NCBI RefSeq assembly: GCF_023073335.1
Contig: NZ_JADPJG010000019.1
Span: 1-64,000 of the forward strand
Direction of reading: 5' to 3'
DNA: 64,000 nucleotides
Source of the DNA: Bradyrhizobium sp. 21
GTDB lineage: Bacteria > Pseudomonadota > Alphaproteobacteria > Rhizobiales > Xanthobacteraceae
Shown: piece by piece, positions 1-64,000 of the stretch
How positions within the stretch are numbered: position 1 is the stretch's first letter
How the letters are laid out: every line of letters begins with the position of its first letter
Translations under genes and position numbers: made by a program
Notes under the pieces: model-generated
Database searches by the model: none
The model's input: only the letters and a program-made list of their open reading frames with translations
Told to the model about the DNA's origin: nothing

Positions 1-272
1 GTTTCCGCGCTATCCTAGATTGAAATTTGACTTGGATCGAGTCCAATGAATGTCTGGCTCTGGCCCATCGCTTCCGTTGACGCGGTGTCGCTGCGTGTCG
101 GCTCACAAGGGCAGACCGGACGTTTGCAGCCGGGGGCCAGTTCGGCGGCTTGTGACCCCAAGCGGATGTTAGTCGGACCGTGCGGCCGACTTGCCAAGAG
201 CTTTTTGGATAAATCGGACTTGGTCACGCAAGCCGGTTTCGGTGTCTTCGCCATGCGGCAGCGGCGGAATAG

Positions 273-746
273 TCAGAGCCAGCGGCGAACCTCGGCCTTG
301 TAGCGGCAGTAGTCGTCGCCGAACTTCGCTTCGAGATAGCGCTCCTCGCGGGCGATCACCTGCGTCTGGATCGCGATCAGCACCAACGGGAGCAAGGCGA
401 AGGCGATCGGCCCGTCGAAGCCGATCGCAAGGCCGGCATAGATAAGCGCCATGCCGAGATACATGGGATTGCGGGTCCACCGATAAGGACCGGTCGTTGC
501 GATGAGGGTCGTTGGCTGTGACGGCGGAACGTTGGTGCCCAGCCGCCGGAACAGCCCCGCCGCCGCAAGCATCATCGCCGCGCCGGCAACGAACAGCAGC
601 GCGCCCGTCGCGACCAGCAACCGCCAGTCGATGCCGAAAGAGCGCTGGGTGACGAACCGCTCCGCTGCCAGCCCCAACAGCAGCGCTCCCAGATAGACGA
701 AGGGCGGAGGGAAGCGCACACCCGCGCTGTCCGGTTCGACGGCCAT
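273..746 (-). CDS. Isoprenylcysteine carboxyl methyltransferase (ICMT)-family membrane protein
   Basis: A 157-residue integral membrane protein. The N-terminal half is hydrophobic (three or four membrane segments), and the C-terminal half carries the family signature RNPMYLG followed by EERYLEAKFGDDYCRYK. In this family these segments form the S-adenosylmethionine pocket of small membrane methyltransferases. The bacterial substrate is usually unknown; lipids, cysteine thiols or small molecules are all possible. I place the start at the ATG at 746 because GGAG sits six bases upstream; the ATG at 752 would have no spacer. It begins 21 bases after the flavoprotein gene upstream on the same strand, so the two probably form one operon. 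Family call is firm, substrate unknown. Confidence 0.85.
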   Translation of the reverse strand: MAVEPDSAGVRFPPPFVYLGALLLGLAAERFVTQRSFGIDWRLLVATGALLFVAGAAMMLAAAGLFRRLGTNVPPSQPTTLIATTGPYRWTRNPMYLGMALIYAGLAIGFDGPIAFALLPLVLIAIQTQVIAREERYLEAKFGDDYCRYKAEVRRWL

Positions 747-767
747 GCTCATCTCCAATCTGTGCGC

Positions 768-1664
768 TCAAACCAGCATCGACTGCTGGGCGAAGATACC
801 CGCCATCGCGCCGTGCGAAGATGCCAGGGTGACCGATGGCGGCGTAAGGGGGTTGGCGAGGTCGCCGGCGGCGTAGATGCCGGGCATGCTGGTTTGGCGG
901 CGCTCGTCGACCTTGAGGATGATGCCGAGGGGCGTATCGATCGTGGCGAGGCCTAGTGATTCATGCAGGCTTGCGGACGGCTTGTTGCGCGGATGCGCGA
1001 ACAGGATGTCGACCGCGACATCGGGGCCGGTATCGAGCTTGACGGTGGCGTTATGGCCCCCGTGATGGGCGATCCCGGTGATCCGGCCATCGACGACAGG
1101 TGTGTTGCGGCGCGTCAGATCGGCCCGGACATCGGGCGGAATGTCGTGACCATCGGCGAAGACCGTCAACCTGTCGGTCCAATCGTGGAACAGCCTGACC
1201 TGATTGTGCGACTGCCGGCCGGACCAGACGAGACCCCAGTGCTGGCCGGCGACTTCAAAGCCGTCGCAATAGGGGCAGGGCACGATGGAGGTGCCCCAGC
1301 CTTCGGCAAAGCCCGGAACATCAGGCATCTGGTCGGCGACGCCATAGCTCAGGATCAGGCGACGCGCCCCAAGGCTTTCGCCATCGCCGGTAAGGACAGA
1401 GAAATTGTCAATGGCGCCGGAGACGCTGTCGGCCCGGGCACTGACCAGCTTGATCGTCGGATAGCGCGCCAGCTGCTGCCGCGCCTCTGCCAGGATGTCC
1501 AACGGTGGCTTGTGATCGTGGCCGAGCAGGCCATGCGAGTGGCCGGCGAAGCGATTGCGCGGCAGGCCGGTATCGAGAACGGTGACCTTACGGCGGGCAC
1601 GGCCGAGCTGCAGGGCGCCGGCGAGACCGGCAAAGCTGCCGCCGATGATGATGACGTCATCCAT
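768..1664 (-). CDS. Thioredoxin-reductase-like FAD/NAD(P) oxidoreductase
   Basis: A 298-residue flavoprotein. It opens with a dinucleotide-binding motif (IIIGGSFAGLAGALQLG, residues 4-20) and ends with the typical FAD motif GIYAAGDLANP. A CPYC pair near residue 145 matches the redox-active CxxC position of thioredoxin reductases (usually CATC), so a disulfide reductase role is plausible. No thioredoxin gene is adjacent, so the electron acceptor is open. The start is the ATG at 1664, with GGAG about ten bases upstream; upstream in-frame codons overlap the intergenic operator region. It is first in a two-gene operon with the ICMT-family protein, and divergent from a TetR regulator that probably controls it. 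Confidence 0.85.
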   Translation of the reverse strand: MDDVIIIGGSFAGLAGALQLGRARRKVTVLDTGLPRNRFAGHSHGLLGHDHKPPLDILAEARQQLARYPTIKLVSARADSVSGAIDNFSVLTGDGESLGARRLILSYGVADQMPDVPGFAEGWGTSIVPCPYCDGFEVAGQHWGLVWSGRQSHNQVRLFHDWTDRLTVFADGHDIPPDVRADLTRRNTPVVDGRITGIAHHGGHNATVKLDTGPDVAVDILFAHPRNKPSASLHESLGLATIDTPLGIILKVDERRQTSMPGIYAAGDLANPLTPPSVTLASSHGAMAGIFAQQSMLV

Positions 1665-1721
1665 GGTGATGGGCTCCGTTGGAGGACAGGTTGAAACCCA
1701 CCCATTGGCTTGCACATTTCA

Positions 1722-1737
1722 GATACTACATGGTATC
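1722..1737. promoter_or_regulatory. Candidate operator in the flavoprotein/TetR divergent promoter
   Basis: An inverted repeat with arms GATAC and GTATC separated by six bases lies in the 114-bp gap between the divergent flavoprotein and TetR genes. Its right half, ATGGTATC, nearly repeats the right half of a longer palindrome just after the TetR gene (2435-2451). TetR regulators commonly bind such sites beside their own gene, so autoregulation and control of the flavoprotein operon is the natural inference. No binding data can be read from sequence. Confidence 0.5.
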
Positions 1738-1778
1738 GTAATGCAAGAATTAGAATACTGTCAAGTACTGGAATTGTC

Positions 1779-2423
1779 GTGACCGAAAACAGCCAGGGCC
1801 GGCGCGGCCGGCCCGCCAACGAGGCGCTTGGCCAAACGATCGTCGACGCCGCGCGCGAACTCTTTGTGGAGTTGGGTTTTCAAGCGACGACATTGGACAA
1901 GGTCGCCCAGCGGGCGAAGATATCCAAGCTCAGCATCTACAGGCACTTCGAGAACAAGGAGGCGCTGTTTAGCGCGGCCATCGCGGCCGGCTGCCATGAG
2001 TTTGCACAGGCCCTTTTTGAAGGCGTCGACGGTTCAGCCGAAGATCAGCTCATGGCGGTCGGATCATCCCTGCTTCGCACGCTGATGAGGCCGGACGTCA
2101 GCAATGTCGAAGCCATGATCATGGCCGACAAGACCAATCAAAAGTCGTTAAGCAAGCTCCATTACGAAGCCCGCCCCGCCCATATCATCGCCCAGATCGA
2201 GGCCCTGTTGCGTCAGTTGCACGCGAAGGCGGTTCTGAACGTGCCCGATCCTCTCCAATCCGCCCGCTTGTTTGCCGCGCTTTTCAAAGGATCCGATCTC
2301 CTGATGATCGCACGCTTCGATCAGGCGAGAGCAGAGGACGACAACGAAATCGAATCCTACTGCCGGTCGGCCGTCGCCATGTTCATCGCCGCGCACGGTG
2401 GCAACGACCATGCGGGCGGATAG
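1779..2423 (+). CDS. TetR/AcrR-family transcriptional regulator
   Basis: A 214-residue regulator. Residues about 20-65 form the TetR helix-turn-helix region (ARELFVELGFQATTLDKVAQ followed by ISKLSIYRHFENKEALF). The C-terminal ligand domain has no motif I can tie to an inducer. I choose the GTG at 1779 because protein upstream of it would be encoded by the operator region and lacks TetR character. It is divergent from the flavoprotein/methyltransferase operon and flanked on both sides by inverted repeats that are its likely operators. Confidence 0.88.
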   Translation: MTENSQGRRGRPANEALGQTIVDAARELFVELGFQATTLDKVAQRAKISKLSIYRHFENKEALFSAAIAAGCHEFAQALFEGVDGSAEDQLMAVGSSLLRTLMRPDVSNVEAMIMADKTNQKSLSKLHYEARPAHIIAQIEALLRQLHAKAVLNVPDPLQSARLFAALFKGSDLLMIARFDQARAEDDNEIESYCRSAVAMFIAAHGGNDHAGG

Positions 2424-2434
2424 CCTAGCGGTGA

Positions 2435-2451
2435 GAATACCCATGGTATTC
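2435..2451. promoter_or_regulatory. Perfect inverted repeat after the TetR gene
   Basis: Arms GAATACC and GGTATTC are perfect seven-base inverted repeats around a three-base spacer, 11 bases after the TetR stop codon. The right arm resembles the half-site in the divergent promoter at 1722-1737. It is too short and lacks a T-run, so it does not look like a terminator; a second binding site for the same regulator is more likely. Confidence 0.45.
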
Positions 2452-2629
2452 GATGCGCCAGAAAGCGGCCTGGATCGGTGAGCTGACGTCCGATAACCGC
2501 CCTCTGCGGACTCCAGAAGATCGAGTCCGGATCTTCGTGCCCGTTTTGCACTATGCACGATGAGCAGCGATAACTCCCTAGTCAAGATTGAGACTGGGCT
2601 CGAAGCCCGGCAGGGCGTGGAGGACACTG

Positions 2630-3625
2630 GTGGAACGGCGCACATTCATTTCATTGTTCGTCGGAGCGGCCGCATCTACAGCTGCAGTTGTGTCGCCGAG
2701 AGAAGTGCGGGCGCAGGCCCGCACACCGCTCATAGGCTTTCTGCATTCCGCTTCTCTCGAGCCGAACGCGAAGCGTCTCACCGGCTTCAGGCAGGGCTTG
2801 CAAAAAGCGGGCTATACGGAAGGACGGAATGTCGCGATCGAGTATCGCTGGGCCGGCGGGCAGATTGCCAAATTGCCCGAGCTCGCCAATAAGCTCGTAA
2901 AGAAACCAGTATCGATTATTGTAACGTTGTCGAGTACGCCAGCTGCGCGTGCGGCAAAAGCGGCCACCTCGACTATTCCGATCTTCTTCCTCATCGCAGA
3001 AGATCCAGTCGCGATCGGACTGGTCGCAAGCCTGAATCATCCCGGCGGCAACGCCACTGGTATTAGCAGCCAGAACGCCGAACTGGTCGCCAAGCGGCTT
3101 GGCATATTGCGCGAACTGTTGCCCCAGGCGCCCGCCGTGGCGGTGCTGCTTAACCCTGCCAATCCAAGTGCCAAGCGAGCGAAGGACACGCTACAGCAGG
3201 CGGCAGATGGCCTTGGCTTGCAGCTCAACTTACTGGACGCCAGTACCGACGCCGAAATCGAGGCGGTCTACGCCACGCTCAAGCCGGGCAGTCCGCTTCT
3301 GATAGGGACCGACCCGTCGTTGTTCGCCCGCCGTGCCTCATTAATTGCGCTCAGCTCCAAGTATGGCATCCCCACCATGTACGATAATCGAGAATCCGCT
3401 GACGCCGGCGGCCTGATAAGTTACGGCCAAAACACCGAGAGCAGCTGGGAGCAGGCTGGCATCTATGTCGGCCGCATTCTAAATGGCGCCAAGCCGGCGG
3501 AATTGCCGGTCATGCAACCAACGAAGTTTGAATATGTCATCAACCTCAAAACGGCCAAGGGGCTCGGCATCGACGTGCCGCCGGCGATGCAGGCCCGTGC
3601 TGACGATGTGATCGAAAATGATTGA
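2630..3625 (+). CDS. ABC transporter substrate-binding protein (ABC_sub_bind family)
   Basis: A 331-residue exported binding protein of the TrpX-like family that is very abundant in Bradyrhizobium. The N-terminus (ERRTFISLFVGAAASTAAVV...VRAQ) is a twin-arginine-like signal ending in an AxA-type site, followed by GFLHS and GFRQGLQKAGYTEGRNVAIEYRWA, which open the periplasmic fold. Later PANPSAKRA and the closing PTKFEYVINLKTAKGLGI are typical of the family. The GTG at 2630 is the start: GGAGG lies six bases before it. No permease or ATPase gene is adjacent, so this is an orphan binding protein with unknown ligand. Confidence 0.88.
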   Translation: MERRTFISLFVGAAASTAAVVSPREVRAQARTPLIGFLHSASLEPNAKRLTGFRQGLQKAGYTEGRNVAIEYRWAGGQIAKLPELANKLVKKPVSIIVTLSSTPAARAAKAATSTIPIFFLIAEDPVAIGLVASLNHPGGNATGISSQNAELVAKRLGILRELLPQAPAVAVLLNPANPSAKRAKDTLQQAADGLGLQLNLLDASTDAEIEAVYATLKPGSPLLIGTDPSLFARRASLIALSSKYGIPTMYDNRESADAGGLISYGQNTESSWEQAGIYVGRILNGAKPAELPVMQPTKFEYVINLKTAKGLGIDVPPAMQARADDVIEND

Positions 3626-3731
3626 AGTCTGCTTCTGTCCCCTTAGCCGACTCGTGAAGGCGAGCTGACCTTGTCTGCTCCCGAGGATAGAGCGGCCGTC
3701 GCAGGCCGAACCGGATTTATGAGTACACGCG

Positions 3732-4349
3732 CTAGGGAGCGGGGCACGCTGCCCCCGTCTTCGCCCAGGCCTCGACCAGCGCGCCGGCCTGCGCTTGCGT
3801 GCCCGGCGCGGGCGAACGGCCGAAGCCGGGCTTCCAGGCCCAGCCGACGAGGGTGTCCTTGCCGATATGGTCGATCAGGTCTTCCACCTTGCGCCCGCCA
3901 TTGCGCCCGGGATCCCTGATCTGCTCGCAGATCTCGCCGATGGTCTTGCCCTCCCAGGCCATTTCGCGTGGAGCAAGATGCCAGTCGGGATGGCCGGGCA
4001 TGCGGCCGGGCTCGAAATTTGCCTTCTGGTGGCAGCTGTTGCAGCGCATCGCCTCGAGCCCATGGCCGTCAGCGCCGCGCGTGACTGGCGGCTGATGCAG
4101 GCGGGCATTGTCGCCCTGGTGCGGGCGGTCACCGGCCGGATGGCAATTGGTGCAGCGGGGATGCGTCAGGACTCTTCCGAGCTCGTTGAAGATCGCTGCC
4201 GAGCGCTTATCGGTGTCGCCGATGGCGGCGAAGCTGTCCGGCGAAGCCAATGCGTGGCTCGCAGTCTCCGACGATGCGTAACCTGCACCGAGACTGCCGG
4301 CGAGCGCCGCGATCACGGCAATCATCTTGAACCGCGCGTCGGATCTCAT
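3732..4349 (-). CDS. Dihaem cytochrome c, electron acceptor of the adjacent molybdenum hydroxylase
   Basis: A 205-residue exported protein with a signal peptide (about residues 5-26) and two CxxCH haem attachment motifs: CTNCH at about 66-70 and CNSCH at about 103-107. It is third in an operon with a molybdopterin large subunit and a 2Fe-2S subunit. In related nicotinate and isoquinoline dehydrogenases electrons leave through cytochrome c, sometimes fused to the large subunit; here it is a separate gene. The ATG at 4349 gives a clean signal peptide and has AAGGA upstream. Function as electron carrier is inferred from motifs and context. Confidence 0.82.
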
Positions 4350-4368
4350 GGTTGGTGTCCTTGCGCGC

Positions 4369-4893
4369 TCACTTGGTGGCGATGAGATAGCGGTTTGAAT
4401 CGGCAAGGATCACGTCGCGCACCGCCTCGTGATATTTGATGTAGCCGGTGCAGCGGCAGAGATGGCCGTCGAGCGCGTCCGCGATGGTCTGCTCCAGCGC
4501 CTCGCGCGGCACGGGGGCACGCGCGAGACGTTCGAGCAGCACCTGGCCTTCATTGAGGAAGCCGGCGGTGCAATAGCCGCACTGGAAGGCGAAGTGATTG
4601 ATGAAGGCCTGTTGCAATGCCGAGAGCTGGCCGCCCTGGGCGTGGCCCTCGACGGTGCGGATCGACTTGCCGTCAAAGTTCACGGCGGGGGCGACGCAGG
4701 TCGGGCTGGTGGTGCTGGTGCCATCGGGCGCGTCGACGATGATGGCGCAGCTCAAACATTGCGCGGCGCCGCAGCCGAACTTGGTGCCGGTCATGCCGAG
4801 CATCTCGCGCAGAAAATCGTTCATCGAGAGGTCGTCGCGGACATCCACCGGACCGTGCTTCTGGCCGTTGATGGTCAGGCTAAGTGTCGTCAC
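4369..4893 (-). CDS. 2Fe-2S small subunit of molybdenum hydroxylase (IorA-like)
   Basis: A 174-residue iron-sulfur subunit of the xanthine-oxidase family. The plant-type cluster ligands are C41, C46, C49 and C66; the second cluster uses CGYC (105-108) and CRC (146-148), followed by TGY. It passes electrons from the molybdopterin site to an acceptor. It starts at a GTG that overlaps the stop of the large-subunit gene (GTGA), indicating translational coupling. It has no signal peptide of its own; in this enzyme class the small subunit can be carried across the membrane with the Tat-targeted large subunit. Closest in layout to isoquinoline 1-oxidoreductase or nicotinate dehydrogenase, substrate not determinable. 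Confidence 0.9.
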   Translation of the reverse strand: MTTLSLTINGQKHGPVDVRDDLSMNDFLREMLGMTGTKFGCGAAQCLSCAIIVDAPDGTSTTSPTCVAPAVNFDGKSIRTVEGHAQGGQLSALQQAFINHFAFQCGYCTAGFLNEGQVLLERLARAPVPREALEQTIADALDGHLCRCTGYIKYHEAVRDVILADSNRYLIATK

Positions 4894-7673
4894 GCGAGCA
4901 CTCCCTTCAAGAGGCTTGCAGTCACCGGCAGCGCACGGAAACGGTGGCCGGTGGCGTCGTGGATGGCGTTGATCAGCGCCGGCACGATCGGGATCATCAC
5001 GACCTCGGCCATGCCCTTCGGTGCTTCGTCCGCGGTCTGCGGCTTCAGCATTTCGATCTCGAGATCGCGCAAGGGCAAATCGGAGCCGCGTGCGACCAGA
5101 TAGCGCCCGAGATTCCAGTCGCCGCCGCCGGGGCCGCCCTCAAGCGGCGGCAGCGTTTCCAACAGCGCGTAGCCGACGCCCATGGCGAAACCACCATGGG
5201 CCTGGCCGATCACGACCTCAGGCACCAGCGCGGTACCGCATTCGAATACGCTGTAGGCCTTTGCGATGCGCAAGGCACCCGTCGCGCGCTCGATCTCGAC
5301 GCGGACCAGCGAGCCGCACATCGAGGTGTAGGCGGTGCCGATCCGGTTGTTGACGGTCGGCGGAAACTTGACGCTGACACGGTTGATCCGTTCGAACTTG
5401 CCGTTGCCCCTGCGGATCGCCAGCGCGTCGATGTCGGCGCGGTATTGCTCGCCGAACAGCGGAAAGCGTGCCCGCGACCAGGCCCAGCGGGAGAAGCTGT
5501 GCGCAACCGCACCGGTGACGAAGCCACGCGCATGGGCGGTTGCCGCAAGCACGGGAAGCGCCAACGGTTCTAGGCCAGGCATGATGAGCTGGCCGTTCTG
5601 CCAGCTTGCGATTGCCGATTGCTTGGCGCGGGGATCGGTCTTCGGGATGTGCCACAGCTCCAGCGCCGCGGGCCACAGGCCGAAGCGGAAAATGACGCGG
5701 GCGGCTTCCCCGGCGGAATGGGTGCCGACATGGGCGCCGATCGAGGAGCTTGTCGGCGAGCTGATCGCGGGCACCCAGCGCGGATTTTTCTCCGCGGCAT
5801 CCTGGGTCTTTTGGTCCATGGTGGCGGGATCGCCCGACGTGACCAGCCCGAGCACGTCATAGCTATCGACGCGGGCGACCGAGACCTCGTCGGCGATGGC
5901 GCCGAGATGGCTTGCGACCCGGTTGGCCAGCGCCGTCCCGATGCCGTTGCCCATCTCGACATGATCGCAATAGATTTCGATCTTGCCGTCGGGGCCAAGC
6001 TCGACGCGTCCGAGCGAGCCGTCCGCGCCGGAACCATAGTCTTTCGTCACGCAGGCGACGCCGGTGCCGACCAGCCGATCCGACGACGTCTGTTTGAACT
6101 GTGCCCGCTCCTGCCAGATCGGATGCTCCTCGAGCTTGTTGAGGATTTCGGGCGTGCGCACCGAGACGATGTAGGGATTTCCGGTCATGGTCCGACCGTT
6201 CTGGGGCAGTGCGTTACGCCGCCGGAATTCGATCGGATCAAGCTTCAGCTCGGACGCCGCCTCGTCGATCAGGACCTCCAGCGCGGTCATCGCCTGCAGT
6301 ATTCCGTAGCCGCGCATCGAGCCGGCGCTAACGCCGCGCGAGTGCACCGCGACGGTCCGGACGTCCACTTTCGGAATGTCGTAGATCCCGATCGCGCCGG
6401 TGCCCGCAACGACGGCGACGCTGGCCGAGAAATGGGCGAGCCCGCCGCCGTCGAGCACGTGGTCGGCGGCGAATGCCTTGATCTTGCCGGTCGCGCGATC
6501 GATGCCGATGCGCGAGCGCATGTTGATCGCGTGGCGCTTGATCCCGCCCTGAAACTGCTGGTAGCGGTCATGCGCCAGCCGCACGGGCTTGCCGGGAAAG
6601 CAGACCGCGGCGAGCGCAACATAGAGAATGAAAGGCGTGTGATCGCGGCCACCAAAGCCGCCGCCGACATGGGCGAACTGGGCGTTGATGTGCGCGGGCT
6701 TGTAGGGCGCGCGCGCCTTGCCGAAGAGATGCGCGATCGAGTCCGCCGCCTCGTAGGGCGACTGTACGCCGAGCAGCAGTTCGAGATTGCCGCCCTTATT
6801 GCCTTGCTTGCCGTTGTACCAGGCGAGCCCGCATTCCGGCTCGAGGAACATCGGGTCGACCGATTGCGTTTCGAACTCGCGCTCGAGCACCAGCGTGGAG
6901 GCGTCATTCGCTGCGAGCTCGGCGCGGATCTGCTCGCCATATTTGGCCGCCTTGGCGTAATCGGGCGGCATTTCCTTCGCGAGCGGCGACCACACCGGCA
7001 GCGCCGCGCTCTGCACCTTCTTCGGCGACACCCAACCGGCCTGGAGCGGCGAATAGACGTCCGGCATCTCAGGCTTGGGACCCGCGACGCGCGTGAAGCG
7101 GAAGGCCCCGTAATCGGGGACGACAACAGGCCCGGTCTCCTCGCCGAATTGGACAAAAGTGCCGTCGCGCAAGGCAAGGCGGGCCTGGTCAAAGGTGTCG
7201 AACTTTTCGAAGATCAGGAGCGCGACGGGCTGTCCGAGATACAGCGGCGTCTTGCCGGGCGGGCAGAACAGATCGCCGGCGTAGAACGCTGGCACCTGCG
7301 TGCCGATGCGGTCGAGATCATCAGCGGTCACGACGACGGAGGGTTTCAGCGCGCCCTTCAAGCGTGCGAGGTCCATGCCGGTGTAGACATGCGTGGCGTC
7401 ATTGGCGCGCACCAGGATCGCGTGCGAGGTGGTCTGCGGCCAGCCCGGCAGATCATTGGCGCGGAAGTCGGAGGCGTAGAGCTTTGCGCCGGTGACCTTG
7501 GCGACGCCGTCGACACGGCCCGCACCTTTTGTCGCCGGGTTGAAGTTGCCGCGTCCGGGCAACGTCTCGTGCGCTGCGAAAGGAACTCCCGCCGCCGAAG
7601 CCAGATGCGAGAGGCTGACAGAGATGCCTCCCGCCGACAACCACTTCACGAACTCGCGTCGCGAAGGCCCCAT
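4890..7673 (-). CDS. Molybdopterin-binding large subunit of a Tat-exported molybdenum hydroxylase (IorB-like)
   Basis: A 927-residue catalytic subunit of the xanthine dehydrogenase/isoquinoline oxidoreductase family. The N-terminus has a twin-arginine motif (PSRREFVKWLSAGG), so the enzyme is probably exported folded with cofactor. Family segments seen include GGGFGGRDHTPF, GSMRGYG near the middle and GQAHGGFAMGVGYALLE towards the C-terminus. It is longer than the roughly 780-residue IorB I remember, nearer to aldehyde-oxidising relatives. The ATG at 7673 has AGGA seven bases upstream; an in-frame TTG at 7691 is less likely. First gene of a large subunit, 2Fe-2S, dihaem cytochrome operon. Substrate could be an aldehyde or an N-heterocycle. 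Confidence 0.88.
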   Translation of the reverse strand: MGPSRREFVKWLSAGGISVSLSHLASAAGVPFAAHETLPGRGNFNPATKGAGRVDGVAKVTGAKLYASDFRANDLPGWPQTTSHAILVRANDATHVYTGMDLARLKGALKPSVVVTADDLDRIGTQVPAFYAGDLFCPPGKTPLYLGQPVALLIFEKFDTFDQARLALRDGTFVQFGEETGPVVVPDYGAFRFTRVAGPKPEMPDVYSPLQAGWVSPKKVQSAALPVWSPLAKEMPPDYAKAAKYGEQIRAELAANDASTLVLEREFETQSVDPMFLEPECGLAWYNGKQGNKGGNLELLLGVQSPYEAADSIAHLFGKARAPYKPAHINAQFAHVGGGFGGRDHTPFILYVALAAVCFPGKPVRLAHDRYQQFQGGIKRHAINMRSRIGIDRATGKIKAFAADHVLDGGGLAHFSASVAVVAGTGAIGIYDIPKVDVRTVAVHSRGVSAGSMRGYGILQAMTALEVLIDEAASELKLDPIEFRRRNALPQNGRTMTGNPYIVSVRTPEILNKLEEHPIWQERAQFKQTSSDRLVGTGVACVTKDYGSGADGSLGRVELGPDGKIEIYCDHVEMGNGIGTALANRVASHLGAIADEVSVARVDSYDVLGLVTSGDPATMDQKTQDAAEKNPRWVPAISSPTSSSIGAHVGTHSAGEAARVIFRFGLWPAALELWHIPKTDPRAKQSAIASWQNGQLIMPGLEPLALPVLAATAHARGFVTGAVAHSFSRWAWSRARFPLFGEQYRADIDALAIRRGNGKFERINRVSVKFPPTVNNRIGTAYTSMCGSLVRVEIERATGALRIAKAYSVFECGTALVPEVVIGQAHGGFAMGVGYALLETLPPLEGGPGGGDWNLGRYLVARGSDLPLRDLEIEMLKPQTADEAPKGMAEVVMIPIVPALINAIHDATGHRFRALPVTASLLKGVLA

Positions 7674-7907
7674 GATCAGATCCTTGTACAAGGTTTCGAG
7701 CGCTCACGATGCTGACGGCATCGACGCCCGGACGCTACGCGCCAAAGCTTTAGCTCGAATCCGACATGATTCATCATACCACGATAGAAAGGGGCAGGGC
7801 GTTTACAACCGGTGAATGCAGTGCACTCTCTGGATGGAATCGTCGTTTCGCCTTGCTTTAGAATCGAATCGAACTGATGACGGATCGGCAACAGGGGGCG
7901 AACTCAA

Positions 7908-9497
7908 ATGCAGCACGATCCGAACGGTGCGTCTTCTGTCACGAGCACGACGAGATTGTCGCGGCGCCAATTGCTTGGTGCGGCGGGAGCGCTGTCATTG
8001 ATCGGAGGCGCCGCGAATGCCCAGCACGCCATGCATGACCATGCTGGCATGCCCCACACCGCGGACATGCCGCCGACGATGGGCATGGTGCCGGACGCTC
8101 CGGTTCCCGCCATGGATCAGCCGCTGGTCGAGCCCGAGGTGCGACGGTCCGTCAATGGTGTGCTGAGCACGACCTTGCGCGTCGGCTACGGCTATCGCCA
8201 GATCGGCGGCGTCAGGCTCTATGTCAGGTCTTATGAGGGCGGCAGTCCCGGTCCGACCCTGCGCATGAAGCCGGGCGAGACGCTGCGCATCAAGCTGATC
8301 AACGACTTGCCGCCGAACCGCGATGGGATGCCCGCCGACATCAGCCACCCGCACCAGTTCAACAACACCAATTTTCATTTCCACGGCGCGCATACCAGCC
8401 CGAGCGGGATCGCCGACAATGTGATGCGCTCGATGGCGCCCGGCCACAGCTACAACATCGAAATTGCCCTGCCGCAGGACCATACAAGAGGCACCTACTG
8501 GTATCACCCGCATCACCACGGCAGCGCCGACATTCAGATGTCGAGCGGCATGGTGGGCGCCGTCATCGTCGAGGGCGATTTTGCCGATGTTCCCGAGATT
8601 GCCACGGCCCGCGAGCGGCTGCTGGTGCTGACCCAGGTGGTCTACGACGCCAACGGCATGGTCGAGAATTTCGAGACGCTGTTTCCGGAAACCGCCACGC
8701 GATTCCTTGCGATCAACGGCCAGCGGCGGCCAACAATCGATATGCGTCCCGGCGAAGTCCAGCGTTGGCGTATCCTCAACGCCGCCTATCAGGACGACAT
8801 GCTGCTCGATCTCGAGAAGCACGATCTGCAAGCGATCGCCTATGACGGCATTCAGCTCGGCGCGGTGCAGCCGCTCAAGCAGGTCCTGATCGCACCGGGC
8901 CAGCGCGCGGACATTCTGGTGAAGGCGGCGAGCCCCGGCACCTACGCCTTCAACGCGGCGCCCTATGATCAGGGCCATCCCTCGCCGGTCGGGCCGCTGG
9001 CGCGGGTCGTGGTGTCGGGCACGCCGATGGACATGAAGCTGCCGCGCGCCCTGCCGCCGGCGCCGCTCGCAACCATCAAGGATTCCGAGATCACCAACCG
9101 CCGCAAGGTGGTGCTGTCGGCCACCGCGCCGGAGTCCGATGCCGCCGGCCACTGGCAGGAATTCGAGTTCTTCGTCGACGGCAAGAAGTTCGACCCCGGA
9201 CGGATCGACCAGCGGGTCAAGTTGGGCGCTGTCGAGGAATGGACGATCCTCAACACGCATGAGCATGACGACCATGTCTTCCACATCCACACCAATCCGT
9301 TCCAGGTGGTCTCGGTCAATGGCAAGGCGCTGGCCGTACCGGAATGGCGGGATTCCGTGATCGTGGAGCGCAAGGGCGGCGTGGTGGTGTTCCGCTCCCG
9401 CTTCCTCGATTTCACCGGCGTCTACATGCTCCACTGCCACATGATGAATCATGAGGAGATGGGCATGATGCAGACGGTCGAGGTCTATAAGGGCTAA
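7908..9497 (+). CDS. Multicopper oxidase with Tat signal
   Basis: A 529-residue exported multicopper oxidase. A twin-arginine signal (SRRQLLGAAGALSLIGG) is followed by a Met/His-rich stretch at about residues 39-70, a feature of copper-tolerance oxidases such as CueO and CopA. All copper motifs are present: HFHGAHT near 155, WYHPHHHG near 198, HVFHIHTNPF near 455 and HCHMMNHEEMGMM near 509. The last gives the type 1 site with a methionine ligand. Likely oxidises Cu(I) or other small reductants in the periplasm. GGGGG lies about 14 bases before the ATG. It is divergent from the molybdenum hydroxylase operon with 234 bp between them. Confidence 0.92.
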   Translation: MQHDPNGASSVTSTTRLSRRQLLGAAGALSLIGGAANAQHAMHDHAGMPHTADMPPTMGMVPDAPVPAMDQPLVEPEVRRSVNGVLSTTLRVGYGYRQIGGVRLYVRSYEGGSPGPTLRMKPGETLRIKLINDLPPNRDGMPADISHPHQFNNTNFHFHGAHTSPSGIADNVMRSMAPGHSYNIEIALPQDHTRGTYWYHPHHHGSADIQMSSGMVGAVIVEGDFADVPEIATARERLLVLTQVVYDANGMVENFETLFPETATRFLAINGQRRPTIDMRPGEVQRWRILNAAYQDDMLLDLEKHDLQAIAYDGIQLGAVQPLKQVLIAPGQRADILVKAASPGTYAFNAAPYDQGHPSPVGPLARVVVSGTPMDMKLPRALPPAPLATIKDSEITNRRKVVLSATAPESDAAGHWQEFEFFVDGKKFDPGRIDQRVKLGAVEEWTILNTHEHDDHVFHIHTNPFQVVSVNGKALAVPEWRDSVIVERKGGVVVFRSRFLDFTGVYMLHCHMMNHEEMGMMQTVEVYKG

Positions 9498-9632
9498 GCC
9501 CAAGCCCCAAGTTTCTTGGCAAATTGCGCGAATTTGGCGGCTGGCCGGGCTGAATCCGGGTCCGTCCGGGCTTCCCCTGGCGGCCGGCATGGCCTATTAC
9601 GCCGCAACGCAATATTCCCCCAAAAAGACCCC

Positions 9633-11255
9633 ATGATCCGCCTCGATAACGTCAGCAAGCAAGCCGGCCACCAGATCCTGTTCATCGAAGCTTCCGCCGC
9701 CCTTAACAAGGGCGAGAAGATCGGGCTCGTCGGCCCGAACGGCGCCGGAAAGACCACGCTGTTCCGGATGATCGCCGGTGAGGAACTGCCCGACGAGGGG
9801 CAGGTTTCGACCGATCGCGGCATCACCATCGGCTATTTCAACCAGGATGTCGGCGAGATGGCCGGGCGCAGCGCCGTGGCCGAGGTCATGGACGGGGCAG
9901 GGCCGGTGAGTGCGGTGGCGGCCGAGTTGCACGAGCTCGAAACCGCGATGGCCGATCCCGACAAAGCCGATCAGATGGACGAGATCATCGCGCGCTACGG
10001 CGAGGTGCAGCACGCGTTCGAAGAGCTCGACGGCTACGCGCTCGACGGCCGTGCGCGCGAGGCGCTGTCCGGCCTCGGCTTCAGCCAGGAGATGATGGAC
10101 GGCGACGTCGGAAAACTCTCCGGCGGCTGGAAGATGCGCGTGGCGCTTGCGCGCATCCTGCTGATGCGCCCCGACGTCATGCTGCTCGACGAGCCGAGCA
10201 ACCATCTTGATCTCGAAAGCCTGATCTGGCTCGAGAAGTTTTTGCACGATTACGAAGGCACGCTGCTGATGACCTCGCATGACCGCGAGTTCATCAACCG
10301 TGTGATTTCGAAAGTGGTCGAGATCGATTCGGGCTCGCTGACGACCTACGCCGGCGATTACGAGTTCTACGAGCAGCAGCGGGCGCTGAACGAGAAGCAG
10401 CAGCAGGCGCAGTTCGAGCGCCAGCAGGCCATGCTCGCCAAGGAGATCAAGTTCATCGAGCGCTTCAAGGCGCGCGCGTCTCATGCAGCTCAGGTACAGA
10501 GCCGGGTGAAGAAGCTCGACAAGATCGAGCGGGTCGAGCCGCCGCGCCGCCGCCAGACGGTGGCGTTCGACTTCCTGCCGGCGCCGCGCTCGGGCGAGGA
10601 CGTCGTGGCGCTGAAGAATGTCCACAAAGGCTATGGCAGCAAGCGGATCTATGACGGCCTCGACTTCATGATCCGCCGCCGCGAGCGCTGGTGCGTGATG
10701 GGCGTCAACGGCGCGGGCAAGTCGACCCTGCTCAAGCTCATTGCCGGCGCGAGCGAGCCGGATCAGGGCACCGTGGCGGTCGGCGGCAGCGTCAAGATGG
10801 GCTATTTCGCCCAGCACGCCATGGACCTGCTCGACGGCGAGCACACGGTGTTCCAGTCGCTGGAAGAACAGTTTCCGACCGCAGGGCAGGGATCACTGCG
10901 CGCGCTCGCCGGCTGTTTCGGCTTCTCCGGCGACGACGTCGAGAAGCGCTGCCGTGTGCTGTCAGGCGGCGAGAAGGCGCGCCTCGTGATGGCCAAGATG
11001 CTGTTCGATCCGCCGAACTTCCTGGTGCTGGACGAGCCGACCAACCATCTCGACCTCGCCACCAAGGAGATGCTGATCAATGCGCTGTCGGATTTCGAGG
11101 GCACCATGCTGTTCGTCTCGCATGATCGCCATTTTCTCAGCGTCCTGTCCAACCGCGTGCTGGAGCTGACGCCGGAGGGCATCCACCAGTTCGGGGGCGG
11201 CTACACGGAATATGTCGCGCGGACCGGGCAGGAAGCGCCGGGGTTGCGGAGCTAG
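9633..11255 (+). CDS. ABC-F family ATPase (ribosome-associated type)
   Basis: A 540-residue cytosolic protein with two ATPase domains and no membrane segment. Domain 1 has Walker A GPNGAGKTT, signature LSGGWKMRVALARIL and Walker B MLLDEPSNHLDLES; domain 2 has GVNGAGKSTL, LSGGEKARLVMAKML and FLVLDEPTNHLDLATKE. The linker between them is charged and helical (about residues 240-315), as in ABC-F factors that act at the ribosomal E site. Subfamily (EttA, Uup, YbiT or another) cannot be settled by eye. The in-frame upstream extension to 9516 looks non-coding; the ATG at 9633 starts at the conserved MIRLDNVSK. Its stop overlaps that of the convergent phosphodiesterase gene. Confidence 0.92.
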   Translation: MIRLDNVSKQAGHQILFIEASAALNKGEKIGLVGPNGAGKTTLFRMIAGEELPDEGQVSTDRGITIGYFNQDVGEMAGRSAVAEVMDGAGPVSAVAAELHELETAMADPDKADQMDEIIARYGEVQHAFEELDGYALDGRAREALSGLGFSQEMMDGDVGKLSGGWKMRVALARILLMRPDVMLLDEPSNHLDLESLIWLEKFLHDYEGTLLMTSHDREFINRVISKVVEIDSGSLTTYAGDYEFYEQQRALNEKQQQAQFERQQAMLAKEIKFIERFKARASHAAQVQSRVKKLDKIERVEPPRRRQTVAFDFLPAPRSGEDVVALKNVHKGYGSKRIYDGLDFMIRRRERWCVMGVNGAGKSTLLKLIAGASEPDQGTVAVGGSVKMGYFAQHAMDLLDGEHTVFQSLEEQFPTAGQGSLRALAGCFGFSGDDVEKRCRVLSGGEKARLVMAKMLFDPPNFLVLDEPTNHLDLATKEMLINALSDFEGTMLFVSHDRHFLSVLSNRVLELTPEGIHQFGGGYTEYVARTGQEAPGLRS

Positions 11256-12259
11256 TTCTTGCTCTTGCTCTTTCCCTTGCCTGTTCCCTTGCCTGCGATC
11301 GTGGCGATTGCCTCGATCTCGTTGGTCCAGATCCCGCCGGAATAGCCTTGCGGGAGCCGGGCGAACAGCTCCGGCGTATCGATGCCGGTCGAGAACTCGC
11401 CTCCACTGTAGGGACCGAGCACGAACACCGCGCTGTTCGCGCCGTCCATGCGCGCGAGGAAGCGGTCAGGCCAACCCCATAGAAAGGGCGCGACGTTGAT
11501 CGGCACCAGCACCATCGCGTTCCGGCAGGCTGCCGGCACCAGGCCGGTCCAGCCGTAGCCGATATAGCCGATCAGGCAGCTTCGGATTGCCGCGCGCGAG
11601 ATCGTGCGAACTGCCGGGGTGAGGCGGCGGATCATGTCGATGGGCTCCTCGCCGCCATAAACCATGATCGTCCGGCGGCGCTCGGCCGGCAGCGCGTTCA
11701 ACACTGTGGCAAGTTTGTCGCCTTCGTGCACGTCGCGGCTCTTCACGTTGATGAGGAGCTTCTTGTCAGGGAAGGCGGCGAACACCTCCGACAATGTCGG
11801 CATCATCCCGATGCCTTTGCCACGAAACGGAAACGTCTTGCTGCCGTCGGCGGTGTAACCATAGCCGATGTCCAGCAGCTTCAGCCTCGCCATGCCTTGC
11901 TCGCGCGTCACGCCGTGGCCATCAGTGCGGCAATCGAGCGTCCAGTCGTGGAAGACGGCAAACTCGCCGTCGGTGGTCGGGTGCACGTCGAGCTCGACCA
12001 CGTCCGCGCCGGCGTCGAAGCTTGCCCGCATCGAGCGAACAGTATTCTCCAGATAATCGTGTGTCGGCGGCAACATGCGTGCGGCGGTGCAGGTGTCGTT
12101 CTTCACATCGCGCTCATCGAAGCGCTGCGCCATGCCGCGATGGGCAAGCAGCTGTGGCTTGCCATCACGACGAGGCGCCAGCAGACTCGTGTTGTTGACG
12201 TAGACGCCCAAGGCGACGGCGATGATGGCTGCCGTCGCGACTCTCAGTTTCGTGCCCAC
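11252..12259 (-). CDS. Glycerophosphodiester phosphodiesterase family protein
   Basis: A 335-residue protein with an N-terminal membrane anchor or uncleaved signal (residues 5-25). The GDPD core is seen as AHRGM (H40), LENTVRS, ADVVELDVH and FHDWTLDCRT, which supply the catalytic histidines and the metal-binding glutamates. It probably hydrolyses glycerophosphodiesters in the periplasm. The C-terminal tail is Gly/Lys/Ser repetitive. It starts with GTG at 12259, with GGGAAG just upstream. Its stop overlaps the convergent ABC-F gene by four bases. Confidence 0.85.
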   Translation of the reverse strand: MGTKLRVATAAIIAVALGVYVNNTSLLAPRRDGKPQLLAHRGMAQRFDERDVKNDTCTAARMLPPTHDYLENTVRSMRASFDAGADVVELDVHPTTDGEFAVFHDWTLDCRTDGHGVTREQGMARLKLLDIGYGYTADGSKTFPFRGKGIGMMPTLSEVFAAFPDKKLLINVKSRDVHEGDKLATVLNALPAERRRTIMVYGGEEPIDMIRRLTPAVRTISRAAIRSCLIGYIGYGWTGLVPAACRNAMVLVPINVAPFLWGWPDRFLARMDGANSAVFVLGPYSGGEFSTGIDTPELFARLPQGYSGGIWTNEIEAIATIAGKGTGKGKSKSKN

Positions 12260-12406
12260 CGATTCTTCCCCATTCCGTGACCACCGTCGGCGGCGTTTGG
12301 GGTTGATTTGCGGCGATCGTCACGCAAGGTGACGGCTCCCCGCCGTCCGGCTTGAACGGTCCGATGCCGCCCGCTACGCTGCTTCAAAAATGGGAGCGAA
12401 ACAGCC

Positions 12407-12511
12407 ATGCAGCAGCTCAGGATCGGCGACATCACCATCGATGCGGTGATCGAGCGGGCGGGGCCGTGGCGGCGGCCGCAGGTCAACACCAGCTTCAATG
12501 TGCGTGGGTAA
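12407..12511 (+). pseudogene. N-terminal fragment of an MBL-fold metallohydrolase gene
   Basis: The reading frame MQQLRIGDITIDAVIERAGPW plus four more residues (ending at CAG, 12479-12481) matches the start of the MBL-fold hydrolase whose C-terminal half lies at 19040-19483. After that codon the sequence changes character and a stop follows nine codons later. The zinc motif HxHxDH and about 90 central residues are absent from the window. A GGGAG-type ribosome site precedes the ATG, so the fragment keeps the original start region. It marks the left edge of the 6.5-kb inserted segment. Matching is from memory of the family and from the complementary C-terminal fragment. Confidence 0.72.
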
Positions 12512-12645
12512 GCCGATCGTGTGCACCCCGGAAGACGCCTTTCCGGCGCTCCCAGTTTTCCGTGAGATGGATCACAGTTGAAAATGAATTCTTCGTTCAT
12601 CTTTGGGGTCCGGCGAAGTGTTGGTCCCATTCTCGCTTCGCTGAG

Positions 12646-12681
12646 GCTCCGCCACCCCTTAAAAGGAGGCGGGGCTTTTTT
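12646..12681 (+). terminator. Rho-independent terminator
   Basis: An eight-base stem (GCTCCGCC pairing with GGCGGGGC, one G-U pair) with an AT-containing loop is followed by six T residues on the + strand. It lies downstream of the truncated MBL-fold fragment and upstream of the secreted-protein gene, so it would stop read-through from the left. Confidence 0.7.
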
Positions 12682-12762
12682 ACAGCCACTTCCACACTGA
12701 ATCCTGAACTGTGATTTGGCCCACAGAACGCACTGCGTTTTTCCAGCATGTTCATGTCACGA

Positions 12763-12797
12763 GCTGCATTACGCAGCCGCACAATGGGACCACGCAA
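12763..12797 (+). promoter_or_regulatory. Leader with hairpin, shared with the gene starting at 15013
   Basis: The 35 bases before the ATG contain a perfect stem-loop (GCTGC, loop ATTAC, GCAGC) followed by CACAATGGGACCA. The complementary-strand gene that starts at 15013 has almost the same leader: stem GCTGC/GCAGC with loop ATCAC and then ACAATGGGACCA. GGGACC is the only purine-rich element before the start, so the hairpin lies just upstream of the likely ribosome site and could affect initiation. Confidence 0.5.
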
Positions 12798-13226
12798 ATG
12801 AACAAGCTTTATACGTCGCTCTCGATTGCACTCGTCGCCCTTTCATTCGGCTTCGGCGCAACTTCCGCCAACGCCGGTGAGAAGAGGGGATTTTTTGATA
12901 TCGACATCAACATTGGCAACCACGATCATCGTCCGGGCGCCGACCGCCCAGACCGTCCATTTCCCCGACCGCCTCAGGCAAAACCAGCGCCGCAGACAAA
13001 CGCGGGGCTTTGCCCGCAAGGTCTGGTTTGGCGCGAACGTTTTGACGGAGATACCGTTTGCGTGCTTCCCGGCGAGCGCGACGCCAATCGCCGCAAACGT
13101 GGTCTTTCAGTTGGCGCCGCGACAGCATGCCCGCAAGGGCTGGTATGGCGCGAACGATTCGACGGGGACACGGTTTGCGTCACTCCGCTCGAACGTGACG
13201 AAAATCGTCGTCGTCGGGGCTTGTGA
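12798..13226 (+). CDS. Small secreted protein with two CPQGLVWRERFDGDTVCV repeats
   Basis: A 142-residue exported protein. Residues 1-26 are a signal peptide ending ATSANAG. Next comes a His/Asp/Pro-rich segment (about 27-65), then two copies of the motif CPQGLVWRERFDGDTVCV, each followed by a charged ERDxNRRxR tail. I recall related C-x2-G-x-V-WRE-x3-GD-x-VCV-x-P motifs in secreted proteins of other bacteria; no function is known to me. Each unit has two cysteines that could pair. The C-terminal 80 codons are about 96% identical in DNA to the gene at 14073, while the N-termini are unrelated. After the stop the frame stays open for 46 further codons. Confidence 0.75.
   Translation: MNKLYTSLSIALVALSFGFGATSANAGEKRGFFDIDINIGNHDHRPGADRPDRPFPRPPQAKPAPQTNAGLCPQGLVWRERFDGDTVCVLPGERDANRRKRGLSVGAATACPQGLVWRERFDGDTVCVTPLERDENRRRRGL
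12979..13222 (+). repeat. Long direct repeat, copy 1 (double-motif module)
   Basis: This 244-bp stretch recurs at 14338-14581 with about ten mismatches by my reading. It covers exactly the double CPQGLVWRERFDGDTVCV module. Most differences lie in the last 50 bases. Confidence 0.9.
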
Positions 13227-13913
13227 ACGCGACGATTCCACACACGCGACGACAGGAAGGTTGCTTCAAGCCAGCGGCAAGCCGCGATCCAGTTCGTGAA
13301 CAAGAGCGGCAGCGTCACGACTCTGGACGAAGCCAAAAGCGCCAGGCTCAGTGCACACGATGTTTCGTGACTGATTGCGCGCCTGAGTTAGATGTTAAGG
13401 GGCCGCCCCACGGGCGGCCTCCTCGTTTTCCCACCGTACTCTTGTTTGCTTGCGCAGAAGCAAACGAGCATTCACGCGCCTCATCAAATAACGCGCGGCG
13501 CGAAAGCCGGGTGTTGTTCCGGAAGGGACGATAGGGCGAGATTTTCATCACCAGCGCCGCCATGTGGTCGCTGCAGCGGTCCGCCCCTTGTTGCGCATCG
13601 GCGGCCATGTGTTTCGACCAGCTCAAGTCCGACGCAGTGTAGCTTTGCCGTTGTGCGCGGTCAGCATCTCCTTCCATTCCGCCGTGGCGGCGCTGTGTAG
13701 GGATCCCACTCCGATGCCGATTGACAACATCGCGAAACCGCAGCATTTTACAGCGATAGTGTTGGGCACAACCGCCATGGACGATAAAAACGTCTGCGCC
13801 ACCGCCAAAGCGGGCCAAGTCGCCATCTCGACGCGGCAGCTTGAACGTCGCCCCGGTCGCTCTACTGATACCGCTGTTGCCGGGGCCCTTCTGAAATCCG
13901 CTTTATCAACTTC
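13227..13913. other. Gene-poor stretch between the two motif-repeat genes
   Basis: The first 140 bases continue the frame of the upstream gene past its TGA (46 codons ending at a second TGA near 13370), with residues such as AAIQFVNKSGSVTTLDEAKS; this may be a lost C-terminus or chance. A terminator follows at 13401-13425. From 13430 to 13913 I see only overlapping open frames on both strands, none with a ribosome site and convincing composition. Confidence 0.5.
13401..13425 (+). terminator. Rho-independent terminator
   Basis: Perfect eight-base inverted repeat GGCCGCCC/GGGCGGCC with a three-base loop, followed by a C/T-rich run ending TTTT. A closely related GGCCGCC/GGCGGCC hairpin follows the paralogous gene at 14073, so terminator and gene seem to have been duplicated together. 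Confidence 0.7.
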
Positions 13914-14069
13914 ATGGCCGTCAAGCCCGAAGACTATTACGCGACCTATCCACTTGGGCTGTTTTTCGACGACGTCGAGCACATTCAACAGGTAGTCGAT
14001 TTCCTCGGGGGACCGATTGAAGCCTCCAGCAGCTCCAGATTGCATAACACTTATTCAACTACGGAGTGA
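13914..14069 (+). CDS. Possible small protein upstream of the second motif-repeat gene
   Basis: A 51-residue frame beginning MAVKPEDYYATYPLGLFFDD and ending three bases before the next ATG, so the two could be co-transcribed. The frame is open upstream of the ATG for another 14 codons with protein-like residues, so this may equally be the C-terminal remnant of a larger gene. No ribosome site is evident. I do not recognise the family, and an open frame on the other strand overlaps it. Confidence 0.3.
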   Translation: MAVKPEDYYATYPLGLFFDDVEHIQQVVDFLGGPIEASSSSRLHNTYSTTE

Positions 14070-14072
14070 GCC

Positions 14073-14588
14073 ATGTTACAAAAGCTTGTCGGCACCGTAT
14101 TGCGGCCTTTTGGAAAGATTTTCTGCAAAGTAGGCATTCTGTGTTTCGGAGCGATGCTGTTATCTTCGCCAACGATAGCTCGGCAATGTTATTGGGATGG
14201 CTCATCACCGATCTGCAGGGGGCACTGCCCCGCAGACTACGACACCGTCAAAGTCAAGGCCTGCCTGAACGGCTACAAAGTGCAATGCTGCGAAAAGCTG
14301 GGATCCGTGACATATATCGACAAGGCTGCGCCCCAGACAAAACCAGCGCCGCAGACAAACGCGGGGCGTTGCCCGCAAGGTCTGGTTTGGCGCGAACGTT
14401 TTGACGGAGACACCGTTTGCGTGCTTCCCGGCGAGCGCGACGCCAATCGCCGCAAGCGTGGTCTTTCAGTTGGCGCCGCGACAGCATGCCCGCAAGGACT
14501 GGTATGGCGCGAACGATTCGACGGGGACACGGTTTGCGTCACCCCGCTCGAACGCGACGCAAATCGCCGTCGTCGAGGCCTGCCATGA
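14073..14588 (+). CDS. Secreted cysteine-rich protein with CPQGLVWRERFDGDTVCV double module
   Basis: A 171-residue exported protein. An N-terminal signal (about 1-36) is followed by a six-cysteine domain at about 38-80: CYWDGSSPICRGHC, then CLNGYKVQCC. That pattern (W-DG-x-P-x-C-x-G-x-C ... G-KV-x-CC) resembles small disulfide-knot domains. The rest is the same double WRE module as in the gene at 12798, nearly identical at DNA level. GGAG lies seven bases before the ATG. The sequence shows a two-domain architecture made by joining a new N-terminal domain to a duplicated C-terminal module. Function unknown; extracellular or periplasmic location likely. Confidence 0.75.
   Translation: MLQKLVGTVLRPFGKIFCKVGILCFGAMLLSSPTIARQCYWDGSSPICRGHCPADYDTVKVKACLNGYKVQCCEKLGSVTYIDKAAPQTKPAPQTNAGRCPQGLVWRERFDGDTVCVLPGERDANRRKRGLSVGAATACPQGLVWRERFDGDTVCVTPLERDANRRRRGLP
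14338..14581 (+). repeat. Long direct repeat, copy 2 (double-motif module)
   Basis: Second copy of the 244-bp module at 12979-13222. The sharp left boundary lies inside both reading frames, in a Pro/Gln-rich linker (KPAPQTNAG). Confidence 0.9.
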
Positions 14589-14686
14589 AGACGACGATTC
14601 GGCTTCGATCCAATCGAGATGAAAATCGATTGGAAAATGAAGGGGCGAGCACCAGCGGGTCAAAGTACGCGTCATAAAATGAAAGA

Positions 14687-14706
14687 GGCCGCCCACTGAG
14701 GCGGCC
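14687..14706. terminator. Bidirectional terminator between convergent genes
   Basis: Inverted repeat GGCCGCC/GGCGGCC with a six-base loop, between the stop of the gene ending at 14588 and the convergent gene ending at 14726. The flanking bases extend the stem (GAGGCCGCC against GGCGGCCCCTC). It lacks a strong T-run on either strand. Confidence 0.6.
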
Positions 14707-14725
14707 CCTCTCGAATGCTTGCGGT

Positions 14726-15013
14726 TCAGTGGGAGCCGTACTTCTGCGTGCAGCTCCTGACGCCCTGCTGCTTCTCCGCATCATTGCGCCCGAAAATCTG
14801 GTAAGTGTGGAGGCAATCCATGTAGCCCTTGTTGCTCATCCAGCTATACGGGCTGGCGGTACCCACCTGTGCGTACTGTTGCGGCGCTGTGCCCTGCTTG
14901 ACCTCGGCGACCCTGCGGACAACGTCGCTCAAAAACCCTGCGTTAGCGGAAGTAGCGCCGAAGCCGATGGAGAGGCCGACGAGTGTGATAGCGATTGTGC
15001 GAGAGATGTTCAT
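14726..15013 (-). CDS. Small secreted protein sharing a signal peptide with the gene at 12798
   Basis: A 95-residue exported protein. The signal peptide MNISRTIAITLVGLSIGFGA (then TSANAG) is clearly related to that of the 12798 protein, including the identical GFGATSANAG end. The mature part has two cysteines and is unrelated to the other. The leader before the ATG is also shared. I do not recognise the family. It lies on the opposite strand from its neighbours and ends at a bidirectional terminator. Confidence 0.7.
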   Translation of the reverse strand: MNISRTIAITLVGLSIGFGATSANAGFLSDVVRRVAEVKQGTAPQQYAQVGTASPYSWMSNKGYMDCLHTYQIFGRNDAEKQQGVRSCTQKYGSH

Positions 15014-15050
15014 TGCCTTGGTCCCATTGTTCCGGGCTGCGTGATGCAGC
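15014..15050 (-). promoter_or_regulatory. Leader with hairpin, shared with the gene at 12798
   Basis: Read on the minus strand, a GCTGC/GCAGC stem-loop (15036-15050, loop ATCAC) precedes ACAATGGGACCA and the ATG. The order and sequence match the leader of the 12798 gene, indicating that leader and signal-peptide region were copied as a unit. Confidence 0.5.
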
Positions 15051-15310
15051 TCCATGTAGCAACCATGCTGGAACTGGTTGGAAACATCTGTGATCCGATT
15101 CACACTGGGGCTATGTGTTACTGGCCCGCCGATATGGACAGCACCAAACCAACTAGAGGAAGTTTGAACGGGCAAGTTTCCGCAGCGCTCGTCCTGTGAC
15201 CTTTCGAAGTAAATCACGGCATCTGGCTCGCTGGCGGTCGCCTGGCCTTGGTTGAACTTTTGCATACCTCCAGAGGGGCCCCGCGTGCAGCAAGCGAAGA
15301 ACGGGTTTTG
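15051..15310. other. Gene-free stretch upstream of the 95-residue protein
   Basis: No coding frame with a plausible start is seen. It probably holds the promoter of the minus-strand gene at 15013; I could not assign -35/-10 elements. TGTGATCCGATTCACA at about 15089 is an imperfect palindrome. Confidence 0.4.
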
Positions 15311-15480
15311 GATTTTGAAGATGGCCGTGCAAAAAATCGCCCTGTTGAACTAACGGTGCAATGAACAAGGGCGAATACGCGGCCTGGGAGGCGGAGAACG
15401 CCAAAGGCCATAACCCACCGGGCACCGTGTTTCGCGACAGTTGCCTGCCGATCGTCGAGGCCGGGCAGGCGCTGCTGGTG
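15311..15480 (+). pseudogene. Partial copy of the ompA-end/MBL-fragment junction
   Basis: This 170-bp stretch repeats 18990-19159 with a few mismatches. It contains the last 50 or so bases of the OmpA-like gene (with its stop damaged) followed by the first 40 codons of the MBL-fold C-terminal fragment (MNKGEYAAWEAENAKG...). Homology stops abruptly after codons for ALLV. It is a dead copy. Confidence 0.8.
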
Positions 15481-15482
15481 AA

Positions 15483-15567
15483 CGATGAAGTGCGGGTCGA
15501 TGCCGGTGTTCTTGAACCAGCTCAGCTTAACATTGCTGGTGAACTCGGCGCCGATGTTGGAGACAAT
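15483..15567 (-). pseudogene. Gene debris encoding an IVSNIGAEFTSNVKLSWF-type segment
   Basis: Directly after the copied MBL fragment, the minus strand reads IVSNIGAEFTSNVKLSWF and then KNTGIDPHFIV without stop, a strongly protein-like stretch that is open only here. It looks like a fragment of an unrelated gene, perhaps from an outer-membrane or exported protein; I cannot name it. Confidence 0.35.
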
Positions 15568-15877
15568 CTAACCGGGCTTGCCGCGCCGTTGGACAATTGC
15601 TGTCAGTTCACGCGTTACGCGACGTCGCGAGATCGAGGATGTCCAGGCTCGACGTCGTCTGCAATCCCATCCTCCGCAAATCAATACGAGAATGGATCAA
15701 GCCCGCCAACGCCGATCTACAGCATGCCAAATCAAACGATATCGACTCCAAACCACTTAACAGTTGCTGCGCAAAAACTTCGGGTGTTCAACCTGTTAAA
15801 GGCTCACCGGGGAGGCAGTCAAAAGACACCACCTGCCGGCTCGCATTCATTGACCTTCCGGTTCCCTGCGCATCGGA
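15568..15877. other. Stretch with no recognisable gene
   Basis: About 310 bases without a credible coding frame. The base composition is lower in GC than the flanking chromosome, and the plus-strand frames lack starts with ribosome sites. It may be decayed gene material, consistent with fragments on its left. No insertion-sequence ends or transposase residues were recognised. Confidence 0.4.
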
Positions 15878-16084
15878 TCAGCTCCTGGCATACAATTCCA
15901 AAAATCCACATTCCACGCAGCGCTCGGCTACAATTGGAATGCAGGCCCTCCCTTTTACCTTAACATTGCCCATCCAGTTCTTGTCAGGTGGCCCCTCGTA
16001 CCAACTACTGGCTTGGACAGAACCATACCCGACATCTGGAATAAACCCGGGCTGCAGTTCACCTGCACACTTCAAACAGGGCAT
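15878..16084 (-). CDS. Small zinc-ribbon-like protein (CxxC...CxxCG, ending ELYAR)
   Basis: A 68-residue protein with two cysteine pairs, MPCLKCAGELQPGFIPDVGY at the start and ERCVECGFLELYARS at the end. The order CxxCxGxxxxGFIPD...CxxCGxLELYA matches a family of small bacterial zinc-ribbon proteins of unknown function that I remember. The ATG at 16084 has GGGAG seven bases upstream, better than the upstream ATG at 16198. It is cytosolic (no signal) and thus unlike its exported neighbours. The four cysteines are intact, so it is probably functional. Confidence 0.68.
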   Translation of the reverse strand: MPCLKCAGELQPGFIPDVGYGSVQASSWYEGPPDKNWMGNVKVKGRACIPIVAERCVECGFLELYARS

Positions 16085-16283
16085 CGAGTGGCTCCCAATT
16101 TTCTCGCGACAAGTCGAACTTCGAGAAATGAGTGCAATATACGCATCCATTTCGCGATTGAACTTCTCCAAACTTTTTATCAGTTCCAGATTGCGCAAAA
16201 TAGACTTTCACGTAGAATTACACCGTTTGCGAAGCTCTCTTTCAATTCTACCAAGTTCCGATTTTCCAACGGAGTATTGCGCT

Positions 16284-16523
16284 ATGAAGTATGTCCTGAG
16301 TACCATCATTGCATTATCATTGAGCGGGACGCTGGTGAGCGGCGCTCTAGCCTACGACAACCCGGCCACGGGAGGCGGATCGATCGGTGGAGCTCACCCT
16401 GAGAAATTCAATCAGGGCCCGGGATCTCTCCCTTCGCACCGGATTCCCGGAACTAACCAGCGACGCTGTCCAGCCTATTACTATCTGGATCGGTACAGCC
16501 GCCGCTGCTATCGAAGGTTGTGA
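16284..16523 (+). CDS. Small secreted protein, C-terminal cysteine pair
   Basis: A 79-residue exported protein with a signal peptide MKYVLSTIIALSLSGTLVSG ending at ALA, a Gly/Pro-rich middle and a C-terminal CPAYYYLDRYSRRCYRRL. GGAG lies about 12 bases before the ATG. Family not recognised. It fits the theme of this segment: short, exported, basic, with paired cysteines. Confidence 0.6.
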   Translation: MKYVLSTIIALSLSGTLVSGALAYDNPATGGGSIGGAHPEKFNQGPGSLPSHRIPGTNQRRCPAYYYLDRYSRRCYRRL

Positions 16524-16936
16524 CTTCATTTTATGGTATGATCGTGTCCGGGTCATGGAAATAGTAAATCGCAATAGGCATCCCGCCAGACGGCTTGGGC
16601 GTCTCGGTCTAACGATATCTTTTTTCAAAAGCCGAATCGCCCCTGCGATTTGACGCGTAGTGATGTGGCTGGATCACCTCAAATCGATCTATTAGCCGCG
16701 GGATTGTCGGTGGGCCGCTTCCTGCTAAGACGACGCCCTTCGTGTTGTGAGAGAAGATGTTTTCGTGATCATCAGGTTTGGTTCAGAGGCTTGCTTTTCA
16801 ATAATGAAAGACGAAGCCTCGAATGCATCAGTGTCAGAGTATCCCGTCACATTGCAATCGGTTGCCCGCAGACGCCTCGCCCACCAAGTTCGGCGGTTGA
16901 TGCCAAGACAAAAGTGTTTCTGACAGGAGAAGTATC
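16524..16936. other. 413-bp gene-free stretch
   Basis: No frame longer than about 95 codons has a plausible start or composition. An AGACG/CGTCT inverted repeat near 16590-16606 is followed about 20 bases later by TTTTTT; it could be a weak terminator for the upstream gene. The rest presumably contains the promoter of the gene at 16937. Confidence 0.45.
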
Positions 16937-17323
16937 TTGAAAAAATCTCTTTCCGCATTGAGCGTCACCGGATTTATCTGCGCGACGATATTGTTGGGGC
17001 CGGCCGCAGCCTACGCAGGCTGCAGAGAGAGTTTTTGCGTCAGCGGTCGCGACATAGGCAAACAACATGTAGTGAATTTCACCAACAGCAACTCGAACGT
17101 CCATCATTACAATGCGCGGGTTAATCCGCCTCTCAACATCGTTGGTAGCGTCTTTTCCAGCCAGGTTGAGGTGGGCCGGAACGTGCGGAGCTTCACAATT
17201 ATCGACCTGCCATCCACGCGGCCAGTTACGATCGAATATTCAATACAAGCGTGCGCCTATGGCGGATTTCCTCCGCATTCGAATTGCGGACCATGGACAA
17301 CATTTCATCACGCGATTCAGTGA
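16937..17323 (+). CDS. Secreted four-cysteine protein, tandem family member 1
   Basis: A 128-residue exported protein with a signal peptide (residues 1-27) and a mature domain containing four cysteines: GCRESFCVSGRD at the start and IQAC...NCGPW at the end. Conserved features shared with the gene at 17719 are HxVxFT, SNVxHYN, VGRN, IEYSIQAC and GGFPPHSNCGPW. The start is a TTG with AGGAGAAG upstream; no other start gives a signal peptide. Two disulfides in the periplasm or outside are likely. I do not know the family or a function. First of three adjacent paralogues. Confidence 0.72.
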   Translation: MKKSLSALSVTGFICATILLGPAAAYAGCRESFCVSGRDIGKQHVVNFTNSNSNVHHYNARVNPPLNIVGSVFSSQVEVGRNVRSFTIIDLPSTRPVTIEYSIQACAYGGFPPHSNCGPWTTFHHAIQ

Positions 17324-17343
17324 TAGTTGCGTGGGGTAGCTAG

Positions 17344-17679
17344 ATGCCCGGATATCGACACGCGGATATTCTGCCGTCGCTCGCAAGCCTTGCCTTCGCT
17401 GCTTTGGCTGTTTCGCCAACTGCCGCCCTCCCGGTTGCAAACAAGGTTTCTGCATGCATGGGCAGGATCTGGGCAATATCCACTCGGGTGATATTCGCCC
17501 ACGAGGGCTCAGCGCCGTTCTACAAGGTGAAGGCAGCGGGCCGCTCCTTCACGACCCACTTTCGTGTGTTTGAATTCGAGATCGGCAGCGCTCGCGCGGT
17601 GACCTCTCAGTACCAAATCCAGGCATGCGGACCGGGTACTTGCGGGCCCTGGATGAGCTTTTCGCACACCACCAGATAG
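17344..17679 (+). pseudogene. Frameshifted tandem family member 2
   Basis: The single open frame (111 codons) keeps a signal-like start (LASLAFAALAVSPTAA) and a family-like end (QIQACGPGTCGPWMSFSHT) but loses the first cysteine motif. In the neighbouring frame, between about 17433 and 17490, the missing motif reads GCKQGFCMHGQDLGNIHSGD, just like the paralogues. Two compensating indels therefore separate the pieces. The C-terminal motif also lacks the GGFPPHSN insert. The gene is probably decayed, or makes an altered protein. Confidence 0.65.
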
Positions 17680-17718
17680 CCCGCGTCAGGAAACATCGGA
17701 CCGAAGGACGATCCAGAA

Positions 17719-18090
17719 ATGAACTTCAATGTAATTCGCGTCTTTGGCGTGACACTGCTCAGTGCCATGGTTCTCGCGACACCAGCCTCCGCCGGTTGCA
17801 AGGAAGGATTTTGCGTCAACGGTCATGACAACGGCCGTCGACATTCGGTCGATTTCACCAGCACCTATAGCAACGTAGATCACTATAACGTCCGCTCGCC
17901 TTGGCTTATCGCCAACGGCGGGGGGCACCAATTCGAAGTCGGACGAAACGAGCGCGGCTTTTCGTTCGGCTCTCTCCCAACGTCGCGCCCGCTGGATATT
18001 GAGTATTCCATTCAGGCCTGCAGCCGCGGTGGTTTCCCGCCACATTCCAACTGCGGTCCCTGGGTGACGTTCTATCACACCATGCGTTGA
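17719..18090 (+). CDS. Secreted four-cysteine protein, tandem family member 3
   Basis: A 123-residue exported protein: signal peptide MNFNVIRVFGVTLLSAMVLA ending TPASA, then GCKEGFCVNGHDNGRRHSVD and a C-terminal IEYSIQACSRGGFPPHSNCG. Four cysteines are conserved with member 1, and overall about half of the mature residues match. The stop overlaps an alternative TTG start of the OmpA-like gene, whose preferred ATG follows 15 bases later, so the two are likely co-transcribed. Function unknown. Confidence 0.75.
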   Translation: MNFNVIRVFGVTLLSAMVLATPASAGCKEGFCVNGHDNGRRHSVDFTSTYSNVDHYNVRSPWLIANGGGHQFEVGRNERGFSFGSLPTSRPLDIEYSIQACSRGGFPPHSNCGPWVTFYHTMR

Positions 18091-18104
18091 AGGGTGTAAC
18101 GGCC

Positions 18105-19043
18105 ATGATGAAGCATAAGGTGCTCGCCTGCCTGTTCTTCCTTGGCGTTCCTTTTGCGGCGCGCGCTGATGACGCCGCAGGATGCAAGGACAATGCATTG
18201 ACGGGCCGGTACGAAGGTTCGTCAATCGCCTACTGCAAGGCGAAGGATTTCGACGAACTGGTCTTCCTGAAGACCCCGCACGACTACGGGGCTTTGCTGG
18301 ACCGGAACGCTCTGAAAGACCGTTCCGGTCCAGAGTGGCTTAAGAAAACGGGTAAGACGAACGAGATCCGCTATGAACTGAAGGATAACACCTCGGCCCT
18401 TGAAGCGGCGTCGAACTATGAAGCACGGCTCAAATCGAACGGTTTCAAAGTCGTTTTCTCCTGCGTGGATCAGGAGTGTTTGAGCGGCAGCGTGACGGGA
18501 ACGTACGTTCTGGGCGAGCAACTTGATCCCACGAATGTCGTTTCAACCGCCTATGGTGATCATGCGCGCTATTTGCTGGCTCAACGCGACGGCGCAACCG
18601 TCGGGGTCCTGATTGGCGAGGACAAGGAAAAGTCCGTCGCCTTTGTTCGCATCGTTGAAGATAAGCCGATACAGAACAAGATCGGTGATGCCCTGGCCAC
18701 GCGAGGCAGCGTCAACATTTATGGAATCCTGTTCGATTTCGACAAAGACGTAGTGAAACCGGAATCGAAGCCTGCGCTGGACGAGATCGCCAAGGCACTC
18801 TCGGACAAACCACAAATGCGGCTCAAGATCATCGGCCACACCGACAACAAGGGCGGCGAAGCCTACAATCTTGATCTGTCGCAGCGCCGCGCCGCTAACG
18901 TGCTGGCCGCACTGGCGGAAGGCTATGGAATTGATAGGGCAAGGCTTTCATCAGAGGGGGCCGGTTTGTCAAAACCGATAGCGTCGAACGATTCTGAAGA
19001 TGGCCGTGCAAAAAATCGCCGTGTTGAACTGGCGGTGCAATGA
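18105..19043 (+). CDS. OmpA-family outer-membrane/peptidoglycan-binding protein
   Basis: A 312-residue exported protein. A signal peptide (about 1-21) precedes an N-terminal domain of about 180 residues with four cysteines (ending FSCVDQECLSG) that I cannot name with confidence. The C-terminal 110 residues are an OmpA domain: ILFDFDKDVVKPESKPALDE, then IIGHTDNKGG and LSQRRAANVLAAL, closing NRRVELAVQ. That domain binds peptidoglycan. It follows the four-cysteine proteins at operon spacing. Its stop overlaps the first ATG of the MBL-fold fragment, so it marks the right edge of the inserted segment. Its last 50 bases are duplicated at 15311. Confidence 0.88.
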   Translation: MMKHKVLACLFFLGVPFAARADDAAGCKDNALTGRYEGSSIAYCKAKDFDELVFLKTPHDYGALLDRNALKDRSGPEWLKKTGKTNEIRYELKDNTSALEAASNYEARLKSNGFKVVFSCVDQECLSGSVTGTYVLGEQLDPTNVVSTAYGDHARYLLAQRDGATVGVLIGEDKEKSVAFVRIVEDKPIQNKIGDALATRGSVNIYGILFDFDKDVVKPESKPALDEIAKALSDKPQMRLKIIGHTDNKGGEAYNLDLSQRRAANVLAALAEGYGIDRARLSSEGAGLSKPIASNDSEDGRAKNRRVELAVQ

Positions 19044-19483
19044 ACAAGGGCGAATACGCGGCCTGGGAGGCGGAGAACGCCAAAGGCAACAAGCCGCCGG
19101 GCACCGTGTTTCGCGACAATTGCCTGCCGATCGTCGAGGCAGGTCAGGCGCTGCTGGTGGACGACGACTATGCGCTCGACGACACCGTGACGTTGACGCT
19201 GACGCCAGGGCATTCGCCCTGCCACTGCTGCGTGAACATCTCGAAAGGGCAACGCGCTGTGGTGACTGGCGATCTCATGCATCACCAGATCCAGTGCCGC
19301 GAGCCGGACTGGTCGGCCAAGCCGGACTGGGATGCCAGGCAGTCCGCCGTGTCGCGGCGAAAATTCTTTGCCTCCGTCGCCGACACCGACACGCTGATCC
19401 TGCCGATTCATTTTCCGGCGCCGACGGTCGGGCTGATCAAGCCGCTCGGCGCCGCCTTTGACTACCGTTTCAAGCGGGAGTAG
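19040..19483 (+). pseudogene. C-terminal fragment of the MBL-fold metallohydrolase gene
   Basis: The 147-codon frame carries the rear half of an MBL-fold hydrolase: LTPGHSPCHCCVNI (metal ligand H), VVTGDLMHHQIQC (metal ligand D) and LILPIHFPAPT (last ligand H). The HxHxDH motif and N-terminus are missing here; the N-terminus lies at 12407. Its ATG is an internal methionine of the ancestral gene and lies within the ompA stop codon. It might still be translated by coupling, but it could not bind two metals. Confidence 0.8.
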
Positions 19484-19504
19484 GGCGACCGTTCGTCGGA
19501 CGGT

Positions 19505-20593
19505 TTAGTAAGTGTAGAACATCCGCTGGATCTCCTTGGTGTCGGTCGTCTTGGTCAGCGCCAGCATCAGCAAAATGCGCGCCTTTTGGGGATTCAGCGT
19601 ATCCGAGACGACGAAGTCATGTTCGTCGTCCTTGGCTTCCCCGTTGCGCGCGACGATGCCGTTGCCGACGCGGCTGCTCCGGACGATAATGACCCCCTTC
19701 TTGCGGGCTTCGTCGAGCGCCGGCTCGACCGCGGGCCGGGCAAGGCTGCCATCACCCACGCCGGCGTGCACGATCCCCTTGGCCCCTGCGGCGACAAACG
19801 CGTCGAGCGCGACCCGGTTCATGTTGGCGTAGCCATAGACGATATCGACCTGCGGCAGGGTATCGAGGCTGGAGACGTCAAATTCGGAGTCCGCCGTGTG
19901 TCGTCGGGTCGATTGACGATAGAAGTACGGCTTGTTTCCCTGCATGTAGCCGAGAAAGCCGAGCTCAGGGGTGCGGAAAGTGTCCGCCGTCGAGGTGTTG
20001 TTCTTGGTGACGTCGCGCGCCGCGTTGATCTGATCGTTGAGGGCAACGAGCACGCCCTTGCCGACGGCCTCTTCGCTGCCTGCGAGGATCACCGCATTAA
20101 AGAGGTTGATCGGCCCATCCGCGCTGATCGCCGTCGATGGCCTCATCGCGCCGACGACGACGACAGGCTTCTTGCTCTTCACCACCAAGTCCAGGAAATA
20201 GCTGGTTTCCTCGATCGTGTCGGTCCCGTGCGTGATCACGATCCCGTCCACGTCGTCCTGCGTGAGGAGCGTGTTGACGCGCTTTGCGAGCTTCAGCCAG
20301 TAGTCGTTGTTCATGTTCTCGCTGGCGATCTGGAAAACCTGTTCGCCCTTGACGTTGGCCACCGTTTTCAGCTCGGGGACGGCGTTCAGGAGAGTCTCGA
20401 TGCCGACCGTGGCTGCGGTATAACCGACCACAGTGGTGCTGCTCGCACCGCTGCCGGCGATCGTGCCGCCGGTGGCCAGGACCATGACGTTGGGCAGACC
20501 GGGGCCCCTTGCATTCGCAACGTCAAGACTGATGAGCAGTGCAAACACGCCCATTGTCGCCATCATGTGATCACGCACTCGAAACTGCCACAT
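19505..20593 (-). CDS. Exported type II L-asparaginase
   Basis: A 362-residue asparaginase/glutaminase. The catalytic threonines are in LATGGTIAGSG and VITHGTDTIEETSYF; SADGPINLFNA is also typical. The N-terminus has a positively charged start and a hydrophobic stretch ending ANA, so it is probably periplasmic, as for type II enzymes. It hydrolyses asparagine to aspartate and ammonia. I place the start at the ATG at 20593, with AAAGGG eight bases upstream; ATGs at 20566 and 20563 are alternatives. It sits alone between convergent and same-strand neighbours. Confidence 0.93.
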   Translation of the reverse strand: MWQFRVRDHMMATMGVFALLISLDVANARGPGLPNVMVLATGGTIAGSGASSTTVVGYTAATVGIETLLNAVPELKTVANVKGEQVFQIASENMNNDYWLKLAKRVNTLLTQDDVDGIVITHGTDTIEETSYFLDLVVKSKKPVVVVGAMRPSTAISADGPINLFNAVILAGSEEAVGKGVLVALNDQINAARDVTKNNTSTADTFRTPELGFLGYMQGNKPYFYRQSTRRHTADSEFDVSSLDTLPQVDIVYGYANMNRVALDAFVAAGAKGIVHAGVGDGSLARPAVEPALDEARKKGVIIVRSSRVGNGIVARNGEAKDDEHDFVVSDTLNPQKARILLMLALTKTTDTKEIQRMFYTY

Positions 20594-20834
20594 CTCGACC
20601 ACCCTTTGCTCGAAGCCTCGTCGATGCGCCCCAATTCGCCCAGCACTCCATGATCGGTCAGCGGACGCCTTCTGTCTAGGGTGGCGATTCTTTCGGATGG
20701 TTTGGTTTGGGCGCGGACCCCGGAAACACAGACGCGAATGGCCGGGACATCTAGCGCGAAGACGCGCTTCTGCCCGGCCATGACGCAGTTCGTTTGGCGA
20801 TTGCCCGCTAAAGAAGCAGCGAATTTGCGGCGCC

Positions 20835-21083
20835 TTACGCGCCGACTTCGCACTTCTTCATGAAGCTGTTCTTGGCGGCGCCGGCGAGCGGCTTGCCGTC
20901 GGCGCTGACGGCCTTCGGCGTGCACGCGTCCGCCTTGCACTTCTTCATGAACGAGGTCTTGGCGGCGCCGGCGAGAGCCTTGCCGTCCTTGCCGACCGCC
21001 TTGCTCTCGCAGGTATCGTCCGCGAAGGCCGAACCCGCCGCAAAGGTGGCAACGATCGCAGCCAGGAAAATCCGCTTCATCAT
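20835..21083 (-). CDS. PsiF-repeat small exported protein
   Basis: An 82-residue exported protein with a signal peptide (1-20, ending SAFA) and two repeats of the pattern C-x2-KAV-x2-DGK-x-LAGAAK-x-SFMKKC. This is the PsiF repeat, named after a phosphate-starvation-inducible protein of E. coli; its molecular function is unknown. GGGAG lies seven bases before the ATG at 21083. Confidence 0.85.
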   Translation of the reverse strand: MMKRIFLAAIVATFAAGSAFADDTCESKAVGKDGKALAGAAKTSFMKKCKADACTPKAVSADGKPLAGAAKNSFMKKCEVGA

Positions 21084-21187
21084 GATTGTCTCCCTAAACC
21101 AAAAAGATGGCGAACGGATTGGAGCCGTGAATCGTGGCGCAATCAAGCAGGATCGGCGCGCATCATCGATTTTTCGATGGGCGCATC

Positions 21188-21751
21188 TCAGATCTTTGCA
21201 TCGATGCTTCTGACGAGCATGGCGACCTGAACCGCGATCAGGCGTCGCATGTCTTTGCCGTTCCTCGCGGTTTCACGCAGCCCCCGCATGCCGAAAACGA
21301 GGCAGCGCGCCAGCACCTCTGGTTCGTCCGCCACGCCTGCCGATCGCACCTGATCGCGGATGAGGTCGGCGATTAGCGACTGGAAATTGTCATAAACCTT
21401 CCGAACCGCCGGAAAACGCAGATCGAAAAGATCTGCCGCATCAGGATGCGCTTCCGCCAGGTCGAAGCCGTGGCATCCCCACGACTTGCAGGCGTGGAGC
21501 AGCTTGGCGTGAAGTCCGTCGAGCCTCCCGATCGCTGCGAGAATCTCGCGATGTTTCCCCTCATCCATGCTCCGGATCACTGCCGCGAACACGGCATCCT
21601 TGTCGGGAAAGAACAGGTAGAGCGCCGGGCGCGATATCCCGGCCTTTGCCGCGATATCGCCCATCGTCGCGCGGGCGTAACCGTAGCGCGAGAAAACCTC
21701 CGTTGCGGCTTCGACAGCGAGCTCCTCTTTCGAAACACTGGAACGAGACAT
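21188..21751 (-). CDS. TetR/AcrR-family transcriptional regulator
   Basis: A 187-residue regulator. The DNA-binding domain is at about 12-57 (ATEVFSRYGYARATMGDIAA, then GISRPALYLFFPDKDAVF). Start at the ATG at 21751 with AGGATC adjacent. It is divergent from a small NTF2-like protein, and a TTGACA/TGTCAA inverted repeat lies between them. It probably represses that gene and itself; the ligand is unknown. Confidence 0.88.
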   Translation of the reverse strand: MSRSSVSKEELAVEAATEVFSRYGYARATMGDIAAKAGISRPALYLFFPDKDAVFAAVIRSMDEGKHREILAAIGRLDGLHAKLLHACKSWGCHGFDLAEAHPDAADLFDLRFPAVRKVYDNFQSLIADLIRDQVRSAGVADEPEVLARCLVFGMRGLRETARNGKDMRRLIAVQVAMLVRSIDAKI

Positions 21752-21786
21752 GATCCTCACGCGATGAAATCACCACTCGACCAATC

Positions 21787-21811
21787 TTGACAAAAAAACA
21801 AAAAATGTCAA
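21787..21811. promoter_or_regulatory. Candidate TetR operator overlapping a -35 element
   Basis: Arms TTGACA and TGTCAA flank a 13-base A-rich spacer in the gap between the TetR gene and the NTF2-like gene. TTGACA is also a consensus -35 hexamer on both strands, so a bound repressor would block both promoters. This is the only clear inverted repeat in the gap. Confidence 0.5.
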
Positions 21812-21849
21812 TTAGTCGGACGCCGCACCGAAGGGGAAGATTCTGCAAG

Positions 21850-22221
21850 ATGAACGATGAAGCACGTCTTAAAACCTGGAACACCTATCAAGCCGCGTGG
21901 GGCCCCGTTGACGAGGCCGAGCGCCGTCGCCTGCTCGAACAAAGCATAGCCGCGGATTGCGTGTACACGGATCCTGGGTCGCAAATCGAGGGGCGCGACG
22001 CCTTGATGGTCCGCATCAGTCAAACACAGCTCAAGTTTCCGGGAGCTTATTTCAGGAATGACAGCTTCCTCGAACACCACGAGCAAGGCCTTTTTCGTTG
22101 GACGATGTACGACGGTATTGGCGAAGTGTTCGTCAAGGGCGAGAGCTTTGGCCGCTTTGGTGACGACGGTCGGCTCGTTCAGGCGACCGGATTCTTCGAA
22201 GTGCCCGCTGCCAAATCGTGA
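21850..22221 (+). CDS. NTF2/SnoaL-like small protein
   Basis: A 123-residue protein with the NTF2-like pattern: an N-terminal helix (TWNTYQAAWGPVDEAERRRL), then CVYTDPGSQIEGRDAL, and ending in strands with ATGFFEVP. The fold serves as an isomerase/hydrolase scaffold or small-ligand binder; no active-site residues can be assigned. The ATG at 21850 removes a charged extension that overlaps the operator. Divergent from the TetR gene and likely its target. Confidence 0.75.
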   Translation: MNDEARLKTWNTYQAAWGPVDEAERRRLLEQSIAADCVYTDPGSQIEGRDALMVRISQTQLKFPGAYFRNDSFLEHHEQGLFRWTMYDGIGEVFVKGESFGRFGDDGRLVQATGFFEVPAAKS

Positions 22222-22272
22222 TCGCTAACCGGTGGCGCAAAGGAGCGAATTCGCCGCGGTTCAGGCCCTGCG

Positions 22273-23247
22273 TCAGATCCCCCGCGCGAGGAGAGCCTTA
22301 AAGTCGGCCCGCGCACGCTGCGCCTCGGCCCGCGCGACGTCCGAGGCGTCGCCAAGGCCGAAATAGCCGTGGATCAGGCCGGCGCCCTCGTGATGTTTCA
22401 CGCGCACGCCGGCGGTCTCCAGCGCCCGTGTATAGGCTGCGCCCTCGTCGCGCAGGGGATCAAACCAGGCGGTGGTGACGATCGCGGGCGCGACGCCGGC
22501 GAGCGAGGTGGCGCGCAGCGGTGAAACGCGCCAGTCGGTCGCGTGAGCCGGCTCGGCGAGATAATGGCCGCAAAACCATTCCATCACGGCGCGGGAGAGG
22601 AAGTAGCCTTCGGCGTTCTCGGCGCGCGAGGGGAAGCGTGCGTTCTCGCGCGCGTCCGCATAACTCCCGAGGACGTCGGTCACGGGATACACCAGGAGTT
22701 GCGCGGCGAGCCCAATGCCGGCGTCGCGACAGGCGATCGCGGTGGCGGCAGCGAGATTGCCGCCAGCGCTGTCACCGGCAACGCCGAGGCGTTTTGCATC
22801 GCCGCCAAATTCCGCGACGCGGCCAAACACGTCGCTCACCGCCGCGAAGGCGTCCTCGAAGGCACCGGGAAAGCGCGTCTCCGGGGGACGCCGGTAGTCG
22901 ACGGAGACAACGACGGCGCCGGTCTCGATCGCAAGGTTGCGCGCCTGCCGGTCGTGAGTCTCGAGGTCGCCCGCGACCCAGCCGCCGCCATGGAAGAACA
23001 CCACGGTCGGCGCTGGCCCAATACCGATCCTGTAGATTCGAGCGTCGACCGGGCCGCCGCCGCCCTTCACCTTGATGTCCGTGACTGTGTCGACGGGCGG
23101 CGGCGGTATGGCGGCGCGCGCGGCAGCGAGTGCGCGCAAGGAATCGCGGGCGCTTTGTGGCGTCATCGCCGTGGGATCGCGCATCGGCAGCAGCGGAATG
23201 ATCTGGGCAATGACGGGATCGAGCGGTGCGGCCATGTTGGCTTTCAT
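22273..23247 (-). CDS. Alpha/beta hydrolase, hormone-sensitive-lipase family esterase
   Basis: A 324-residue esterase. The oxyanion motif HGGGWVAGD and the nucleophile elbow GDSAGGN are diagnostic of the HSL family. The acid and histidine are probably in WFDPLRDEG and GLIHGYFG. It would hydrolyse short acyl esters. Start at the ATG at 23247, preceded by AGGATCCC. Divergent from the nitroreductase gene. Confidence 0.9.
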   Translation of the reverse strand: MKANMAAPLDPVIAQIIPLLPMRDPTAMTPQSARDSLRALAAARAAIPPPPVDTVTDIKVKGGGGPVDARIYRIGIGPAPTVVFFHGGGWVAGDLETHDRQARNLAIETGAVVVSVDYRRPPETRFPGAFEDAFAAVSDVFGRVAEFGGDAKRLGVAGDSAGGNLAAATAIACRDAGIGLAAQLLVYPVTDVLGSYADARENARFPSRAENAEGYFLSRAVMEWFCGHYLAEPAHATDWRVSPLRATSLAGVAPAIVTTAWFDPLRDEGAAYTRALETAGVRVKHHEGAGLIHGYFGLGDASDVARAEAQRARADFKALLARGI

Positions 23248-23360
23248 GGGATCCTCACAGGGTTCTTGGTCTTGCTTGCGGGTTAGCATAGATTTTGCGC
23301 GGCGCATCGGCAACCGCTCGCATCGTGCGATGCCGGATGAACCGGCAGGGAGGTCAAAGA

Positions 23361-24038
23361 GTGGAATTCGAAAATCTTGTCCAGTCGCGCCGCAGCGTGC
23401 GCGGTTTCAGGAACGAGCCGGTGCCGCGCGCGGTGATCGAGGCGATCATCGAGAGCGCCAAGCGGGCGCCGTCGTCCATGAACACCCAGCCCTGGCACAT
23501 CCACGTGCTCACGGGCGGCCCGCTGGAAGCGCTGCGCCAGCGCAACATGGAGGAGATGATCGGCGGCGCCAAGGTCAAGCGCGACATCATCAGCCACGGC
23601 GAATATCAGGGCGTTCACCGCACCCGGCAGGTCGACATCGCCAAGCAATTGTTCAGCGCGATGGGGATCGCGCGCGACGACAAGCCGATGCGCCAGGACT
23701 GGGTGCTGCGCGGCTTCCGCCAGTTCGACGCGCCGGTCTCGCTGGTCCTGACCTACGACCGCGTGCTCGATCCCGGCGCGGTCTGCCATTTTGATCTCGG
23801 CGCGCTCTGCTACGGCATCGTGCTCGCGGCCTGGGACCGCGGTCTCGGTTCGGTGATCAACGGGCAGGGCATCATGCGCTCCGACATCGTGCGCGAGGTC
23901 GCAAGCATTCCGGAGGACGAGGTGATTATGACCTGCGTCGCGATGGGGTATCCCGACGACAACTTTGCCGCGAACGCGGTGCGCTCAGATCGCGAGGGTA
24001 ACGACGATTTCGTCCGCTATGTCGGCTTTGCCGATTGA
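23361..24038 (+). CDS. Nitroreductase-family FMN protein
   Basis: A 225-residue flavin reductase. The N-terminal SRRSVRGFRNEPV and APSSMNTQPWHIHVL and the C-terminal GYPDDN are typical of NAD(P)H-dependent nitroreductases, which bind FMN as dimers. The GTG at 23361 is preceded by GGGAGG and gives the expected family start (MEFENLVQSRRS). Natural substrate unknown; quinones and nitro compounds are common. Confidence 0.9.
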   Translation: MEFENLVQSRRSVRGFRNEPVPRAVIEAIIESAKRAPSSMNTQPWHIHVLTGGPLEALRQRNMEEMIGGAKVKRDIISHGEYQGVHRTRQVDIAKQLFSAMGIARDDKPMRQDWVLRGFRQFDAPVSLVLTYDRVLDPGAVCHFDLGALCYGIVLAAWDRGLGSVINGQGIMRSDIVREVASIPEDEVIMTCVAMGYPDDNFAANAVRSDREGNDDFVRYVGFAD

Positions 24039-24168
24039 TGCACGCAGACGGGATTATTCTCTCGCCGAAATTTTTGGTGCGGAGGTTAAGCCGCCTCTTG
24101 CAATCTCGATCGTGCAGGAGGAACAATGTGCGGATTGAAAGGTTTGTTGCTGGCGCGAGGGAATTGAC

Positions 24169-24372
24169 ATGCGGCGGCTGGCTAGCCTGGTTCGGCGGTT
24201 GTTCGGCCCGCGGGTGCGGCGCCCGATCGATGATGATCCAAGTCTTCCTTTCACACCCGACGAGTTGGGCCGGCTGATCCGCAGCGGCAAACGCGAGGAT
24301 ATGAAGCAGCTGGCCGAAGGGCTGGCCTGCCGGTCGATCCCGCGCCGCGCCAAGTACCGGGCCACGCACTAG
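24169..24372 (+). CDS. Short basic protein of unknown function
   Basis: A 67-residue protein, very arginine-rich at both ends, with an acidic centre (PIDDDPSLPFTPDELGRLIR). GAGGG lies seven bases before the ATG. No signal peptide. I do not recognise it; small basic proteins like this are common in Bradyrhizobium. Confidence 0.5.
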   Translation: MRRLASLVRRLFGPRVRRPIDDDPSLPFTPDELGRLIRSGKREDMKQLAEGLACRSIPRRAKYRATH

Positions 24373-24400
24373 GCCCGCGTTCGGGATGGGTCTGACGCGC

Positions 24401-25522
24401 TTACCGGGTGAGCGCGACGTGTTTGAACGAGGCTACCAGAGCTTTCTCCAGCTTTCCACTCATTCCGCAGAGAATGTTGTAGGCCTCCGGCCGTGGCATG
24501 GTCGGCTTGTAGTGCCGGTGCTCGATCAGGGCCGCGAAGATGTCCGAGATCGTCAGGATGCGCACGATATCGCCGATGTTCTCGGCGCAGAGCCCATCCG
24601 GGTAACCGCTGCCGTCGAGAAATTCGTGATGATGCCGCACGGCGTCGAGGATCTCCGGCGAGATTTTGTCGTGGTCTTTCAGAAAGTCGTAGCCCGCCGC
24701 CGGGTGAGTCTCGATCATGGCACGTTCCTCCGGTTCGAGACGGCCGGGCTTGTCGAGGATGGCAAGCGGGATCCGGGCCTTGCCGATGTCGTGGAACATG
24801 GCCGCCGTGTACAGGCGCGCCAGATCGGGCCTGCCGACGCCGAGGCTCAGGCCAAAGTCGATTGCGACGCCGGTGACGAGGAGACAATGCTGGTAGGTCC
24901 CCTCGTGATGGCGCCGCACCGTCATGAGCCATTCCGACAGGCCATGCTGGGTGATGCGATCGGCGATCTGGCGGCCGGCTTCCTTTGTACCGTCGATGTC
25001 GAGGGGCTCGCCGAGCGTGACGGCCGTGAACATCGAGGCGATGGCGGTTGCGGCGGTTTCGACGGCATTGTCGGGCTGCCGCGCATCACTTGAGGACGCA
25101 GACGCTTCTTCAGCAGGATCAGCCAGCGCTGCCAGCAGCTTGATCTTGTCGATCGTCCCGGGAAGGACGAGCGTGGCCCCGAGCGCGTAGGCTTGCGAGA
25201 TACTCATATGAGAGGAGTGCTCGACCAGGAAGATGCGCTTCGTTGCCTTCGCGAGCTTTGCGGCTCGCTTCTTGATGGCCGCAATGATGTGGACGTCACG
25301 CAATTCCGCACGGATGACGATCGCGAACGGCACCTGGGACAGCTTGGCTTCTGCGTCGAGCCGTTCGCCTGCGACGGCAAACTGCTGCTCGAGAATCGAA
25401 CAGACGCTCGACAATTTGTCTGAGGAATCAGCCAGCACATGCACGAACCGGCGTGCCGCTTCCTTCTCTCGGATGCCGCCGTCGCCTTTGACGGGGCGGG
25501 ATATAATTCGCGCGCTCTGCAC
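24401..25522 (-). CDS. HD-GYP domain protein (putative c-di-GMP phosphodiesterase)
   Basis: A 373-residue protein. Residues about 25-135 resemble a degenerate receiver-like domain without a clear phosphoacceptor. The C-terminal domain has the full HD-GYP set: HDIGK, then HHHEFLDGSGYPDG and a following DIFAAL. HD-GYP proteins hydrolyse cyclic di-GMP. The start is a GTG at 25522 with AGG just upstream. Next upstream on the same strand are a PilZ protein and a DUF2336 protein, supporting a c-di-GMP or motility role. Confidence 0.85.
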   Translation of the reverse strand: MQSARIISRPVKGDGGIREKEAARRFVHVLADSSDKLSSVCSILEQQFAVAGERLDAEAKLSQVPFAIVIRAELRDVHIIAAIKKRAAKLAKATKRIFLVEHSSHMSISQAYALGATLVLPGTIDKIKLLAALADPAEEASASSSDARQPDNAVETAATAIASMFTAVTLGEPLDIDGTKEAGRQIADRITQHGLSEWLMTVRRHHEGTYQHCLLVTGVAIDFGLSLGVGRPDLARLYTAAMFHDIGKARIPLAILDKPGRLEPEERAMIETHPAAGYDFLKDHDKISPEILDAVRHHHEFLDGSGYPDGLCAENIGDIVRILTISDIFAALIEHRHYKPTMPRPEAYNILCGMSGKLEKALVASFKHVALTR

Positions 25523-25570
25523 GGTTGACCTGAATTATGTTGAGTGGAAGGGGCTGATGAATCCTGGGGC

Positions 25571-25891
25571 CTATTTGCTCTGAGCGGCAGTCTGCGCGGC
25601 AGCTGCCGGTTTCTTCTTGCTGTCTGCGGTGACGAAGTGCACGCCGGCCGTGGTGCCGTCGATCCAGACCAATTCGCAGCGCCGGTAGGCGAGCCCCGTC
25701 GAGGACAGCAGCAGGAAGAATTCCTTGGCCTGGAGCACGTCGAGCGTGCCCTCGACCTCGATCTTTGCACCGCTTTGCGATATGTCGAGCAGAACGCAAC
25801 TGCGCCGCCACGTGCCGTCCGAGCCCATCAAATTGACGGGCTGCTTGTGGTCCATTTTTACGCGCTGCGCTTTACGGCCATCGAACTTCAT
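25571..25891 (-). CDS. PilZ-domain protein
   Basis: A 106-residue protein with a PilZ domain: the RxxxR-like GRKAQR near the N-terminus and LLDISQSGAKIEV matching the D/N-x-S-x2-G motif, which together bind cyclic di-GMP. The C-terminus is an Ala/Lys tail. It overlaps the upstream DUF2336 gene by ATGA, so the two are translationally coupled. The HD-GYP gene follows 48 bases downstream. Confidence 0.85.
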   Translation of the reverse strand: MKFDGRKAQRVKMDHKQPVNLMGSDGTWRRSCVLLDISQSGAKIEVEGTLDVLQAKEFFLLLSSTGLAYRRCELVWIDGTTAGVHFVTADSKKKPAAAAQTAAQSK

Positions 25892-26991
25892 CGACTAACC
25901 CCCACCTTCGCGCCGCGATTTCCCAGATCGCTTGTTCTGGCGGTCGCCGCTATTTCTCCCCATCGCACTGTCCATTGGCTGGTGGACAGAAGCAGCGTCT
26001 CGAAGATCCGTTGCGCGCGTTCGCGCTCGGCATAGGAGAGCCGTGTGCCGCTGCGATTGGTGAGGATAGCAAGCGTGGTTGCCCAGTTCAGCCGTGACGC
26101 CCGGCAGGCCATGACCAGTCCTTCGCAGTCGTCATCGGTCATGACGTGCTCGACAATCTCGATCGGAGCCGCCGACAGCACCGACAGCGCCGTGAACAGA
26201 TTGGCGGTCTCGCCGCGGATCGCGAAGCGGTTCACCGTGGAATCGTTGAGCTTGCCGACGCGGTTGAGGGCGACGATCTCCGGCCGTGCGCCCGCATAGT
26301 CGGCCGGGCAGGGTGGCTTGAGAGGAGCCGGTGCTGGCACCTGCGCGGGCGAAACTGCCGATGCGTTGGGCTTGGACGTCTTCGTTGGGCCGGGTGAGGC
26401 CGAGAGCAGCTTTCGCACGACCAGGTCCGGCGTGCCGGGCCGCAGCGCCAGCGCCTTCATGATCTCGCCGTCTTGCTCCGCCTTCGCGACCAGCGCGTCA
26501 TAAGCCGCGTCGGAAAATTCGGTCCCCGGGTTCTTGATCAGCTCAAGGCAGATTGAGCTGCCGCGCCTGATCAGCGCCTCGGTCACGGCGGGCTCGATCG
26601 CGTTGCGGGCGGCGATCGCGCGTAGATGCCGCTCGCCACGGGAGGCTGCGATCACCACGAGGTCAGCTGCGGCGAGTGCCTGAGATCTGAGCAGGACGGG
26701 ACACGCCACGTCCGCATCGTCGTGCGAGGCGAGGCGCCGCAACGTCTCCGGCGGAGCTGCCTTGAGTTCGGCAAGCGCGGCACCGAGTTTGATCAGCGCG
26801 ATGGCATCGACCCGTTCCGCCAATCGCAGCAGAACCCCGTCGACCACACCGCAGAGCAATTCCTGAGACCGGTCGCCGCTGCCCGTGAGCAGCTGCATAA
26901 TACCGGAAAGGATGCGCCCGCAGCGGTCCAGCGGACACGTTGCGACCGCATCTTCCAGTTCGACCAGAATATCAGCAGGCGAATTTGCCAT
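25888..26991 (-). CDS. DUF2336 protein
   Basis: A 367-residue cytosolic protein, helical and repeat-like, with the pattern of DUF2336 (SRGERHLRAIAARNAIEPAV, then ALRPGTPDLVVRKLLS). A Pro/Ala-rich linker at about 205-235 splits it in two. DUF2336 proteins occur in alphaproteobacteria near motility and c-di-GMP genes; a biochemical function is not established to my knowledge. ATG at 26991 preferred over an upstream TTG. Coupled to the PilZ gene. Confidence 0.8.
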   Translation of the reverse strand: MANSPADILVELEDAVATCPLDRCGRILSGIMQLLTGSGDRSQELLCGVVDGVLLRLAERVDAIALIKLGAALAELKAAPPETLRRLASHDDADVACPVLLRSQALAAADLVVIAASRGERHLRAIAARNAIEPAVTEALIRRGSSICLELIKNPGTEFSDAAYDALVAKAEQDGEIMKALALRPGTPDLVVRKLLSASPGPTKTSKPNASAVSPAQVPAPAPLKPPCPADYAGARPEIVALNRVGKLNDSTVNRFAIRGETANLFTALSVLSAAPIEIVEHVMTDDDCEGLVMACRASRLNWATTLAILTNRSGTRLSYAERERAQRIFETLLLSTSQWTVRWGEIAATARTSDLGNRGAKVGVSR

Positions 26992-27290
26992 CAGGGCAGG
27001 GGCCTGTTTCAAAATGAATTTCGACTAACCAATGACTTCCATTGCGTCCCACAGGCGTTAATTTGAAATTTAGAGATTGAGCGCCCGGGTATTGGTGCAC
27101 CGCCGATGCTGCGGGAAACGATATCGAAATTCGGCGACGCTCGATCCGGCGACTGGTCCTTTCAACGGAACCTTCGCCAACTGATCGAGATGGATTAAGA
27201 TGATTCTTTCGGTCTAACGGGACGCCGAAAGGGGGAAGCCGGCATCGTCGCCGGGCGCGCGTCTGTCGCGGCGCGACGCTTCGTATTGCC

Positions 27291-28238
27291 ATGAACATTA
27301 TTGATGATGCGCCCGGGTTGGCGCCAAGGACTTTTCGTTTTTCCGACGCCGATGAATTTCGGAATGCCATACGCGGCCTGAATTTTGAATTCACGCCCTT
27401 CGTACGGAGGATTTCGGCCGAGCAGACAATTCTGTCGCTGCCCGGCTGCGATGTGAATTTGACGCGCGCGTTTCCCCGCGTCGTTGACGCGCAGCTCGTC
27501 GAAAACTGCACCGCGATCGGGTTCACAATGGACGACCTCAACGTGCCCGTCCGCTTCAATGGCTCGCAGCGCGCCCGACCGGTCATAGTCATCGGCAATG
27601 GCGGCGCCGCCTACACCACGATCGAGGAGGTGCAGCGGCAAATTGCCTCGGTGGTATTCAGGCCGGAGGTGACGGATCGCGGCTGGCCGCACGCGGTCTC
27701 GAGCTTCAAGATTTTTGAAACGTCGGTCCTGGGCCTGAACCGGCTGCGCAGCATGGTTCGGGAGGTGCTGGCTGCCGCGTCGGAACCTGTCGGTGCTGCG
27801 GAGGTGCCGTTGAAGGCCGCAGCCATGAAGGAGTCGCTGCTTGGAGCCGTCGATGACGCGTTCGACAGCGTTGTCCCCGCGCGATGGACCCTGCGTCCCA
27901 ACGACGAGCGGAATTTCAAGATTTTCCGGGACATTCACGTGCTTCTGTCCGACGACCTCTCGCAGCCGATCTACAGCGAGGCGATCGCGCGCAAGCTTAA
28001 CCTGCCCGTACGCACCATGCATGATGTCATCCGCCGCTATCGCGGCATGAGCCTGCATCGCTATTTGCGCCTGCGCCGGCTGTGGCTGGTGCGCCAGCGG
28101 CTGCTCGTTGGCGCCGACAGCGTCAAGGCCGTGGCCCTGGCGTTCGGCTTTTGGCATCTCAGCGACTTCTCCAGAAGCTATCGCGATCAGTTCGGCGAGA
28201 TGCCATCGCTAACGCTCGAGCGCGGCCGAGGTCGATAG
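27291..28238 (+). CDS. AraC-family transcriptional regulator
   Basis: A 315-residue regulator. The C-terminal 100 residues contain two helix-turn-helix units (SEAIARKLNLPVRTMHDVIR and SVKAVALAFGFWHLSDFSRS) ending FGEMPS, typical of AraC proteins. The N-terminal domain, FEFTPFVRRISAEQTILSLP and onwards, resembles the EutR-like sensor type. The 299 bases upstream carry no gene and presumably its promoter; no clear ribosome site precedes the ATG. Target genes cannot be inferred. Confidence 0.85.
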   Translation: MNIIDDAPGLAPRTFRFSDADEFRNAIRGLNFEFTPFVRRISAEQTILSLPGCDVNLTRAFPRVVDAQLVENCTAIGFTMDDLNVPVRFNGSQRARPVIVIGNGGAAYTTIEEVQRQIASVVFRPEVTDRGWPHAVSSFKIFETSVLGLNRLRSMVREVLAAASEPVGAAEVPLKAAAMKESLLGAVDDAFDSVVPARWTLRPNDERNFKIFRDIHVLLSDDLSQPIYSEAIARKLNLPVRTMHDVIRRYRGMSLHRYLRLRRLWLVRQRLLVGADSVKAVALAFGFWHLSDFSRSYRDQFGEMPSLTLERGRGR

Positions 28239-28288
28239 CGGGACAAATGGATTGGGGTCATCCGTCCGTTCCGTGCTAGACTGCGTCC

Positions 28289-28879
28289 ATGAGCAATCGC
28301 ATCCTCGTTCTCTACGGTTCCTACCGGTCCGACCGCATGGGCATCCGACTGGCAAATTTCATCATGGATCGTCTGCGCAAGCGTGGCGACGACGTTGTGT
28401 TCATCGACGCCAAGGCGATCGGCCTGCCGATGCTCGATCGTATGTACAAGGAATATCCCAAGGGCTCCGCACCCGAGGCGCTAGAGAAGCTGGCCGGAGA
28501 GATCCGCGGCGCGGACGGTTTCGTCTTCGTCACCGGCGAATACAATTGGGGCATCCAGCCGGGGTTGAAGAACCTCACCGACCACTTCCTCGAAGAGTGG
28601 TTCTGGCGTCCGGCGGCGATCGTCAGCTATTCCGCCGGCCGGCTGTCCGGCGCGCGCGCCTCGACCGCCTGGCACGGCACGCTGTCGGAAATGGGCATGG
28701 TGGTGGTATCGAGCACCATCGGCGTCGGTCCGATCGCGCAGACGCTGTCGGAGGCGGGCGAGCCGATCGGCGAGGGCGGCAAGGCGCTGGAGCGCTCGTT
28801 CCCGCGCTTCGCCGATGATCTCGCATGGTGGATCGAAGCCGCCAAGGCCCAGCGGGCACGCAAGGCACCCCCGTATTGA
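28289..28879 (+). CDS. NADPH-dependent FMN reductase
   Basis: A 196-residue flavodoxin-fold reductase: LYGSYRSDRMG at the N-terminus binds the FMN phosphate, and FVTGEYNWGIQPGLKNLTDH contains the conserved PEYN-like and P-x-LKN motifs of the NAD(P)H-dependent FMN reductase family. Probably reduces quinones, azo compounds or iron chelates; substrate unknown. Confidence 0.88.
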   Translation: MSNRILVLYGSYRSDRMGIRLANFIMDRLRKRGDDVVFIDAKAIGLPMLDRMYKEYPKGSAPEALEKLAGEIRGADGFVFVTGEYNWGIQPGLKNLTDHFLEEWFWRPAAIVSYSAGRLSGARASTAWHGTLSEMGMVVVSSTIGVGPIAQTLSEAGEPIGEGGKALERSFPRFADDLAWWIEAAKAQRARKAPPY

Positions 28880-28949
28880 GGGCGCGTAGCCCTGCTCCGC
28901 GCTGGTCGCGGTTGCCGTCGGCGATTTGGTGCGCTAACCCGTTGAGCGC

Positions 28950-29960
28950 ATGGAATTGCATGGGAACTCGGCGTTTCTGCCGCGACTTGAGGCTATGCGT
29001 GGGTATGCGGCCGTGTCCGTGCTCGCGTTCCACGCCTGCATGCTGTCCTGGGAAATGATCGCCGGCGGAATGGCGCCGGTCGTCGTCTTCTTCGTGCTTA
29101 GCGGCTTCCTTCTCTCCCGGTCGCTGGATCGCGATCCTGACCCCGTCACATTCGTGCGTCACCGGCTGTTCAGACTGCTGCCCGCCGCAATCGCGACGGT
29201 GCTCCTGCTGACGCTGGCCTATCAGAGCTTCGGCTTCTATGTAGGCTTTCTGCCGTCTTTCGATCCGCTCAACGTTGTCCTCAATGCGCTTCTTATCAAG
29301 AGCGACATCAACGGCGTGATGTGGTCCCTGACCGTCGAATGCGTCGCAGTACCGGTGATCCTGATATCCCACGCTCTGCTGAAGTGTCACGGCACGACGC
29401 CGGTGTGGATCCTGGTTGCCTTCCTCTTCGCAATCGCGTTCTGGGGCCCGTATGTTCATTTGCTGGGCGGCTTCACCAATCTTGCGCCGCTCTATGCCTT
29501 CCTCGTCGGCTTACTCCTGCAATCGGGCGGCACCGCGCTAAGCGGGGCAGCGCAATCGTCCCGCGCAAACTATGTCGCCATCGCCGCGCTCGTCGTGATG
29601 GTCATCGTCGCAGTTCGGAAGCAGACCGCTGTCACGATCGCGTTCGAAACGCTCTGTGCGTCCGTGCTGGTTTGCCTTGCGGCCTTCGGGCCCCGCAAGC
29701 TTGTCGCGCTACGGCCGTTCGATGTTGAGATCGCGCGATTTTACGGGCGCGTATCGTACAGCTTCTATCTTCTGCACATGATCGGACTTGTGATCGCAGC
29801 CCGCCTTCTGCCGTTCGACCAGCAGCCGGTCATCCGTGCAACGATCCTGTTCCTGGCGGCGCTGTTGATCACGACGCCGGCGGCCTGGCTGATGTGGCGC
29901 TTCATCGAGGTGCCCTTCATCGAGCTGGGACGCAGGCGGATGGTGACGAGAACCGCCTGA
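28950..29960 (+). CDS. Acyltransferase family 3 membrane protein
   Basis: A 336-residue polytopic membrane protein of the acyltransferase-3 family (about ten membrane segments). LPRLEAMRGYAAVSVLAFHA carries the R-x10-H motif of the family, followed by FFVLSGFLLSRSL. These enzymes O-acylate sugars of exopolysaccharide, LPS or Nod-type oligosaccharides; no neighbour tells which. It ends 16 bases before the convergent chemoreceptor gene. Confidence 0.88.
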   Translation: MELHGNSAFLPRLEAMRGYAAVSVLAFHACMLSWEMIAGGMAPVVVFFVLSGFLLSRSLDRDPDPVTFVRHRLFRLLPAAIATVLLLTLAYQSFGFYVGFLPSFDPLNVVLNALLIKSDINGVMWSLTVECVAVPVILISHALLKCHGTTPVWILVAFLFAIAFWGPYVHLLGGFTNLAPLYAFLVGLLLQSGGTALSGAAQSSRANYVAIAALVVMVIVAVRKQTAVTIAFETLCASVLVCLAAFGPRKLVALRPFDVEIARFYGRVSYSFYLLHMIGLVIAARLLPFDQQPVIRATILFLAALLITTPAAWLMWRFIEVPFIELGRRRMVTRTA

Positions 29961-29975
29961 TGTCGCGGGCTGAGC

Positions 29976-32057
29976 TTACGCGGCCCTGACCTCGCCGAGG
30001 AAGCGGTCGAACTGTCCGGCGAGATCGCGCGACTGGGTCGATAGCTGCTCGGCCGCGCCCAGCACTTCCCTGGCCGCAGTCCCGGTGTCGTCGGCGGCGC
30101 GCTGCACGCTCGTGATGTTGGTGTTGACCTCCTGGGTGCCGCGCGCGGCCTCCTGGACGCTGCGGGCGATCTCCTTGGTCGCCGAGCCCTGTTCCTCGAT
30201 CGCGGCGGCAATCGCGGTGCCGATCTGGTCGATCTCGCCGATGACGTCGGCGACGTTGCGGATCGCGGCCACGGTTTCGTCGCTCGCGGCCTGGATCGCC
30301 GAAATCTGCTCGGAGATTTCGGTGGTGGCCTTGGCGGTCTGGCCCGCCAGCGACTTCACTTCGGCAGCAACCACCGCAAAGCCGCGGCCGGCGTCGCCGG
30401 CGCGGGCGGCCTCGATGGTGGCGTTGAGCGCCAGCAAATTGGTCTGCTCGGCGATGCTCTGGATCAGTGTGACGACGTCGCCGATCTTCTGCGCACCCTC
30501 GGCGAGCGCGCGTGCGGTGTCGCCGGTGCGGCGGGCGTTGTCGACGGCGCGGGTCGCGATCACGGTGGACTGTGCCACTTGACGGCCGATCTCCGCGATC
30601 GAGGAGGTCAGCTCTTCGGTGGCGCTGGCGACCGTCTGCACGTTGCTCGATGTCTGCTGCGAGGCGGCGGCGACGACCGCGGCCTGGCTGTTGGTCTGGG
30701 CCGCCGTCGTGGTCATCGACTGCGCCGTGGTTTCCATGGTGGATGAAGCGCGGGACAGGCCGCCGACAAGCTCGGTGACCTTGGCTTCGAAGGCGCGGGT
30801 GAGCCCGTCGAGCGCCTGGGCGCGGCGCATCTTGCCGTCGTTCTCGGCCTGCTTCTCCGCCGCGAGCCGGTCGGCGCGGATCATGTTGTCCTTGAACACC
30901 CGGACGGCCGCGGCCATTGCCCCGATCTCGTCGGAGCGCTCGGCGCCGGGAATCTCTTCCGCAACGTCGCCGTCGGCAAGCCGCGACATCCGAATCGTCA
31001 GGTAGACGATCGGGGCGCAGACGCGGCGGCGAACCAACACGATGAGGCCGGCGCTGGCGATCAGCACGGCGAGGAGGCCGACGAGTGCGACGGTGAAGCT
31101 GGTGCGCGCGGCGGAGGAAGCGCCGGCGAGGATCTGCTCGGCATTGTCGTAGAAGGCGTCGCGGACGTCGATGATGGTGCTGAGGCCACGCTGCGTGGCG
31201 GTGTAATAGGTATCGACGTCGTGTTCGTACTTGCCGCTGATCGCACCTTCCTTCACCAGCTTGAGCTCGCGGCCGAACTCCTCGATATAGATCGAGTTGA
31301 ATTTTTCCAGCGCGGCGGCGACGTTCGCCGGTGTTGACGGGTTGCCGCGCAGCTCCAGCAGCGACAGCACGATCTGATCGTTGCGGCCCTGCGAGCGGCC
31401 GATATCGGCTTTCTCGGCGTCGGTCGCCGGTTTCTTGCCGCCGACGAGATTCTTGTGCAGGCTGGAGTTGAAGCCGCCAACGTCGCGCAATGTCATCGCG
31501 ATGTTGGCGTAGCTGGCCTGCCGGTAGGCGTCGCCATTGAGGATCGCCATGCGGCGGACCTGCTCATTGAGCAGGGCGGTCACGCCGCCGTTGAGCACGG
31601 CGTTGTCGGCGACGATCTTCTTGGCTGCATCCCTGCGCGCCTCCGCCGGTCCCGCCATCGCCTTGTCGATGGCCTCGCGCAACGCGGTGAACTTGGCATT
31701 GATGCCGTCGATGTTGCTGCCGATGGTGTTGCCGTCGTCGAACGGCCCCGGCAGCTCCTTGCGCAGCGTGTTCATCTTGTCGCGGGCGCCGTCGGTCTGC
31801 TTGCGCAGCTTGTCGTGCTCGGAGAGCTGCACGGGGTCGTAGGTCGCGGGCCCGTAAAGGATGTTGGTGGCGAAGCCGCGCTCGGGATTGAGATAGCGCG
31901 GGATGTCGCTGACGGCGCGGACGATCGCGAGCCGCCCCTGCGCCTCGGTGATCCGCTCCATGGTCTGGTACTTCGTCACGGCGACGTAGACGGCGAGACC
32001 GCCGCCGACGGTCGAGAGCGAGACGATGGCGGTGGTCAGGAGCGTACCGATTTTCAT
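29976..32057 (-). CDS. Methyl-accepting chemotaxis protein
   Basis: A 693-residue transmembrane chemoreceptor. TM1 is at about 7-28, a long helical periplasmic domain at about 30-320, TM2 at about 322-347, HAMP at about 348-400. The signalling domain contains the hairpin tip EQTNLLALNATIEAARAGDA and GFAVVAAEVKSLA. The periplasmic part, with its nitrate/nitrite-sensor-like helical layout, has no ligand motif I can identify. It would signal through CheA/CheW, which are not encoded here. Confidence 0.93.
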   Translation of the reverse strand: MKIGTLLTTAIVSLSTVGGGLAVYVAVTKYQTMERITEAQGRLAIVRAVSDIPRYLNPERGFATNILYGPATYDPVQLSEHDKLRKQTDGARDKMNTLRKELPGPFDDGNTIGSNIDGINAKFTALREAIDKAMAGPAEARRDAAKKIVADNAVLNGGVTALLNEQVRRMAILNGDAYRQASYANIAMTLRDVGGFNSSLHKNLVGGKKPATDAEKADIGRSQGRNDQIVLSLLELRGNPSTPANVAAALEKFNSIYIEEFGRELKLVKEGAISGKYEHDVDTYYTATQRGLSTIIDVRDAFYDNAEQILAGASSAARTSFTVALVGLLAVLIASAGLIVLVRRRVCAPIVYLTIRMSRLADGDVAEEIPGAERSDEIGAMAAAVRVFKDNMIRADRLAAEKQAENDGKMRRAQALDGLTRAFEAKVTELVGGLSRASSTMETTAQSMTTTAAQTNSQAAVVAAASQQTSSNVQTVASATEELTSSIAEIGRQVAQSTVIATRAVDNARRTGDTARALAEGAQKIGDVVTLIQSIAEQTNLLALNATIEAARAGDAGRGFAVVAAEVKSLAGQTAKATTEISEQISAIQAASDETVAAIRNVADVIGEIDQIGTAIAAAIEEQGSATKEIARSVQEAARGTQEVNTNITSVQRAADDTGTAAREVLGAAEQLSTQSRDLAGQFDRFLGEVRAA

Positions 32058-32158
32058 GATCTGTCCGGCAATGGGCGCGGGGAGAAAGATATTCTCCGAA
32101 AAATAGGGGGCGCGTATTAATCGCGGGTTTACGTTGCGTGCCGCGACACGCAGGTCAG

Positions 32159-32596
32159 CTAGGCTTTTCGATCAAGGGCCGCCAGAATCTCCAGCGTTGC
32201 GCCGTCGCGCTCGCCTGCGAAATAGCGGGCCAGGGCCTCGCCGAAAACGGGCTCGTCGGACACCGCGCCGAACAACGTCATCGACGAGCGGAATTTGGCG
32301 TCGTCTGGCGCACCTAGGATTGCGTTGATGGTGCGTCCCTCGACGGCGAGCACGAGGTGGGTGCATTCGGTCAGCCGCGGACCGAGGATGGGGTGGGCGA
32401 GGTAGGCTATGGCCTCGGCACGGGAGCCGATGGCGTAGCGCTGGGACATGGCGCTGAATCCGAGCCCGGCCACCTGCGGGAAAACGAACCACATCCAGTG
32501 GCTCTGCTTGCGACCCCGGGCCAGTTCCCCCCGGACGTCGCGAAAAACCGGGTCTTGGGCCCGGACGAAGCGCTCTAGATCGAAATGATCGGTCAT
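32159..32596 (-). CDS. DUF1810 protein
   Basis: A 145-residue cytosolic protein matching DUF1810: DLERFVRAQDPVFRDVRGEL, then KQSHWMWFVFPQ and ALARYFAGERDG near the end. The conserved HWMWFVFPQ is diagnostic. Molecular function unknown. Single gene. Confidence 0.88.
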   Translation of the reverse strand: MTDHFDLERFVRAQDPVFRDVRGELARGRKQSHWMWFVFPQVAGLGFSAMSQRYAIGSRAEAIAYLAHPILGPRLTECTHLVLAVEGRTINAILGAPDDAKFRSSMTLFGAVSDEPVFGEALARYFAGERDGATLEILAALDRKA

Positions 32597-32740
32597 TGGA
32601 TACCTCGGGATGGCCTGCCAGACCCCTTGCCATACCTTCGCCGGCCGTGATTATGCCTAACTTTTGGCTCCCAATGTGGTAGCTGGTAGAGAGTCTCCGG
32701 GTGGGGGTGGGTTCCCCCGGGGGTCGATTTTGGGGATCTG

Positions 32741-33757
32741 ATGGTTTCCGACCGCGCACAAGCCGAGAGGCTATTGTCGCGCCGCCGTATTGGGCGAGCC
32801 GAGACGATATTGCTGTCTTTGGCCGCCTTCGCGCTGGCGGTGGGCGCCGCCGCATGGGTCGCTGACATCGGCGATTCGACCCCGCTCGTTTCCGCCGCGT
32901 TGCCACCGTCCAATGCGCCTTCCTTTGAAGATCGCTTCACCTCGCTGTCGGGCAATCCGTCCGCGCGCGACATCGGGCTGCGGACGCTGGAGCGCTCCGC
33001 CCTGAGCGCGGTGCAGCTCAAGCTGCGTGATGCCAAGGCGATGCTGGCGGAGAAACTCCAGGGCAACGACTGGCGCTCGACCTTGACCGATGACGATCGG
33101 CCCGTTGACGAGAGAAGGTCCTCGCAGCGCGCCGACGTCGTCCCAATGCCGCGCTCGCGCCCGGCCCAGGCGGACTTCTCCGCCCAGATCGCCTCGAGCC
33201 AGGCCTATGCAGAGACCAATCCGAGGGTCGACAACCGCAACTTCTTCGAGAAATTCACCGACAAGATCAAGCTGGCGTCGCTGACGCCCGACAGCGGCCT
33301 GCTCGGCAGGGCGCCCGATCTCATGGCCCTCGGCTATGATTCGCGGACGGCGGTCTACGATATCTCGGCCAAGGCGCTTTACCTGCCGAGCGGCCTCGCG
33401 CTGGAAGCGCATTCGGGCATGGGCGCGCTGATGGACGACCCTCAGCATGTCGACCAGCGCATGGTCGGCGCGACCCCGCCCGCGACCTACGATCTGAAGC
33501 CGCGCGAAAAGCTGTTCCACGGCATTCGTGCGCTGCGGCTGACGCCTACTGACGGCACCAGCGCGCTCGGCCGTGTCGGTCTGCTCACCCACAATTTCAT
33601 GCTCGGGCCGCGTGGCGATTCCAACGGCTGCGTTTCGATCAAGGACTATGATCGTTTCATGAAGGCCTATGACAATGGCGAGTTCAACCGCCTGGTCGTG
33701 GTGCCGAGCCTGAGCGGATCGGCAATTGCCGCGCAGCGCGCGAGCACCGATTCCTGA
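32741..33757 (+). CDS. DUF2778 protein (L,D-transpeptidase-like, exported)
   Basis: A 338-residue protein with one N-terminal membrane segment (about 22-45) and a C-terminal domain at about 190-325. It ends with HNFMLGPRGDSNGCVSIKDY, the S/D-x-N-GC-[VI]-x-I pattern of the L,D-transpeptidase-like active-site cysteine. In alphaproteobacteria DUF2778 proteins are annotated near cell-wall functions, so a periplasmic peptidoglycan role is plausible but unproven. Confidence 0.8.
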   Translation: MVSDRAQAERLLSRRRIGRAETILLSLAAFALAVGAAAWVADIGDSTPLVSAALPPSNAPSFEDRFTSLSGNPSARDIGLRTLERSALSAVQLKLRDAKAMLAEKLQGNDWRSTLTDDDRPVDERRSSQRADVVPMPRSRPAQADFSAQIASSQAYAETNPRVDNRNFFEKFTDKIKLASLTPDSGLLGRAPDLMALGYDSRTAVYDISAKALYLPSGLALEAHSGMGALMDDPQHVDQRMVGATPPATYDLKPREKLFHGIRALRLTPTDGTSALGRVGLLTHNFMLGPRGDSNGCVSIKDYDRFMKAYDNGEFNRLVVVPSLSGSAIAAQRASTDS

Positions 33758-33835
33758 TTTTGATACCGACATCTGCCTGCTGCCGCGGGGCTGCCGTTGT
33801 CCCTTCGTTAAGCCGTCCTCGTCCAGAAGCAGCCC

Positions 33836-34093
33836 ATGAGTGATCCATCAAGTTCAGAGACACCGCTGCGCACGACGTTCAAGATCAAGCTGAACGGCGA
33901 CACGCTGGCGATTGCGACCGTCGGCCAGGCCTATCAATTCCTCACCAACTTCAAATCGGTCGAGTGGATGGAATTCCGCTCGCTGCACGAAGACGCGGTC
34001 GCGGCGCTCGAAGGCGCCGCTGGCGATGCCATGCTCGCAGTGCAGGCGACCAACGCCGTGCGTGCGCTGTTCGTGAGCGCGAAGCTGCTCTGA
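33836..34093 (+). CDS. DUF982-family small protein
   Basis: An 85-residue protein of the DUF982 family that is abundant in rhizobia: VGQAYQFLTNFKSVEWMEFR and a helical end AMLAVQATNAVRALFVSAKL. No signal peptide and no known function. Confidence 0.75.
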   Translation: MSDPSSSETPLRTTFKIKLNGDTLAIATVGQAYQFLTNFKSVEWMEFRSLHEDAVAALEGAAGDAMLAVQATNAVRALFVSAKLL

Positions 34094-34132
34094 GCAGCCC
34101 GCTTTTTCCCTGTCGTTGCGAGTGTGATTGAT

Positions 34133-34187
34133 CTCGTGTCCCGGACGCGCCGCAGCGCTCTCGTGCTGCTGCGCGGAGCCGGGACCC
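34133..34187 (+). repeat. Dispersed intergenic repeat, copy R1
   Basis: CTCGTGTCCCGGACGCGC at the left and GAGCCGGGACCC at the right, with a GC-rich self-complementary centre. The same element is at 35779-35841 (opposite strand) and twice at 46491-46634. It resembles an intergenic repeat I associate with Bradyrhizobium. Confidence 0.75.
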
Positions 34188-34203
34188 GGAGCAACACGGT
34201 ACA

Positions 34204-34410
34204 ATGCGGCGACGATGCCGGCGACTACGTCACGGCGCTCCCGGCGAAGATCCACGGCAGTGGAAGGCCGCAACCGAGGCTCTGCTGCTCGTCGCCGAGC
34301 GCGGCGGTCCGGCGATGCTGGCGCGGATCGGCATGATGCGGGCGCTGAACGGAGAAGCGCCGAGAACGACGATGGTGAAGCCGCCGGCGACGCTTGTGCG
34401 CAATCCCTGA
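34204..34410 (+). pseudogene. Frameshifted small-protein gene (WKAATEALLLVAERGG family)
   Basis: Two frames together resemble a short rhizobial protein: DYVTALPAKIHGS reads in one frame up to about 34262, and QWKAATEALLLVAERGGPAM then LARIGMMRALN continues in another frame to 34360. The end after RALN departs from the family as I remember it. A single-base indel near 34260 would restore the frame. Probably inactive. It sits directly inside repeat R1. Confidence 0.5.
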
Positions 34411-34505
34411 GGTATCGACTTCAAACCCTCTAAAGTCGCTAACGCAACTTGAACTCACCCTTAGATTGATATTTCATGGTCGGTACTCGGCAAAGGGGCG
34501 AAAGC

Positions 34506-35084
34506 ATGGCTAACAGGTGGCACGACATGTCACTCAACGACCTCATGCAAACCATGGGACAGGCGCAGATCGGCTCAATCGACTACAACTATGCACTAGC
34601 CGAATATAATCGCCGACAGTTCAAAACGAGCAATCGGCCCATGGTCCTCGCGGTCCTCGCCGCCTTCGCCGCGATGGCGTCGGCGCTCGGTTCATTTTTC
34701 ACCATCGCCGCCGCACAAAACGAAAGTCGAATTGCTGCGTCGATCGACGTTGCACGGAAGCATTTGACTGAGCCGCAGATCTCGGACGGACGCCAGATCG
34801 CCATCAATCTAATGCGGAGCGACGTGAACTTCACCATTGCAACGACTAAACAAAGCGCCGATTGGAATCAGTTTGCCTTAGAGGCCGGCTATCTAGCAAA
34901 CCTACCAGAGAAGAAACGGATTGATCGAGACTATCTCACGTTGGCCACCATGTGCGACATCTGGATCGCGTCGGTGGCATCCATGAAGCTCCCGAACCCG
35001 CCAGCGTCGCCTAACGCCATGCAGACAGTCGGAAAATCCCTCGAAGGCGAGTGCAAACCGATTGTTCACGTTCCAATAAATTAG
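34506..35084 (+). CDS. Single-span membrane protein of unknown function (cassette gene 1)
   Basis: A 192-residue protein. Residues 1-45 are hydrophilic (MANRWHDMSLNDLMQTMGQA...YALAEYNRRQF), one membrane helix spans about 47-70 (VLAVLAAFAAMASALGSFFT), and the remaining 120 residues are helical with two cysteines. The topology is likely N-in, C-out. AAGGGG precedes the ATG at 34506. Codon use is less GC-biased than in neighbouring genes. I do not recognise the family. It lies 21 bases upstream of the HEPN-like gene and is probably co-transcribed with it. Confidence 0.65.
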   Translation: MANRWHDMSLNDLMQTMGQAQIGSIDYNYALAEYNRRQFKTSNRPMVLAVLAAFAAMASALGSFFTIAAAQNESRIAASIDVARKHLTEPQISDGRQIAINLMRSDVNFTIATTKQSADWNQFALEAGYLANLPEKKRIDRDYLTLATMCDIWIASVASMKLPNPPASPNAMQTVGKSLEGECKPIVHVPIN

Positions 35085-35105
35085 TCGCGCGGCGGGGGAA
35101 CAACG

Positions 35106-35765
35106 ATGGCAGGCGATCAGACGCTCCAACCGGAGAACGTCGACAAAAGAGCCCGAAGCAAGAAGCGCAACGAAGCCGAACTGCGGATGATTGTCGCAAC
35201 CAACAGTCAGGACCCATCCCAGCCGCCCCAGATAATGACCGGAGGAAGCTCGAACGAGTTTGCGCCCGCCATCGGCCGTATAATTTCGAGTTGGTCGATG
35301 CTTGAGCTGGAGACCGACATTCTAATCACGGCGATTCTGTTGTCTCGCCAAGACCAGGACATCAAGTGGCGTGGGCGGCAGTTCGGCCGACGATGGGACT
35401 GTCTTCACGAGATGTGGCGTGACTTCGCCTCGACGAATCGCTTCCTGCTAGACGAAATGCATAGAGCCAATAAATCCGTGAAGGCCGCTCGCCATACGCG
35501 AAATCAAATCGCTCATTCGCCAATGGCTTTTGGTGTGAGCGATAAAGGCCCTTGGGTCAGATTTCGCAACCGAAATCCCTCGTTCCCATGGTCAAAAACC
35601 TATTTCGCAAAAGAGCTCGCCGCCGTCGAGGTGCAGATCGTTGAAGCAACGGGCAGGATATTTAGATTTACGGCGCGCGACTACGCCTCCCACTTCCCAG
35701 AGGAAAGTCTTCAACTTTTGACTATCCTGCCCAATATGGATCACGTCCGATTGTCGGTTGACTAG
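35106..35765 (+). CDS. HEPN-like protein of unknown function (cassette gene 2)
   Basis: A 219-residue mostly helical cytosolic protein. After a charged N-terminus, residues 55-80 (AIGRIISSWSMLELETDILI) start a helical bundle, and ARHTRNQIAHSPMAF at about 130-145 contains R-N-x3-H, the R-x4-H signature of HEPN ribonucleases. HEPN proteins are common toxins and defence effectors, but many R-x4-H proteins have other roles. The ending is FRFTARDY and beyond. Codon use is less GC-biased than the chromosome, and the gene is paired with a membrane protein within a repeat-bracketed segment. Function is inference only. Confidence 0.6.
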   Translation: MAGDQTLQPENVDKRARSKKRNEAELRMIVATNSQDPSQPPQIMTGGSSNEFAPAIGRIISSWSMLELETDILITAILLSRQDQDIKWRGRQFGRRWDCLHEMWRDFASTNRFLLDEMHRANKSVKAARHTRNQIAHSPMAFGVSDKGPWVRFRNRNPSFPWSKTYFAKELAAVEVQIVEATGRIFRFTARDYASHFPEESLQLLTILPNMDHVRLSVD

Positions 35766-35778
35766 GCTACGCCGTGGC

Positions 35779-35841
35779 TTCTGGGCCCCGGCTCAGCAGC
35801 GCACCGCTGAAGAAACGCTGCGCTGCGTCCGGGGCACGAGG
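35779..35841 (-). repeat. Dispersed intergenic repeat, copy R2 (inverted relative to R1)
   Basis: On the minus strand it reads CTCGTGCCCCGGACGCAGCG at the start and GAGCCGGGGCCCAGAA at the end, matching R1 and the copies at 46.5 kb. Together with R1 it brackets the low-GC two-gene cassette in opposite orientations. Confidence 0.75.
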
Positions 35842-35856
35842 GACGGACGCCGCGTC

Positions 35857-37713
35857 TCAGTGCCTGTCGTTTCCACGCCCGTCGTCATCGTCATGGAAGT
35901 CGTGGTCGCCGCCCGGTCTGAAGTCGGGGTCGATGCAGGCGAAATTGCCGGCGTCGTTGGTCATGCCGCTGCCCTTGTAGGCGGCGGTCTTCGGATAGAC
36001 GCACAGCGGCCGTGTGCCGCCGGTCGGGAAGTTCTGGGCAATGCGCGGGTCAAAAAGCCCGCCGGTCGGATAGGGCGAGGTGGCGTTGGTATTGGTCGCC
36101 ACGATGCGTTCCGGCGCGATGTCTTTTTCCACCCAGTCGGTGATGGCGTTGAGCTCGTTCACGGCGAAGCTCGCCGTGGCCGCGCCGCCGCCGCAATGGG
36201 CCATGTTCGGCACCATGAACAGCCGGGCGAAATCGGTCGCGCGACCGCTCGTGTGCCTGTCCATGTTTCGATACCAGCGCGCGATCGCTGCACCGGAGAA
36301 GATGCCGTCATTGACGGAGGAGGAGATGATCAGCTTGCCGCCGCGCGCCCTGAACGGACGCAGGTCGGTCGAGACCGCGGCCATGAAGTCCATCGAACTT
36401 TCAGGATAGGCCGCCGTCTTCGTGAAGATCTTCGGCGCATCCGTGTCGAAGTTGAATTTGAACACAAAGGCCTCCTGTCCGTTCGGCCCGTTGACGGGCG
36501 TGACCACCGGCGGCGTCTGGAAGATCATCGGGATCGCGCCCGCGCCGAGCGTCAAATTGATCGCGGTGTTGACGCCCGGCACCGGCGCGGTGACGACGTT
36601 CCAGAAACCCCAGCCCGCGCCGGGCGCGGTGGGCGGCGTCCAGATGCCGGCATCCCAGAACCAGTTCGAATAGAGCCGCTGCCCCCTCGAGTTGACAGGT
36701 CCGGCATAGATCTTCTTCAACGCGTCCACTTGCGCGCCGGTCAGGCAGGTGCCGCCATGCGGCGTCGAGCCGTGCGAGCCGGTGCCGCAGGTATAACTGG
36801 CGAGCGCCGGGTACACCTTCTTCGCCGTGCAGGCGTGATAATTGTCGATGATCCCGTCGACCAGCCCGTCGAGTGCGTCGCAGGCGCTCAGGATCGCGGC
36901 CGAGGCGACCTGGAGGTCCTGCGGCGGAAGCGTGTCGGGAATGAACGGCTGCCCGTTGATGTCGGTGCTGGTTGCAAGCTTGCCGAGCACCTGCTCGTTC
37001 CAGGCCTCCGCGAGGCCGGCCTGCGGCAGGTTGAAGCCGGGATTTTGTGAGATCACGCCGTCGAACAGCCAGGGCGATCGCTGCGAGGCGACCATGGCGT
37101 CACGACCGCCGTTCGAGCATCCCATGATGTAGGAATGGACGGTCTCGAAGCCGTAGAAATAGCTGATGATCTGTTTCGAGATCGTCGTGGTCTTCTCGAT
37201 GCCGTTGTAGCCGTAGTCCCTGCGGGCCTGGGCGTCGATCGCGAAATGCGCCGAGCCGCCGGCATTGGCGTCGTCGTCCTGATGGCCGCCGACGGCGTTG
37301 GTCGCGTTGTCTTCGTGGCCCCCATCATCGGCCGCGACGGCCCAGCCCTGGCCGAGCTCGACGCCAGCGGCGCCCTGCGGGTCGGGCTGGAGGCTGCCAT
37401 CGGTGCCGCCGCCGCCCATCATCTCGAAACGGCCATGCCAGGTATTGGGCAGGTTGAGCGCAAAACCGATCCCGTAGGTGAAGTGGTCGGGGTCCTGGGT
37501 CGAGACCCGCTTGTTGATGATGCCGATCACGTTGCAATAGCCCGATTTCTGGGTCGCGCTCAGGATCTGCGTGTTTGGCAAGGTGAGGCCGGTCAGGGCG
37601 GTGCAGGACGAACGCGGCGCAACGCCGCCCGGCGGCAGTCCATGCGCAATGGCCTGCGGGCCGAGCGCGGCCCAACCGGCCACGATCGTCGAGGCGAGAA
37701 GTCGTCGTTTCAT
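35857..37713 (-). CDS. Tannase/feruloyl-esterase family protein
   Basis: A 618-residue exported esterase. Signal peptide at about 1-24 (ending AIAHG). The serine nucleophile is in MGCSNGGRDAM, and MVPNMAHCGGG supplies the histidine; paired cysteines as in the family are present. It hydrolyses gallate or feruloyl esters of plant origin in the periplasm or outside. The C-terminal tail is Asp/His-rich (GGDHDFHDDDDGRGNDRH) and might bind metal. GGGAGG lies seven bases before the ATG at 37713; the open frame upstream is not coding. Confidence 0.9.
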   Translation of the reverse strand: MKRRLLASTIVAGWAALGPQAIAHGLPPGGVAPRSSCTALTGLTLPNTQILSATQKSGYCNVIGIINKRVSTQDPDHFTYGIGFALNLPNTWHGRFEMMGGGGTDGSLQPDPQGAAGVELGQGWAVAADDGGHEDNATNAVGGHQDDDANAGGSAHFAIDAQARRDYGYNGIEKTTTISKQIISYFYGFETVHSYIMGCSNGGRDAMVASQRSPWLFDGVISQNPGFNLPQAGLAEAWNEQVLGKLATSTDINGQPFIPDTLPPQDLQVASAAILSACDALDGLVDGIIDNYHACTAKKVYPALASYTCGTGSHGSTPHGGTCLTGAQVDALKKIYAGPVNSRGQRLYSNWFWDAGIWTPPTAPGAGWGFWNVVTAPVPGVNTAINLTLGAGAIPMIFQTPPVVTPVNGPNGQEAFVFKFNFDTDAPKIFTKTAAYPESSMDFMAAVSTDLRPFRARGGKLIISSSVNDGIFSGAAIARWYRNMDRHTSGRATDFARLFMVPNMAHCGGGAATASFAVNELNAITDWVEKDIAPERIVATNTNATSPYPTGGLFDPRIAQNFPTGGTRPLCVYPKTAAYKGSGMTNDAGNFACIDPDFRPGGDHDFHDDDDGRGNDRH

Positions 37714-38200
37714 GTCATGTCCTCCCGGTTTGATGATGGTCCGAACAGCGGTCGTCCACGCGACATCGTGGCGCCGCCCCTGGATGCGGGCGTCGTCGCG
37801 ACGGCGAACGATATCGTTGTCGATTGAGAATTCGGGTCGTCGAAAGGTCGTAGCGACCGCGATGCGGCGCACGAGGCAATGCGCGGACGAACGTGGTCGT
37901 CTCGCCGCGATGCGGCATGGACCCGCGGATCGTTGTCCCTCCTTGATGAAGGCACGGACGTTAGCTCCCCTGAAGCCTGCTTGTGTGTTGGCAGGTTTTC
38001 TCGATCCTTAAGCGAGCGATGTTGACGTGTCAACATGACGCAGCACGCGAGTTCTCGGTGCAACCTGTCGTGGAAGCTGTACGGCAAGGCGGCTGTCGCT
38101 CTGCTTCCTGTTGCGGGGCGAGTGCGATAGTCTCGGCAATCGAATCCCGGGACGCCTCGGGGCGGATGCCGCTGCGCCGGCGTGTGAAAGATGGTCGTCG

Positions 38201-38860
38201 ATGGAGCGGGAGAAGACTGGCGTCAGGAAGCGATCCGCCAAGGCCGCACAACGCGGGGCGCCGGTGGCCAAGCCGTCTGCCGCCAAGCCGTCTATCGTCA
38301 AGCTGTCTGTTGCCAAGCCGCCTTTTACCAAGCCGCCTTTTACCAAGCCGCCTTTTACCAAGCCGCCTTTTACCAAGCCGTCGCGATCCGCGCCGCGCGC
38401 TGCACCGGTTGCAAAGCCGGCCCGGCCAAGGCTGCTGGCCTCGGCCGATCTCTCAAGTTCGCTCGGCTATCGCATCCGGCGTGCGCAGCTCTGGGTCTTC
38501 AAGGATGTCAGCCGGCGGCTCGCCGCCTTCGACATCAGCCCGGCGCAGTTCTCCGTCCTGTCGGTGATCGGGGCCAATCCAGGCGTCAACCAGCTCGCCA
38601 TCGCTCAATCCTTGTCGATCGAGCGGGCGGGCCTCGGGCGGCTGGTGGATCATCTGGAGCGGCGCGGCCTGGTGCAGCGTTCGGCCTCCGCCATCAACCG
38701 CCGCTACTATGTGCTGTATCTGACGCAGACCGGCGCCGCGCTCCTCGGCCGGCTGCGGCCGGCGATCGCCGAAAGCGAAAAGGCCCTCGCGGCAAAGCTC
38801 GGGTCTGGCGCGTTCAAGCAATTGCAGCGGGCGCTGTCGATTTTCCTTGGCGATGACTGA
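38201..38860 (+). CDS. MarR-family regulator with a repetitive KPPFT N-terminal tail
   Basis: A 219-residue protein. Residues 1-85 are a basic, low-complexity tail rich in Lys-Pro and Ala-Pro, including four consecutive KPPFT units. Residues 90-210 form a MarR winged-helix domain: FDISPAQFSVLSVIGANPGV, LAIAQSLSIERAGLGRLVDH and LVQRSASAINRRYY. Basic tails of this sort can add non-specific DNA binding. The ATG at 38201 is chosen, without a strong ribosome site. The gene next to it (TRAP binding protein) is on the same strand 174 bases later and could be a target. Confidence 0.8.
   Translation: MEREKTGVRKRSAKAAQRGAPVAKPSAAKPSIVKLSVAKPPFTKPPFTKPPFTKPPFTKPSRSAPRAAPVAKPARPRLLASADLSSSLGYRIRRAQLWVFKDVSRRLAAFDISPAQFSVLSVIGANPGVNQLAIAQSLSIERAGLGRLVDHLERRGLVQRSASAINRRYYVLYLTQTGAALLGRLRPAIAESEKALAAKLGSGAFKQLQRALSIFLGDD
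38312..38380 (+). repeat. 15-bp tandem repeat inside the MarR gene
   Basis: Four consecutive 15-base units (ACCAAGCCGCCTTTT, the first with G for A) plus a nine-base partial unit. Three more diverged units lie just upstream. The period is a multiple of three, so copy-number change would lengthen or shorten the protein tail without a frameshift. Confidence 0.92.
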
Positions 38861-39034
38861 GCCATCGTCGGTCCCCCACCGCGATCCCGTCTTTCTGTCG
38901 CGGCTTGAACTCGGCTCCAGGAACGGGCAAACGATCCGACAAAGACTGTGGCCCAAAAGACCGTGGTCGAAGACGTTGTCCAAGACATGGCCCCGGCCTA
39001 TCCGTTCGAAGCCGACCTCAAGGGAGAACTCATC

Positions 39035-40126
39035 ATGAAACGCCGTACATTCCTCAAGGGCGGCGCCGTGGCCGGTGCGACGACGCTGGTTGCCGCACCC
39101 GCGATTGCGCAAGGCGCGCCCGAGATCAAATGGCGCCTGACGTCGAGCTTCCCGAAGTCGCTCGACACCATCTACGGCACGGCGCAGACCTTTGCGAAAT
39201 ACGTCGCCGAAGCCACCGACAATAAATTCCAGATCCAGACCTTTGCGGCCGGCGAGCTCGTCCCCGGCCTGCAGGCGCTCGATGCCGTTAGCACAGCCTC
39301 TGTCGACATGGCGCAGACCCCGCTCTATTTCTACATCGGCAAGGAGCCGGCGCTGGCCTATGCCACCGGTGCCCCGTTCGGCATGAACCATCGCCATCAG
39401 GAATCCTGGTGGCATTTCGGCGGCGGCGCCGATCTCACCAACGAAGCACTGAAGCCGTTCAAGGCGCATGCGATCCTCTGCGGCAATTCCGGCACCCAGA
39501 TGGGCGGCTGGTTCCGCAAGGAGATCAAGACCGTCGACGATCTCAAGGGACTGAAATTCCGCATCGCCGGCATGGGCGGCCATGTGCTGGCGCGCCTTGG
39601 CGTGGTCCCGCAGCAGATCGCGGGCGGCGACATCTATCCGGCGCTGGAGAAGGGCACGATCGACGCGGTCGAATTCGTCGGTCCCTATGACGACGAAAAG
39701 CTCGGCTTCCAGAAGGTCGCCAAATACTACTACTTCCCCGGCTGGTGGGAAGGCGGCGCCATGCTGCACATGATCGTCAACGACGAGAAGTGGGCGTCGC
39801 TGCCCAAGCAGTACCAGGCGATCGTCAACCAGGCCGCGTCGGCCGCGGGCGCCTGGATGCTCGAGAAATACGACAGCGTCAATCCGGCGGCGCTGAAGCG
39901 GCTGATCGCCAATGGTGCTGAGCTGAAGGCGTTTCCGCAGCCAGTGCTGGAGGCCTGCTACGCCGCAACCCAGGAGCATCTGAACGATCTCGCCGCCAAG
40001 AGCGACCTGTTCAAGCGAACCAAGGAAAGCCACGACGCCTATATGAAGGAACTGCTGTTCTACACGCAGATTGCGGAGAATTTCTACGATAATTATCTGC
40101 TCGGCAAGATGCGCAACAAGGCTTGA
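39035..40126 (+). CDS. TRAP transporter substrate-binding protein (TakP-like)
   Basis: A 363-residue periplasmic binding protein. The twin-arginine-like signal KRRTFLKGGAVAGATTLVAA is followed by WRLTSSFPKSLDTIYG, QIAGGDIYPALEKGTIDA and VGPYDDEKLGF. These closely resemble what I remember of TakP, the dimeric 2-oxoacid-binding protein of Rhodobacter. AGGGAG lies nine bases before the ATG. No TRAP membrane subunits (DctQ/DctM) are encoded nearby, so it is an orphan here. Ligand is probably a carboxylate. Confidence 0.9.
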   Translation: MKRRTFLKGGAVAGATTLVAAPAIAQGAPEIKWRLTSSFPKSLDTIYGTAQTFAKYVAEATDNKFQIQTFAAGELVPGLQALDAVSTASVDMAQTPLYFYIGKEPALAYATGAPFGMNHRHQESWWHFGGGADLTNEALKPFKAHAILCGNSGTQMGGWFRKEIKTVDDLKGLKFRIAGMGGHVLARLGVVPQQIAGGDIYPALEKGTIDAVEFVGPYDDEKLGFQKVAKYYYFPGWWEGGAMLHMIVNDEKWASLPKQYQAIVNQAASAAGAWMLEKYDSVNPAALKRLIANGAELKAFPQPVLEACYAATQEHLNDLAAKSDLFKRTKESHDAYMKELLFYTQIAENFYDNYLLGKMRNKA

Positions 40127-40147
40127 TAGCGAAAGGGGGCGCGGTGC

Positions 40148-40921
40148 CTACGTCGCGCCCAGTCCCAGCCTCTCATAAATCCGCCGCGCATAGGCGCCGA
40201 ACGCGTCCGTCGTCTTGAGCGGTAGGTCGCGCGGGAAGGGCAGGTCGATCGGGAAATAATCGGCCATCTTTGCAGGTCCCGCCGTCAGCACGGCGCAATG
40301 CGAGGACAGGAAGACGGCCTCCTGGATCGAATGCGTGACGAAGATGATGGTCTTGCCGCTCTCGCGCCAGATCCGCAGCATCTCCAGATTCATCTGCTCG
40401 CGCGTCAGCGCGTCCAGCGCGCCGAACGGCTCATCCATCAGGACCAGTTTTGGGTCGTGAATGAAGGCGCGCGCGATCGCGGTGCGCTGCTGCATGCCGC
40501 CGGAGAGCTCTCGCGGATATTTCTCCTCGTAGCCGGCAAGACCCACCAGATTGAGCAGGTCGCGCGCCCGCTCGCGCGCGGCCTTGATCGGCAGGCCCAC
40601 GATCTCCGCCGGCAGCAGCACGTTGTCCAGGATGGTTCGCCATTTCAGCAGCAGCGCCTGCTGGAACACCATGCCGATGTCTCGGGTGGGATCGAACGGG
40701 CTTTCGGCGTTACCAATCTTCACCGTGCCGCCATCGGCGCCGTGCAGGCCGGCCAGAATCTTCATCACCGTGGTCTTGCCGCAGCCGGACGGGCCGACCA
40801 GCGAGACGAGCTCACCTTCCTGCACATCCATGGTGACGTCGGACACCGCCAGGAATTCGGCGCCGCCGCTGCGGTAGACCTTTCGGACGCCTTGCAGGCT
40901 GATGAAGGGTTTTGAGCTCAT
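40148..40921 (-). CDS. ABC transporter ATP-binding protein (nitrate/taurine/NMT1 type)
   Basis: A 257-residue ATPase: Walker A GPSGCGKTT, Q-loop FQQALLLKW, signature LSGGMQQRTAIARA, Walker B LVLMDEPFGALD, and THSIQEAVFLS. These are features of the SsuB/TauB/ThiZ-like importers. Its ATG overlaps the stop of the DapA-like gene (ATGA). It is last in a five-gene operon and would energise the permease at 43857 with the binding protein at 45459. Confidence 0.92.
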   Translation of the reverse strand: MSSKPFISLQGVRKVYRSGGAEFLAVSDVTMDVQEGELVSLVGPSGCGKTTVMKILAGLHGADGGTVKIGNAESPFDPTRDIGMVFQQALLLKWRTILDNVLLPAEIVGLPIKAARERARDLLNLVGLAGYEEKYPRELSGGMQQRTAIARAFIHDPKLVLMDEPFGALDALTREQMNLEMLRIWRESGKTIIFVTHSIQEAVFLSSHCAVLTAGPAKMADYFPIDLPFPRDLPLKTTDAFGAYARRIYERLGLGAT

Positions 40922-41973
40922 GCCAGCCATTTATTCAAGTTAGCCGCCACGAAGGCGTCGTCGCTGAGGTCGGCATGCTCGCGCGTGACGCGATCGATCT
41001 CCTCCTTCTGACCGGGACTGAGGCCCTCGTTCGGGTCGAGGCACCACAGGCCTTGCAACAGGCCCTGCCGACGCAGCACCTCATGGCAGCCGGCGATGCA
41101 GCCGTGAAAATTGTTGGCGACGTCGAAGAACGCGCTGTTGCAGTCGGTGACGCGGGCATCGAGCGCGAGCAAATCGGCCGGAACGCTGTCCTTGTGCCGC
41201 GCCGCCTTGCAGCGCTCGAACTGCTTGATCGCGCTCGCGGTCCACACCGACCAGTGGCCGAGCAGGCCGCCTTTGAAATAGGTGCGTGTGGTGACGCCCT
41301 GGTCGCGCAGATCGAACGGCAGCATCAGGTCGAGCAGGATGTGATCGTCATTGCCGGTATAGAGCGCGACGCGGTCGAGCGCGCCGGCGGCCGCAACACC
41401 GCGCAGCACGTCGAGCGTGCGATAGCGGTTGAACGGCGCGATCTTGATCGCGATGACATTGTCGATCGAGGCAAAGCGCTGCCAGAACCGGCTCGACAGG
41501 ATCACGCCGCCGACGGCCGGCTGGAGATAGAAGCCGACCAGCGGAATTTCGGCCGCGACCGACGTGCAATGCGCGATGATCTCGTCCTCGGAGGCGCCCT
41601 TCATCGCGGCGAGACTGAGGAGCCCTGCGTGATAGCCGATGTCGCGCGCGGTGCGGGCTTCCGTAACCGCCTGCCGGGTGGGGCCGGCAAGGCCTGCGAC
41701 CAACGCCAGTGGACGTTTGCTCCAGTTCGCCGCTGTCTCGGCGGCGAGCTCGAGCACGGGACGGTAGAGGCCGACATCGCGGATCGCAAACTGCGTTGTG
41801 TGCACGCCGACCGCAAGGCCGCCGGAACCGGCATCGATGTAATAGCGCGTCAGCGCGCGCTGATGCTTCTTGTCGAGTTGGCGATCGGCGGTGAGCGCGA
41901 GGGGATGCGCCGGCAGCACGGTGCCGTCGGCGATCAGCTTGCGGATTTCGCTCCTCATCTGGCTGTGGTGCAT
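40918..41973 (-). CDS. Dihydrodipicolinate synthase family aldolase/lyase
   Basis: A 351-residue TIM-barrel enzyme of the DapA family. The Schiff-base lysine is expected in VIAIKIAPFNRYRT, and the end of the family region is seen in ALYTGNDDHILLDL. In catabolic operons these enzymes cleave or dehydrate 2-oxo acids rather than make dihydrodipicolinate. AGGA precedes the ATG at 41973, six bases after the GNAT gene. Its place between a transporter ATPase and an epimerase suggests breakdown of the imported compound. Confidence 0.85.
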   Translation of the reverse strand: MHHSQMRSEIRKLIADGTVLPAHPLALTADRQLDKKHQRALTRYYIDAGSGGLAVGVHTTQFAIRDVGLYRPVLELAAETAANWSKRPLALVAGLAGPTRQAVTEARTARDIGYHAGLLSLAAMKGASEDEIIAHCTSVAAEIPLVGFYLQPAVGGVILSSRFWQRFASIDNVIAIKIAPFNRYRTLDVLRGVAAAGALDRVALYTGNDDHILLDLMLPFDLRDQGVTTRTYFKGGLLGHWSVWTASAIKQFERCKAARHKDSVPADLLALDARVTDCNSAFFDVANNFHGCIAGCHEVLRRQGLLQGLWCLDPNEGLSPGQKEEIDRVTREHADLSDDAFVAANLNKWLA

Positions 41974-41979
41974 GATGTC

Positions 41980-42801
41980 CTATCCGAATTCAGGGCCGGC
42001 AACGGCGAATGGCATGTCCTCAGCCATGGCGGTGGCCGGGCCGAACCGCATGCGCTGGAACGGTCGCTCGATGGTCCAGCCCGATGCGGTCAATCCTTCG
42101 GGGAATGCGCCCTGCGAGGCGACGGCGTCGAGCAGCAGCGGCCCTGTCTCCGACTGCGCGATTGCGTCGACCAGGGTCAGCGCCGCCGCGGCGTCATCGG
42201 CAAACAGCGGGCCGATATGGCGCGCGGTGCGTCCGTCGCGAACCAGCGCGATGGCGCCGTTCGCGGCGACGATGCGTGAGCCGGGCCGCTGCGCGAAGGC
42301 CGCGAGCAGGGCGGTTCGATCGAGGCCCGTAGCCCGCCGGTCACGCGCGCGAAGCTCATCGAGCGTCGCGGATGAAGGTGGTTGCGCGGCCGCTCGACCT
42401 GATGTCGCCAGCTTGAGGCGGCGCAATTGCAGCGTCGGCGTGAAGCCGAGCGGGCCATAGACGGCGGCGCCGTCGGGCGTCGCGTCGAGCCAACTCGTCA
42501 GGCCGTTCTTGCGCGCCGTCTCTAGACAAGCGTCAACCAGGCGCGTGGCGAGACCGCGGCGGCGATGGGTTGCCGTCACCAGCACCATGCTGATCCAGGC
42601 GTTGTTGCCGGGGTAAGGGAGTAGAGCCGCCGTGGCGACCAGCCGCATGCCGTCGCGGATACCGAAGACGACGCCTTCGTGCAGGAAGATTCGCCAGTCC
42701 TCCTCGGTCTGGTTCCAGCGCGCTTCTGTCGACAGTGCGAGCCCGGCTATCGCATCTTCGATGCGGAGCTTGATAATGCCCGCGACCTCAATATCGTCCA
42801 T
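41980..42801 (-). CDS. GNAT-family N-acetyltransferase
   Basis: A 273-residue protein with an N-terminal GNAT domain: MVLVTATHRRRGLATRLVDA holds the acetyl-CoA pyrophosphate loop (R-R-x-G-x-A/G). The C-terminal half is a second, weaker GNAT-like domain. It overlaps the upstream epimerase gene by 14 bases, so the two are translationally coupled. Substrate unknown; presumably acts on an intermediate of the operon's pathway. Confidence 0.85.
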   Translation of the reverse strand: MDDIEVAGIIKLRIEDAIAGLALSTEARWNQTEEDWRIFLHEGVVFGIRDGMRLVATAALLPYPGNNAWISMVLVTATHRRRGLATRLVDACLETARKNGLTSWLDATPDGAAVYGPLGFTPTLQLRRLKLATSGRAAAQPPSSATLDELRARDRRATGLDRTALLAAFAQRPGSRIVAANGAIALVRDGRTARHIGPLFADDAAAALTLVDAIAQSETGPLLLDAVASQGAFPEGLTASGWTIERPFQRMRFGPATAMAEDMPFAVAGPEFG

Positions 42802-43825
42802 CGCGCACCTCGTATTTGGTGGGCTTGCCGAGGCTCGGCATGGCGCGGGACACCCAGTCCGCCGTCCAGGTGATCAACTGCTCGGTGTCGACGACCGGCG
42901 GGCCGAACAGCGCGACGGCCCTGGATGTGTCGGTGAGCCACGCCGTTGGCTCTTCCTGGCCTGTCAGCACCGGCGCGCGGCCGAAGCGGGCGCCGAATTT
43001 CTGCGCGAGATCGCGCACCGCCAAAATCTCGTGGCCGCTGACATTGATCGCCGAGGTCGGCGCCGTGCAATGCGCGAGGCAACGCAGCGCCTGCGACGAG
43101 GCATCGCCCTGCCAGATGAAGTTGACATGAGAGATGCTGACATCGATCGGCGTGCCCGTGAGCACTTTCATCGCGATGTCGTGCAGCACGCCATAGCGCA
43201 TGTCGATCGCGTAATTGAGGCGGAATAGCCGTCCGGGTGTCGAAAGCTTGCGCGAAAAATATTCGAACATGCGCTCGCGCCCGACGCAGGATTGGGCGTA
43301 TTCGCCGGGCGGGTTCGGCGCCATCTCCTCGGTCGCGCCTTTGCCGTCGACGGGGACAAAAGGATAGATGCAGCCGGTCGAGAACGCCACGATCCGCGAC
43401 GACGGAAAGGCCTGCGCGACCAGCGCCGGCACGTGCGCATTCATCGCCCAGGTCAGCGACAGATCGCCCTCGGCGCCGAATTTGCGTCCGGCCATGAAGA
43501 TGATGTTGGGCGCCTTGGGCAGCGACTGAATCGCGGTCTCGTCCATCAAATCGCAGTTGATCGTCTCGACGCCGCGCGCATGCAGCCAGTCCTTCACGCC
43601 GGCTTCGCTGAAGCGCGCCACACCGATGACACGGCGATCCGGCACGGCCGCTTTCGCAAGCCCCGCCAGCGTCGGGCCCATCTTGCCGGCAACCCCCAAA
43701 ATCATGATGTCGCCTTCGACCTTGGCGAGGTCGTCGATCAATGCCTGCGTCGGCCTGCACAGGAGATCGTCGAGCGCAGCGATATCGGGGATGGTCTTCG
43801 GCAATGTCTGACGGGTGAGCAGCAT
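42788..43825 (-). CDS. NAD-dependent epimerase/dehydratase family protein
   Basis: A 345-residue Rossmann-fold short-chain dehydrogenase. IMILGVAGKMGPTLAGLA binds NAD(P); FSTGCIYPF supplies the Ser and Tyr positions of the extended SDR active site, with EYAQSCVGRER in place of the usual YxxxK. That departure (Y-A-Q-S-C) is notable and may affect catalysis. AAGGA precedes the ATG at 43825. Second gene of the transporter operon. Confidence 0.82.
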   Translation of the reverse strand: MLLTRQTLPKTIPDIAALDDLLCRPTQALIDDLAKVEGDIMILGVAGKMGPTLAGLAKAAVPDRRVIGVARFSEAGVKDWLHARGVETINCDLMDETAIQSLPKAPNIIFMAGRKFGAEGDLSLTWAMNAHVPALVAQAFPSSRIVAFSTGCIYPFVPVDGKGATEEMAPNPPGEYAQSCVGRERMFEYFSRKLSTPGRLFRLNYAIDMRYGVLHDIAMKVLTGTPIDVSISHVNFIWQGDASSQALRCLAHCTAPTSAINVSGHEILAVRDLAQKFGARFGRAPVLTGQEEPTAWLTDTSRAVALFGPPVVDTEQLITWTADWVSRAMPSLGKPTKYEVRDGRY

Positions 43826-43856
43826 GGGGCGGTCCTTGTCTTCAAGTCTGCCGTTT

Positions 43857-44627
43857 TCAGGTTTGTCTGGCGTCGCCGACCACGAACATGCGTTCGAAGA
43901 CGAGAACCAGGCCATAGAGAGCGACGCCGAGCAGCGTGAGCAGCACGACGGCCATCACCATCGCGGGCGTGTCGAGCGACGACTGCACCTGGATCATGAG
44001 GTAGCCAAGCCCGCGCTCGGAGGCGATGAACTCACCGACAATGGCGCCGGCGACCGCGAGGATGGCGCCGACCTTCATGCCGGAGAAAACGTAGGGCAGC
44101 GACCCCGGCAGCTGGATCTTGCGGAACAGCGTCCAGCGCGAGCCGTGCAGCGATTTGACGAGATCGAGCAGATCCGGCTCGACCTCTCGCAGGCCCCGCG
44201 CGGTGGTGAGCAGGATCGGAAAGAAACAGATGCTGAAGGCGATCAAAATGTTCGGCACGATGCCGTAGGAGAACCAGACGATGAGGAGCGGGCCGAGCGC
44301 CACTTTCGGAATCATGTTCAGCGTCACGAACAGCGGCAGCAGCACGAGGCTGATCAGCGGCGCCCAGCTGAAGATGACGGCCAGCGCGGCGCCGACGAAT
44401 GCGCCGAGCGCAAAGCCGCCGAGGATCTCGATCGCCGTCACCAGCGTATTGGTGCCCCAGGCGTAATTGGCGGTGCCCAGCGTCTGGATCGTGGCGAGCG
44501 GAGAGGGAAGGATGAATTTCGGCACGTGGAAGGTATCGACCAGGACCTGCCAGAGCACGAGCACGGCGAGGTGCACGATCAGGATGATCGCAAAGCTGCG
44601 TGAGGGGCTTGCGCCGTCTCCTGCCAC
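43857..44627 (-). CDS. ABC transporter permease (SsuC/TauC/NMT1 type)
   Basis: A 256-residue membrane protein with about six helices and the cytoplasmic loop VKSLHGSRWTLFRKIQLPGS followed by LPYVFSGMKVG (EAA-like motif). First gene of the operon. It starts with GTG at 44627. A perfect inverted repeat lies 68 bases upstream, just after the TetR stop codon, and is the probable operator. Confidence 0.9.
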   Translation of the reverse strand: MAGDGASPSRSFAIILIVHLAVLVLWQVLVDTFHVPKFILPSPLATIQTLGTANYAWGTNTLVTAIEILGGFALGAFVGAALAVIFSWAPLISLVLLPLFVTLNMIPKVALGPLLIVWFSYGIVPNILIAFSICFFPILLTTARGLREVEPDLLDLVKSLHGSRWTLFRKIQLPGSLPYVFSGMKVGAILAVAGAIVGEFIASERGLGYLMIQVQSSLDTPAMVMAVVLLTLLGVALYGLVLVFERMFVVGDARQT

Positions 44628-44694
44628 CGGTTGTTCCCTGTTGCCGCGGCCACTGTGCCGCTGATCGCAAGCCTAACCGTCCTTGAAGAAAGTT

Positions 44695-44710
44695 TCAACC
44701 AGTTGGTTGA
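44695..44710. promoter_or_regulatory. Candidate TetR operator upstream of the permease operon
   Basis: Perfect seven-base inverted repeat (TCAACCA/TGGTTGA, two-base spacer) between the TetR stop and the permease start. It fits the CAAC-N6-GTTG geometry also seen at 45362-45375 in the TetR/binding-protein divergent promoter. Confidence 0.62.
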
Positions 44711-45358
44711 TTAGGGGCGGAGCGAATGCAGCACGAGATCGGCGACGTGCCTGCGGCGCGCGCGGCGTGCGGCCCGGCTTGACAGGTCCTTGCCGAAGAT
44801 CGCCGACAGCGTCGGCGTATTCGAGAGATAGAAATAGCTGAGCCCCGCGATCGAGATATAGAGCTGGATCGGGTCGATACCCTTGCGGAACATCCCGGAG
44901 CGGACGCCTTCGTGGAGAATGTGGGAGACGCTCTTCACCAGGGGCGAATGCATCGCTTCCAGCCGCGTCGAGCCGCGGACGTGGCGGGCGCCACCGCGAT
45001 TCTCGTCGTTCAGGAGCACGATGAAATCGGGGTTCGTCGCGAGGTAATCGAACGAGGCCTCGATCAGCTTCCGGATCGCCTTTTCCGGCGGCAGGCCTTC
45101 GAGATTGAGCTGGCGCTCTTGCTCGCGGATATCGGCATAAACCCATTCGAGCACAGCGAGATAGAGCGCGTCCTTGTCGCCAAAGTAATGATAGACGAGC
45201 TGTTTGTTGACGCCGGCGCGCTCGGCGATCTCGTCGACGCGGGCGCCGGCAAAGCCGTGCTTGGCGAACTCCAGCCGCGCCGCGGTGAGCAGCTTCTTGC
45301 GGGTGGCGACGGGGTCACGCCGCTGCGGCACGGTGTCGCCAGAACGTTTTGCGGGCAT
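44711..45358 (-). CDS. TetR-family regulator of the NMT1-type transport regulon
   Basis: A 215-residue regulator with HTH at about 20-65 (ARLEFAKHGFAGARVDEIAE, GVNKQLVYHYFGDKDALY). The C-terminal domain (LLNDENRGGARHVRGSTRLE) suggests a RutR-like or similar TetR subgroup, but I cannot name the ligand. ATG at 45358. It is transcribed towards the permease operon and divergent from the binding-protein gene; matching operator candidates lie before both targets. Confidence 0.87.
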   Translation of the reverse strand: MPAKRSGDTVPQRRDPVATRKKLLTAARLEFAKHGFAGARVDEIAERAGVNKQLVYHYFGDKDALYLAVLEWVYADIREQERQLNLEGLPPEKAIRKLIEASFDYLATNPDFIVLLNDENRGGARHVRGSTRLEAMHSPLVKSVSHILHEGVRSGMFRKGIDPIQLYISIAGLSYFYLSNTPTLSAIFGKDLSSRAARRARRRHVADLVLHSLRP

Positions 45359-45361
45359 TTC

Positions 45362-45375
45362 CAACCAAACAGTTG
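45362..45375. promoter_or_regulatory. Second CAAC-N6-GTTG site, TetR/binding-protein promoter
   Basis: CAAC, six bases, GTTG, directly upstream of the TetR start and within the 100-bp divergent promoter. The same spacing as the perfect palindrome at 44695 suggests one regulator controls the binding protein, itself and the permease operon. Confidence 0.5.
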
Positions 45376-45458
45376 ACAATTCGAGAAGGGGCTTGTTGCA
45401 TTGGTATCCTCACATGGGGAGAGCGACAAGCCGGGTCGCGGCAATGAGGAGGGATGCG

Positions 45459-46475
45459 ATGAAGCGTTTGCAGGCGGTGGGCTCGGCCCTGGCTTTGACC
45501 GTGATACTCGGTTCACCGGCGGCGCCGGCGAGCGCGGGCGAGGCGGTCAATCTGATCCTGAACTGGACGCCGACGGCCGACCACTCGCCCTATTATTACG
45601 CGAAGGCGCAAGGTTGGTACGAGAAGGCGGGGATCGACCTGACGATCGAGACCGGCAAGGGCTCCGGCGTCTCCGCCGCCAAGGTCGGCTCCGGCGGCTC
45701 GCCGTTCGGCGTCGCCGATCTCGCCACCATGCTGGTGGCGAAGAGCAAGGGGGCCGACACCGTTGCCGTGATGAGCGTCTACGCCAACACCGGCCAGACG
45801 TTTTACTGGCTGAAGAGCTACGGCGTGAACGGCGTGAAGGAGTTTCCGAGCCACAAGATCGGCAACCCGCCCGGCGACGCCTCGCGCGTGATGTGGCCAG
45901 CTTTTGCCAAGGCCGCAGGCATCGCGCCTGATGCCGTCAGCTTCGTCAATATCGGGCCGACGGCGAAGATCGCGGCGCTGAAGAGCCACACCGTCGATAT
46001 CATCAGCGACTTCTACAACGAGCACGATCTGAAGGTGATCGAGTTCGGGCCCGATCTCGGCTACGTCAACTGGAAGGATATCGGGCTCAACCCTTACGGC
46101 AATTCGCTGATCGTCAACGGCGCCTATCTGCAGAAGAACCCGAAACTGGTCGAGGATTTCGTGCGCGTCACGCAAAAGGCGTTTGCGACATGCGTCGCCG
46201 ACGCCGCACCCTGCCTGAAGGCGCTGCTCGACCAGGTCTCCGGCCTCGACCAGGCGAACCAGGAGCGCCAGTGGGAGCGCATCAAGTTCTTGATGACCGA
46301 CGAATTCACGACGACCAAGTCGCTCGGCTGGATCGATGGCGAGCGGATGAAGAAGGACTACGAGCTGGTCCAGACCTATCTCGGCATGGAGAAGCCCTTC
46401 GACGTGACCACGGCGTTCACGACCAAGATGCTGGACCCGGGGATCAAGATGGATGCGAGCAAGGTGAAGAAGTAG
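45459..46475 (+). CDS. ABC transporter substrate-binding protein (NMT1/THI5-like)
   Basis: A 338-residue periplasmic binding protein. Signal peptide MKRLQAVGSALALTVILGSP ending ASAG, then NLILNWTPTADHSPYYYAKA, typical of the NMT1/THI5-like family that binds pyrimidines, sulfonates and similar small molecules. GGAGG lies about seven bases before the ATG at 45459. It completes the transporter with the permease at 43857 and ATPase at 40148 on the other strand. Confidence 0.9.
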   Translation: MKRLQAVGSALALTVILGSPAAPASAGEAVNLILNWTPTADHSPYYYAKAQGWYEKAGIDLTIETGKGSGVSAAKVGSGGSPFGVADLATMLVAKSKGADTVAVMSVYANTGQTFYWLKSYGVNGVKEFPSHKIGNPPGDASRVMWPAFAKAAGIAPDAVSFVNIGPTAKIAALKSHTVDIISDFYNEHDLKVIEFGPDLGYVNWKDIGLNPYGNSLIVNGAYLQKNPKLVEDFVRVTQKAFATCVADAAPCLKALLDQVSGLDQANQERQWERIKFLMTDEFTTTKSLGWIDGERMKKDYELVQTYLGMEKPFDVTTAFTTKMLDPGIKMDASKVKK

Positions 46476-46490
46476 GGGAGGCTCGCACGC

Positions 46491-46634
46491 TCCTCGTGCC
46501 CCGGACGCAGCGCAGCGTCCCTTTGACGGTGCGCTGCAGAGCCGGGGCCCGTATTGCCGAGGACCGTGTCCGTGATTTCTGGGTCCCGGCTCTGCGCAGC
46601 AGCGTTTCACGCTGCAGCGCGTCCGGGACACGAG
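46491..46634. repeat. Dispersed intergenic repeat, two inverted copies R3a/R3b
   Basis: R3a (about 46491-46550, plus strand) and R3b (about 46577-46634, minus strand) are copies of the element at 34133 and 35779, facing each other across 26 bases. Together they could form a long hairpin between the binding-protein gene and minC. Confidence 0.75.
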
Positions 46635-46742
46635 CGGCGCCGAGCAGCCACCTCCCACGTAACCGCACGGAGAAATTAACCGGCCATTAACCATATCGGC
46701 GGCATCGTTAACCATTCAATAACAGGGAACGAGTCGGCCGCT

Positions 46743-47438
46743 ATGGAGGCTGCAGCAAAAGTCCAACGCCAAATGGTGCGCCTGCGCGGGCGCTCCTATG
46801 TCGCCTTCGTGTTCGTGCCGACGGTTCCGATCCAGGACTGGCTGCAGGAAATCGACACCACCATCGCGCGCTCGCCGGGTTTCTTTGCCGGCAGGCCCGT
46901 GGTGATCGACCTGTCCTCGGTCGATCTTAGCCAATCCGGCATCGGCCATCTGCTGACCAGCCTTCAGGACCGCAACATCCGCGTGCTCGGCATCGAGGGC
47001 GTGGAGGAGGGCCGGTTGACCCCCATGATGCCGCCGCTGCTCTCGGGCGGACGGAGCTGCGTGGTCGAGCCGAGCGCGCCGAAGAAAGCCGAGAAGGTCG
47101 AGGCCAAGGCGACCTCACTGCTGCTCGAGGCCCCCGTGCGCTCCGGCCAGACCGTGATCTTCCCGGAGGGCGACGTGACCATTCTGGGCTCGGTCGGCTC
47201 CGGTGCCGAGGTCGTCGCCGGCGGCTCCATTCACATCTACGGCGCGCTGCGCGGCCGCGCCATGGCGGGCGTCAACGGTCACACGAGCGCACGCATCTAT
47301 TGTCAGAAGATCGAGGCCGAACTGCTTGCAATCGATGGCTTTTACCAGACTGCCGACGATATCGACGCGGCCCTGCGCGGCAAGCCGGCCCAGGCCTGGC
47401 TGCAGGGCAACACCATGCGAATTACTGCGCTGAACTGA
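46743..47438 (+). CDS. minC: Septum site-determining protein MinC
   Basis: A 231-residue cell-division inhibitor. The N-terminal domain (about 1-105) is followed by a linker with Lys/Glu and then the beta-helical C-terminal domain (VRSGQTVIFPEGDVTILGSV, GGSIHIYGALRGRAMAGVNG, ARIYCQKIEAELLAIDGFY). It blocks FtsZ polymerisation away from midcell when recruited by MinD. First gene of minCDE; minD starts 19 bases later. Confidence 0.96.
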   Translation: MEAAAKVQRQMVRLRGRSYVAFVFVPTVPIQDWLQEIDTTIARSPGFFAGRPVVIDLSSVDLSQSGIGHLLTSLQDRNIRVLGIEGVEEGRLTPMMPPLLSGGRSCVVEPSAPKKAEKVEAKATSLLLEAPVRSGQTVIFPEGDVTILGSVGSGAEVVAGGSIHIYGALRGRAMAGVNGHTSARIYCQKIEAELLAIDGFYQTADDIDAALRGKPAQAWLQGNTMRITALN

Positions 47439-47457
47439 CCAGAAGGAGATATTTGAG

Positions 47458-48273
47458 ATGGCCAAGGTACTGGTCGTAACATCAGGCAAGGGCGGCGTCG
47501 GCAAGACCACGACGACGGCCGCGCTGGGAGCCGCGCTGGCGCAGCGCGGCGAGAAGGTCGTCGTCGTCGATTTCGATGTCGGCTTGCGCAACCTCGACCT
47601 GGTGATGGGCGCCGAGCGCCGCGTCGTGTTCGACCTCATCAACGTGGTGCAGGGCGTCGCGAAACTTCCGCAGGCGCTGATCAAGGACAAGCGGCTGGAG
47701 AATCTCTGGCTGCTGCCGGCCTCGCAAACCCGCGACAAGGACGCGCTCACCGAAGAGGGCGTGGGCAAGGTCATCGACGATCTGCGCAGCCGTTTCGACT
47801 GGGTGATCTGCGACAGCCCGGCCGGCATCGAGCGCGGCGCCTCGATGGCGATGCGCTTTGCCGACGAGGCCGTCATCGTCACCAATCCGGAAGTCTCCTC
47901 GGTGCGCGATTCCGACCGCATCATCGGCATGCTCGATTCCAAGACCGTGCGGGCCGAGAAGGGCGAGCGCGTCGAGAAGCATATCCTCATCACGCGCTAC
48001 GATCCCTCGCGCGCCGCGCGCGGCGAGATGCTGACCATCGAGGACATCCTCGAAATTCTCGCAACGCCCTTGCTCGGCATCATTCCGGAGAGCCAGGACG
48101 TGCTGCGCGCCTCCAACGTCGGCACGCCCGTGACGCTGTCGAACGCGGAAGGCGCCCCGGCGCGGGCCTATATCGACGCGGCGCGGCGGCTGTGCGGCGA
48201 CACCGTGCCGATGCAGGTGCCGACCGAGCGCAAGGGTTTCATGGATCGTCTGCTGCGACGGAGGGCTGCATGA
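47458..48273 (+). CDS. minD: Septum site-determining ATPase MinD
   Basis: A 271-residue ParA-like ATPase: deviant Walker [17 protein letters not shown], then [16 protein letters not shown] and [16 protein letters not shown]. The C-terminal [12 protein letters not shown] is the membrane-targeting amphipathic helix. It recruits MinC and oscillates with MinE. AGAAGGAGAT precedes the ATG. Its stop overlaps the minE start. Confidence 0.97.
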
Positions 48274-48551
48274 GCATGGGTCTGCTTCGGCTTCTCCGCG
48301 GCAAAAAAGGCTCAGCACCGGTCGCGCGCGAACGGCTGCAGATTCTGCTTGCCCATGAACGCGGACTGCGCGGCCAGCCCGATCTGCTCGGTGTGCTGCG
48401 TGAGGAAATTCTCGCCGTCGTCTCCAGGCACGTGACGCTGGATCCGACCAAGGTCATCGTCCGGCTCGATCGCGGCGACGAGGTCTCGACCCTCGAGGTC
48501 GATATCGAGGTGCCCAACGACTTCGAACGCAAGCGCGTGGCGGTCGCGTAG
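48270..48551 (+). CDS. minE: Cell division topological specificity factor MinE
   Basis: A 93-residue protein. [11 protein letters not shown] is the membrane-binding N-terminus, [14 protein letters not shown] the anti-MinCD helix, and TLEVDIEVP the dimerisation end. ATGA overlap with minD gives translational coupling. Confidence 0.95.
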
Positions 48552-48738
48552 GGACGCGACTGACGACGGCCCATTTGGGGTGGGTGAAGGCGGTCCGCTG
48601 GGCATAGCGGGCCGCCTTTGTCGTATGCGCGGGCGATCGGAACGAGAGGCATGACCGGTCGTTGTCAGAAACCCGCAGGGGTCATCGAGCTTGGGTCATC
48701 AAGCATGCCCCGCGGTTTCGTCAAACGGGAGAGCGCTC

Positions 48739-48924
48739 ATGATGACGGAGGTCCAGGTCCACACCGTCGCGCGCCAGATGCTGGAACGGCATGGTTTTGC
48801 GGCGATCGCGAAGGCCGCCGAACAGGCCCAGGCTTGCGAGGGCCGCGGCGAGGCCGATGACGCCAAGGAGTGGCGTCACATCGCGGACGCGATGAAGATC
48901 ATACGCGGTCCGCACCAGAGCTGA
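48739..48924 (+). CDS. Small conserved-looking protein
   Basis: A 61-residue soluble protein, mostly helical (VHTVARQMLERHGFAAIAKA and KEWRHIADAMKII). GGGAG lies seven bases before the ATG. No membrane segment or known motif. I recall similar short proteins in Bradyrhizobium, without a known role. Confidence 0.6.
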   Translation: MMTEVQVHTVARQMLERHGFAAIAKAAEQAQACEGRGEADDAKEWRHIADAMKIIRGPHQS

Positions 48925-48948
48925 CACTCGCAAAGCCCGAGCGCGCGC

Positions 48949-49197
48949 TCAACGCTCACCTTGATCAGCGCCTTGCTGCGGCGTGCGATGCTGGGTCTGC
49001 GGCTGGCTGCGCTCGCCAGTCTCCTTGCAGGGGAGCGGTTGCCACGAGCCGTCTGGCGCCTGCTGGTAGGCGCTACAGGATGAGGACGTGGACTTGTCCT
49101 CGCCCTTCAGGGCGTCGGAGTTCTTCGCCAGCACGGGCGCAGTCAGCACCGTAGCGACGGCCAACGCGCCGGCGAAAACGACATGGGTGATCCGCAT
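48949..49197 (-). CDS. Small exported protein
   Basis: An 82-residue protein with a signal peptide MRITHVVFAGALAVATVLTA ending VLA, then a Ser-rich segment with two cysteines and a Gln-rich tail. AAGGAG lies seven bases before the ATG, a near-perfect ribosome site. Family not recognised. Confidence 0.65.
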   Translation of the reverse strand: MRITHVVFAGALAVATVLTAPVLAKNSDALKGEDKSTSSSCSAYQQAPDGSWQPLPCKETGERSQPQTQHRTPQQGADQGER

Positions 49198-49311
49198 GAG
49201 GGTTCTCCTTTTCGATGTCGAAGAGGTCCCGCATACTGGCAAAAATTGTGACAATTATTGGTCAGGACGCGCCCGTGCAGTTGCGTGCTTAACGCGGTGC
49301 AAACGACCCCT

Positions 49312-49701
49312 CTAGCCGCCCTTGGCGCGGATCAGGCCGGCGAGGTTGGTCTTCTGAGCCTCGCACCAACCGGGCATGCCGAGGCGGCGCTGGTTGAGGT
49401 CGGTCGCCTGGGTCGCCACCGCGACCTCGGCCATCAAGTCGTCGTCCTGCTTCTCGCCCATCTTGCCGCCAGTATGCATCCAGGCAATCGCCTTGCGCAC
49501 CTTCTCGGTGGTGCCCTCGGGAAGCTGCATCTGCTCCGCCTTCCGCACCAGATCCTGGTAGACGACATCCGTGCCCGGGCATTCGACCTTGGCGGCGAAG
49601 GCCTGCAAGACCAGCGTGACATAGGTCGAGCGTGGATGGTCCTCGGCGTGGGCGGGCGCCGCCACCAGCAACAGGGCCGTCATCAGAAAACCAGCGCGCA
49701 T
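49312..49701 (-). CDS. Exported protein of unknown function
   Basis: A 129-residue protein: signal peptide at 1-19 (ending AHA), then a helical mature domain with two cysteines (KVECPGTDVVYQ and MPGWCEAQKTNLA) that could form a disulfide. It is separated from the next upstream gene by about 95 bases. No family recognised. Confidence 0.65.
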   Translation of the reverse strand: MRAGFLMTALLLVAAPAHAEDHPRSTYVTLVLQAFAAKVECPGTDVVYQDLVRKAEQMQLPEGTTEKVRKAIAWMHTGGKMGEKQDDDLMAEVAVATQATDLNQRRLGMPGWCEAQKTNLAGLIRAKGG

Positions 49702-49795
49702 CCTTGGTACCTCCCCAGATTTTTGGGAAGGCTAGCGGCTGGAGCGCCGCTCCGCAATGGGGGGATCGCGGACAGCCGCGAAGCCGGTCGGCGAG

Positions 49796-50026
49796 CTAGC
49801 GTTGCCAGGCCGGCACGGGATCGAGCGGCGTGCGATAGACCTCGTTGTGATCGCGATCGGTGACGCGCACGGCGCAACCCGTCCGTTGCAGTTCCGGCTT
49901 CACCTGCGACAGCTCGGTGGCCAGCTGAACGGCGCGATCGGAGGCGACCTCGATGTCTTCGAGGATGATTCCGCCCTGGTTCTTGAACTCTTCACCAACC
50001 ACGAGATCGAAGGAGTAGTAAGGCAT
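49796..50026 (-). CDS. DUF6894-like small protein
   Basis: A 76-residue protein starting MPYYSFDLVVGEEFKNQGGI and continuing with ILEDIEVASDRAVQLATELS. The order (M-P-x-Y-x-F-D, then D/E-x-G, then a helix rich in A) matches small proteins I remember as DUF6894, common in Bradyrhizobium. GGGGAA precedes the ATG at 50026. Function unknown. Confidence 0.6.
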   Translation of the reverse strand: MPYYSFDLVVGEEFKNQGGIILEDIEVASDRAVQLATELSQVKPELQRTGCAVRVTDRDHNEVYRTPLDPVPAWQR

Positions 50027-50404
50027 CCGAATTCCCCGGTGTGACGAATTGAGATTCAATGGAAGTCTCAACACATGACCGATGGTACCACTGAGTCGAT
50101 GTTTATCGAATGAACGGCGCGCGCAATCTCTGTGCTTATGGCGCAGAAATGATGTGCAACATTCGAGCGCTTTAAGATTTTATTAAATATGTCGGCGCGA
50201 TCATGATGCATGGAATTGCAGCAGAACCGGGCCCCGGGAACCGGCAGCTGCAAGAGAAGGCCGCCGGCATAGATCCCGACGGCCTTTTCTCTTGACGGAA
50301 GACGATCGAGGTATCGCTTCCCGTAGTTGCCCGGACTCAACGTATCATATCGAATAGGACAGCTTGCGCGTGTCGCGGCAGCGACGTTTGCGTTGTCGTC
50401 TGGT
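50027..50404. other. 378-bp gene-free stretch with a hairpin
   Basis: No convincing gene. It holds the strong hairpin at 50251-50294 and an AT-rich segment (about 50150-50200) that may contain the promoter of the minus-strand gene at 50026. Confidence 0.5.
50251..50294 (-). terminator. Long hairpin, probable terminator of the minus-strand gene ending at 50405
   Basis: CAAGAGA and TCTCTTG form the outer stem, AGGCCG and CGGCCT the inner stem, with a short bulge and an AT-containing loop. It lies about 110 bases downstream of the gene ending at 50405. The poly-T tract is modest on both strands, so a processing or RNA-stability role is also possible. Confidence 0.5.
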
Positions 50405-51397
50405 TTAGCGCAGCGGCATCGGTGGACGCACGACAGGTCCATCGTCATCGGCAACGCCTTGCGCCGCAGCGACCGGCGCCGGGACCGCTGTAGCCTGCGA
50501 AGCTGGGGGCGGAGGTGCGAGCGGCGCGGGCGAGTAAGCCGGCGAATAGGTCTGCGACACGACCGGCTTCGGCTTGCGTACCGGCGGCGGCACAGGCCGG
50601 GGCGGGAGCGCAGAAACGCGCGCACGCGGATCGACCGGCGGCCTCGCCTCGGTCACCGGTTTTGGTGCGGTTGGTTTCGCCATCTCGCGCGCCATCTGCT
50701 CCTGCCCTGCCTTCAACTCGGCGATGTTGGCCTTGAGCGCTTCAATCTGCTGCGCCATCGCGGTGAGATCGCGCGTCATCGATTGCACCGATTGCGCAGG
50801 ATCGGGCTGTGTTGCCGTGGGCACGGCCGCTGCAAGCCGAGGCGCAGGCGGTGCCGCAGATTGATCGGTCGTCTGATCCGTTGCGGCTTGCTCTGCAGGC
50901 GGCGCAGCCTGCGCGGCGGCGACGGGCGCGGTCTGTGACGTCGAAGGCAGCAGCGACGCCAATGCCGGCGTCCATTCGGTGAGCATCTGCAAGGCGGTGT
51001 CGCCGTGTTTCTCCCAGGCGATGGTGGCGGCCGCGCTGCCGCCCGCAAACAGAAACGTGACGAATGCGCCGCGCAGCCACTTGCTCGCGGCGGATCGCTG
51101 CCGCCGGCCGGGACCATCGCTGGCCGCGACGCGCACGGCGGTGTCGACCGAAGGCGCTGCCCCCTGCGGCTCCGCGACAGGAGTGAACTTCGGCTGCGGA
51201 TTGATTTTGGGCTCCGGCGCGAATTTCGGCTCCGGACGGCTCACGATCTCCGGTGCCAACGCCGGCGCACCGCTGATGGCGCGCGAGGCCAGCACCATGT
51301 CAGGCGAAATCTGAACCGCGTCATGCGGATCGTTGTCCTTGACCGTGTCCTTCACGATCGCATCGACGATTTGACTGCTGTTCAGCGTCGCGAGCAT
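50405..51397 (-). CDS. Single-span membrane protein with long Pro/Ala-rich C-terminal region
   Basis: A 330-residue protein. The N-terminal 105 residues are cytosolic and contain tandem EPKF/NPQPKF-like units; one membrane segment is at about 108-128 (GAFVTFLFAGGSAAATIAW). The rest is Ala/Pro-rich with a short coiled coil (MTRDLTAMAQQIEALKANIA). AAAGGAG lies six bases before the ATG at 51397. Such proteins are frequent in Bradyrhizobium; no function known. Confidence 0.68.
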   Translation of the reverse strand: MLATLNSSQIVDAIVKDTVKDNDPHDAVQISPDMVLASRAISGAPALAPEIVSRPEPKFAPEPKINPQPKFTPVAEPQGAAPSVDTAVRVAASDGPGRRQRSAASKWLRGAFVTFLFAGGSAAATIAWEKHGDTALQMLTEWTPALASLLPSTSQTAPVAAAQAAPPAEQAATDQTTDQSAAPPAPRLAAAVPTATQPDPAQSVQSMTRDLTAMAQQIEALKANIAELKAGQEQMAREMAKPTAPKPVTEARPPVDPRARVSALPPRPVPPPVRKPKPVVSQTYSPAYSPAPLAPPPPASQATAVPAPVAAAQGVADDDGPVVRPPMPLR

Positions 51398-51676
51398 CGC
51401 AGCTCCTTTGAAGTCCAGATGTTTGAGGTATTGGTCGTCCGCATTGGCGCGAGCCGGCCCGGCGAGCCCATGGCGGGCGTGATAACGCACGAGTCCAGCC
51501 GGATTTGACCAAAGCAAGGCGAGGGGATGGAGACTGTGCGACGCTCTTCCGCCGTTTGTGGTGAGGGAACCCGCTTTGGGAAACACGCGCACGTGTTCCG
51601 CGGTGCCTTGTTTTCAGCACGATTTGGGCACCATGTGGCGAAGCTGGGGGTGCTGCTATCGTTATCGGGGCCGGCG

Positions 51677-52330
51677 GTGCCAAAGTCTCTTTTCGCTCTA
51701 TTCGTCGTGGCCATGCTGCCGCTGGGCGGCTGCATGCAGACGACGCTTTCGCCGTCGACGGATGCGAGCATGACGCCGCGCGACCGGCAGTTGCTGGCGC
51801 ATACGCCTTACGCGCAGGCGAACGTGCCGGAGCAATATCTCCGTCACATCGTCGATTATCCGCGCAAGGAGCAGCCGGGTACGATCCTGGTCGATACCGA
51901 TGCCCGCTACCTCTATTTCGTGCTGCCTGAAGGCAAGGCGATCCGCTACGGCGTCGCGGTCGGCGAGGAAGCCATGGCCTTCTCCGGCGTTGCGCGGGTC
52001 GGCCGGCTGGCGGAATGGCCCGACTGGGTTCCAACAGCGGACATCCAGGCGCGGCTCGGACCCTATCCTGCGCGCGTGACTGGCGGCCCAGCCAATCCGT
52101 TGGGCGCGCGGGGCATCTATCTCTATGCCGGCAACAAGGACACACTCTACCGCATCCACGGCACCAACCAGCCGGAATATATCGGACAGGCGATCTCGTC
52201 CGGATGCATCCGGATGCGCAACGAGGACGTCATCGATCTCTATGACCGGGTGAAGCTCAATTCGACGGTCGTGGTGCTGCCGCCCGGGCAGAACGCGCAA
52301 GTCGAGGCCGGGCCTCGCTGGCGCGGGTGA
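51677..52330 (+). CDS. L,D-transpeptidase lipoprotein
   Basis: A 217-residue protein with a lipoprotein signal (SLFALFVVAMLPLGGC; lipobox LGGC) and an L,D-transpeptidase (YkuD) domain: TILVDTDARYLYFVLPEGKA, then HGTNQPEYIGQAISSGCIRM, which holds the catalytic His and Cys. It makes 3-3 peptidoglycan cross-links or anchors proteins. I choose the GTG at 51677 because the lipobox then sits about 17-20 residues in; longer versions from 51527 lack signal-peptide form. Confidence 0.88.
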   Translation: MPKSLFALFVVAMLPLGGCMQTTLSPSTDASMTPRDRQLLAHTPYAQANVPEQYLRHIVDYPRKEQPGTILVDTDARYLYFVLPEGKAIRYGVAVGEEAMAFSGVARVGRLAEWPDWVPTADIQARLGPYPARVTGGPANPLGARGIYLYAGNKDTLYRIHGTNQPEYIGQAISSGCIRMRNEDVIDLYDRVKLNSTVVVLPPGQNAQVEAGPRWRG

Positions 52331-52337
52331 GGCCGCA

Positions 52338-52769
52338 CTATTCCGCGGGCTGGGCAATGCGCCATTGCAGCGTCGTGGCATTACCGTTGGCATCGCCCGG
52401 CGCCCTGTCGGCGGGCGAGGTGTAGAGCGGGCGATAGCGGTACGCCCACATCTTGCTGCCGTCGTCGCGGTTGATCACGGTGAAGTCGCCAACGGCCTTG
52501 GCGTCGGCCGTTGCAGCCAGCGGGATCCAGCTCTCGCTGCACTTGCCGTTGCAGTTCGACGTCTTCCCGGTGGTGTCGCGTTCGTAATAATAGAGCGTCA
52601 TTCCCTTGAGATCGACGAGCTTGGGACCCTTTTTGGTCAGGACGACTTTGGCTGGCGCGACGGGGGCCTCGACCTTCGGCGGGGCAGGTTCACCGCCGCC
52701 ATGGCCGTTTGCGAGTGCAGGGACGGTCGAGAGCGCGACGGCCGCCGCGACGATCATGAACCTGAACAT
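52338..52769 (-). CDS. Exported protein with COG4315-type (Lipoprotein_15) repeats
   Basis: A 143-residue exported protein: signal peptide at 1-20, Pro/Gly/Lys linker, then LVDLKGMTLYYYERDTTGKT followed by SNCNGKCSESWIPL, and later YRYRPLYTSPADRAPGD. The Y-x-Y-x2-D and C-x3-C pattern is that of the 'predicted lipoprotein with Yx(FWY)xxD motif' family; no lipobox here. Function unknown. AGGAG seven bases before the ATG. Confidence 0.8.
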   Translation of the reverse strand: MFRFMIVAAAVALSTVPALANGHGGGEPAPPKVEAPVAPAKVVLTKKGPKLVDLKGMTLYYYERDTTGKTSNCNGKCSESWIPLAATADAKAVGDFTVINRDDGSKMWAYRYRPLYTSPADRAPGDANGNATTLQWRIAQPAE

Positions 52770-52892
52770 CCAAAAACTCCTGAACGGCAAAGTTAATCAC
52801 GCGTTAATCGCCGAATGGTGCCGACCGTAACAGCCGAAGGTTAGTTCCTGGTTTCGCGGGTCTGCGACACATAGGGGGCAAAAATACGGGGA

Positions 52893-53357
52893 TTATGCCT
52901 GCACCTCGCGCAGCGGGGCGCGGCTGAGCTCGTTGCCGGCGGCGATGGCCTTATGCAACAGCCGCATCAATTCCTCACCTTCCTTGGCGCTGAGGCCGCG
53001 CAGCATGATGCGTTGCGCGGATTCGACGGCCGGTGTGATCTTCCGCAGCGTGCGTTTGCCCTCGTCGGTGACCTCGAGCTCGCGGGCACGGCGGTCGCGG
53101 CGCGAGGCACGCCGCTCCGCGAGCCCCTTCTGCACGAGGCGGTCGATCACGCCGGTGATGGTGGTGCGGTCATAGGCGATCAAGCCTGCCAGCGTCACCT
53201 GGTCGAGACCCGGATTGGCCTTGATGGTCGCAAGGGCTGCGTATTGCACCGGCGTCATGTCGAAGCCGGCATCGCCAACCTCGGCCAGAAACACCGCCAC
53301 CGCGATCTGCTGGAACCGGCGGGCCAGATGCCCGGGCATGTCGTTGTTGTCTTTCAC
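52893..53357 (-). CDS. MarR-family regulator, divergent from flavin monooxygenase
   Basis: A 154-residue winged-helix regulator: FDMTPVQYAALATIKANPGL, LAGLIAYDRTTITGVIDRLV, and GLAERRASRRDRRARELEVT. Start is the GTG at 53357, with GGAG seven bases upstream. Divergent from an aromatic hydroxylase gene; MarR proteins in such pairs usually repress the enzyme until its aromatic substrate binds. The short intergenic region has direct repeats of GCATACTGA. Confidence 0.88.
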   Translation of the reverse strand: MKDNNDMPGHLARRFQQIAVAVFLAEVGDAGFDMTPVQYAALATIKANPGLDQVTLAGLIAYDRTTITGVIDRLVQKGLAERRASRRDRRARELEVTDEGKRTLRKITPAVESAQRIMLRGLSAKEGEELMRLLHKAIAAGNELSRAPLREVQA

Positions 53358-53400
53358 CGGATTCTCCGTTGGGGCAGGGACGGTGCTTGCTGATTGACAA

Positions 53401-53424
53401 GCATACTGATAGTCAGCATACTGA
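53401..53424. promoter_or_regulatory. Repeated GCATACTGA in the MarR/monooxygenase promoter
   Basis: GCATACTGA occurs at 53401-53409 and again at 53416-53424, and between them CTGA/TCAG gives a partial inverted repeat. The location in the 102-bp divergent gap makes it the best candidate for the MarR operator. Confidence 0.45.
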
Positions 53425-53459
53425 GCAATATCGAAAAACGTTTTCGGGAAGAGGTGCTC

Positions 53460-55382
53460 ATGCAATTCCATCTCAATGGATTTCAGCCGGGCGACCCCGA
53501 GATCGCCGATCCCGCCGAACGCATTCAGGCTTCCGGCGCAGCCGGGGCCGTGCCTGACGAAGTGGACGTCCTCATCGTCGGCTGTGGCCCCGCTGGCCTG
53601 ACGCTCGCCGCCCAGCTCGCACAATTCCCTGAGATCAAGACCTGCATCGTCGAGCAGAAGCCGGGGCGCCTGCTGGTCGGGCAGGCCGACGGCATCGCCT
53701 GCCGCACCATGGAGATGTTCCACGCCTTCGGCTTCAGCGAGCGCATTCTGAAGGAAGCTTGTTGGGTCAACGAGACGACATTCTGGAAACCGGACGAGCG
53801 GACGCCGGGCAAGATCGTCCGCAGCGGCCGGGTGCAGGACGTCGAGGACGGGCTGTCGGAATTCCCGCATGTCATCCTCAACCAGGCGCGCATCCATGAC
53901 GGCTTTCTCGACATCATGCGCAAATCACCGGCCAGGCTCGAGCCCCATTACAGCCGCCGTCTGCTCGACCTCGAGATCGAGCCTGGCGCGGGTCCCGCCG
54001 ATCATGCCGTGACGGTGCGGCTCGAACGCGTCGATGCCGGCAACGAGGGCAAGGTCGAGACGATTAGGGCGCGTTACGTCGTCGGCTGTGACGGCGCCCG
54101 CAGCACGGTGCGTAAATCGATCGGCCGCGAGTTGCACGGCGATTCCGCCAACCACGCCTGGGGCGTGATGGACGTGCTGGCCGTGACCGATTTTCCGGAC
54201 ATCCGCTTCAAGGCCCTGATCCAATCGGCGAAAGACGGCAGCCTGCTGATCATTCCGCGCGAAGGCGGCTACATGGTCCGCCTCTATGTCGAGCTCGCAA
54301 AACTCGACGTCGGCGAGCGCATCGCCAACCGCAACATCACCGCGGAGGACGTGATCGCCAAGGCGCAGCGGATCCTGAAGCCGCATACGCTCGAGGTGAA
54401 GGAGATCGCATGGTGGTCGGTCTATGAGATCGGCCAGCGCCTGACCGACAGGTTCGACGACGTGCCGGAGGCCGAGATCGCCTCGCGCCTGCCGCGCATC
54501 TTCATCGCCGGCGATGCCTGCCATACCCACAGCCCGAAGGCGGGGCAGGGCATGAACGTCTCGATGCAGGATGCCTTCAATCTCGGCTGGAAGCTTGCCG
54601 CCGTCCTGCGGGAGCAATGCGCTCCCAGTCTCTTGCATTCCTATTCGGTGGAGCGCCAGGCCGTTGCGAAAGAGCTGATCGATTTCGACCGCGAATGGTC
54701 GGGGATTCTCGCGTCCGCCGCCAAGGCGGGCGGCGCCGATGCTGCCAGGACGCAGGATTATTTTGTGAAGCACGGCCGTTACACCGCGGGCACGGCGACG
54801 CATTACCGCCCGTCGGTCCTCACCGGAGCGACGTCCCACCAGCATCTCGCGCAAGGCTTCGTCATCGGCACACGCTTCCACTCCGCGCCGGTGATCCGGC
54901 TTGCGGACGGCAAGCCGGTCCATCTCGGTCACGCCGCGCAGGCGGATGCTCGCTTCCGCATCTATGCGTTTTCCGGCGCGGAGGATCCCGCAGGCGCGGG
55001 CTCGGCCATCCGCGACTTGTGCGGCTTCCTCGCCGAAGCAAGGGAATCGCCGATCAGGCGCCATACGCCTGTCGGCGCCGACATCGACAGCGTGATCGAC
55101 CTGCGGGCGGTCTTCCAGCAGGATCATCGCGAGCTCGCCGTCGAGGCAATGCCCGCACTGCTGCTGCCGCGCAAGGGGCGGTACGGCTTGATCGACTACG
55201 AGAAGATGTTCTGTCCGGACCTCAAGAATGGTCACGACGTTTTCGCCATGCGCGGCATCGATCGCAAGGCCGGATGCATGGTCGTGGTCCGGCCGGATCA
55301 GTATGTCGCGACCGTGCTGCCGCTCGATGATTTTATCGCGCTTGCGGCGTACTTCGACGGCTTCATGCTGCAGGTGAATTGA
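53460..55382 (+). CDS. FAD-dependent aromatic monooxygenase (phenol 2-monooxygenase/3-hydroxybenzoate 4-monooxygenase type)
   Basis: A 640-residue flavoprotein. FAD motifs are VLIVGCGPAGLTLAAQLA, YVVGCDGARSTVRKSIG and IFIAGDACHTHSPKAGQGMN. The C-terminal about 170 residues form the thioredoxin-like domain seen in phenol hydroxylase and MobA. Likely hydroxylates an aromatic acid or phenol with NADPH and oxygen. GAGG precedes the ATG at 53460. Divergent from its probable MarR repressor. Which substrate cannot be said. Confidence 0.9.
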   Translation: MQFHLNGFQPGDPEIADPAERIQASGAAGAVPDEVDVLIVGCGPAGLTLAAQLAQFPEIKTCIVEQKPGRLLVGQADGIACRTMEMFHAFGFSERILKEACWVNETTFWKPDERTPGKIVRSGRVQDVEDGLSEFPHVILNQARIHDGFLDIMRKSPARLEPHYSRRLLDLEIEPGAGPADHAVTVRLERVDAGNEGKVETIRARYVVGCDGARSTVRKSIGRELHGDSANHAWGVMDVLAVTDFPDIRFKALIQSAKDGSLLIIPREGGYMVRLYVELAKLDVGERIANRNITAEDVIAKAQRILKPHTLEVKEIAWWSVYEIGQRLTDRFDDVPEAEIASRLPRIFIAGDACHTHSPKAGQGMNVSMQDAFNLGWKLAAVLREQCAPSLLHSYSVERQAVAKELIDFDREWSGILASAAKAGGADAARTQDYFVKHGRYTAGTATHYRPSVLTGATSHQHLAQGFVIGTRFHSAPVIRLADGKPVHLGHAAQADARFRIYAFSGAEDPAGAGSAIRDLCGFLAEARESPIRRHTPVGADIDSVIDLRAVFQQDHRELAVEAMPALLLPRKGRYGLIDYEKMFCPDLKNGHDVFAMRGIDRKAGCMVVVRPDQYVATVLPLDDFIALAAYFDGFMLQVN

Positions 55383-55538
55383 CGGGCTGGCAGCGCTCTC
55401 AGCACGCCGCGCTGATGAACGACGAATGAATATTGAACCGCGCGCGGCCTGCGTCTCAATCTTTCGACGATCGAGACCGTCGTACGCGGAACGCCCGTTC
55501 TGCCTGCGCGTTGCGACTCCAAAGAGGAGGAATACGCC

Positions 55539-56540
55539 ATGAGGCTCAGAACCGCTTTAGTTGCAGCATTGTTGCTTGCCCCGACGGCCGCGCTGGCTGC
55601 GCCGGGCATCGTCACCGTCTCGACCGGCTTGCGCGCCGGTCCGGGGCCGGGCTTTCCGCTGGTCGATCGCGTCCCCGAGGGCGCCCGCGTCAACATCCAT
55701 GGTTGCCTGCGCGGCAACGCCTGGTGCGACGTGAGCTTCTCCGACGATCGCGGCTGGGTGTCGTCGCAATATCTCGAATATCTCTACCGCAATCACTACG
55801 TCTATCTCCCCGATTATGCCGATCAGATCGACGTGCCCGTCGTCCCCTTCGTGCTGACCTCGTACTGGTCGAGCTATTATGAGGGACGGCCCTGGTATCG
55901 GCGGCATGCCTATTGGAATAATTACTGGACCTCGCATCAGCGCGTCGCAACGCAGATGACGATCGCTCCGCGCGCGGCCCGCATCGGCCGCGCGGCCACG
56001 CGCGATGCTGCGATCGCATTGGGACGCGACGGCGTGCGTGGCAAGGGTGATGTTAGAGGCGCCGCCGCGATCTCGGGCCGTGATGCCGCGACGGCACGAC
56101 ACGACGCTGTCATCGCCAAGCGCGATGCTGCGGTTGCGACCGATCGGACCCGTGCCGGCCGCAGCGAGCGCATCGCGCATGAGCGGACCGATGTGCACAG
56201 CCGCAATCCGCGCGATGCACAGGCCCGCATCGTGCACGAGCAGGCCACACACCGCGCAACGGAGCGTGCGCAGCCAATGGCGCGTGCACGCGAAGCGGCA
56301 CGCGCACACGAGGCGCCGCGCGTATCAGCCGCGCCTGCGAGCCGACCCGCGATGCCGCATGTGGCACAGCCTAACGTGAACCACGGCGCGCCGATGAATG
56401 CGCATGCCCAGATGCCGGCGCCACGCGCGGCCGCGCCTGCGATGCCGCACGGCGGCGGTGGTGCTCCGCATATCAATGCTGCACCACGTGGCGGCGGTGC
56501 ACCGGCTGGCGGCCCCGGCGGCGGCCACCAGAAGCACTGA
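55539..56540 (+). CDS. Exported SH3-domain protein with repetitive Arg/Ala/His-rich tail
   Basis: A 333-residue exported protein. Signal peptide at 1-20 (ending LAA); bacterial SH3 domain at about 27-80 (STGLRAGPGPGFPLVDRVPE, GNAWCDVSFSDDRGWVSSQY). Residues 110-333 are low complexity, rich in Arg, Ala and His and with many RDA- and HE-containing units. SH3b domains often bind cell-wall peptides. AGAGGAGG lies nine bases before the ATG. Followed by a strong terminator. Confidence 0.82.
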   Translation: MRLRTALVAALLLAPTAALAAPGIVTVSTGLRAGPGPGFPLVDRVPEGARVNIHGCLRGNAWCDVSFSDDRGWVSSQYLEYLYRNHYVYLPDYADQIDVPVVPFVLTSYWSSYYEGRPWYRRHAYWNNYWTSHQRVATQMTIAPRAARIGRAATRDAAIALGRDGVRGKGDVRGAAAISGRDAATARHDAVIAKRDAAVATDRTRAGRSERIAHERTDVHSRNPRDAQARIVHEQATHRATERAQPMARAREAARAHEAPRVSAAPASRPAMPHVAQPNVNHGAPMNAHAQMPAPRAAAPAMPHGGGGAPHINAAPRGGGAPAGGPGGGHQKH

Positions 56541-56551
56541 ATTTGCCAACG

Positions 56552-56577
56552 AAAGCCCGGCCCTCGCGCCGGGCTTT
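56552..56577 (+). terminator. Rho-independent terminator
   Basis: Perfect ten-base inverted repeat AAAGCCCGGC/GCCGGGCTTT with a six-base loop, ten bases after the SH3-protein gene. Confidence 0.85.
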
Positions 56578-56711
56578 CTGTTTGGGGCTGGCCCCGGTTC
56601 CCGGCGCGTATAATTTAAGAAAGTTCTTCGCGGGCAGATTTCATCGATCGTAATATGTCTATTCAAAGCTGTAAGCATCCACTCGGGGCAGCGGGGCACG
56701 GGAGGATGACG

Positions 56712-56990
56712 ATGAGACAGAGCCAGGCGGAGTCGCGCCGCCAGAGTGTCGCGAAGCGATCGATGACCAAAGAGGCCAAACAGCTGTCCGGCCTGATTGC
56801 CGGATTGCGCGAATCCCTTGATGGGATTCACAAGGAGCGGACGAGCACCAAGCTCTCCGGCGCCGAGACGGGCATTCTCGACGAGCGGCGCAACAATCTG
56901 CTGCTCACCATCGCAGCCCTGGACGACCGCCTCTCGGCGGTGCAGGGGCTGATCGATCTCGGCCGTCCCCACATCATCCGCGTCCACTAA
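56712..56990 (+). CDS. Small helical protein of unknown function
   Basis: A 92-residue soluble protein with two long helices (QLSGLIAGLRESLDGIHKER and GILDERRNNLLLTIAALDDR), probably a coiled-coil hairpin. GGAGG lies six bases before the ATG at 56712. Not recognised. Confidence 0.6.
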   Translation: MRQSQAESRRQSVAKRSMTKEAKQLSGLIAGLRESLDGIHKERTSTKLSGAETGILDERRNNLLLTIAALDDRLSAVQGLIDLGRPHIIRVH

Positions 56991-57008
56991 TCGGAGCGCA
57001 GACGCGAG

Positions 57009-57284
57009 CTATCGGTTTCGTCGCGGCGGCGACGGGATCGGGCTCGGCTGCCGGCTTTGCGTGGCATAAGGATTGGCGTAGCACTGGGCGGACTGCCCGG
57101 AGGCAGTCGCAGCGCACTGCGCGATCGACATGAAACTGCAATCGATGCTGCGGCCGTCGATGGTGTAGACCTCGATGCAGACCGGATAGCGCGGATCGTA
57201 GGTTTGCGCTTCCAGGGGCGCGCCGACCGCAGCTGCGCCAAGCAAGCCCGCGACAAGCAGAATCGCATTCATGATGCGGCGCAC
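57009..57284 (-). CDS. DUF3551-like small exported protein
   Basis: A 91-residue exported protein: signal peptide (IMNAILLVAGLLGAAAVGAP), then YPVCIEVYTIDGRSIDCSFM and SIAQCAATASGQSAQCYANP. The four-cysteine order matches the DUF3551 family, which is widespread in Bradyrhizobium. The GTG at 57284 has GGAGG six bases upstream. Function unknown. Confidence 0.78.
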   Translation of the reverse strand: MRRIMNAILLVAGLLGAAAVGAPLEAQTYDPRYPVCIEVYTIDGRSIDCSFMSIAQCAATASGQSAQCYANPYATQSRQPSPIPSPPRRNR

Positions 57285-57421
57285 GATCAACCTCCGTTGC
57301 TCGCCAGAACCAGGCACAATGCTGCCGTGGATGGCACCAAATTGCCACGCTCCCGGCGAATTGCCGCCAAAGCCCGCTGCCACGAGGGAAGCGGGTGCAG
57401 GGCAACGCAAGGGGATGCGCA

Positions 57422-57601
57422 TTGGCCTATAAGATGATCGCAGAACGCGATAATGAGAAGTGCAGTTTTGCCCGCGAGAGCCGGCTGCTCATCGTGGCGA
57501 AGGCAAAGGTTTGGGCGAGCGAGGGGTGGCGGGTCGTCATTACCGATCAGGACGGCAAGTCCTACGCGCCGCCCGAATTCGATCAGCTATCGGCGGCCTG
57601 A
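57422..57601 (+). CDS. Small conserved-looking rhizobial protein
   Basis: A 59-residue soluble protein: AYKMIAERDNEKCSFARESR, then LLIVAKAKVWASEGWRVVIT and DQDGKSYAPPEFDQL. I remember similar short proteins in Bradyrhizobium. The likely start is TTG at 57422 (AAGGGG about nine bases upstream); ATG at 57434 is the alternative. Confidence 0.6.
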   Translation: MAYKMIAERDNEKCSFARESRLLIVAKAKVWASEGWRVVITDQDGKSYAPPEFDQLSAA

Positions 57602-57721
57602 TCGCAAGACGGGGTTGCTTTTTCTTTTGACGCGTTTTCCTTACGCGAAGCGGTCTATCCACTTCGCTTGAAAACGCTCCAGGGGACGACATTGATTTCG
57701 CTATTTCGACCGGGGGGCGAT

Positions 57722-58048
57722 GTGATCGTGCCCCTGATGACTCTTGCAGCCGCCGCCGTCATGACGGCGACAGTAGCCGCCGCGCAAAATCTCGATGCCG
57801 GCAAGGCGCCGGAAAGGCTCTTCGCCGATGGTTGCGCGACCTGCCATCGCAGCCCGCGCGGCCTGGCCAAGGGGCGCTTCAGCCTGACGCTGACCTGGTT
57901 CCTGAAGGACCATTACGCAACCAGTTCCGATACGGCCAAAGCGCTTGCCGCCTATCTGGAATCAGTCGATACGCCGCCGCAGGCTGCGGCCAAACCTGGC
58001 GCGAAGCGAACCGCGCCGCACCCGCCCAAGCCGTCGCAAACCCATTAG
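57722..58048 (+). CDS. Monohaem cytochrome-c-like exported protein
   Basis: A 108-residue exported protein with a signal sequence (LMTLAAAAVMTATVAAAQ) and one CxxCH haem motif (DGCATCHRSPRGLAKGRF). The C-terminus is Ala/Lys/Pro rich. The expected axial methionine is not obvious, so it may bind haem differently or not be an electron carrier. GTG at 57722 is chosen with GGGGG upstream; an in-frame TTG at 57668 is possible. Confidence 0.7.
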   Translation: MIVPLMTLAAAAVMTATVAAAQNLDAGKAPERLFADGCATCHRSPRGLAKGRFSLTLTWFLKDHYATSSDTAKALAAYLESVDTPPQAAAKPGAKRTAPHPPKPSQTH

Positions 58049-58066
58049 GCGTGGGCCGGCTGCCGG

Positions 58067-58636
58067 CTACGCGCGCCGATAAGTCTGCGCGAGCAGCCCT
58101 GCATGGACGGCGCGGAGGTCAGCGCTCATGCGCGTCTGTCCCGTCGTGACATAGGACAGCCAGGCGCCGTCAGCGGCGAGGCGAACGACGTGGAGCTCCG
58201 GCGTGCCGTCTGTCGCACGGTGGCGCTTCAGCCGCGCCTTGATCCAGTCGTTCCAGAGCCGACGCAGCGACGGATCGGTGACGACGACCATGCTCAGCGC
58301 CGCCCAGGGCGTCGCGAAGCCGAAGGCCTTGCCGGTGAACACAGCATTCACGTAGGCGCGTGTAAAACTGCCGCGCGGCTTCGGGTCGGCTTCGATGGCG
58401 GCGTCGATCTCGGCATCGACGCGGGCGAGGAGGTCAGCGAACAGGCCCTCGATCAGCGCCTGCTTGCTTCCGAAATGATGAAACAGGCCACCCTTGGTGA
58501 CCCCGGCCGCCGCCGCCACCGCTTGCACGGTGATGCCGGCGACGCCATGGTCCATGGCGATGGCTGCGGCGTGATCGAGCAGGGCGCGCCGGACCTGCTC
58601 GGGCTGCTTGGCGCGGGTGTAGGCGCTCGACGGCAT
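58067..58636 (-). CDS. TetR-family regulator of the SMR efflux gene
   Basis: A 189-residue regulator with HTH at about 15-60 (AIAMDHGVAGITVQAVAAAA, GVTKGGLFHHFGSKQALIEG). Its ATG overlaps the stop of the upstream SMR gene by one base, so regulator and pump are one translationally coupled unit, which suggests it controls the shared promoter upstream of 58980. Confidence 0.87.
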   Translation of the reverse strand: MPSSAYTRAKQPEQVRRALLDHAAAIAMDHGVAGITVQAVAAAAGVTKGGLFHHFGSKQALIEGLFADLLARVDAEIDAAIEADPKPRGSFTRAYVNAVFTGKAFGFATPWAALSMVVVTDPSLRRLWNDWIKARLKRHRATDGTPELHVVRLAADGAWLSYVTTGQTRMSADLRAVHAGLLAQTYRRA

Positions 58637-58980
58637 CAATGCGCCGTCGTCTGCGAGAACAGGTTGATGACCACGACCCCTGACACGATCAGTACGATGC
58701 CGACGAAGGCCGCGGCGTCCAGCATCTGGCGGAACAGCACGAAGGAAACGGTGGCGGTCAGGATGATGCCGACCCCGCCCCAGATTGCGTAGGCGATACT
58801 CAGTGGGATGACCCGGATCGCGACCGACAGCGCGTAGAACGAGGCGACATAGAACAGCACCATGGCCAGGGTCGGCCATGGCCGCGTGAACTGTGCGGAC
58901 TGCTGCAGGAAGGCGGACGCCGTGACCTCGAAGACGATGGCGAGGGCAAGCGCCGCGTAGGCATTGAATGCGGAAGTCAT
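58636..58980 (-). CDS. Small multidrug resistance (SMR/EmrE-type) efflux protein
   Basis: A 114-residue protein with four membrane helices. The conserved membrane glutamate is in IVFEVTASAFL (about residue 18), with AYAIWGGVG in TM3. These match EmrE/SugE-family proton-coupled exporters of cationic compounds. First gene of a two-gene operon with a TetR regulator. Confidence 0.9.
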   Translation of the reverse strand: MTSAFNAYAALALAIVFEVTASAFLQQSAQFTRPWPTLAMVLFYVASFYALSVAIRVIPLSIAYAIWGGVGIILTATVSFVLFRQMLDAAAFVGIVLIVSGVVVINLFSQTTAH

Positions 58981-59158
58981 GACGGGCTCAAGCGTAGCAC
59001 GCGAAAGATACCGCGCGGTAGGTATGTTTAGCACGCGGAACATGGCGTTTGCCGGCAACGGATATCACGAGTGGGTGACGAGCCTGCGACAACGTGATGT
59101 CGACGACACGAAGCCGCCGCGCGGCGAATCGTGCGGCAGCCGGGTGTTCGATGCGACG

Positions 59159-59824
59159 TTAGCCGATCCGCACGGTTAGCTCGACGTCTTCGGCAAACGC
59201 CGTGGACAGGTAGCCGCTTCCGGGCTCGCGTACGCGCGCCAGATAATCCGGGCTGTCGTCGGCGTTGTCGGCGACGATGATCGCGCCCGGCCTGAGATGG
59301 CCTTCGACCAGATCCAGGATATCCGGGTAGAGCGCCTTGGCGCCGTCGAGCAGCACGAGATCGATCGTATCAGGCAGATCGGCACTGAGCGTCGTCAACG
59401 CATCGCCTTCGCGGATTTCGACGAGATCGATCAGCCCGCCGGTCGTGAGATTGTCCCGCGCCCGCGCCGCCTTGGCCGGCTCGAACTCGCTGGTAACGAG
59501 GCGGCCGCCGCCATTGTCGCGAAGCGCCGCAGCCAAGTGCAGTGTCGAGATGCCGAAGGATGTACCGAACTCGACGATCGTTTTGGCGCGGGAGCTGCGC
59601 GCGAGCATGTAGAGTAGGCGACCGGTCTCGCGCGAGACCGCGAGCGGTACGTCCCTCAGGCGTCCGTAGAGTTCCCGGTATCCGGTCTTGCTCCGCATCA
59701 TCCGCGCCCGCTCCTCATCGGACAAATGGGCGACGGCAGCGTGCAGTACGCCCCTTGCCGCTTCGTCCTTGAGGAACAGGCGATCCAGCAGCGGCGCAAG
59801 CGATGTGATGGTTGGGGTGGTCAT
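59159..59824 (-). CDS. SAM-dependent O-methyltransferase
   Basis: A 221-residue methyltransferase of the catechol/caffeoyl-CoA O-methyltransferase type: IVEFGTSFGISTLHLAAALR is the SAM-binding glycine motif, IDLVLLDGAKALYPDIL the metal/catalytic region, and IIVADNADDSPDYL follows. ATG at 59824. Divergent from a TetR regulator with a perfect inverted repeat between them. Confidence 0.88.
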   Translation of the reverse strand: MTTPTITSLAPLLDRLFLKDEAARGVLHAAVAHLSDEERARMMRSKTGYRELYGRLRDVPLAVSRETGRLLYMLARSSRAKTIVEFGTSFGISTLHLAAALRDNGGGRLVTSEFEPAKAARARDNLTTGGLIDLVEIREGDALTTLSADLPDTIDLVLLDGAKALYPDILDLVEGHLRPGAIIVADNADDSPDYLARVREPGSGYLSTAFAEDVELTVRIG

Positions 59825-59870
59825 CAAGGTCTCCAGAGTTCACCGCGAAGCGCGTGCTTGCGTGGAATCT

Positions 59871-59896
59871 GAAATACGACTAATTCGTCGTATTTC
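59871..59896. promoter_or_regulatory. Perfect 10-bp inverted repeat, TetR operator candidate
   Basis: Arms GAAATACGAC and GTCGTATTTC flank six bases (TAATTC) in the 96-bp gap between the divergent O-methyltransferase and TetR genes. It is the longest perfect inverted repeat in any divergent promoter in this window and its size is typical for TetR dimers. Confidence 0.75.
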
Positions 59897-59920
59897 CTAT
59901 TCGCATTGCCCGGGCGCATC

Positions 59921-60553
59921 ATGGCCGATCGTCGAAGCCGTTCAATTTCCTCACGAAAACAGCCGCAGCAGGCCCGATCGAACGGGCTGGTGGCCGTCAT
60001 TCTGGATGCTGCTGTTCAGGTTCTGGCGAAGGAGGGCGCGCAGCGTTTCACCACGGCGCGGGTGGCCGAGAGGGCCGGGGTGAGCGTCGGATCGCTCTAT
60101 CAATATTTTCCGAACAAGGCGTCGATCCTGTTCCGGCTCCAGAGCGACGAGTGGCGGCGCACGAGCGAACTTTTGCGCGACATCCTCGCGGACCGGACGA
60201 AGCCGCCGCCTGCGCGGCTGCGCGCGGTGGTCCACGCCTTCATTCGCTCCGAATGCGAGGAGGCTGCGGTCCGCGTCGCGCTCAGCGACGCCGCACCGCT
60301 CTATCGTGACGCGCCCGAGGCGCAGGACGCGCGGGCGGCCGGCGAGGGCATCGTCGCAACGTTCATGCAGGAGGCGCTGCCAAAGTCCCCGGATGCCACG
60401 CGCGCCCTCGCGGGCGTGCTGATCAAGACAACGCTGAGCGAGGTCGGCAAGAATTTTTCGGAAGAGGCGCGGAGCGAGGCGGAGATCGCAGCCTATGCCG
60501 ACGCCATGGCCGACATGTTTTGCGACTATCTTGCGAGGCTGGCGCGGCGCTGA
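59921..60553 (+). CDS. TetR-family regulator of the O-methyltransferase
   Basis: A 210-residue regulator with HTH at about 28-72 (AAVQVLAKEGAQRFTTARVA, GVSVGSLYQYFPNKASILFR) and a C-terminal domain of the type found in many Bradyrhizobium TetR proteins. ATG at 59921, 24 bases after the inverted repeat. Likely represses itself and the methyltransferase. Confidence 0.88.
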   Translation: MADRRSRSISSRKQPQQARSNGLVAVILDAAVQVLAKEGAQRFTTARVAERAGVSVGSLYQYFPNKASILFRLQSDEWRRTSELLRDILADRTKPPPARLRAVVHAFIRSECEEAAVRVALSDAAPLYRDAPEAQDARAAGEGIVATFMQEALPKSPDATRALAGVLIKTTLSEVGKNFSEEARSEAEIAAYADAMADMFCDYLARLARR

Positions 60554-60644
60554 AGTGAAGGTGGTGCGTGTGGGACTCGGGTAGAGATCCTGTAGCGGTT
60601 GCTACGCTTGCATCGCCTGACGTTTACCCCTACGGACCTCTTTC

Positions 60645-61457
60645 ATGCTCGTCATCTCCATTCAAAGCCAGGTGGTCCACGGCCATGTCGGCAACAGCGC
60701 CGCCGCCTATGCCATGCAGGCGGAGGGCGTGAACGTCGCGGCGGTGCCGACGACGCTGCTGTCGAACCATCCGCGCTATCCGAGCCTGCGCGGGCGGGTG
60801 CTGGAGACCGAGCTCGTCGCCGATCTCCTGACGGGCCTCGAGGAGCGCGATCTCGTCGACGAGGCCGCGGTGCTCGTCACCGGCTATCTCGGCTCGCCCG
60901 GTAATGCCGCTGTCGTAGCCGATTTCGTCGAGCGGGCGCTGATCCGCAATTCGAAGCTCGTCTATCTCTGCGATCCCGTGATCGGGGATGACGGCCGCGT
61001 CTATGTCGCCGACGGCATATTGGACGTGGTCCGGCACCGGCTGCTGCCGGCGGCAAACCTGACAACGCCGAACCAGTTCGAGCTCGAGCTGCTGTCGGGC
61101 ACCACGATCGTCGACGCGCAAGGCCTGCGCGCGGCGTGCGCGGCGCTGGCGGGGCAGCGCCGTATCGACATCGTCGCGACCGGATGCACGCTCGCCGACA
61201 CGGCCGAAGGGCAAATGGAGACGATCCTCTGCGCCGACGGCCAGTTGTCGCGCTTTGCGACCCCGCGCCTGCCGATCCGGCCCTACGGCACCGGCGATCT
61301 CCTCGCCGGCCTGATTGCGGCGCATCTGGCCAGGGGCAAGGCAACCGAGGCGGCGGTGCGACTAGCCGTCGAGACCATCTTTGCGGTACTGGTGCGCACG
61401 CAGGAGGCTGGCACCGCCGAGATGCGGCTCGTGCCGCTGCCGACGCCGGGACGGTAA
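60645..61457 (+). CDS. pdxY: Pyridoxal kinase PdxY
   Basis: A 270-residue ribokinase-fold kinase that phosphorylates pyridoxal in the vitamin B6 salvage path. ISIQSQVVHGHVGNSAAAYA is the substrate-binding start, LCDPVIGDDGRVYV and TPNQFELELLSG the central region, and PYGTGDLLAGLIAA the ATP/anion-hole motif with the catalytic aspartate. Confidence 0.93.
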   Translation: MLVISIQSQVVHGHVGNSAAAYAMQAEGVNVAAVPTTLLSNHPRYPSLRGRVLETELVADLLTGLEERDLVDEAAVLVTGYLGSPGNAAVVADFVERALIRNSKLVYLCDPVIGDDGRVYVADGILDVVRHRLLPAANLTTPNQFELELLSGTTIVDAQGLRAACAALAGQRRIDIVATGCTLADTAEGQMETILCADGQLSRFATPRLPIRPYGTGDLLAGLIAAHLARGKATEAAVRLAVETIFAVLVRTQEAGTAEMRLVPLPTPGR

Positions 61458-61467
61458 GCCGTAATGC

Positions 61468-62781
61468 TCAGGTCGCGCGCTTCGCGGCCGATTGCGCCGA
61501 TTTCTGCGGCTTTGCCGGGATCTTCTGCTCGCGCGCAGCCTGTACCTTCCCCTGTGCCTTGGGCGGTTTTGCGCTGGCCACAGCCCGCACTTTTCTCGGC
61601 TTGACGTTGGCGGCTTCCTTGCGGTCGGCCGAGCCACGCTTCGAGACGTATTCCTGGCCGTCGATCGGGCCGACGTGCGGCGGATCGCGGCCGAGATAGG
61701 GACGGCCGATGCCGAGCGCCTTGCCATTGGCATCGACCCACTTCCACAGCACCTCGGTCGAGACCCAGCGCTGGGCGCGGTTTTCGCCCTTGGTGCTGAC
61801 GATGTCGGCCGCCATGCCGTGGCCGTAGCCGCCGCGCGTGCTGCCGCCATGATAGGAGCGGTCGGACGCGGCCTTCAGGCCGCTCGCGATCGACTGGCGA
61901 TAATTGTCGCGGAACGCACTGGTGATGCCGGGCGAGAGGCCGGCAGCCTCAGCCGCGAGCAGCGTCCGAAACAGCTTTTGCCTGAAGCTCTTGTCCATGC
62001 CGCCGATGACGTAGTCCATCATCGGCATGCCGGCGTGGTCGGCCGCCTTCGGATCCTTCCAGCCAAAATCCTCGTCGACCAGTTTCGTGAAGCTGCGCAT
62101 CACCGTGACCGTCCTGCCCTTGCGCTTGACGGTGACGGCGCGGCGATCCTCGACCTTGATCGAGTCTTCCTTGGGCGTGCGCTGGTAGAGCGCCCAGAGA
62201 AAGCGGTCGATGCAGGCCTCCATGACGAAGCATTCGTCGAGCACGGCGGCGGTGTCCGCCGACGGTGAAGCCTTGCTCGCGACAGCGGTGGGTCCGCTCG
62301 CGATCGCCGCGGGGGACAGCGCGTCTGTCGTCACGATCTCGGAGGCATCGGCGGATGCGAGTTTGATCACGGGCTCCGACGCCGGAGCAGCCTCGCTGAC
62401 GACCGGTGTCGGGTCAGGCGACATCTGCGGCGCGGGTGGCGCCTCGGTCGGCAAGATCAGTGCGGGATCGGCCGAGGCGAGCTTGATGGCGGCAGCTGGC
62501 GCCTCGGGCGCCGCCGCTTCAGCGGTGACCAGGCGCGGTGTAGCGGCAACAGCGGCGGCGATGTCTGCAGTCAGGGCGACGCCGTCCTCGATGGCCGCAG
62601 CGTGCGGGATGTCGGCGAGGTCGAGCCGGCCAAGATCTTTCGCGCGCGAGACGGCAGAAGCATTGGCGCCGCTGTTCTCGATGAGGGCAGGGGCATAGGC
62701 GGACAAAGAGAGAGCCAGCCAGCCGGCGAGAACCGCCGAGGGGCAGGAAACCGCCACCAGAAGAGACCGCCGATCATTCAT
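61468..62781 (-). CDS. Large exported protein with a peptidase-M15-like C-terminal region
   Basis: A 437-residue protein with an N-terminal membrane or signal segment (about 6-32), an Ala/Pro/Ser-rich low-complexity region (about 35-195) with repeated LASADPA/SEI-type units, and a globular domain at about 200-395. The domain contains SYHGGSTRGGYGHGMAADIV and RDPPHVGPIDG; His and Asp in G-x-A-x-D and a late PPHVG recall D,D-/L,D-carboxypeptidases of the M15 type, but spacing differs and I am not certain. A basic tail (KPQKSAQSAAK) follows. A periplasmic cell-wall role is a guess. Confidence 0.6.
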   Translation of the reverse strand: MNDRRSLLVAVSCPSAVLAGWLALSLSAYAPALIENSGANASAVSRAKDLGRLDLADIPHAAAIEDGVALTADIAAAVAATPRLVTAEAAAPEAPAAAIKLASADPALILPTEAPPAPQMSPDPTPVVSEAAPASEPVIKLASADASEIVTTDALSPAAIASGPTAVASKASPSADTAAVLDECFVMEACIDRFLWALYQRTPKEDSIKVEDRRAVTVKRKGRTVTVMRSFTKLVDEDFGWKDPKAADHAGMPMMDYVIGGMDKSFRQKLFRTLLAAEAAGLSPGITSAFRDNYRQSIASGLKAASDRSYHGGSTRGGYGHGMAADIVSTKGENRAQRWVSTEVLWKWVDANGKALGIGRPYLGRDPPHVGPIDGQEYVSKRGSADRKEAANVKPRKVRAVASAKPPKAQGKVQAAREQKIPAKPQKSAQSAAKRAT

Positions 62782-63194
62782 GATCCCTGCCTCCAAACGG
62801 TTCTGTTCGAACCGCGTCTCGTCCGAACAGTCTTGATGCCGACAGTGTCAGTCTTGCAGTCTTGAGTCAGTCTTGCACAAAAAGGGACGCCGAGCGTCGA
62901 TTGTTCGGAGGACGATGTGGCGGCGCAATGGCGCAATTCGGCGAAAACAGGCTTTTCGAGCAGGTGTTGCATGACGGCAACGCTGGTTCCAGCGCGGTTC
63001 CAAAGGCTCAGAAACGCAGCGTCTGGGTGGGCCGCGATGGAAGAAGGCCTAATTGCGCCGATCTGGCCAACGCCTTGCACCCATTAAACATATGGCCATG
63101 CGCCGGACGCGTTGTTGCAATGCAGCAGTGCATGTCGCATTGCAGCAAAACGCGCTTAAATGTGCTCCGAATCTTTCACTCAGGAGCATCACCC

Positions 63195-63449
63195 ATGAAC
63201 AAGACGATTCTGTCGATCGCAGCCGCCATCCTGACGATCGCGGGCAGCACTGCCGCGTTTGCCGCCGAGCTGCCGACCTATGAGGCCAACGGTTTTCCGG
63301 TGTCGCCGATGCAGGTGAGCGTGCTCGGTGCGGCGCATGTCGAGCAGCAGGCTGCTGCGCCGACCACCGTCGCTTCGGTCCACCAGGCCCGCGTGCTGAC
63401 GCCGCGCAAGGTCAAGACCGCGGATGTCACGACGGGCAGCGCCCGCTGA
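63195..63449 (+). CDS. Small exported protein
   Basis: An 84-residue protein with a clear signal peptide (MNKTILSIAAAILTIAGSTA ending AFAAE) and a mature part without cysteines (LPTYEANGFPVSPMQVSVLG and onwards). AGGAG lies eight bases before the ATG. A strong terminator follows. I recall similar short exported proteins in Bradyrhizobium. Confidence 0.7.
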   Translation: MNKTILSIAAAILTIAGSTAAFAAELPTYEANGFPVSPMQVSVLGAAHVEQQAAAPTTVASVHQARVLTPRKVKTADVTTGSAR

Positions 63450-63500
63450 TCTGAGTTTCGCAAAGACAACACCGGGCTCGTCTCCTCCCGAGCCTGCGCG

Positions 63501-63536
63501 GACCGCGTTCCCCCGTCGGGAGCGCGGTCTTTTTTT
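63501..63536 (+). terminator. Rho-independent terminator
   Basis: Stem GACCGCG/CGCGGTC with an inner CCC/GGG extension, followed by seven T residues, about 50 bases after the small exported protein gene. Confidence 0.88.
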
Positions 63537-63731
63537 GCGCGCGAGCCATGATCTCGCGCGGCGGTGCGCGGATTGAGAAAGTTGCGGCAAGAAAAATCGC
63601 CGACAAGCGCGACTTGTGTACGGCCGTTCAAAGCGAGTGTGATCTCTTTAATAGTTGCTTTGCGGATCGGAGCGCTTGATGCGGGCGTCGCTTATTGAGC
63701 GGCCAAGAATCGTTTTCATAATGGAGCCGTC

Positions 63732-63878
63732 ATGCCCGTTGCACAAAAAGCCGTTATTGCAAGCGCCTCGCCGCGCGCGTTCATCTTCAGGCACATCGCG
63801 TTGTTCGCAGCCGCCGCGCTGTTCGTGTTCGTGCTCAGCCTGACATATGGGCTCGATCTCAGCCCGGGATTTTTCTGA
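63732..63878 (+). CDS. Tiny single-span membrane protein
   Basis: A 48-residue frame, too short for standard cut-offs: MPVAQKAVIASASPRAFIFR, then HIALFAAAALFVFVLSLTYG and DLSPGFF. One membrane helix. GGAG lies six bases before the ATG. I remember near-identical short proteins in Bradyrhizobium; function unknown. Confidence 0.55.
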   Translation: MPVAQKAVIASASPRAFIFRHIALFAAAALFVFVLSLTYGLDLSPGFF

Positions 63879-63882
63879 CAAG

Positions 63883-64000
63883 CTACGCACGCTTCGACAG
63901 GCGCAAGCTCGACGGCGAGCGGCCGTAGAGCTCGGCGAACGCGGCGTTGAAACGGCGCAGGCTGCCGAAGCCGGCCTGGAACGCGATATCCGTCATGGTG
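63883..64000 (-). CDS. C-terminal end of an AraC-type DNA-binding protein (partial)
   Basis: The last 38 complete codons of a gene that enters from beyond the right edge: TDIAFQAGFGSLRRFNAAFA then ELYGRSPSSLRL. This is the second helix-turn-helix of an AraC domain. The exact wording (IAFxAGFGSLRRFN) is typical of the Ada/AlkA DNA-repair fusions, but a plain AraC regulator is not excluded. Confidence 0.75.
   Translation of the reverse strand, partial: TMTDIAFQAGFGSLRRFNAAFAELYGRSPSSLRLSKRA

Follow-up and report, generated by a model that had tools for sequence, protein, structure and literature searches.

Rhizobia carry genomic islands and other horizontally acquired accessory regions. Like these islands, the segment described here is low in GC, holds rare genes, is sporadic in its presence and contains a transposase fragment. 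It differs from them in that no integrase match was obtained in the frames scanned, no tRNA and no attachment repeats were found, and it is small, mosaic and decayed. It lies inside an MBL-fold hydrolase gene in the window, by which we mean the whole 64,000-nt stretch analyzed from contig NZ_JADPJG010000019.1 of Bradyrhizobium sp. 21 (Table 1). For the hydrolase, the closest described families are the AHL lactonases AidB and YtnP (NCBIfam NF047979 and NF047919), which an intact relative matches in part (E 5.8e-18 and 5.1e-17). However, that relative reaches 65.1 and 62 bits against curated cut-offs of 360 and 425, and the copy in the window lacks the metal site. Titles and opening parts of abstracts in the literature yielded nothing on this locus, and we do not claim that it is absent from print. 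We conclude that the island is very probably a horizontally acquired mosaic that became fixed in the hydrolase gene by illegitimate recombination.

Table 1. Features of the disrupted hydrolase locus (positions in the window)
Feature	Position	Strand	Basis or remark
Start of the broken MBL-fold hydrolase gene (25 codons)	12407..12481	+	Matches the gene start of relatives
Mosaic low-GC insert, ~6.6 kb, replacing ~358 nt of the hydrolase gene	12482..19043	none	Alignments to relatives, GC; breakpoints within ~2 nt
D1a: signal-peptide-like leader, linker, two C-P-x-G-x-VWRE..D-x-VCV modules	12798..13226	+	254 nt (12970-13223) 95% identical to 14329-14582
D1b: different N-terminus, two modules as in D1a	14073..14588	+	Internal repeat comparison
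Small protein, 95 aa, signal-peptide-like start	14726..15013	-	Own genome only, of 117 searched
Second copy of the OmpA-3'-end/hydrolase junction (copy 1)	15311..15488	+	93% to 18990-19167, 13 differences in 178 nt
Decayed internal IS3-family transposase gene fragment, without IS ends	~15485..15651	-	DNA similarity
106-aa ORF; its CxxC pairs look by eye like a possible zinc ribbon	15878..16198	-	Own genome only, of 117; no Pfam match
Small protein, signal-peptide-like start, C-terminus CPAYYYLDRYSRRCYRRL	16284..16523	+	ORF list; no family match; outside genomes checked were the 80 neighborhoods
P1, paralogue of P3	16937..17323	+	51% identical to P3
P2, degenerate paralogue	17344..17679	+	Each half aligns with P3 in a frame of its own
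P3, small protein, predicted FN3-like beta sandwich (moderate confidence)	17719..18090	+	Model and structure comparison
OmpA-family peptidoglycan-binding protein with N-terminal region	18105..19043	+	Stop codon is the insert's last triplet
Hydrolase C-terminal half	19044..19483	+	Preceded by an in-frame ATG (19040) that overlaps the OmpA stop (ORF list, alignment to relatives)

The preliminary description had read two fragments facing the same way as one gene, and both are indeed collinear with one intact gene of relatives. We compared positions 11001-20700 by blastn with 109 relatives' loci, which include some genomes twice. The left match stops at 12480-12482 in 107 of them, the left part not being found in the other 2, and the right match restarts at 19041-19052, mostly at 19044. 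The gap between the two parts is 420-435 nt in 78 of 80 named loci. These breakpoints, the ~358 nt lost and the spacing in relatives agree with the proposal of a replacement rather than a clean insertion. The loss amounts to 119-120 codons by alignment to relatives, not the ~90 first suggested. The HxHxDH region had correctly been called absent: in an intact relative protein of 291 aa, which matches Pfam Lactamase_B at E 1.3e-20, the HLHIDH motif falls in the stretch lost here, as it does in the intact relatives aligned, and neither fragment has an HxHxDH. Alignment to relatives had been put forward as the check on this reading; none of the loci seen is arranged in this way, and a single gene matches both fragments, so that neither of the adverse outcomes, a shared arrangement or matches to different proteins, was found.

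Because neither half retains the metal site, the hydrolase gene here is a pseudogene. Its C-terminal half alone scores 18 bits, below the Pfam cut-off of 22.7. This half finds a match at E<=1e-30 in 102 of 146 genus genomes, our own counted; by our reading of the match table, 99 of the other 101 are orthologue-like (>=75% identity) and 2 paralogue-like. The gene is dispensable in the genus, since the remaining 44 genomes have no match at that threshold; 43 of them belong to the 137 genomes that are >=90% complete and <=5% contaminated.

The insert is lower in GC, as had been noted (0.558 against 0.639 for the rest of the window), and its value is the lowest among 6561-nt stretches stepped by 250 nt (mean 0.630, sd 0.023). 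GC3 is 0.52-0.67 in seven of the eight small cargo ORFs and 0.645 in the OmpA gene, against 0.82-0.86 in three flanking genes. The eighth small ORF, 14726-15013, has a near-native GC3 of 0.78, which counts against a foreign origin for that gene. Eight cargo proteins had no match in any of the 80 relatives' hydrolase neighborhoods (80/80). Atypical composition and sporadic presence, by which a genomic island is recognized, are thus both found, with one of the eight small cargo ORFs near native in GC3.

Could the arrangement be an artifact of assembly? The genome is a draft in 38 contigs, and a chimera might join unrelated pieces. Both boundaries, however, lie within one contig, and the two junction copies described below differ at 13 of 178 positions. 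Moreover, the genes on either side also neighbor the hydrolase in some relatives: a GDPD-like gene lies close upstream in 24 of the 80 named loci, an asparaginase-like gene close downstream in 26, and both in 7. That these neighbors are shared in part only also weighs against our main reading. These 80 are the best of 241 and all but two are titled Bradyrhizobium; some are short, and neighbors may fall outside them. Upstream, the spacing between an ABC-F-like gene and the hydrolase varies from 69 to 8080 nt (75 of the 80 loci measurable), a point in favor of that reading. The labels ABC-F, GDPD and asparaginase come from our reading of the ORF list. We regard a chimera as extremely improbable.

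The foreign composition and the single sharp block would also suit a site-specific island for which the hydrolase gene served as attachment site. An integrative element is marked by an integrase together with attachment-site repeats or a tRNA. We found no tRNA in the window and no integrase match among nine cargo proteins (Pfam and NCBIfam) or nine further frames (Pfam), which upholds that part of the preliminary description. The insert ends share no repeats beyond chance: the longest common word is 7 nt in direct and 7 nt in inverted orientation, and 204 of 300 random 120-nt pairs share >=7. The site has also suffered a deletion, and spacing is uninterrupted at this point in the 78 of 80 loci noted above. 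Site-specific insertion is therefore very unlikely.

No transposase had been seen either, but that proved wrong: DNA of an IS3-family transposase lies on the reverse strand within the insert. Among plasmid records, the best 20 of 177 all match this fragment at 70-77% (E 8e-24 to 2e-7), and 8 of them bear the annotation IS3 family transposase; a further 29 records, with 80-90% identity, lie outside those 20. At least 3 Bradyrhizobium genomes match at 78-79% among the matches listed. In the one record compared, 158 nt match inside a 1157-nt gene. The fragment's two frames have no Pfam match. The presence of this real fragment makes it conceivable that an IS3-family element or an IS-bounded transposon brought the cargo and later decayed. 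Yet the fragment is internal to its gene, carries no IS end and sits 3 kb inside the insert beside a duplicated junction, not at either outer boundary. Terminal inverted repeats and a target duplication were not found, the ends carry no repeats beyond chance, and target DNA was lost. We consider such an origin improbable.

The doubled OmpA-end/hydrolase junction (15311-15488 and 18990-19167) had escaped the preliminary description. What was copied is the junction already formed; hence insertion preceded duplication. Because junction copy 1 abuts the transposase fragment, we conclude that the region was built stepwise, in an order that is in part our inference: replacement, then junction duplication, then shuffling and decay. 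A single coherent event was not borne out; the segment is a mosaic of several steps with decay. Counting changes gave 10 in copy 1 and 2 in copy 2 (p 0.039), with 1 of the 13 differences dropped as ambiguous, 1 only likely, and 4 in the OmpA part polarized by judgement without an outgroup alignment. Faster evolution of copy 1, which this count suggested, was set aside: the hydrolase part alone gives 6 against 2 (two-sided p 0.29).

We wondered if the C-terminal half might still be made, through coupling to the OmpA stop (an ATGA overlap), and retained in some non-catalytic function. Its in-frame ATG overlaps that stop and 147 codons are open. Nor is amino-acid change in excess: median omega is 0.063, against 0.079 among 91 distinct relatives (identical rows and matches not spanning the fragment dropped), and its 2 private changes at conserved sites are a number reached by 21 of the 91. 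However, the metal site is absent, and one codon has been lost relative to six intact proteins aligned (VNIFS to VNIS). The same ATGA overlap recurs at 15361 in the junction copy, which is cut off. The omega test has low power because the nearest relatives stand at dS >=0.37, and most of the divergence may predate the break; the 6-to-2 difference between the hydrolase parts of the two copies is not significant. This lack of excess amino-acid change fits either a young disruption or remaining constraint. We think a retained product unlikely, and prefer the pseudogene.

The duplications and gene fragments reported earlier are present, including a frame-broken paralogue. Besides the modules it shares with D1b, D1a has a leader resembling the one of the 14726-15013 gene (74% over 142 columns). 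D1 module relatives at 40-50% identity occur in 6 other genomes of the 146 genus genomes and in 2 plasmid records. The modules are hence not foreign to the genus, which counts against a wholly foreign cargo. Signal-peptide calls for all cargo proteins are N-termini judged by eye. Candidate matches of cargo proteins to OB_RNB, GYF_2, PetM and DUF3551 were rejected as below curated cut-offs (E 0.0023-0.19). Eight of the nine leftover frames had no Pfam match, and one had PetM at E 0.4. Rfam gave nothing reaching its gathering score within 11000-20700.

P1, P2, P3 and ompA lie on one strand with short gaps. Counting our own genome each time, P3 occurs in 1 of 146 genus genomes, and members of the P family turned up in 3 of 297 genomes from the order and in 1 of 385 from the class. 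These genome searches scored part of the first-look candidates (14 per genome for the P family in the order, 11 in the class, 8 for the OmpA relative, 2 for insert DNA in the genus), and their absences are not proofs. A P3 model built on an alignment of 3 had pLDDT 68.3 and pTM 0.59. Foldseek returned nothing at E<=0.001 (best 2.3e-3). With VIA-align the top hit was an insulin receptor chain (Z 9.2, rmsd 2.5, 85 residues); the tool cautions that top Z values of 7 to 8 are common even where no clear relative exists. The predicted fold may resemble that of FN3 domain proteins, and most other rows shown were FN3 chains. Unlike these, P3 has no Pfam FN3 sequence match and is a single small domain with conserved cysteines.

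The OmpA-like protein reported at the segment's end is confirmed: its C-terminal domain matches Pfam OmpA (PF00691) at 6.1e-23, 81.4 bits against a cut-off of 27.2. It departs from the family in its N-terminal region, where a faint likeness to DUF4892 stays under the cut-off (E 0.0055). DUF748 and DUF4892 were both rejected as labels, being under curated cut-offs, and none of the 25 NCBIfam rows listed (best 25 of 39) reaches its cut-off. The closest relative found, 55% identical, belongs to a different genus within the order; inside the genus itself, full-length matches in 98 genomes reach <=40%. A donor block around that closest relative was rejected, as the other cargo gave E 0.23 or worse across the 16 kb there. 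The genomes searched yielded no donor that carries the cargo genes in this order, which counts against our main reading. When insert DNA was compared with 265 genus genomes, the matches listed outside our own genome covered only the hydrolase copy and the transposase fragment. No DNA match to the segment was found in phage records, and of 28 stretches that fit the pattern in a viral_contigs search with query A1, 0 were confirmed.

These data suggest the following course. DNA of foreign origin, with an ompA-like gene at its end, took the place of the ~358 nt that relatives retain in the middle of the hydrolase gene, joining the chromosome probably by illegitimate (non-site-specific) recombination. 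The new ompA/hydrolase junction was then duplicated within the insert, where its copy is cut next to the transposase fragment. The exported-protein genes, whose copies are still visible, may have been duplicated, had their leaders swapped or decayed, in an order that we can read only in part.

As a description, then, an accessory island for extracytoplasmic proteins holds, given the foreign composition, the absence from 80 of 80 neighborhoods, the rarity and the signal-peptide-like N-termini; no sign was seen of its functioning as one unit. Most likely, the remaining cargo P1-P2-P3-ompA encodes cell-envelope proteins, namely exported binding proteins of FN3-like type and an OmpA protein anchored to peptidoglycan; the cargo as a whole perhaps amounts to FN3-like small proteins plus OmpA, probably with an envelope role. 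A bolder and rather doubtful view is that the segment is an assembly ground for new exported proteins. D1a would then combine one gene's leader (upstream DNA and signal peptide) with another's cysteine module, and an FN3-like family would have been amplified to P1-P2-P3 and be read with OmpA as a strain-specific envelope display system.

Neither the loss of the gene nor the island is out of the ordinary as an event, though the exported proteins are mostly rare and undescribed. Neither the gene replacement nor the P1-P3 family overturns current understanding. The locus offers a well-resolved case in which a dispensable chromosomal gene was lost through replacement by a foreign mosaic, with an order of events that can be read as the joint itself was copied. 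The small P1-P3 family turned up in few of the genomes searched and matches no curated family, which makes it a candidate new FN3-like envelope family in rhizobia.

The window forms a stretch of contig 25 in a 38-contig draft genome of 7.03 Mb. We searched a named genome collection with the protein of the C-terminal half of the split MBL-fold hydrolase gene, confirming 241 relatives, and fetched the best 80 as named loci (78 titled Bradyrhizobium, one Frankia sp. RB7 and one Bradyrhizobiaceae bacterium). For breakpoints, these were compared together with 29 more loci, their genomes partly repeated. The match to the left part ends at window position 12480-12482 in 107 of these 109 loci, the left part not being found in the other two, and matches pick up again at 19041-19052, chiefly at 19044. 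The starts of the two parts are 420-435 nt apart in 78/80 named loci. Hence, as proposed from the sequence alone, both are parts of one gene, split by a segment of about 6.5 kb, and alignment with relatives recovers both the intact gene and the breakpoints. The intact relative protein from locus L009 (291 aa) matches Pfam Lactamase_B, and its HLHIDH falls within the stretch missing here, in keeping with the reported absence of the HxHxDH region; the loss, however, is about 358 nt, or 119-120 codons, rather than the roughly 90 central codons counted earlier. We conclude that the split gene is a pseudogene produced by replacement with mosaic foreign DNA.

Coordinates of the split gene, the insert and other features of the window
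Feature	Position	Strand
Hydrolase gene, left part (25 codons)	12407-12481	
Insert	12482-19043	
D1a	12798-13226	+
D1b	14073-14588	+
ORF, 95 aa	14726-15013	-
Junction of ompA 3' end and hydrolase gene, copy 1	15311-15488	
ORF, 106 aa	15878-16198	-
P1	16937-17323	+
P2	17344-17679	+
P3	17719-18090	+
ompA	18105-19043	+
Junction, other copy	18990-19167	
Hydrolase gene, C-terminal half	19044-19483	
Small protein gene	20835-21146	-
Inverted pair	35783-35841 / 46492-46550	
Tandem 15-nt units	38249-38383	

Might the C-terminal half still be used? It has 147 open codons, has lost one codon relative to six intact proteins compared, and its ATG overlaps the ompA stop. Its median omega is 0.063 against 91 distinct relatives, versus 0.079 among 4089 relative pairs; it carries two private changes at conserved sites, and 21 of the 91 relatives have at least that many. 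Because its nearest relatives lie at dS of at least 0.37, the omega test has little power, much of the change perhaps predating the break. In the MBL family, no hydrolysis is expected without the metal site.

The insert is foreign DNA. Its GC, described earlier as lower, computes to 0.558 versus 0.639 for the remainder of the window, the lowest among same-length windows at 250-nt steps. Third-position GC is 0.52-0.67 in seven of eight small cargo ORFs, 0.78 in the eighth (the 95-aa ORF) and 0.645 in ompA, versus 0.82-0.86 in three flanking genes. Eight cargo proteins (OmpA included, P2 excluded) had no relative at E<=1e-4 in any of the 80 named neighbourhoods. Counting our own genome, P3 occurs in 1/146 genus genomes and the reverse-strand 95-aa and 106-aa proteins each in 1/117; searches scoring part of the candidates found the P family (P1-P3 and kin) in 3/297 order and 1/385 class genomes. 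A Mesorhizobium huakuii plasmid carries one distant relative (33.7% identity). The OmpA protein shows 55% identity to one from another genus of the order; it has matches at E<=1e-20 in 34/98 genus genomes (own included), full-length ones at no more than 40% identity and a few OmpA-domain-only ones at 45-55%.

The duplications and gene fragments first described are borne out. The junction is present twice, with 13 differences in 178 nt. Insertion preceded this duplication, since the copy holds an already finished junction. Copy 1 stops at 15488, where, although no transposase had been seen, an IS3-family transposase fragment begins. Against one annotated record it covers 158 nt internal to a 1157-nt transposase gene and so includes no IS end; at E<=1e-5 our own genome holds one further match (72% identity over 119 nt). 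D1a and D1b have 254 nt in common at 95% identity, and the D1a leader resembles that of the 95-aa ORF (74% over 142 alignment columns), likenesses that suggest a chimera. P2 matches P3 across two different frames. The outer insert boundaries share no repeats beyond chance.

Other repeats lie outside the insert. The small protein gene, presumably encoding a PsiF-repeat protein, has a signal-peptide-like start, SFMKKC and LAGAAK motifs and a pair of similar repeats, 79-nt copies that lie 87 nt apart and are 80% alike. The inverted pair, 59-nt GC-rich sequences 90% complementary and 10.6 kb apart, looks like a dispersed intergenic repeat. The tandem units form seven overlapping 45-nt copies, 64-76% alike to the reference.

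The C-terminal half has a match at E<=1e-30 in 102/146 genus genomes (own included) and none in 44; the 137 genomes with completeness of 90% or more and contamination of 5% or less include 43 of these 44. Two of the 101 other matching genomes (G045, G065) have paralogue-like matches only (44-47% identity). In another, G085 (contig 9, 41466-41905), the gene is matched as two pieces with a few bases' overlap, which suggests a frameshift and probably an independent loss. Hence, the hydrolase gene is common in the genus yet dispensable. Upstream, the spacer to an ABC-F-like gene was measurable in 75 named loci and varies between 69 and 8080 nt, so this interval gains and loses DNA often. Four Bradyrhizobium loci (L011, L030, L043, L048) have about 8 kb there, versus 69-76 nt in twelve others of the 75. 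The GDPD-like gene found upstream in the window is close upstream in 24/80 named loci, an asparaginase-like gene close downstream in 26/80, and both together in 7/80.

What might the cargo do? The P3 model is all-beta (best pLDDT 68.3, pTM 0.59, from a three-sequence alignment; weakest of five models 47.3). No Foldseek match passed E<=0.001, and the top ones were mostly FN3 monobodies from E 2.3e-3; a second structural comparison reached FN3 domains at about Z 9, against a usual Z of 7 to 8 when there is no clear relative. An FN3-like fold is thus a lead, not proof. The segment ends, as described, with an OmpA-like protein, which carries a clear OmpA domain. P1, P2, P3 and ompA share a strand with short gaps between, and by inference a joint envelope role is most likely. 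Six other genus genomes encode proteins with two copies of the D1 module each, and one Deinococcus plasmid protein has four; Pfam and NCBIfam profile searches gave the module no curated family above cut-off. The P family is rare in the genomes searched and without a curated-family match, and gene replacement by mosaic foreign DNA in an often-changing interval is a known kind of event.
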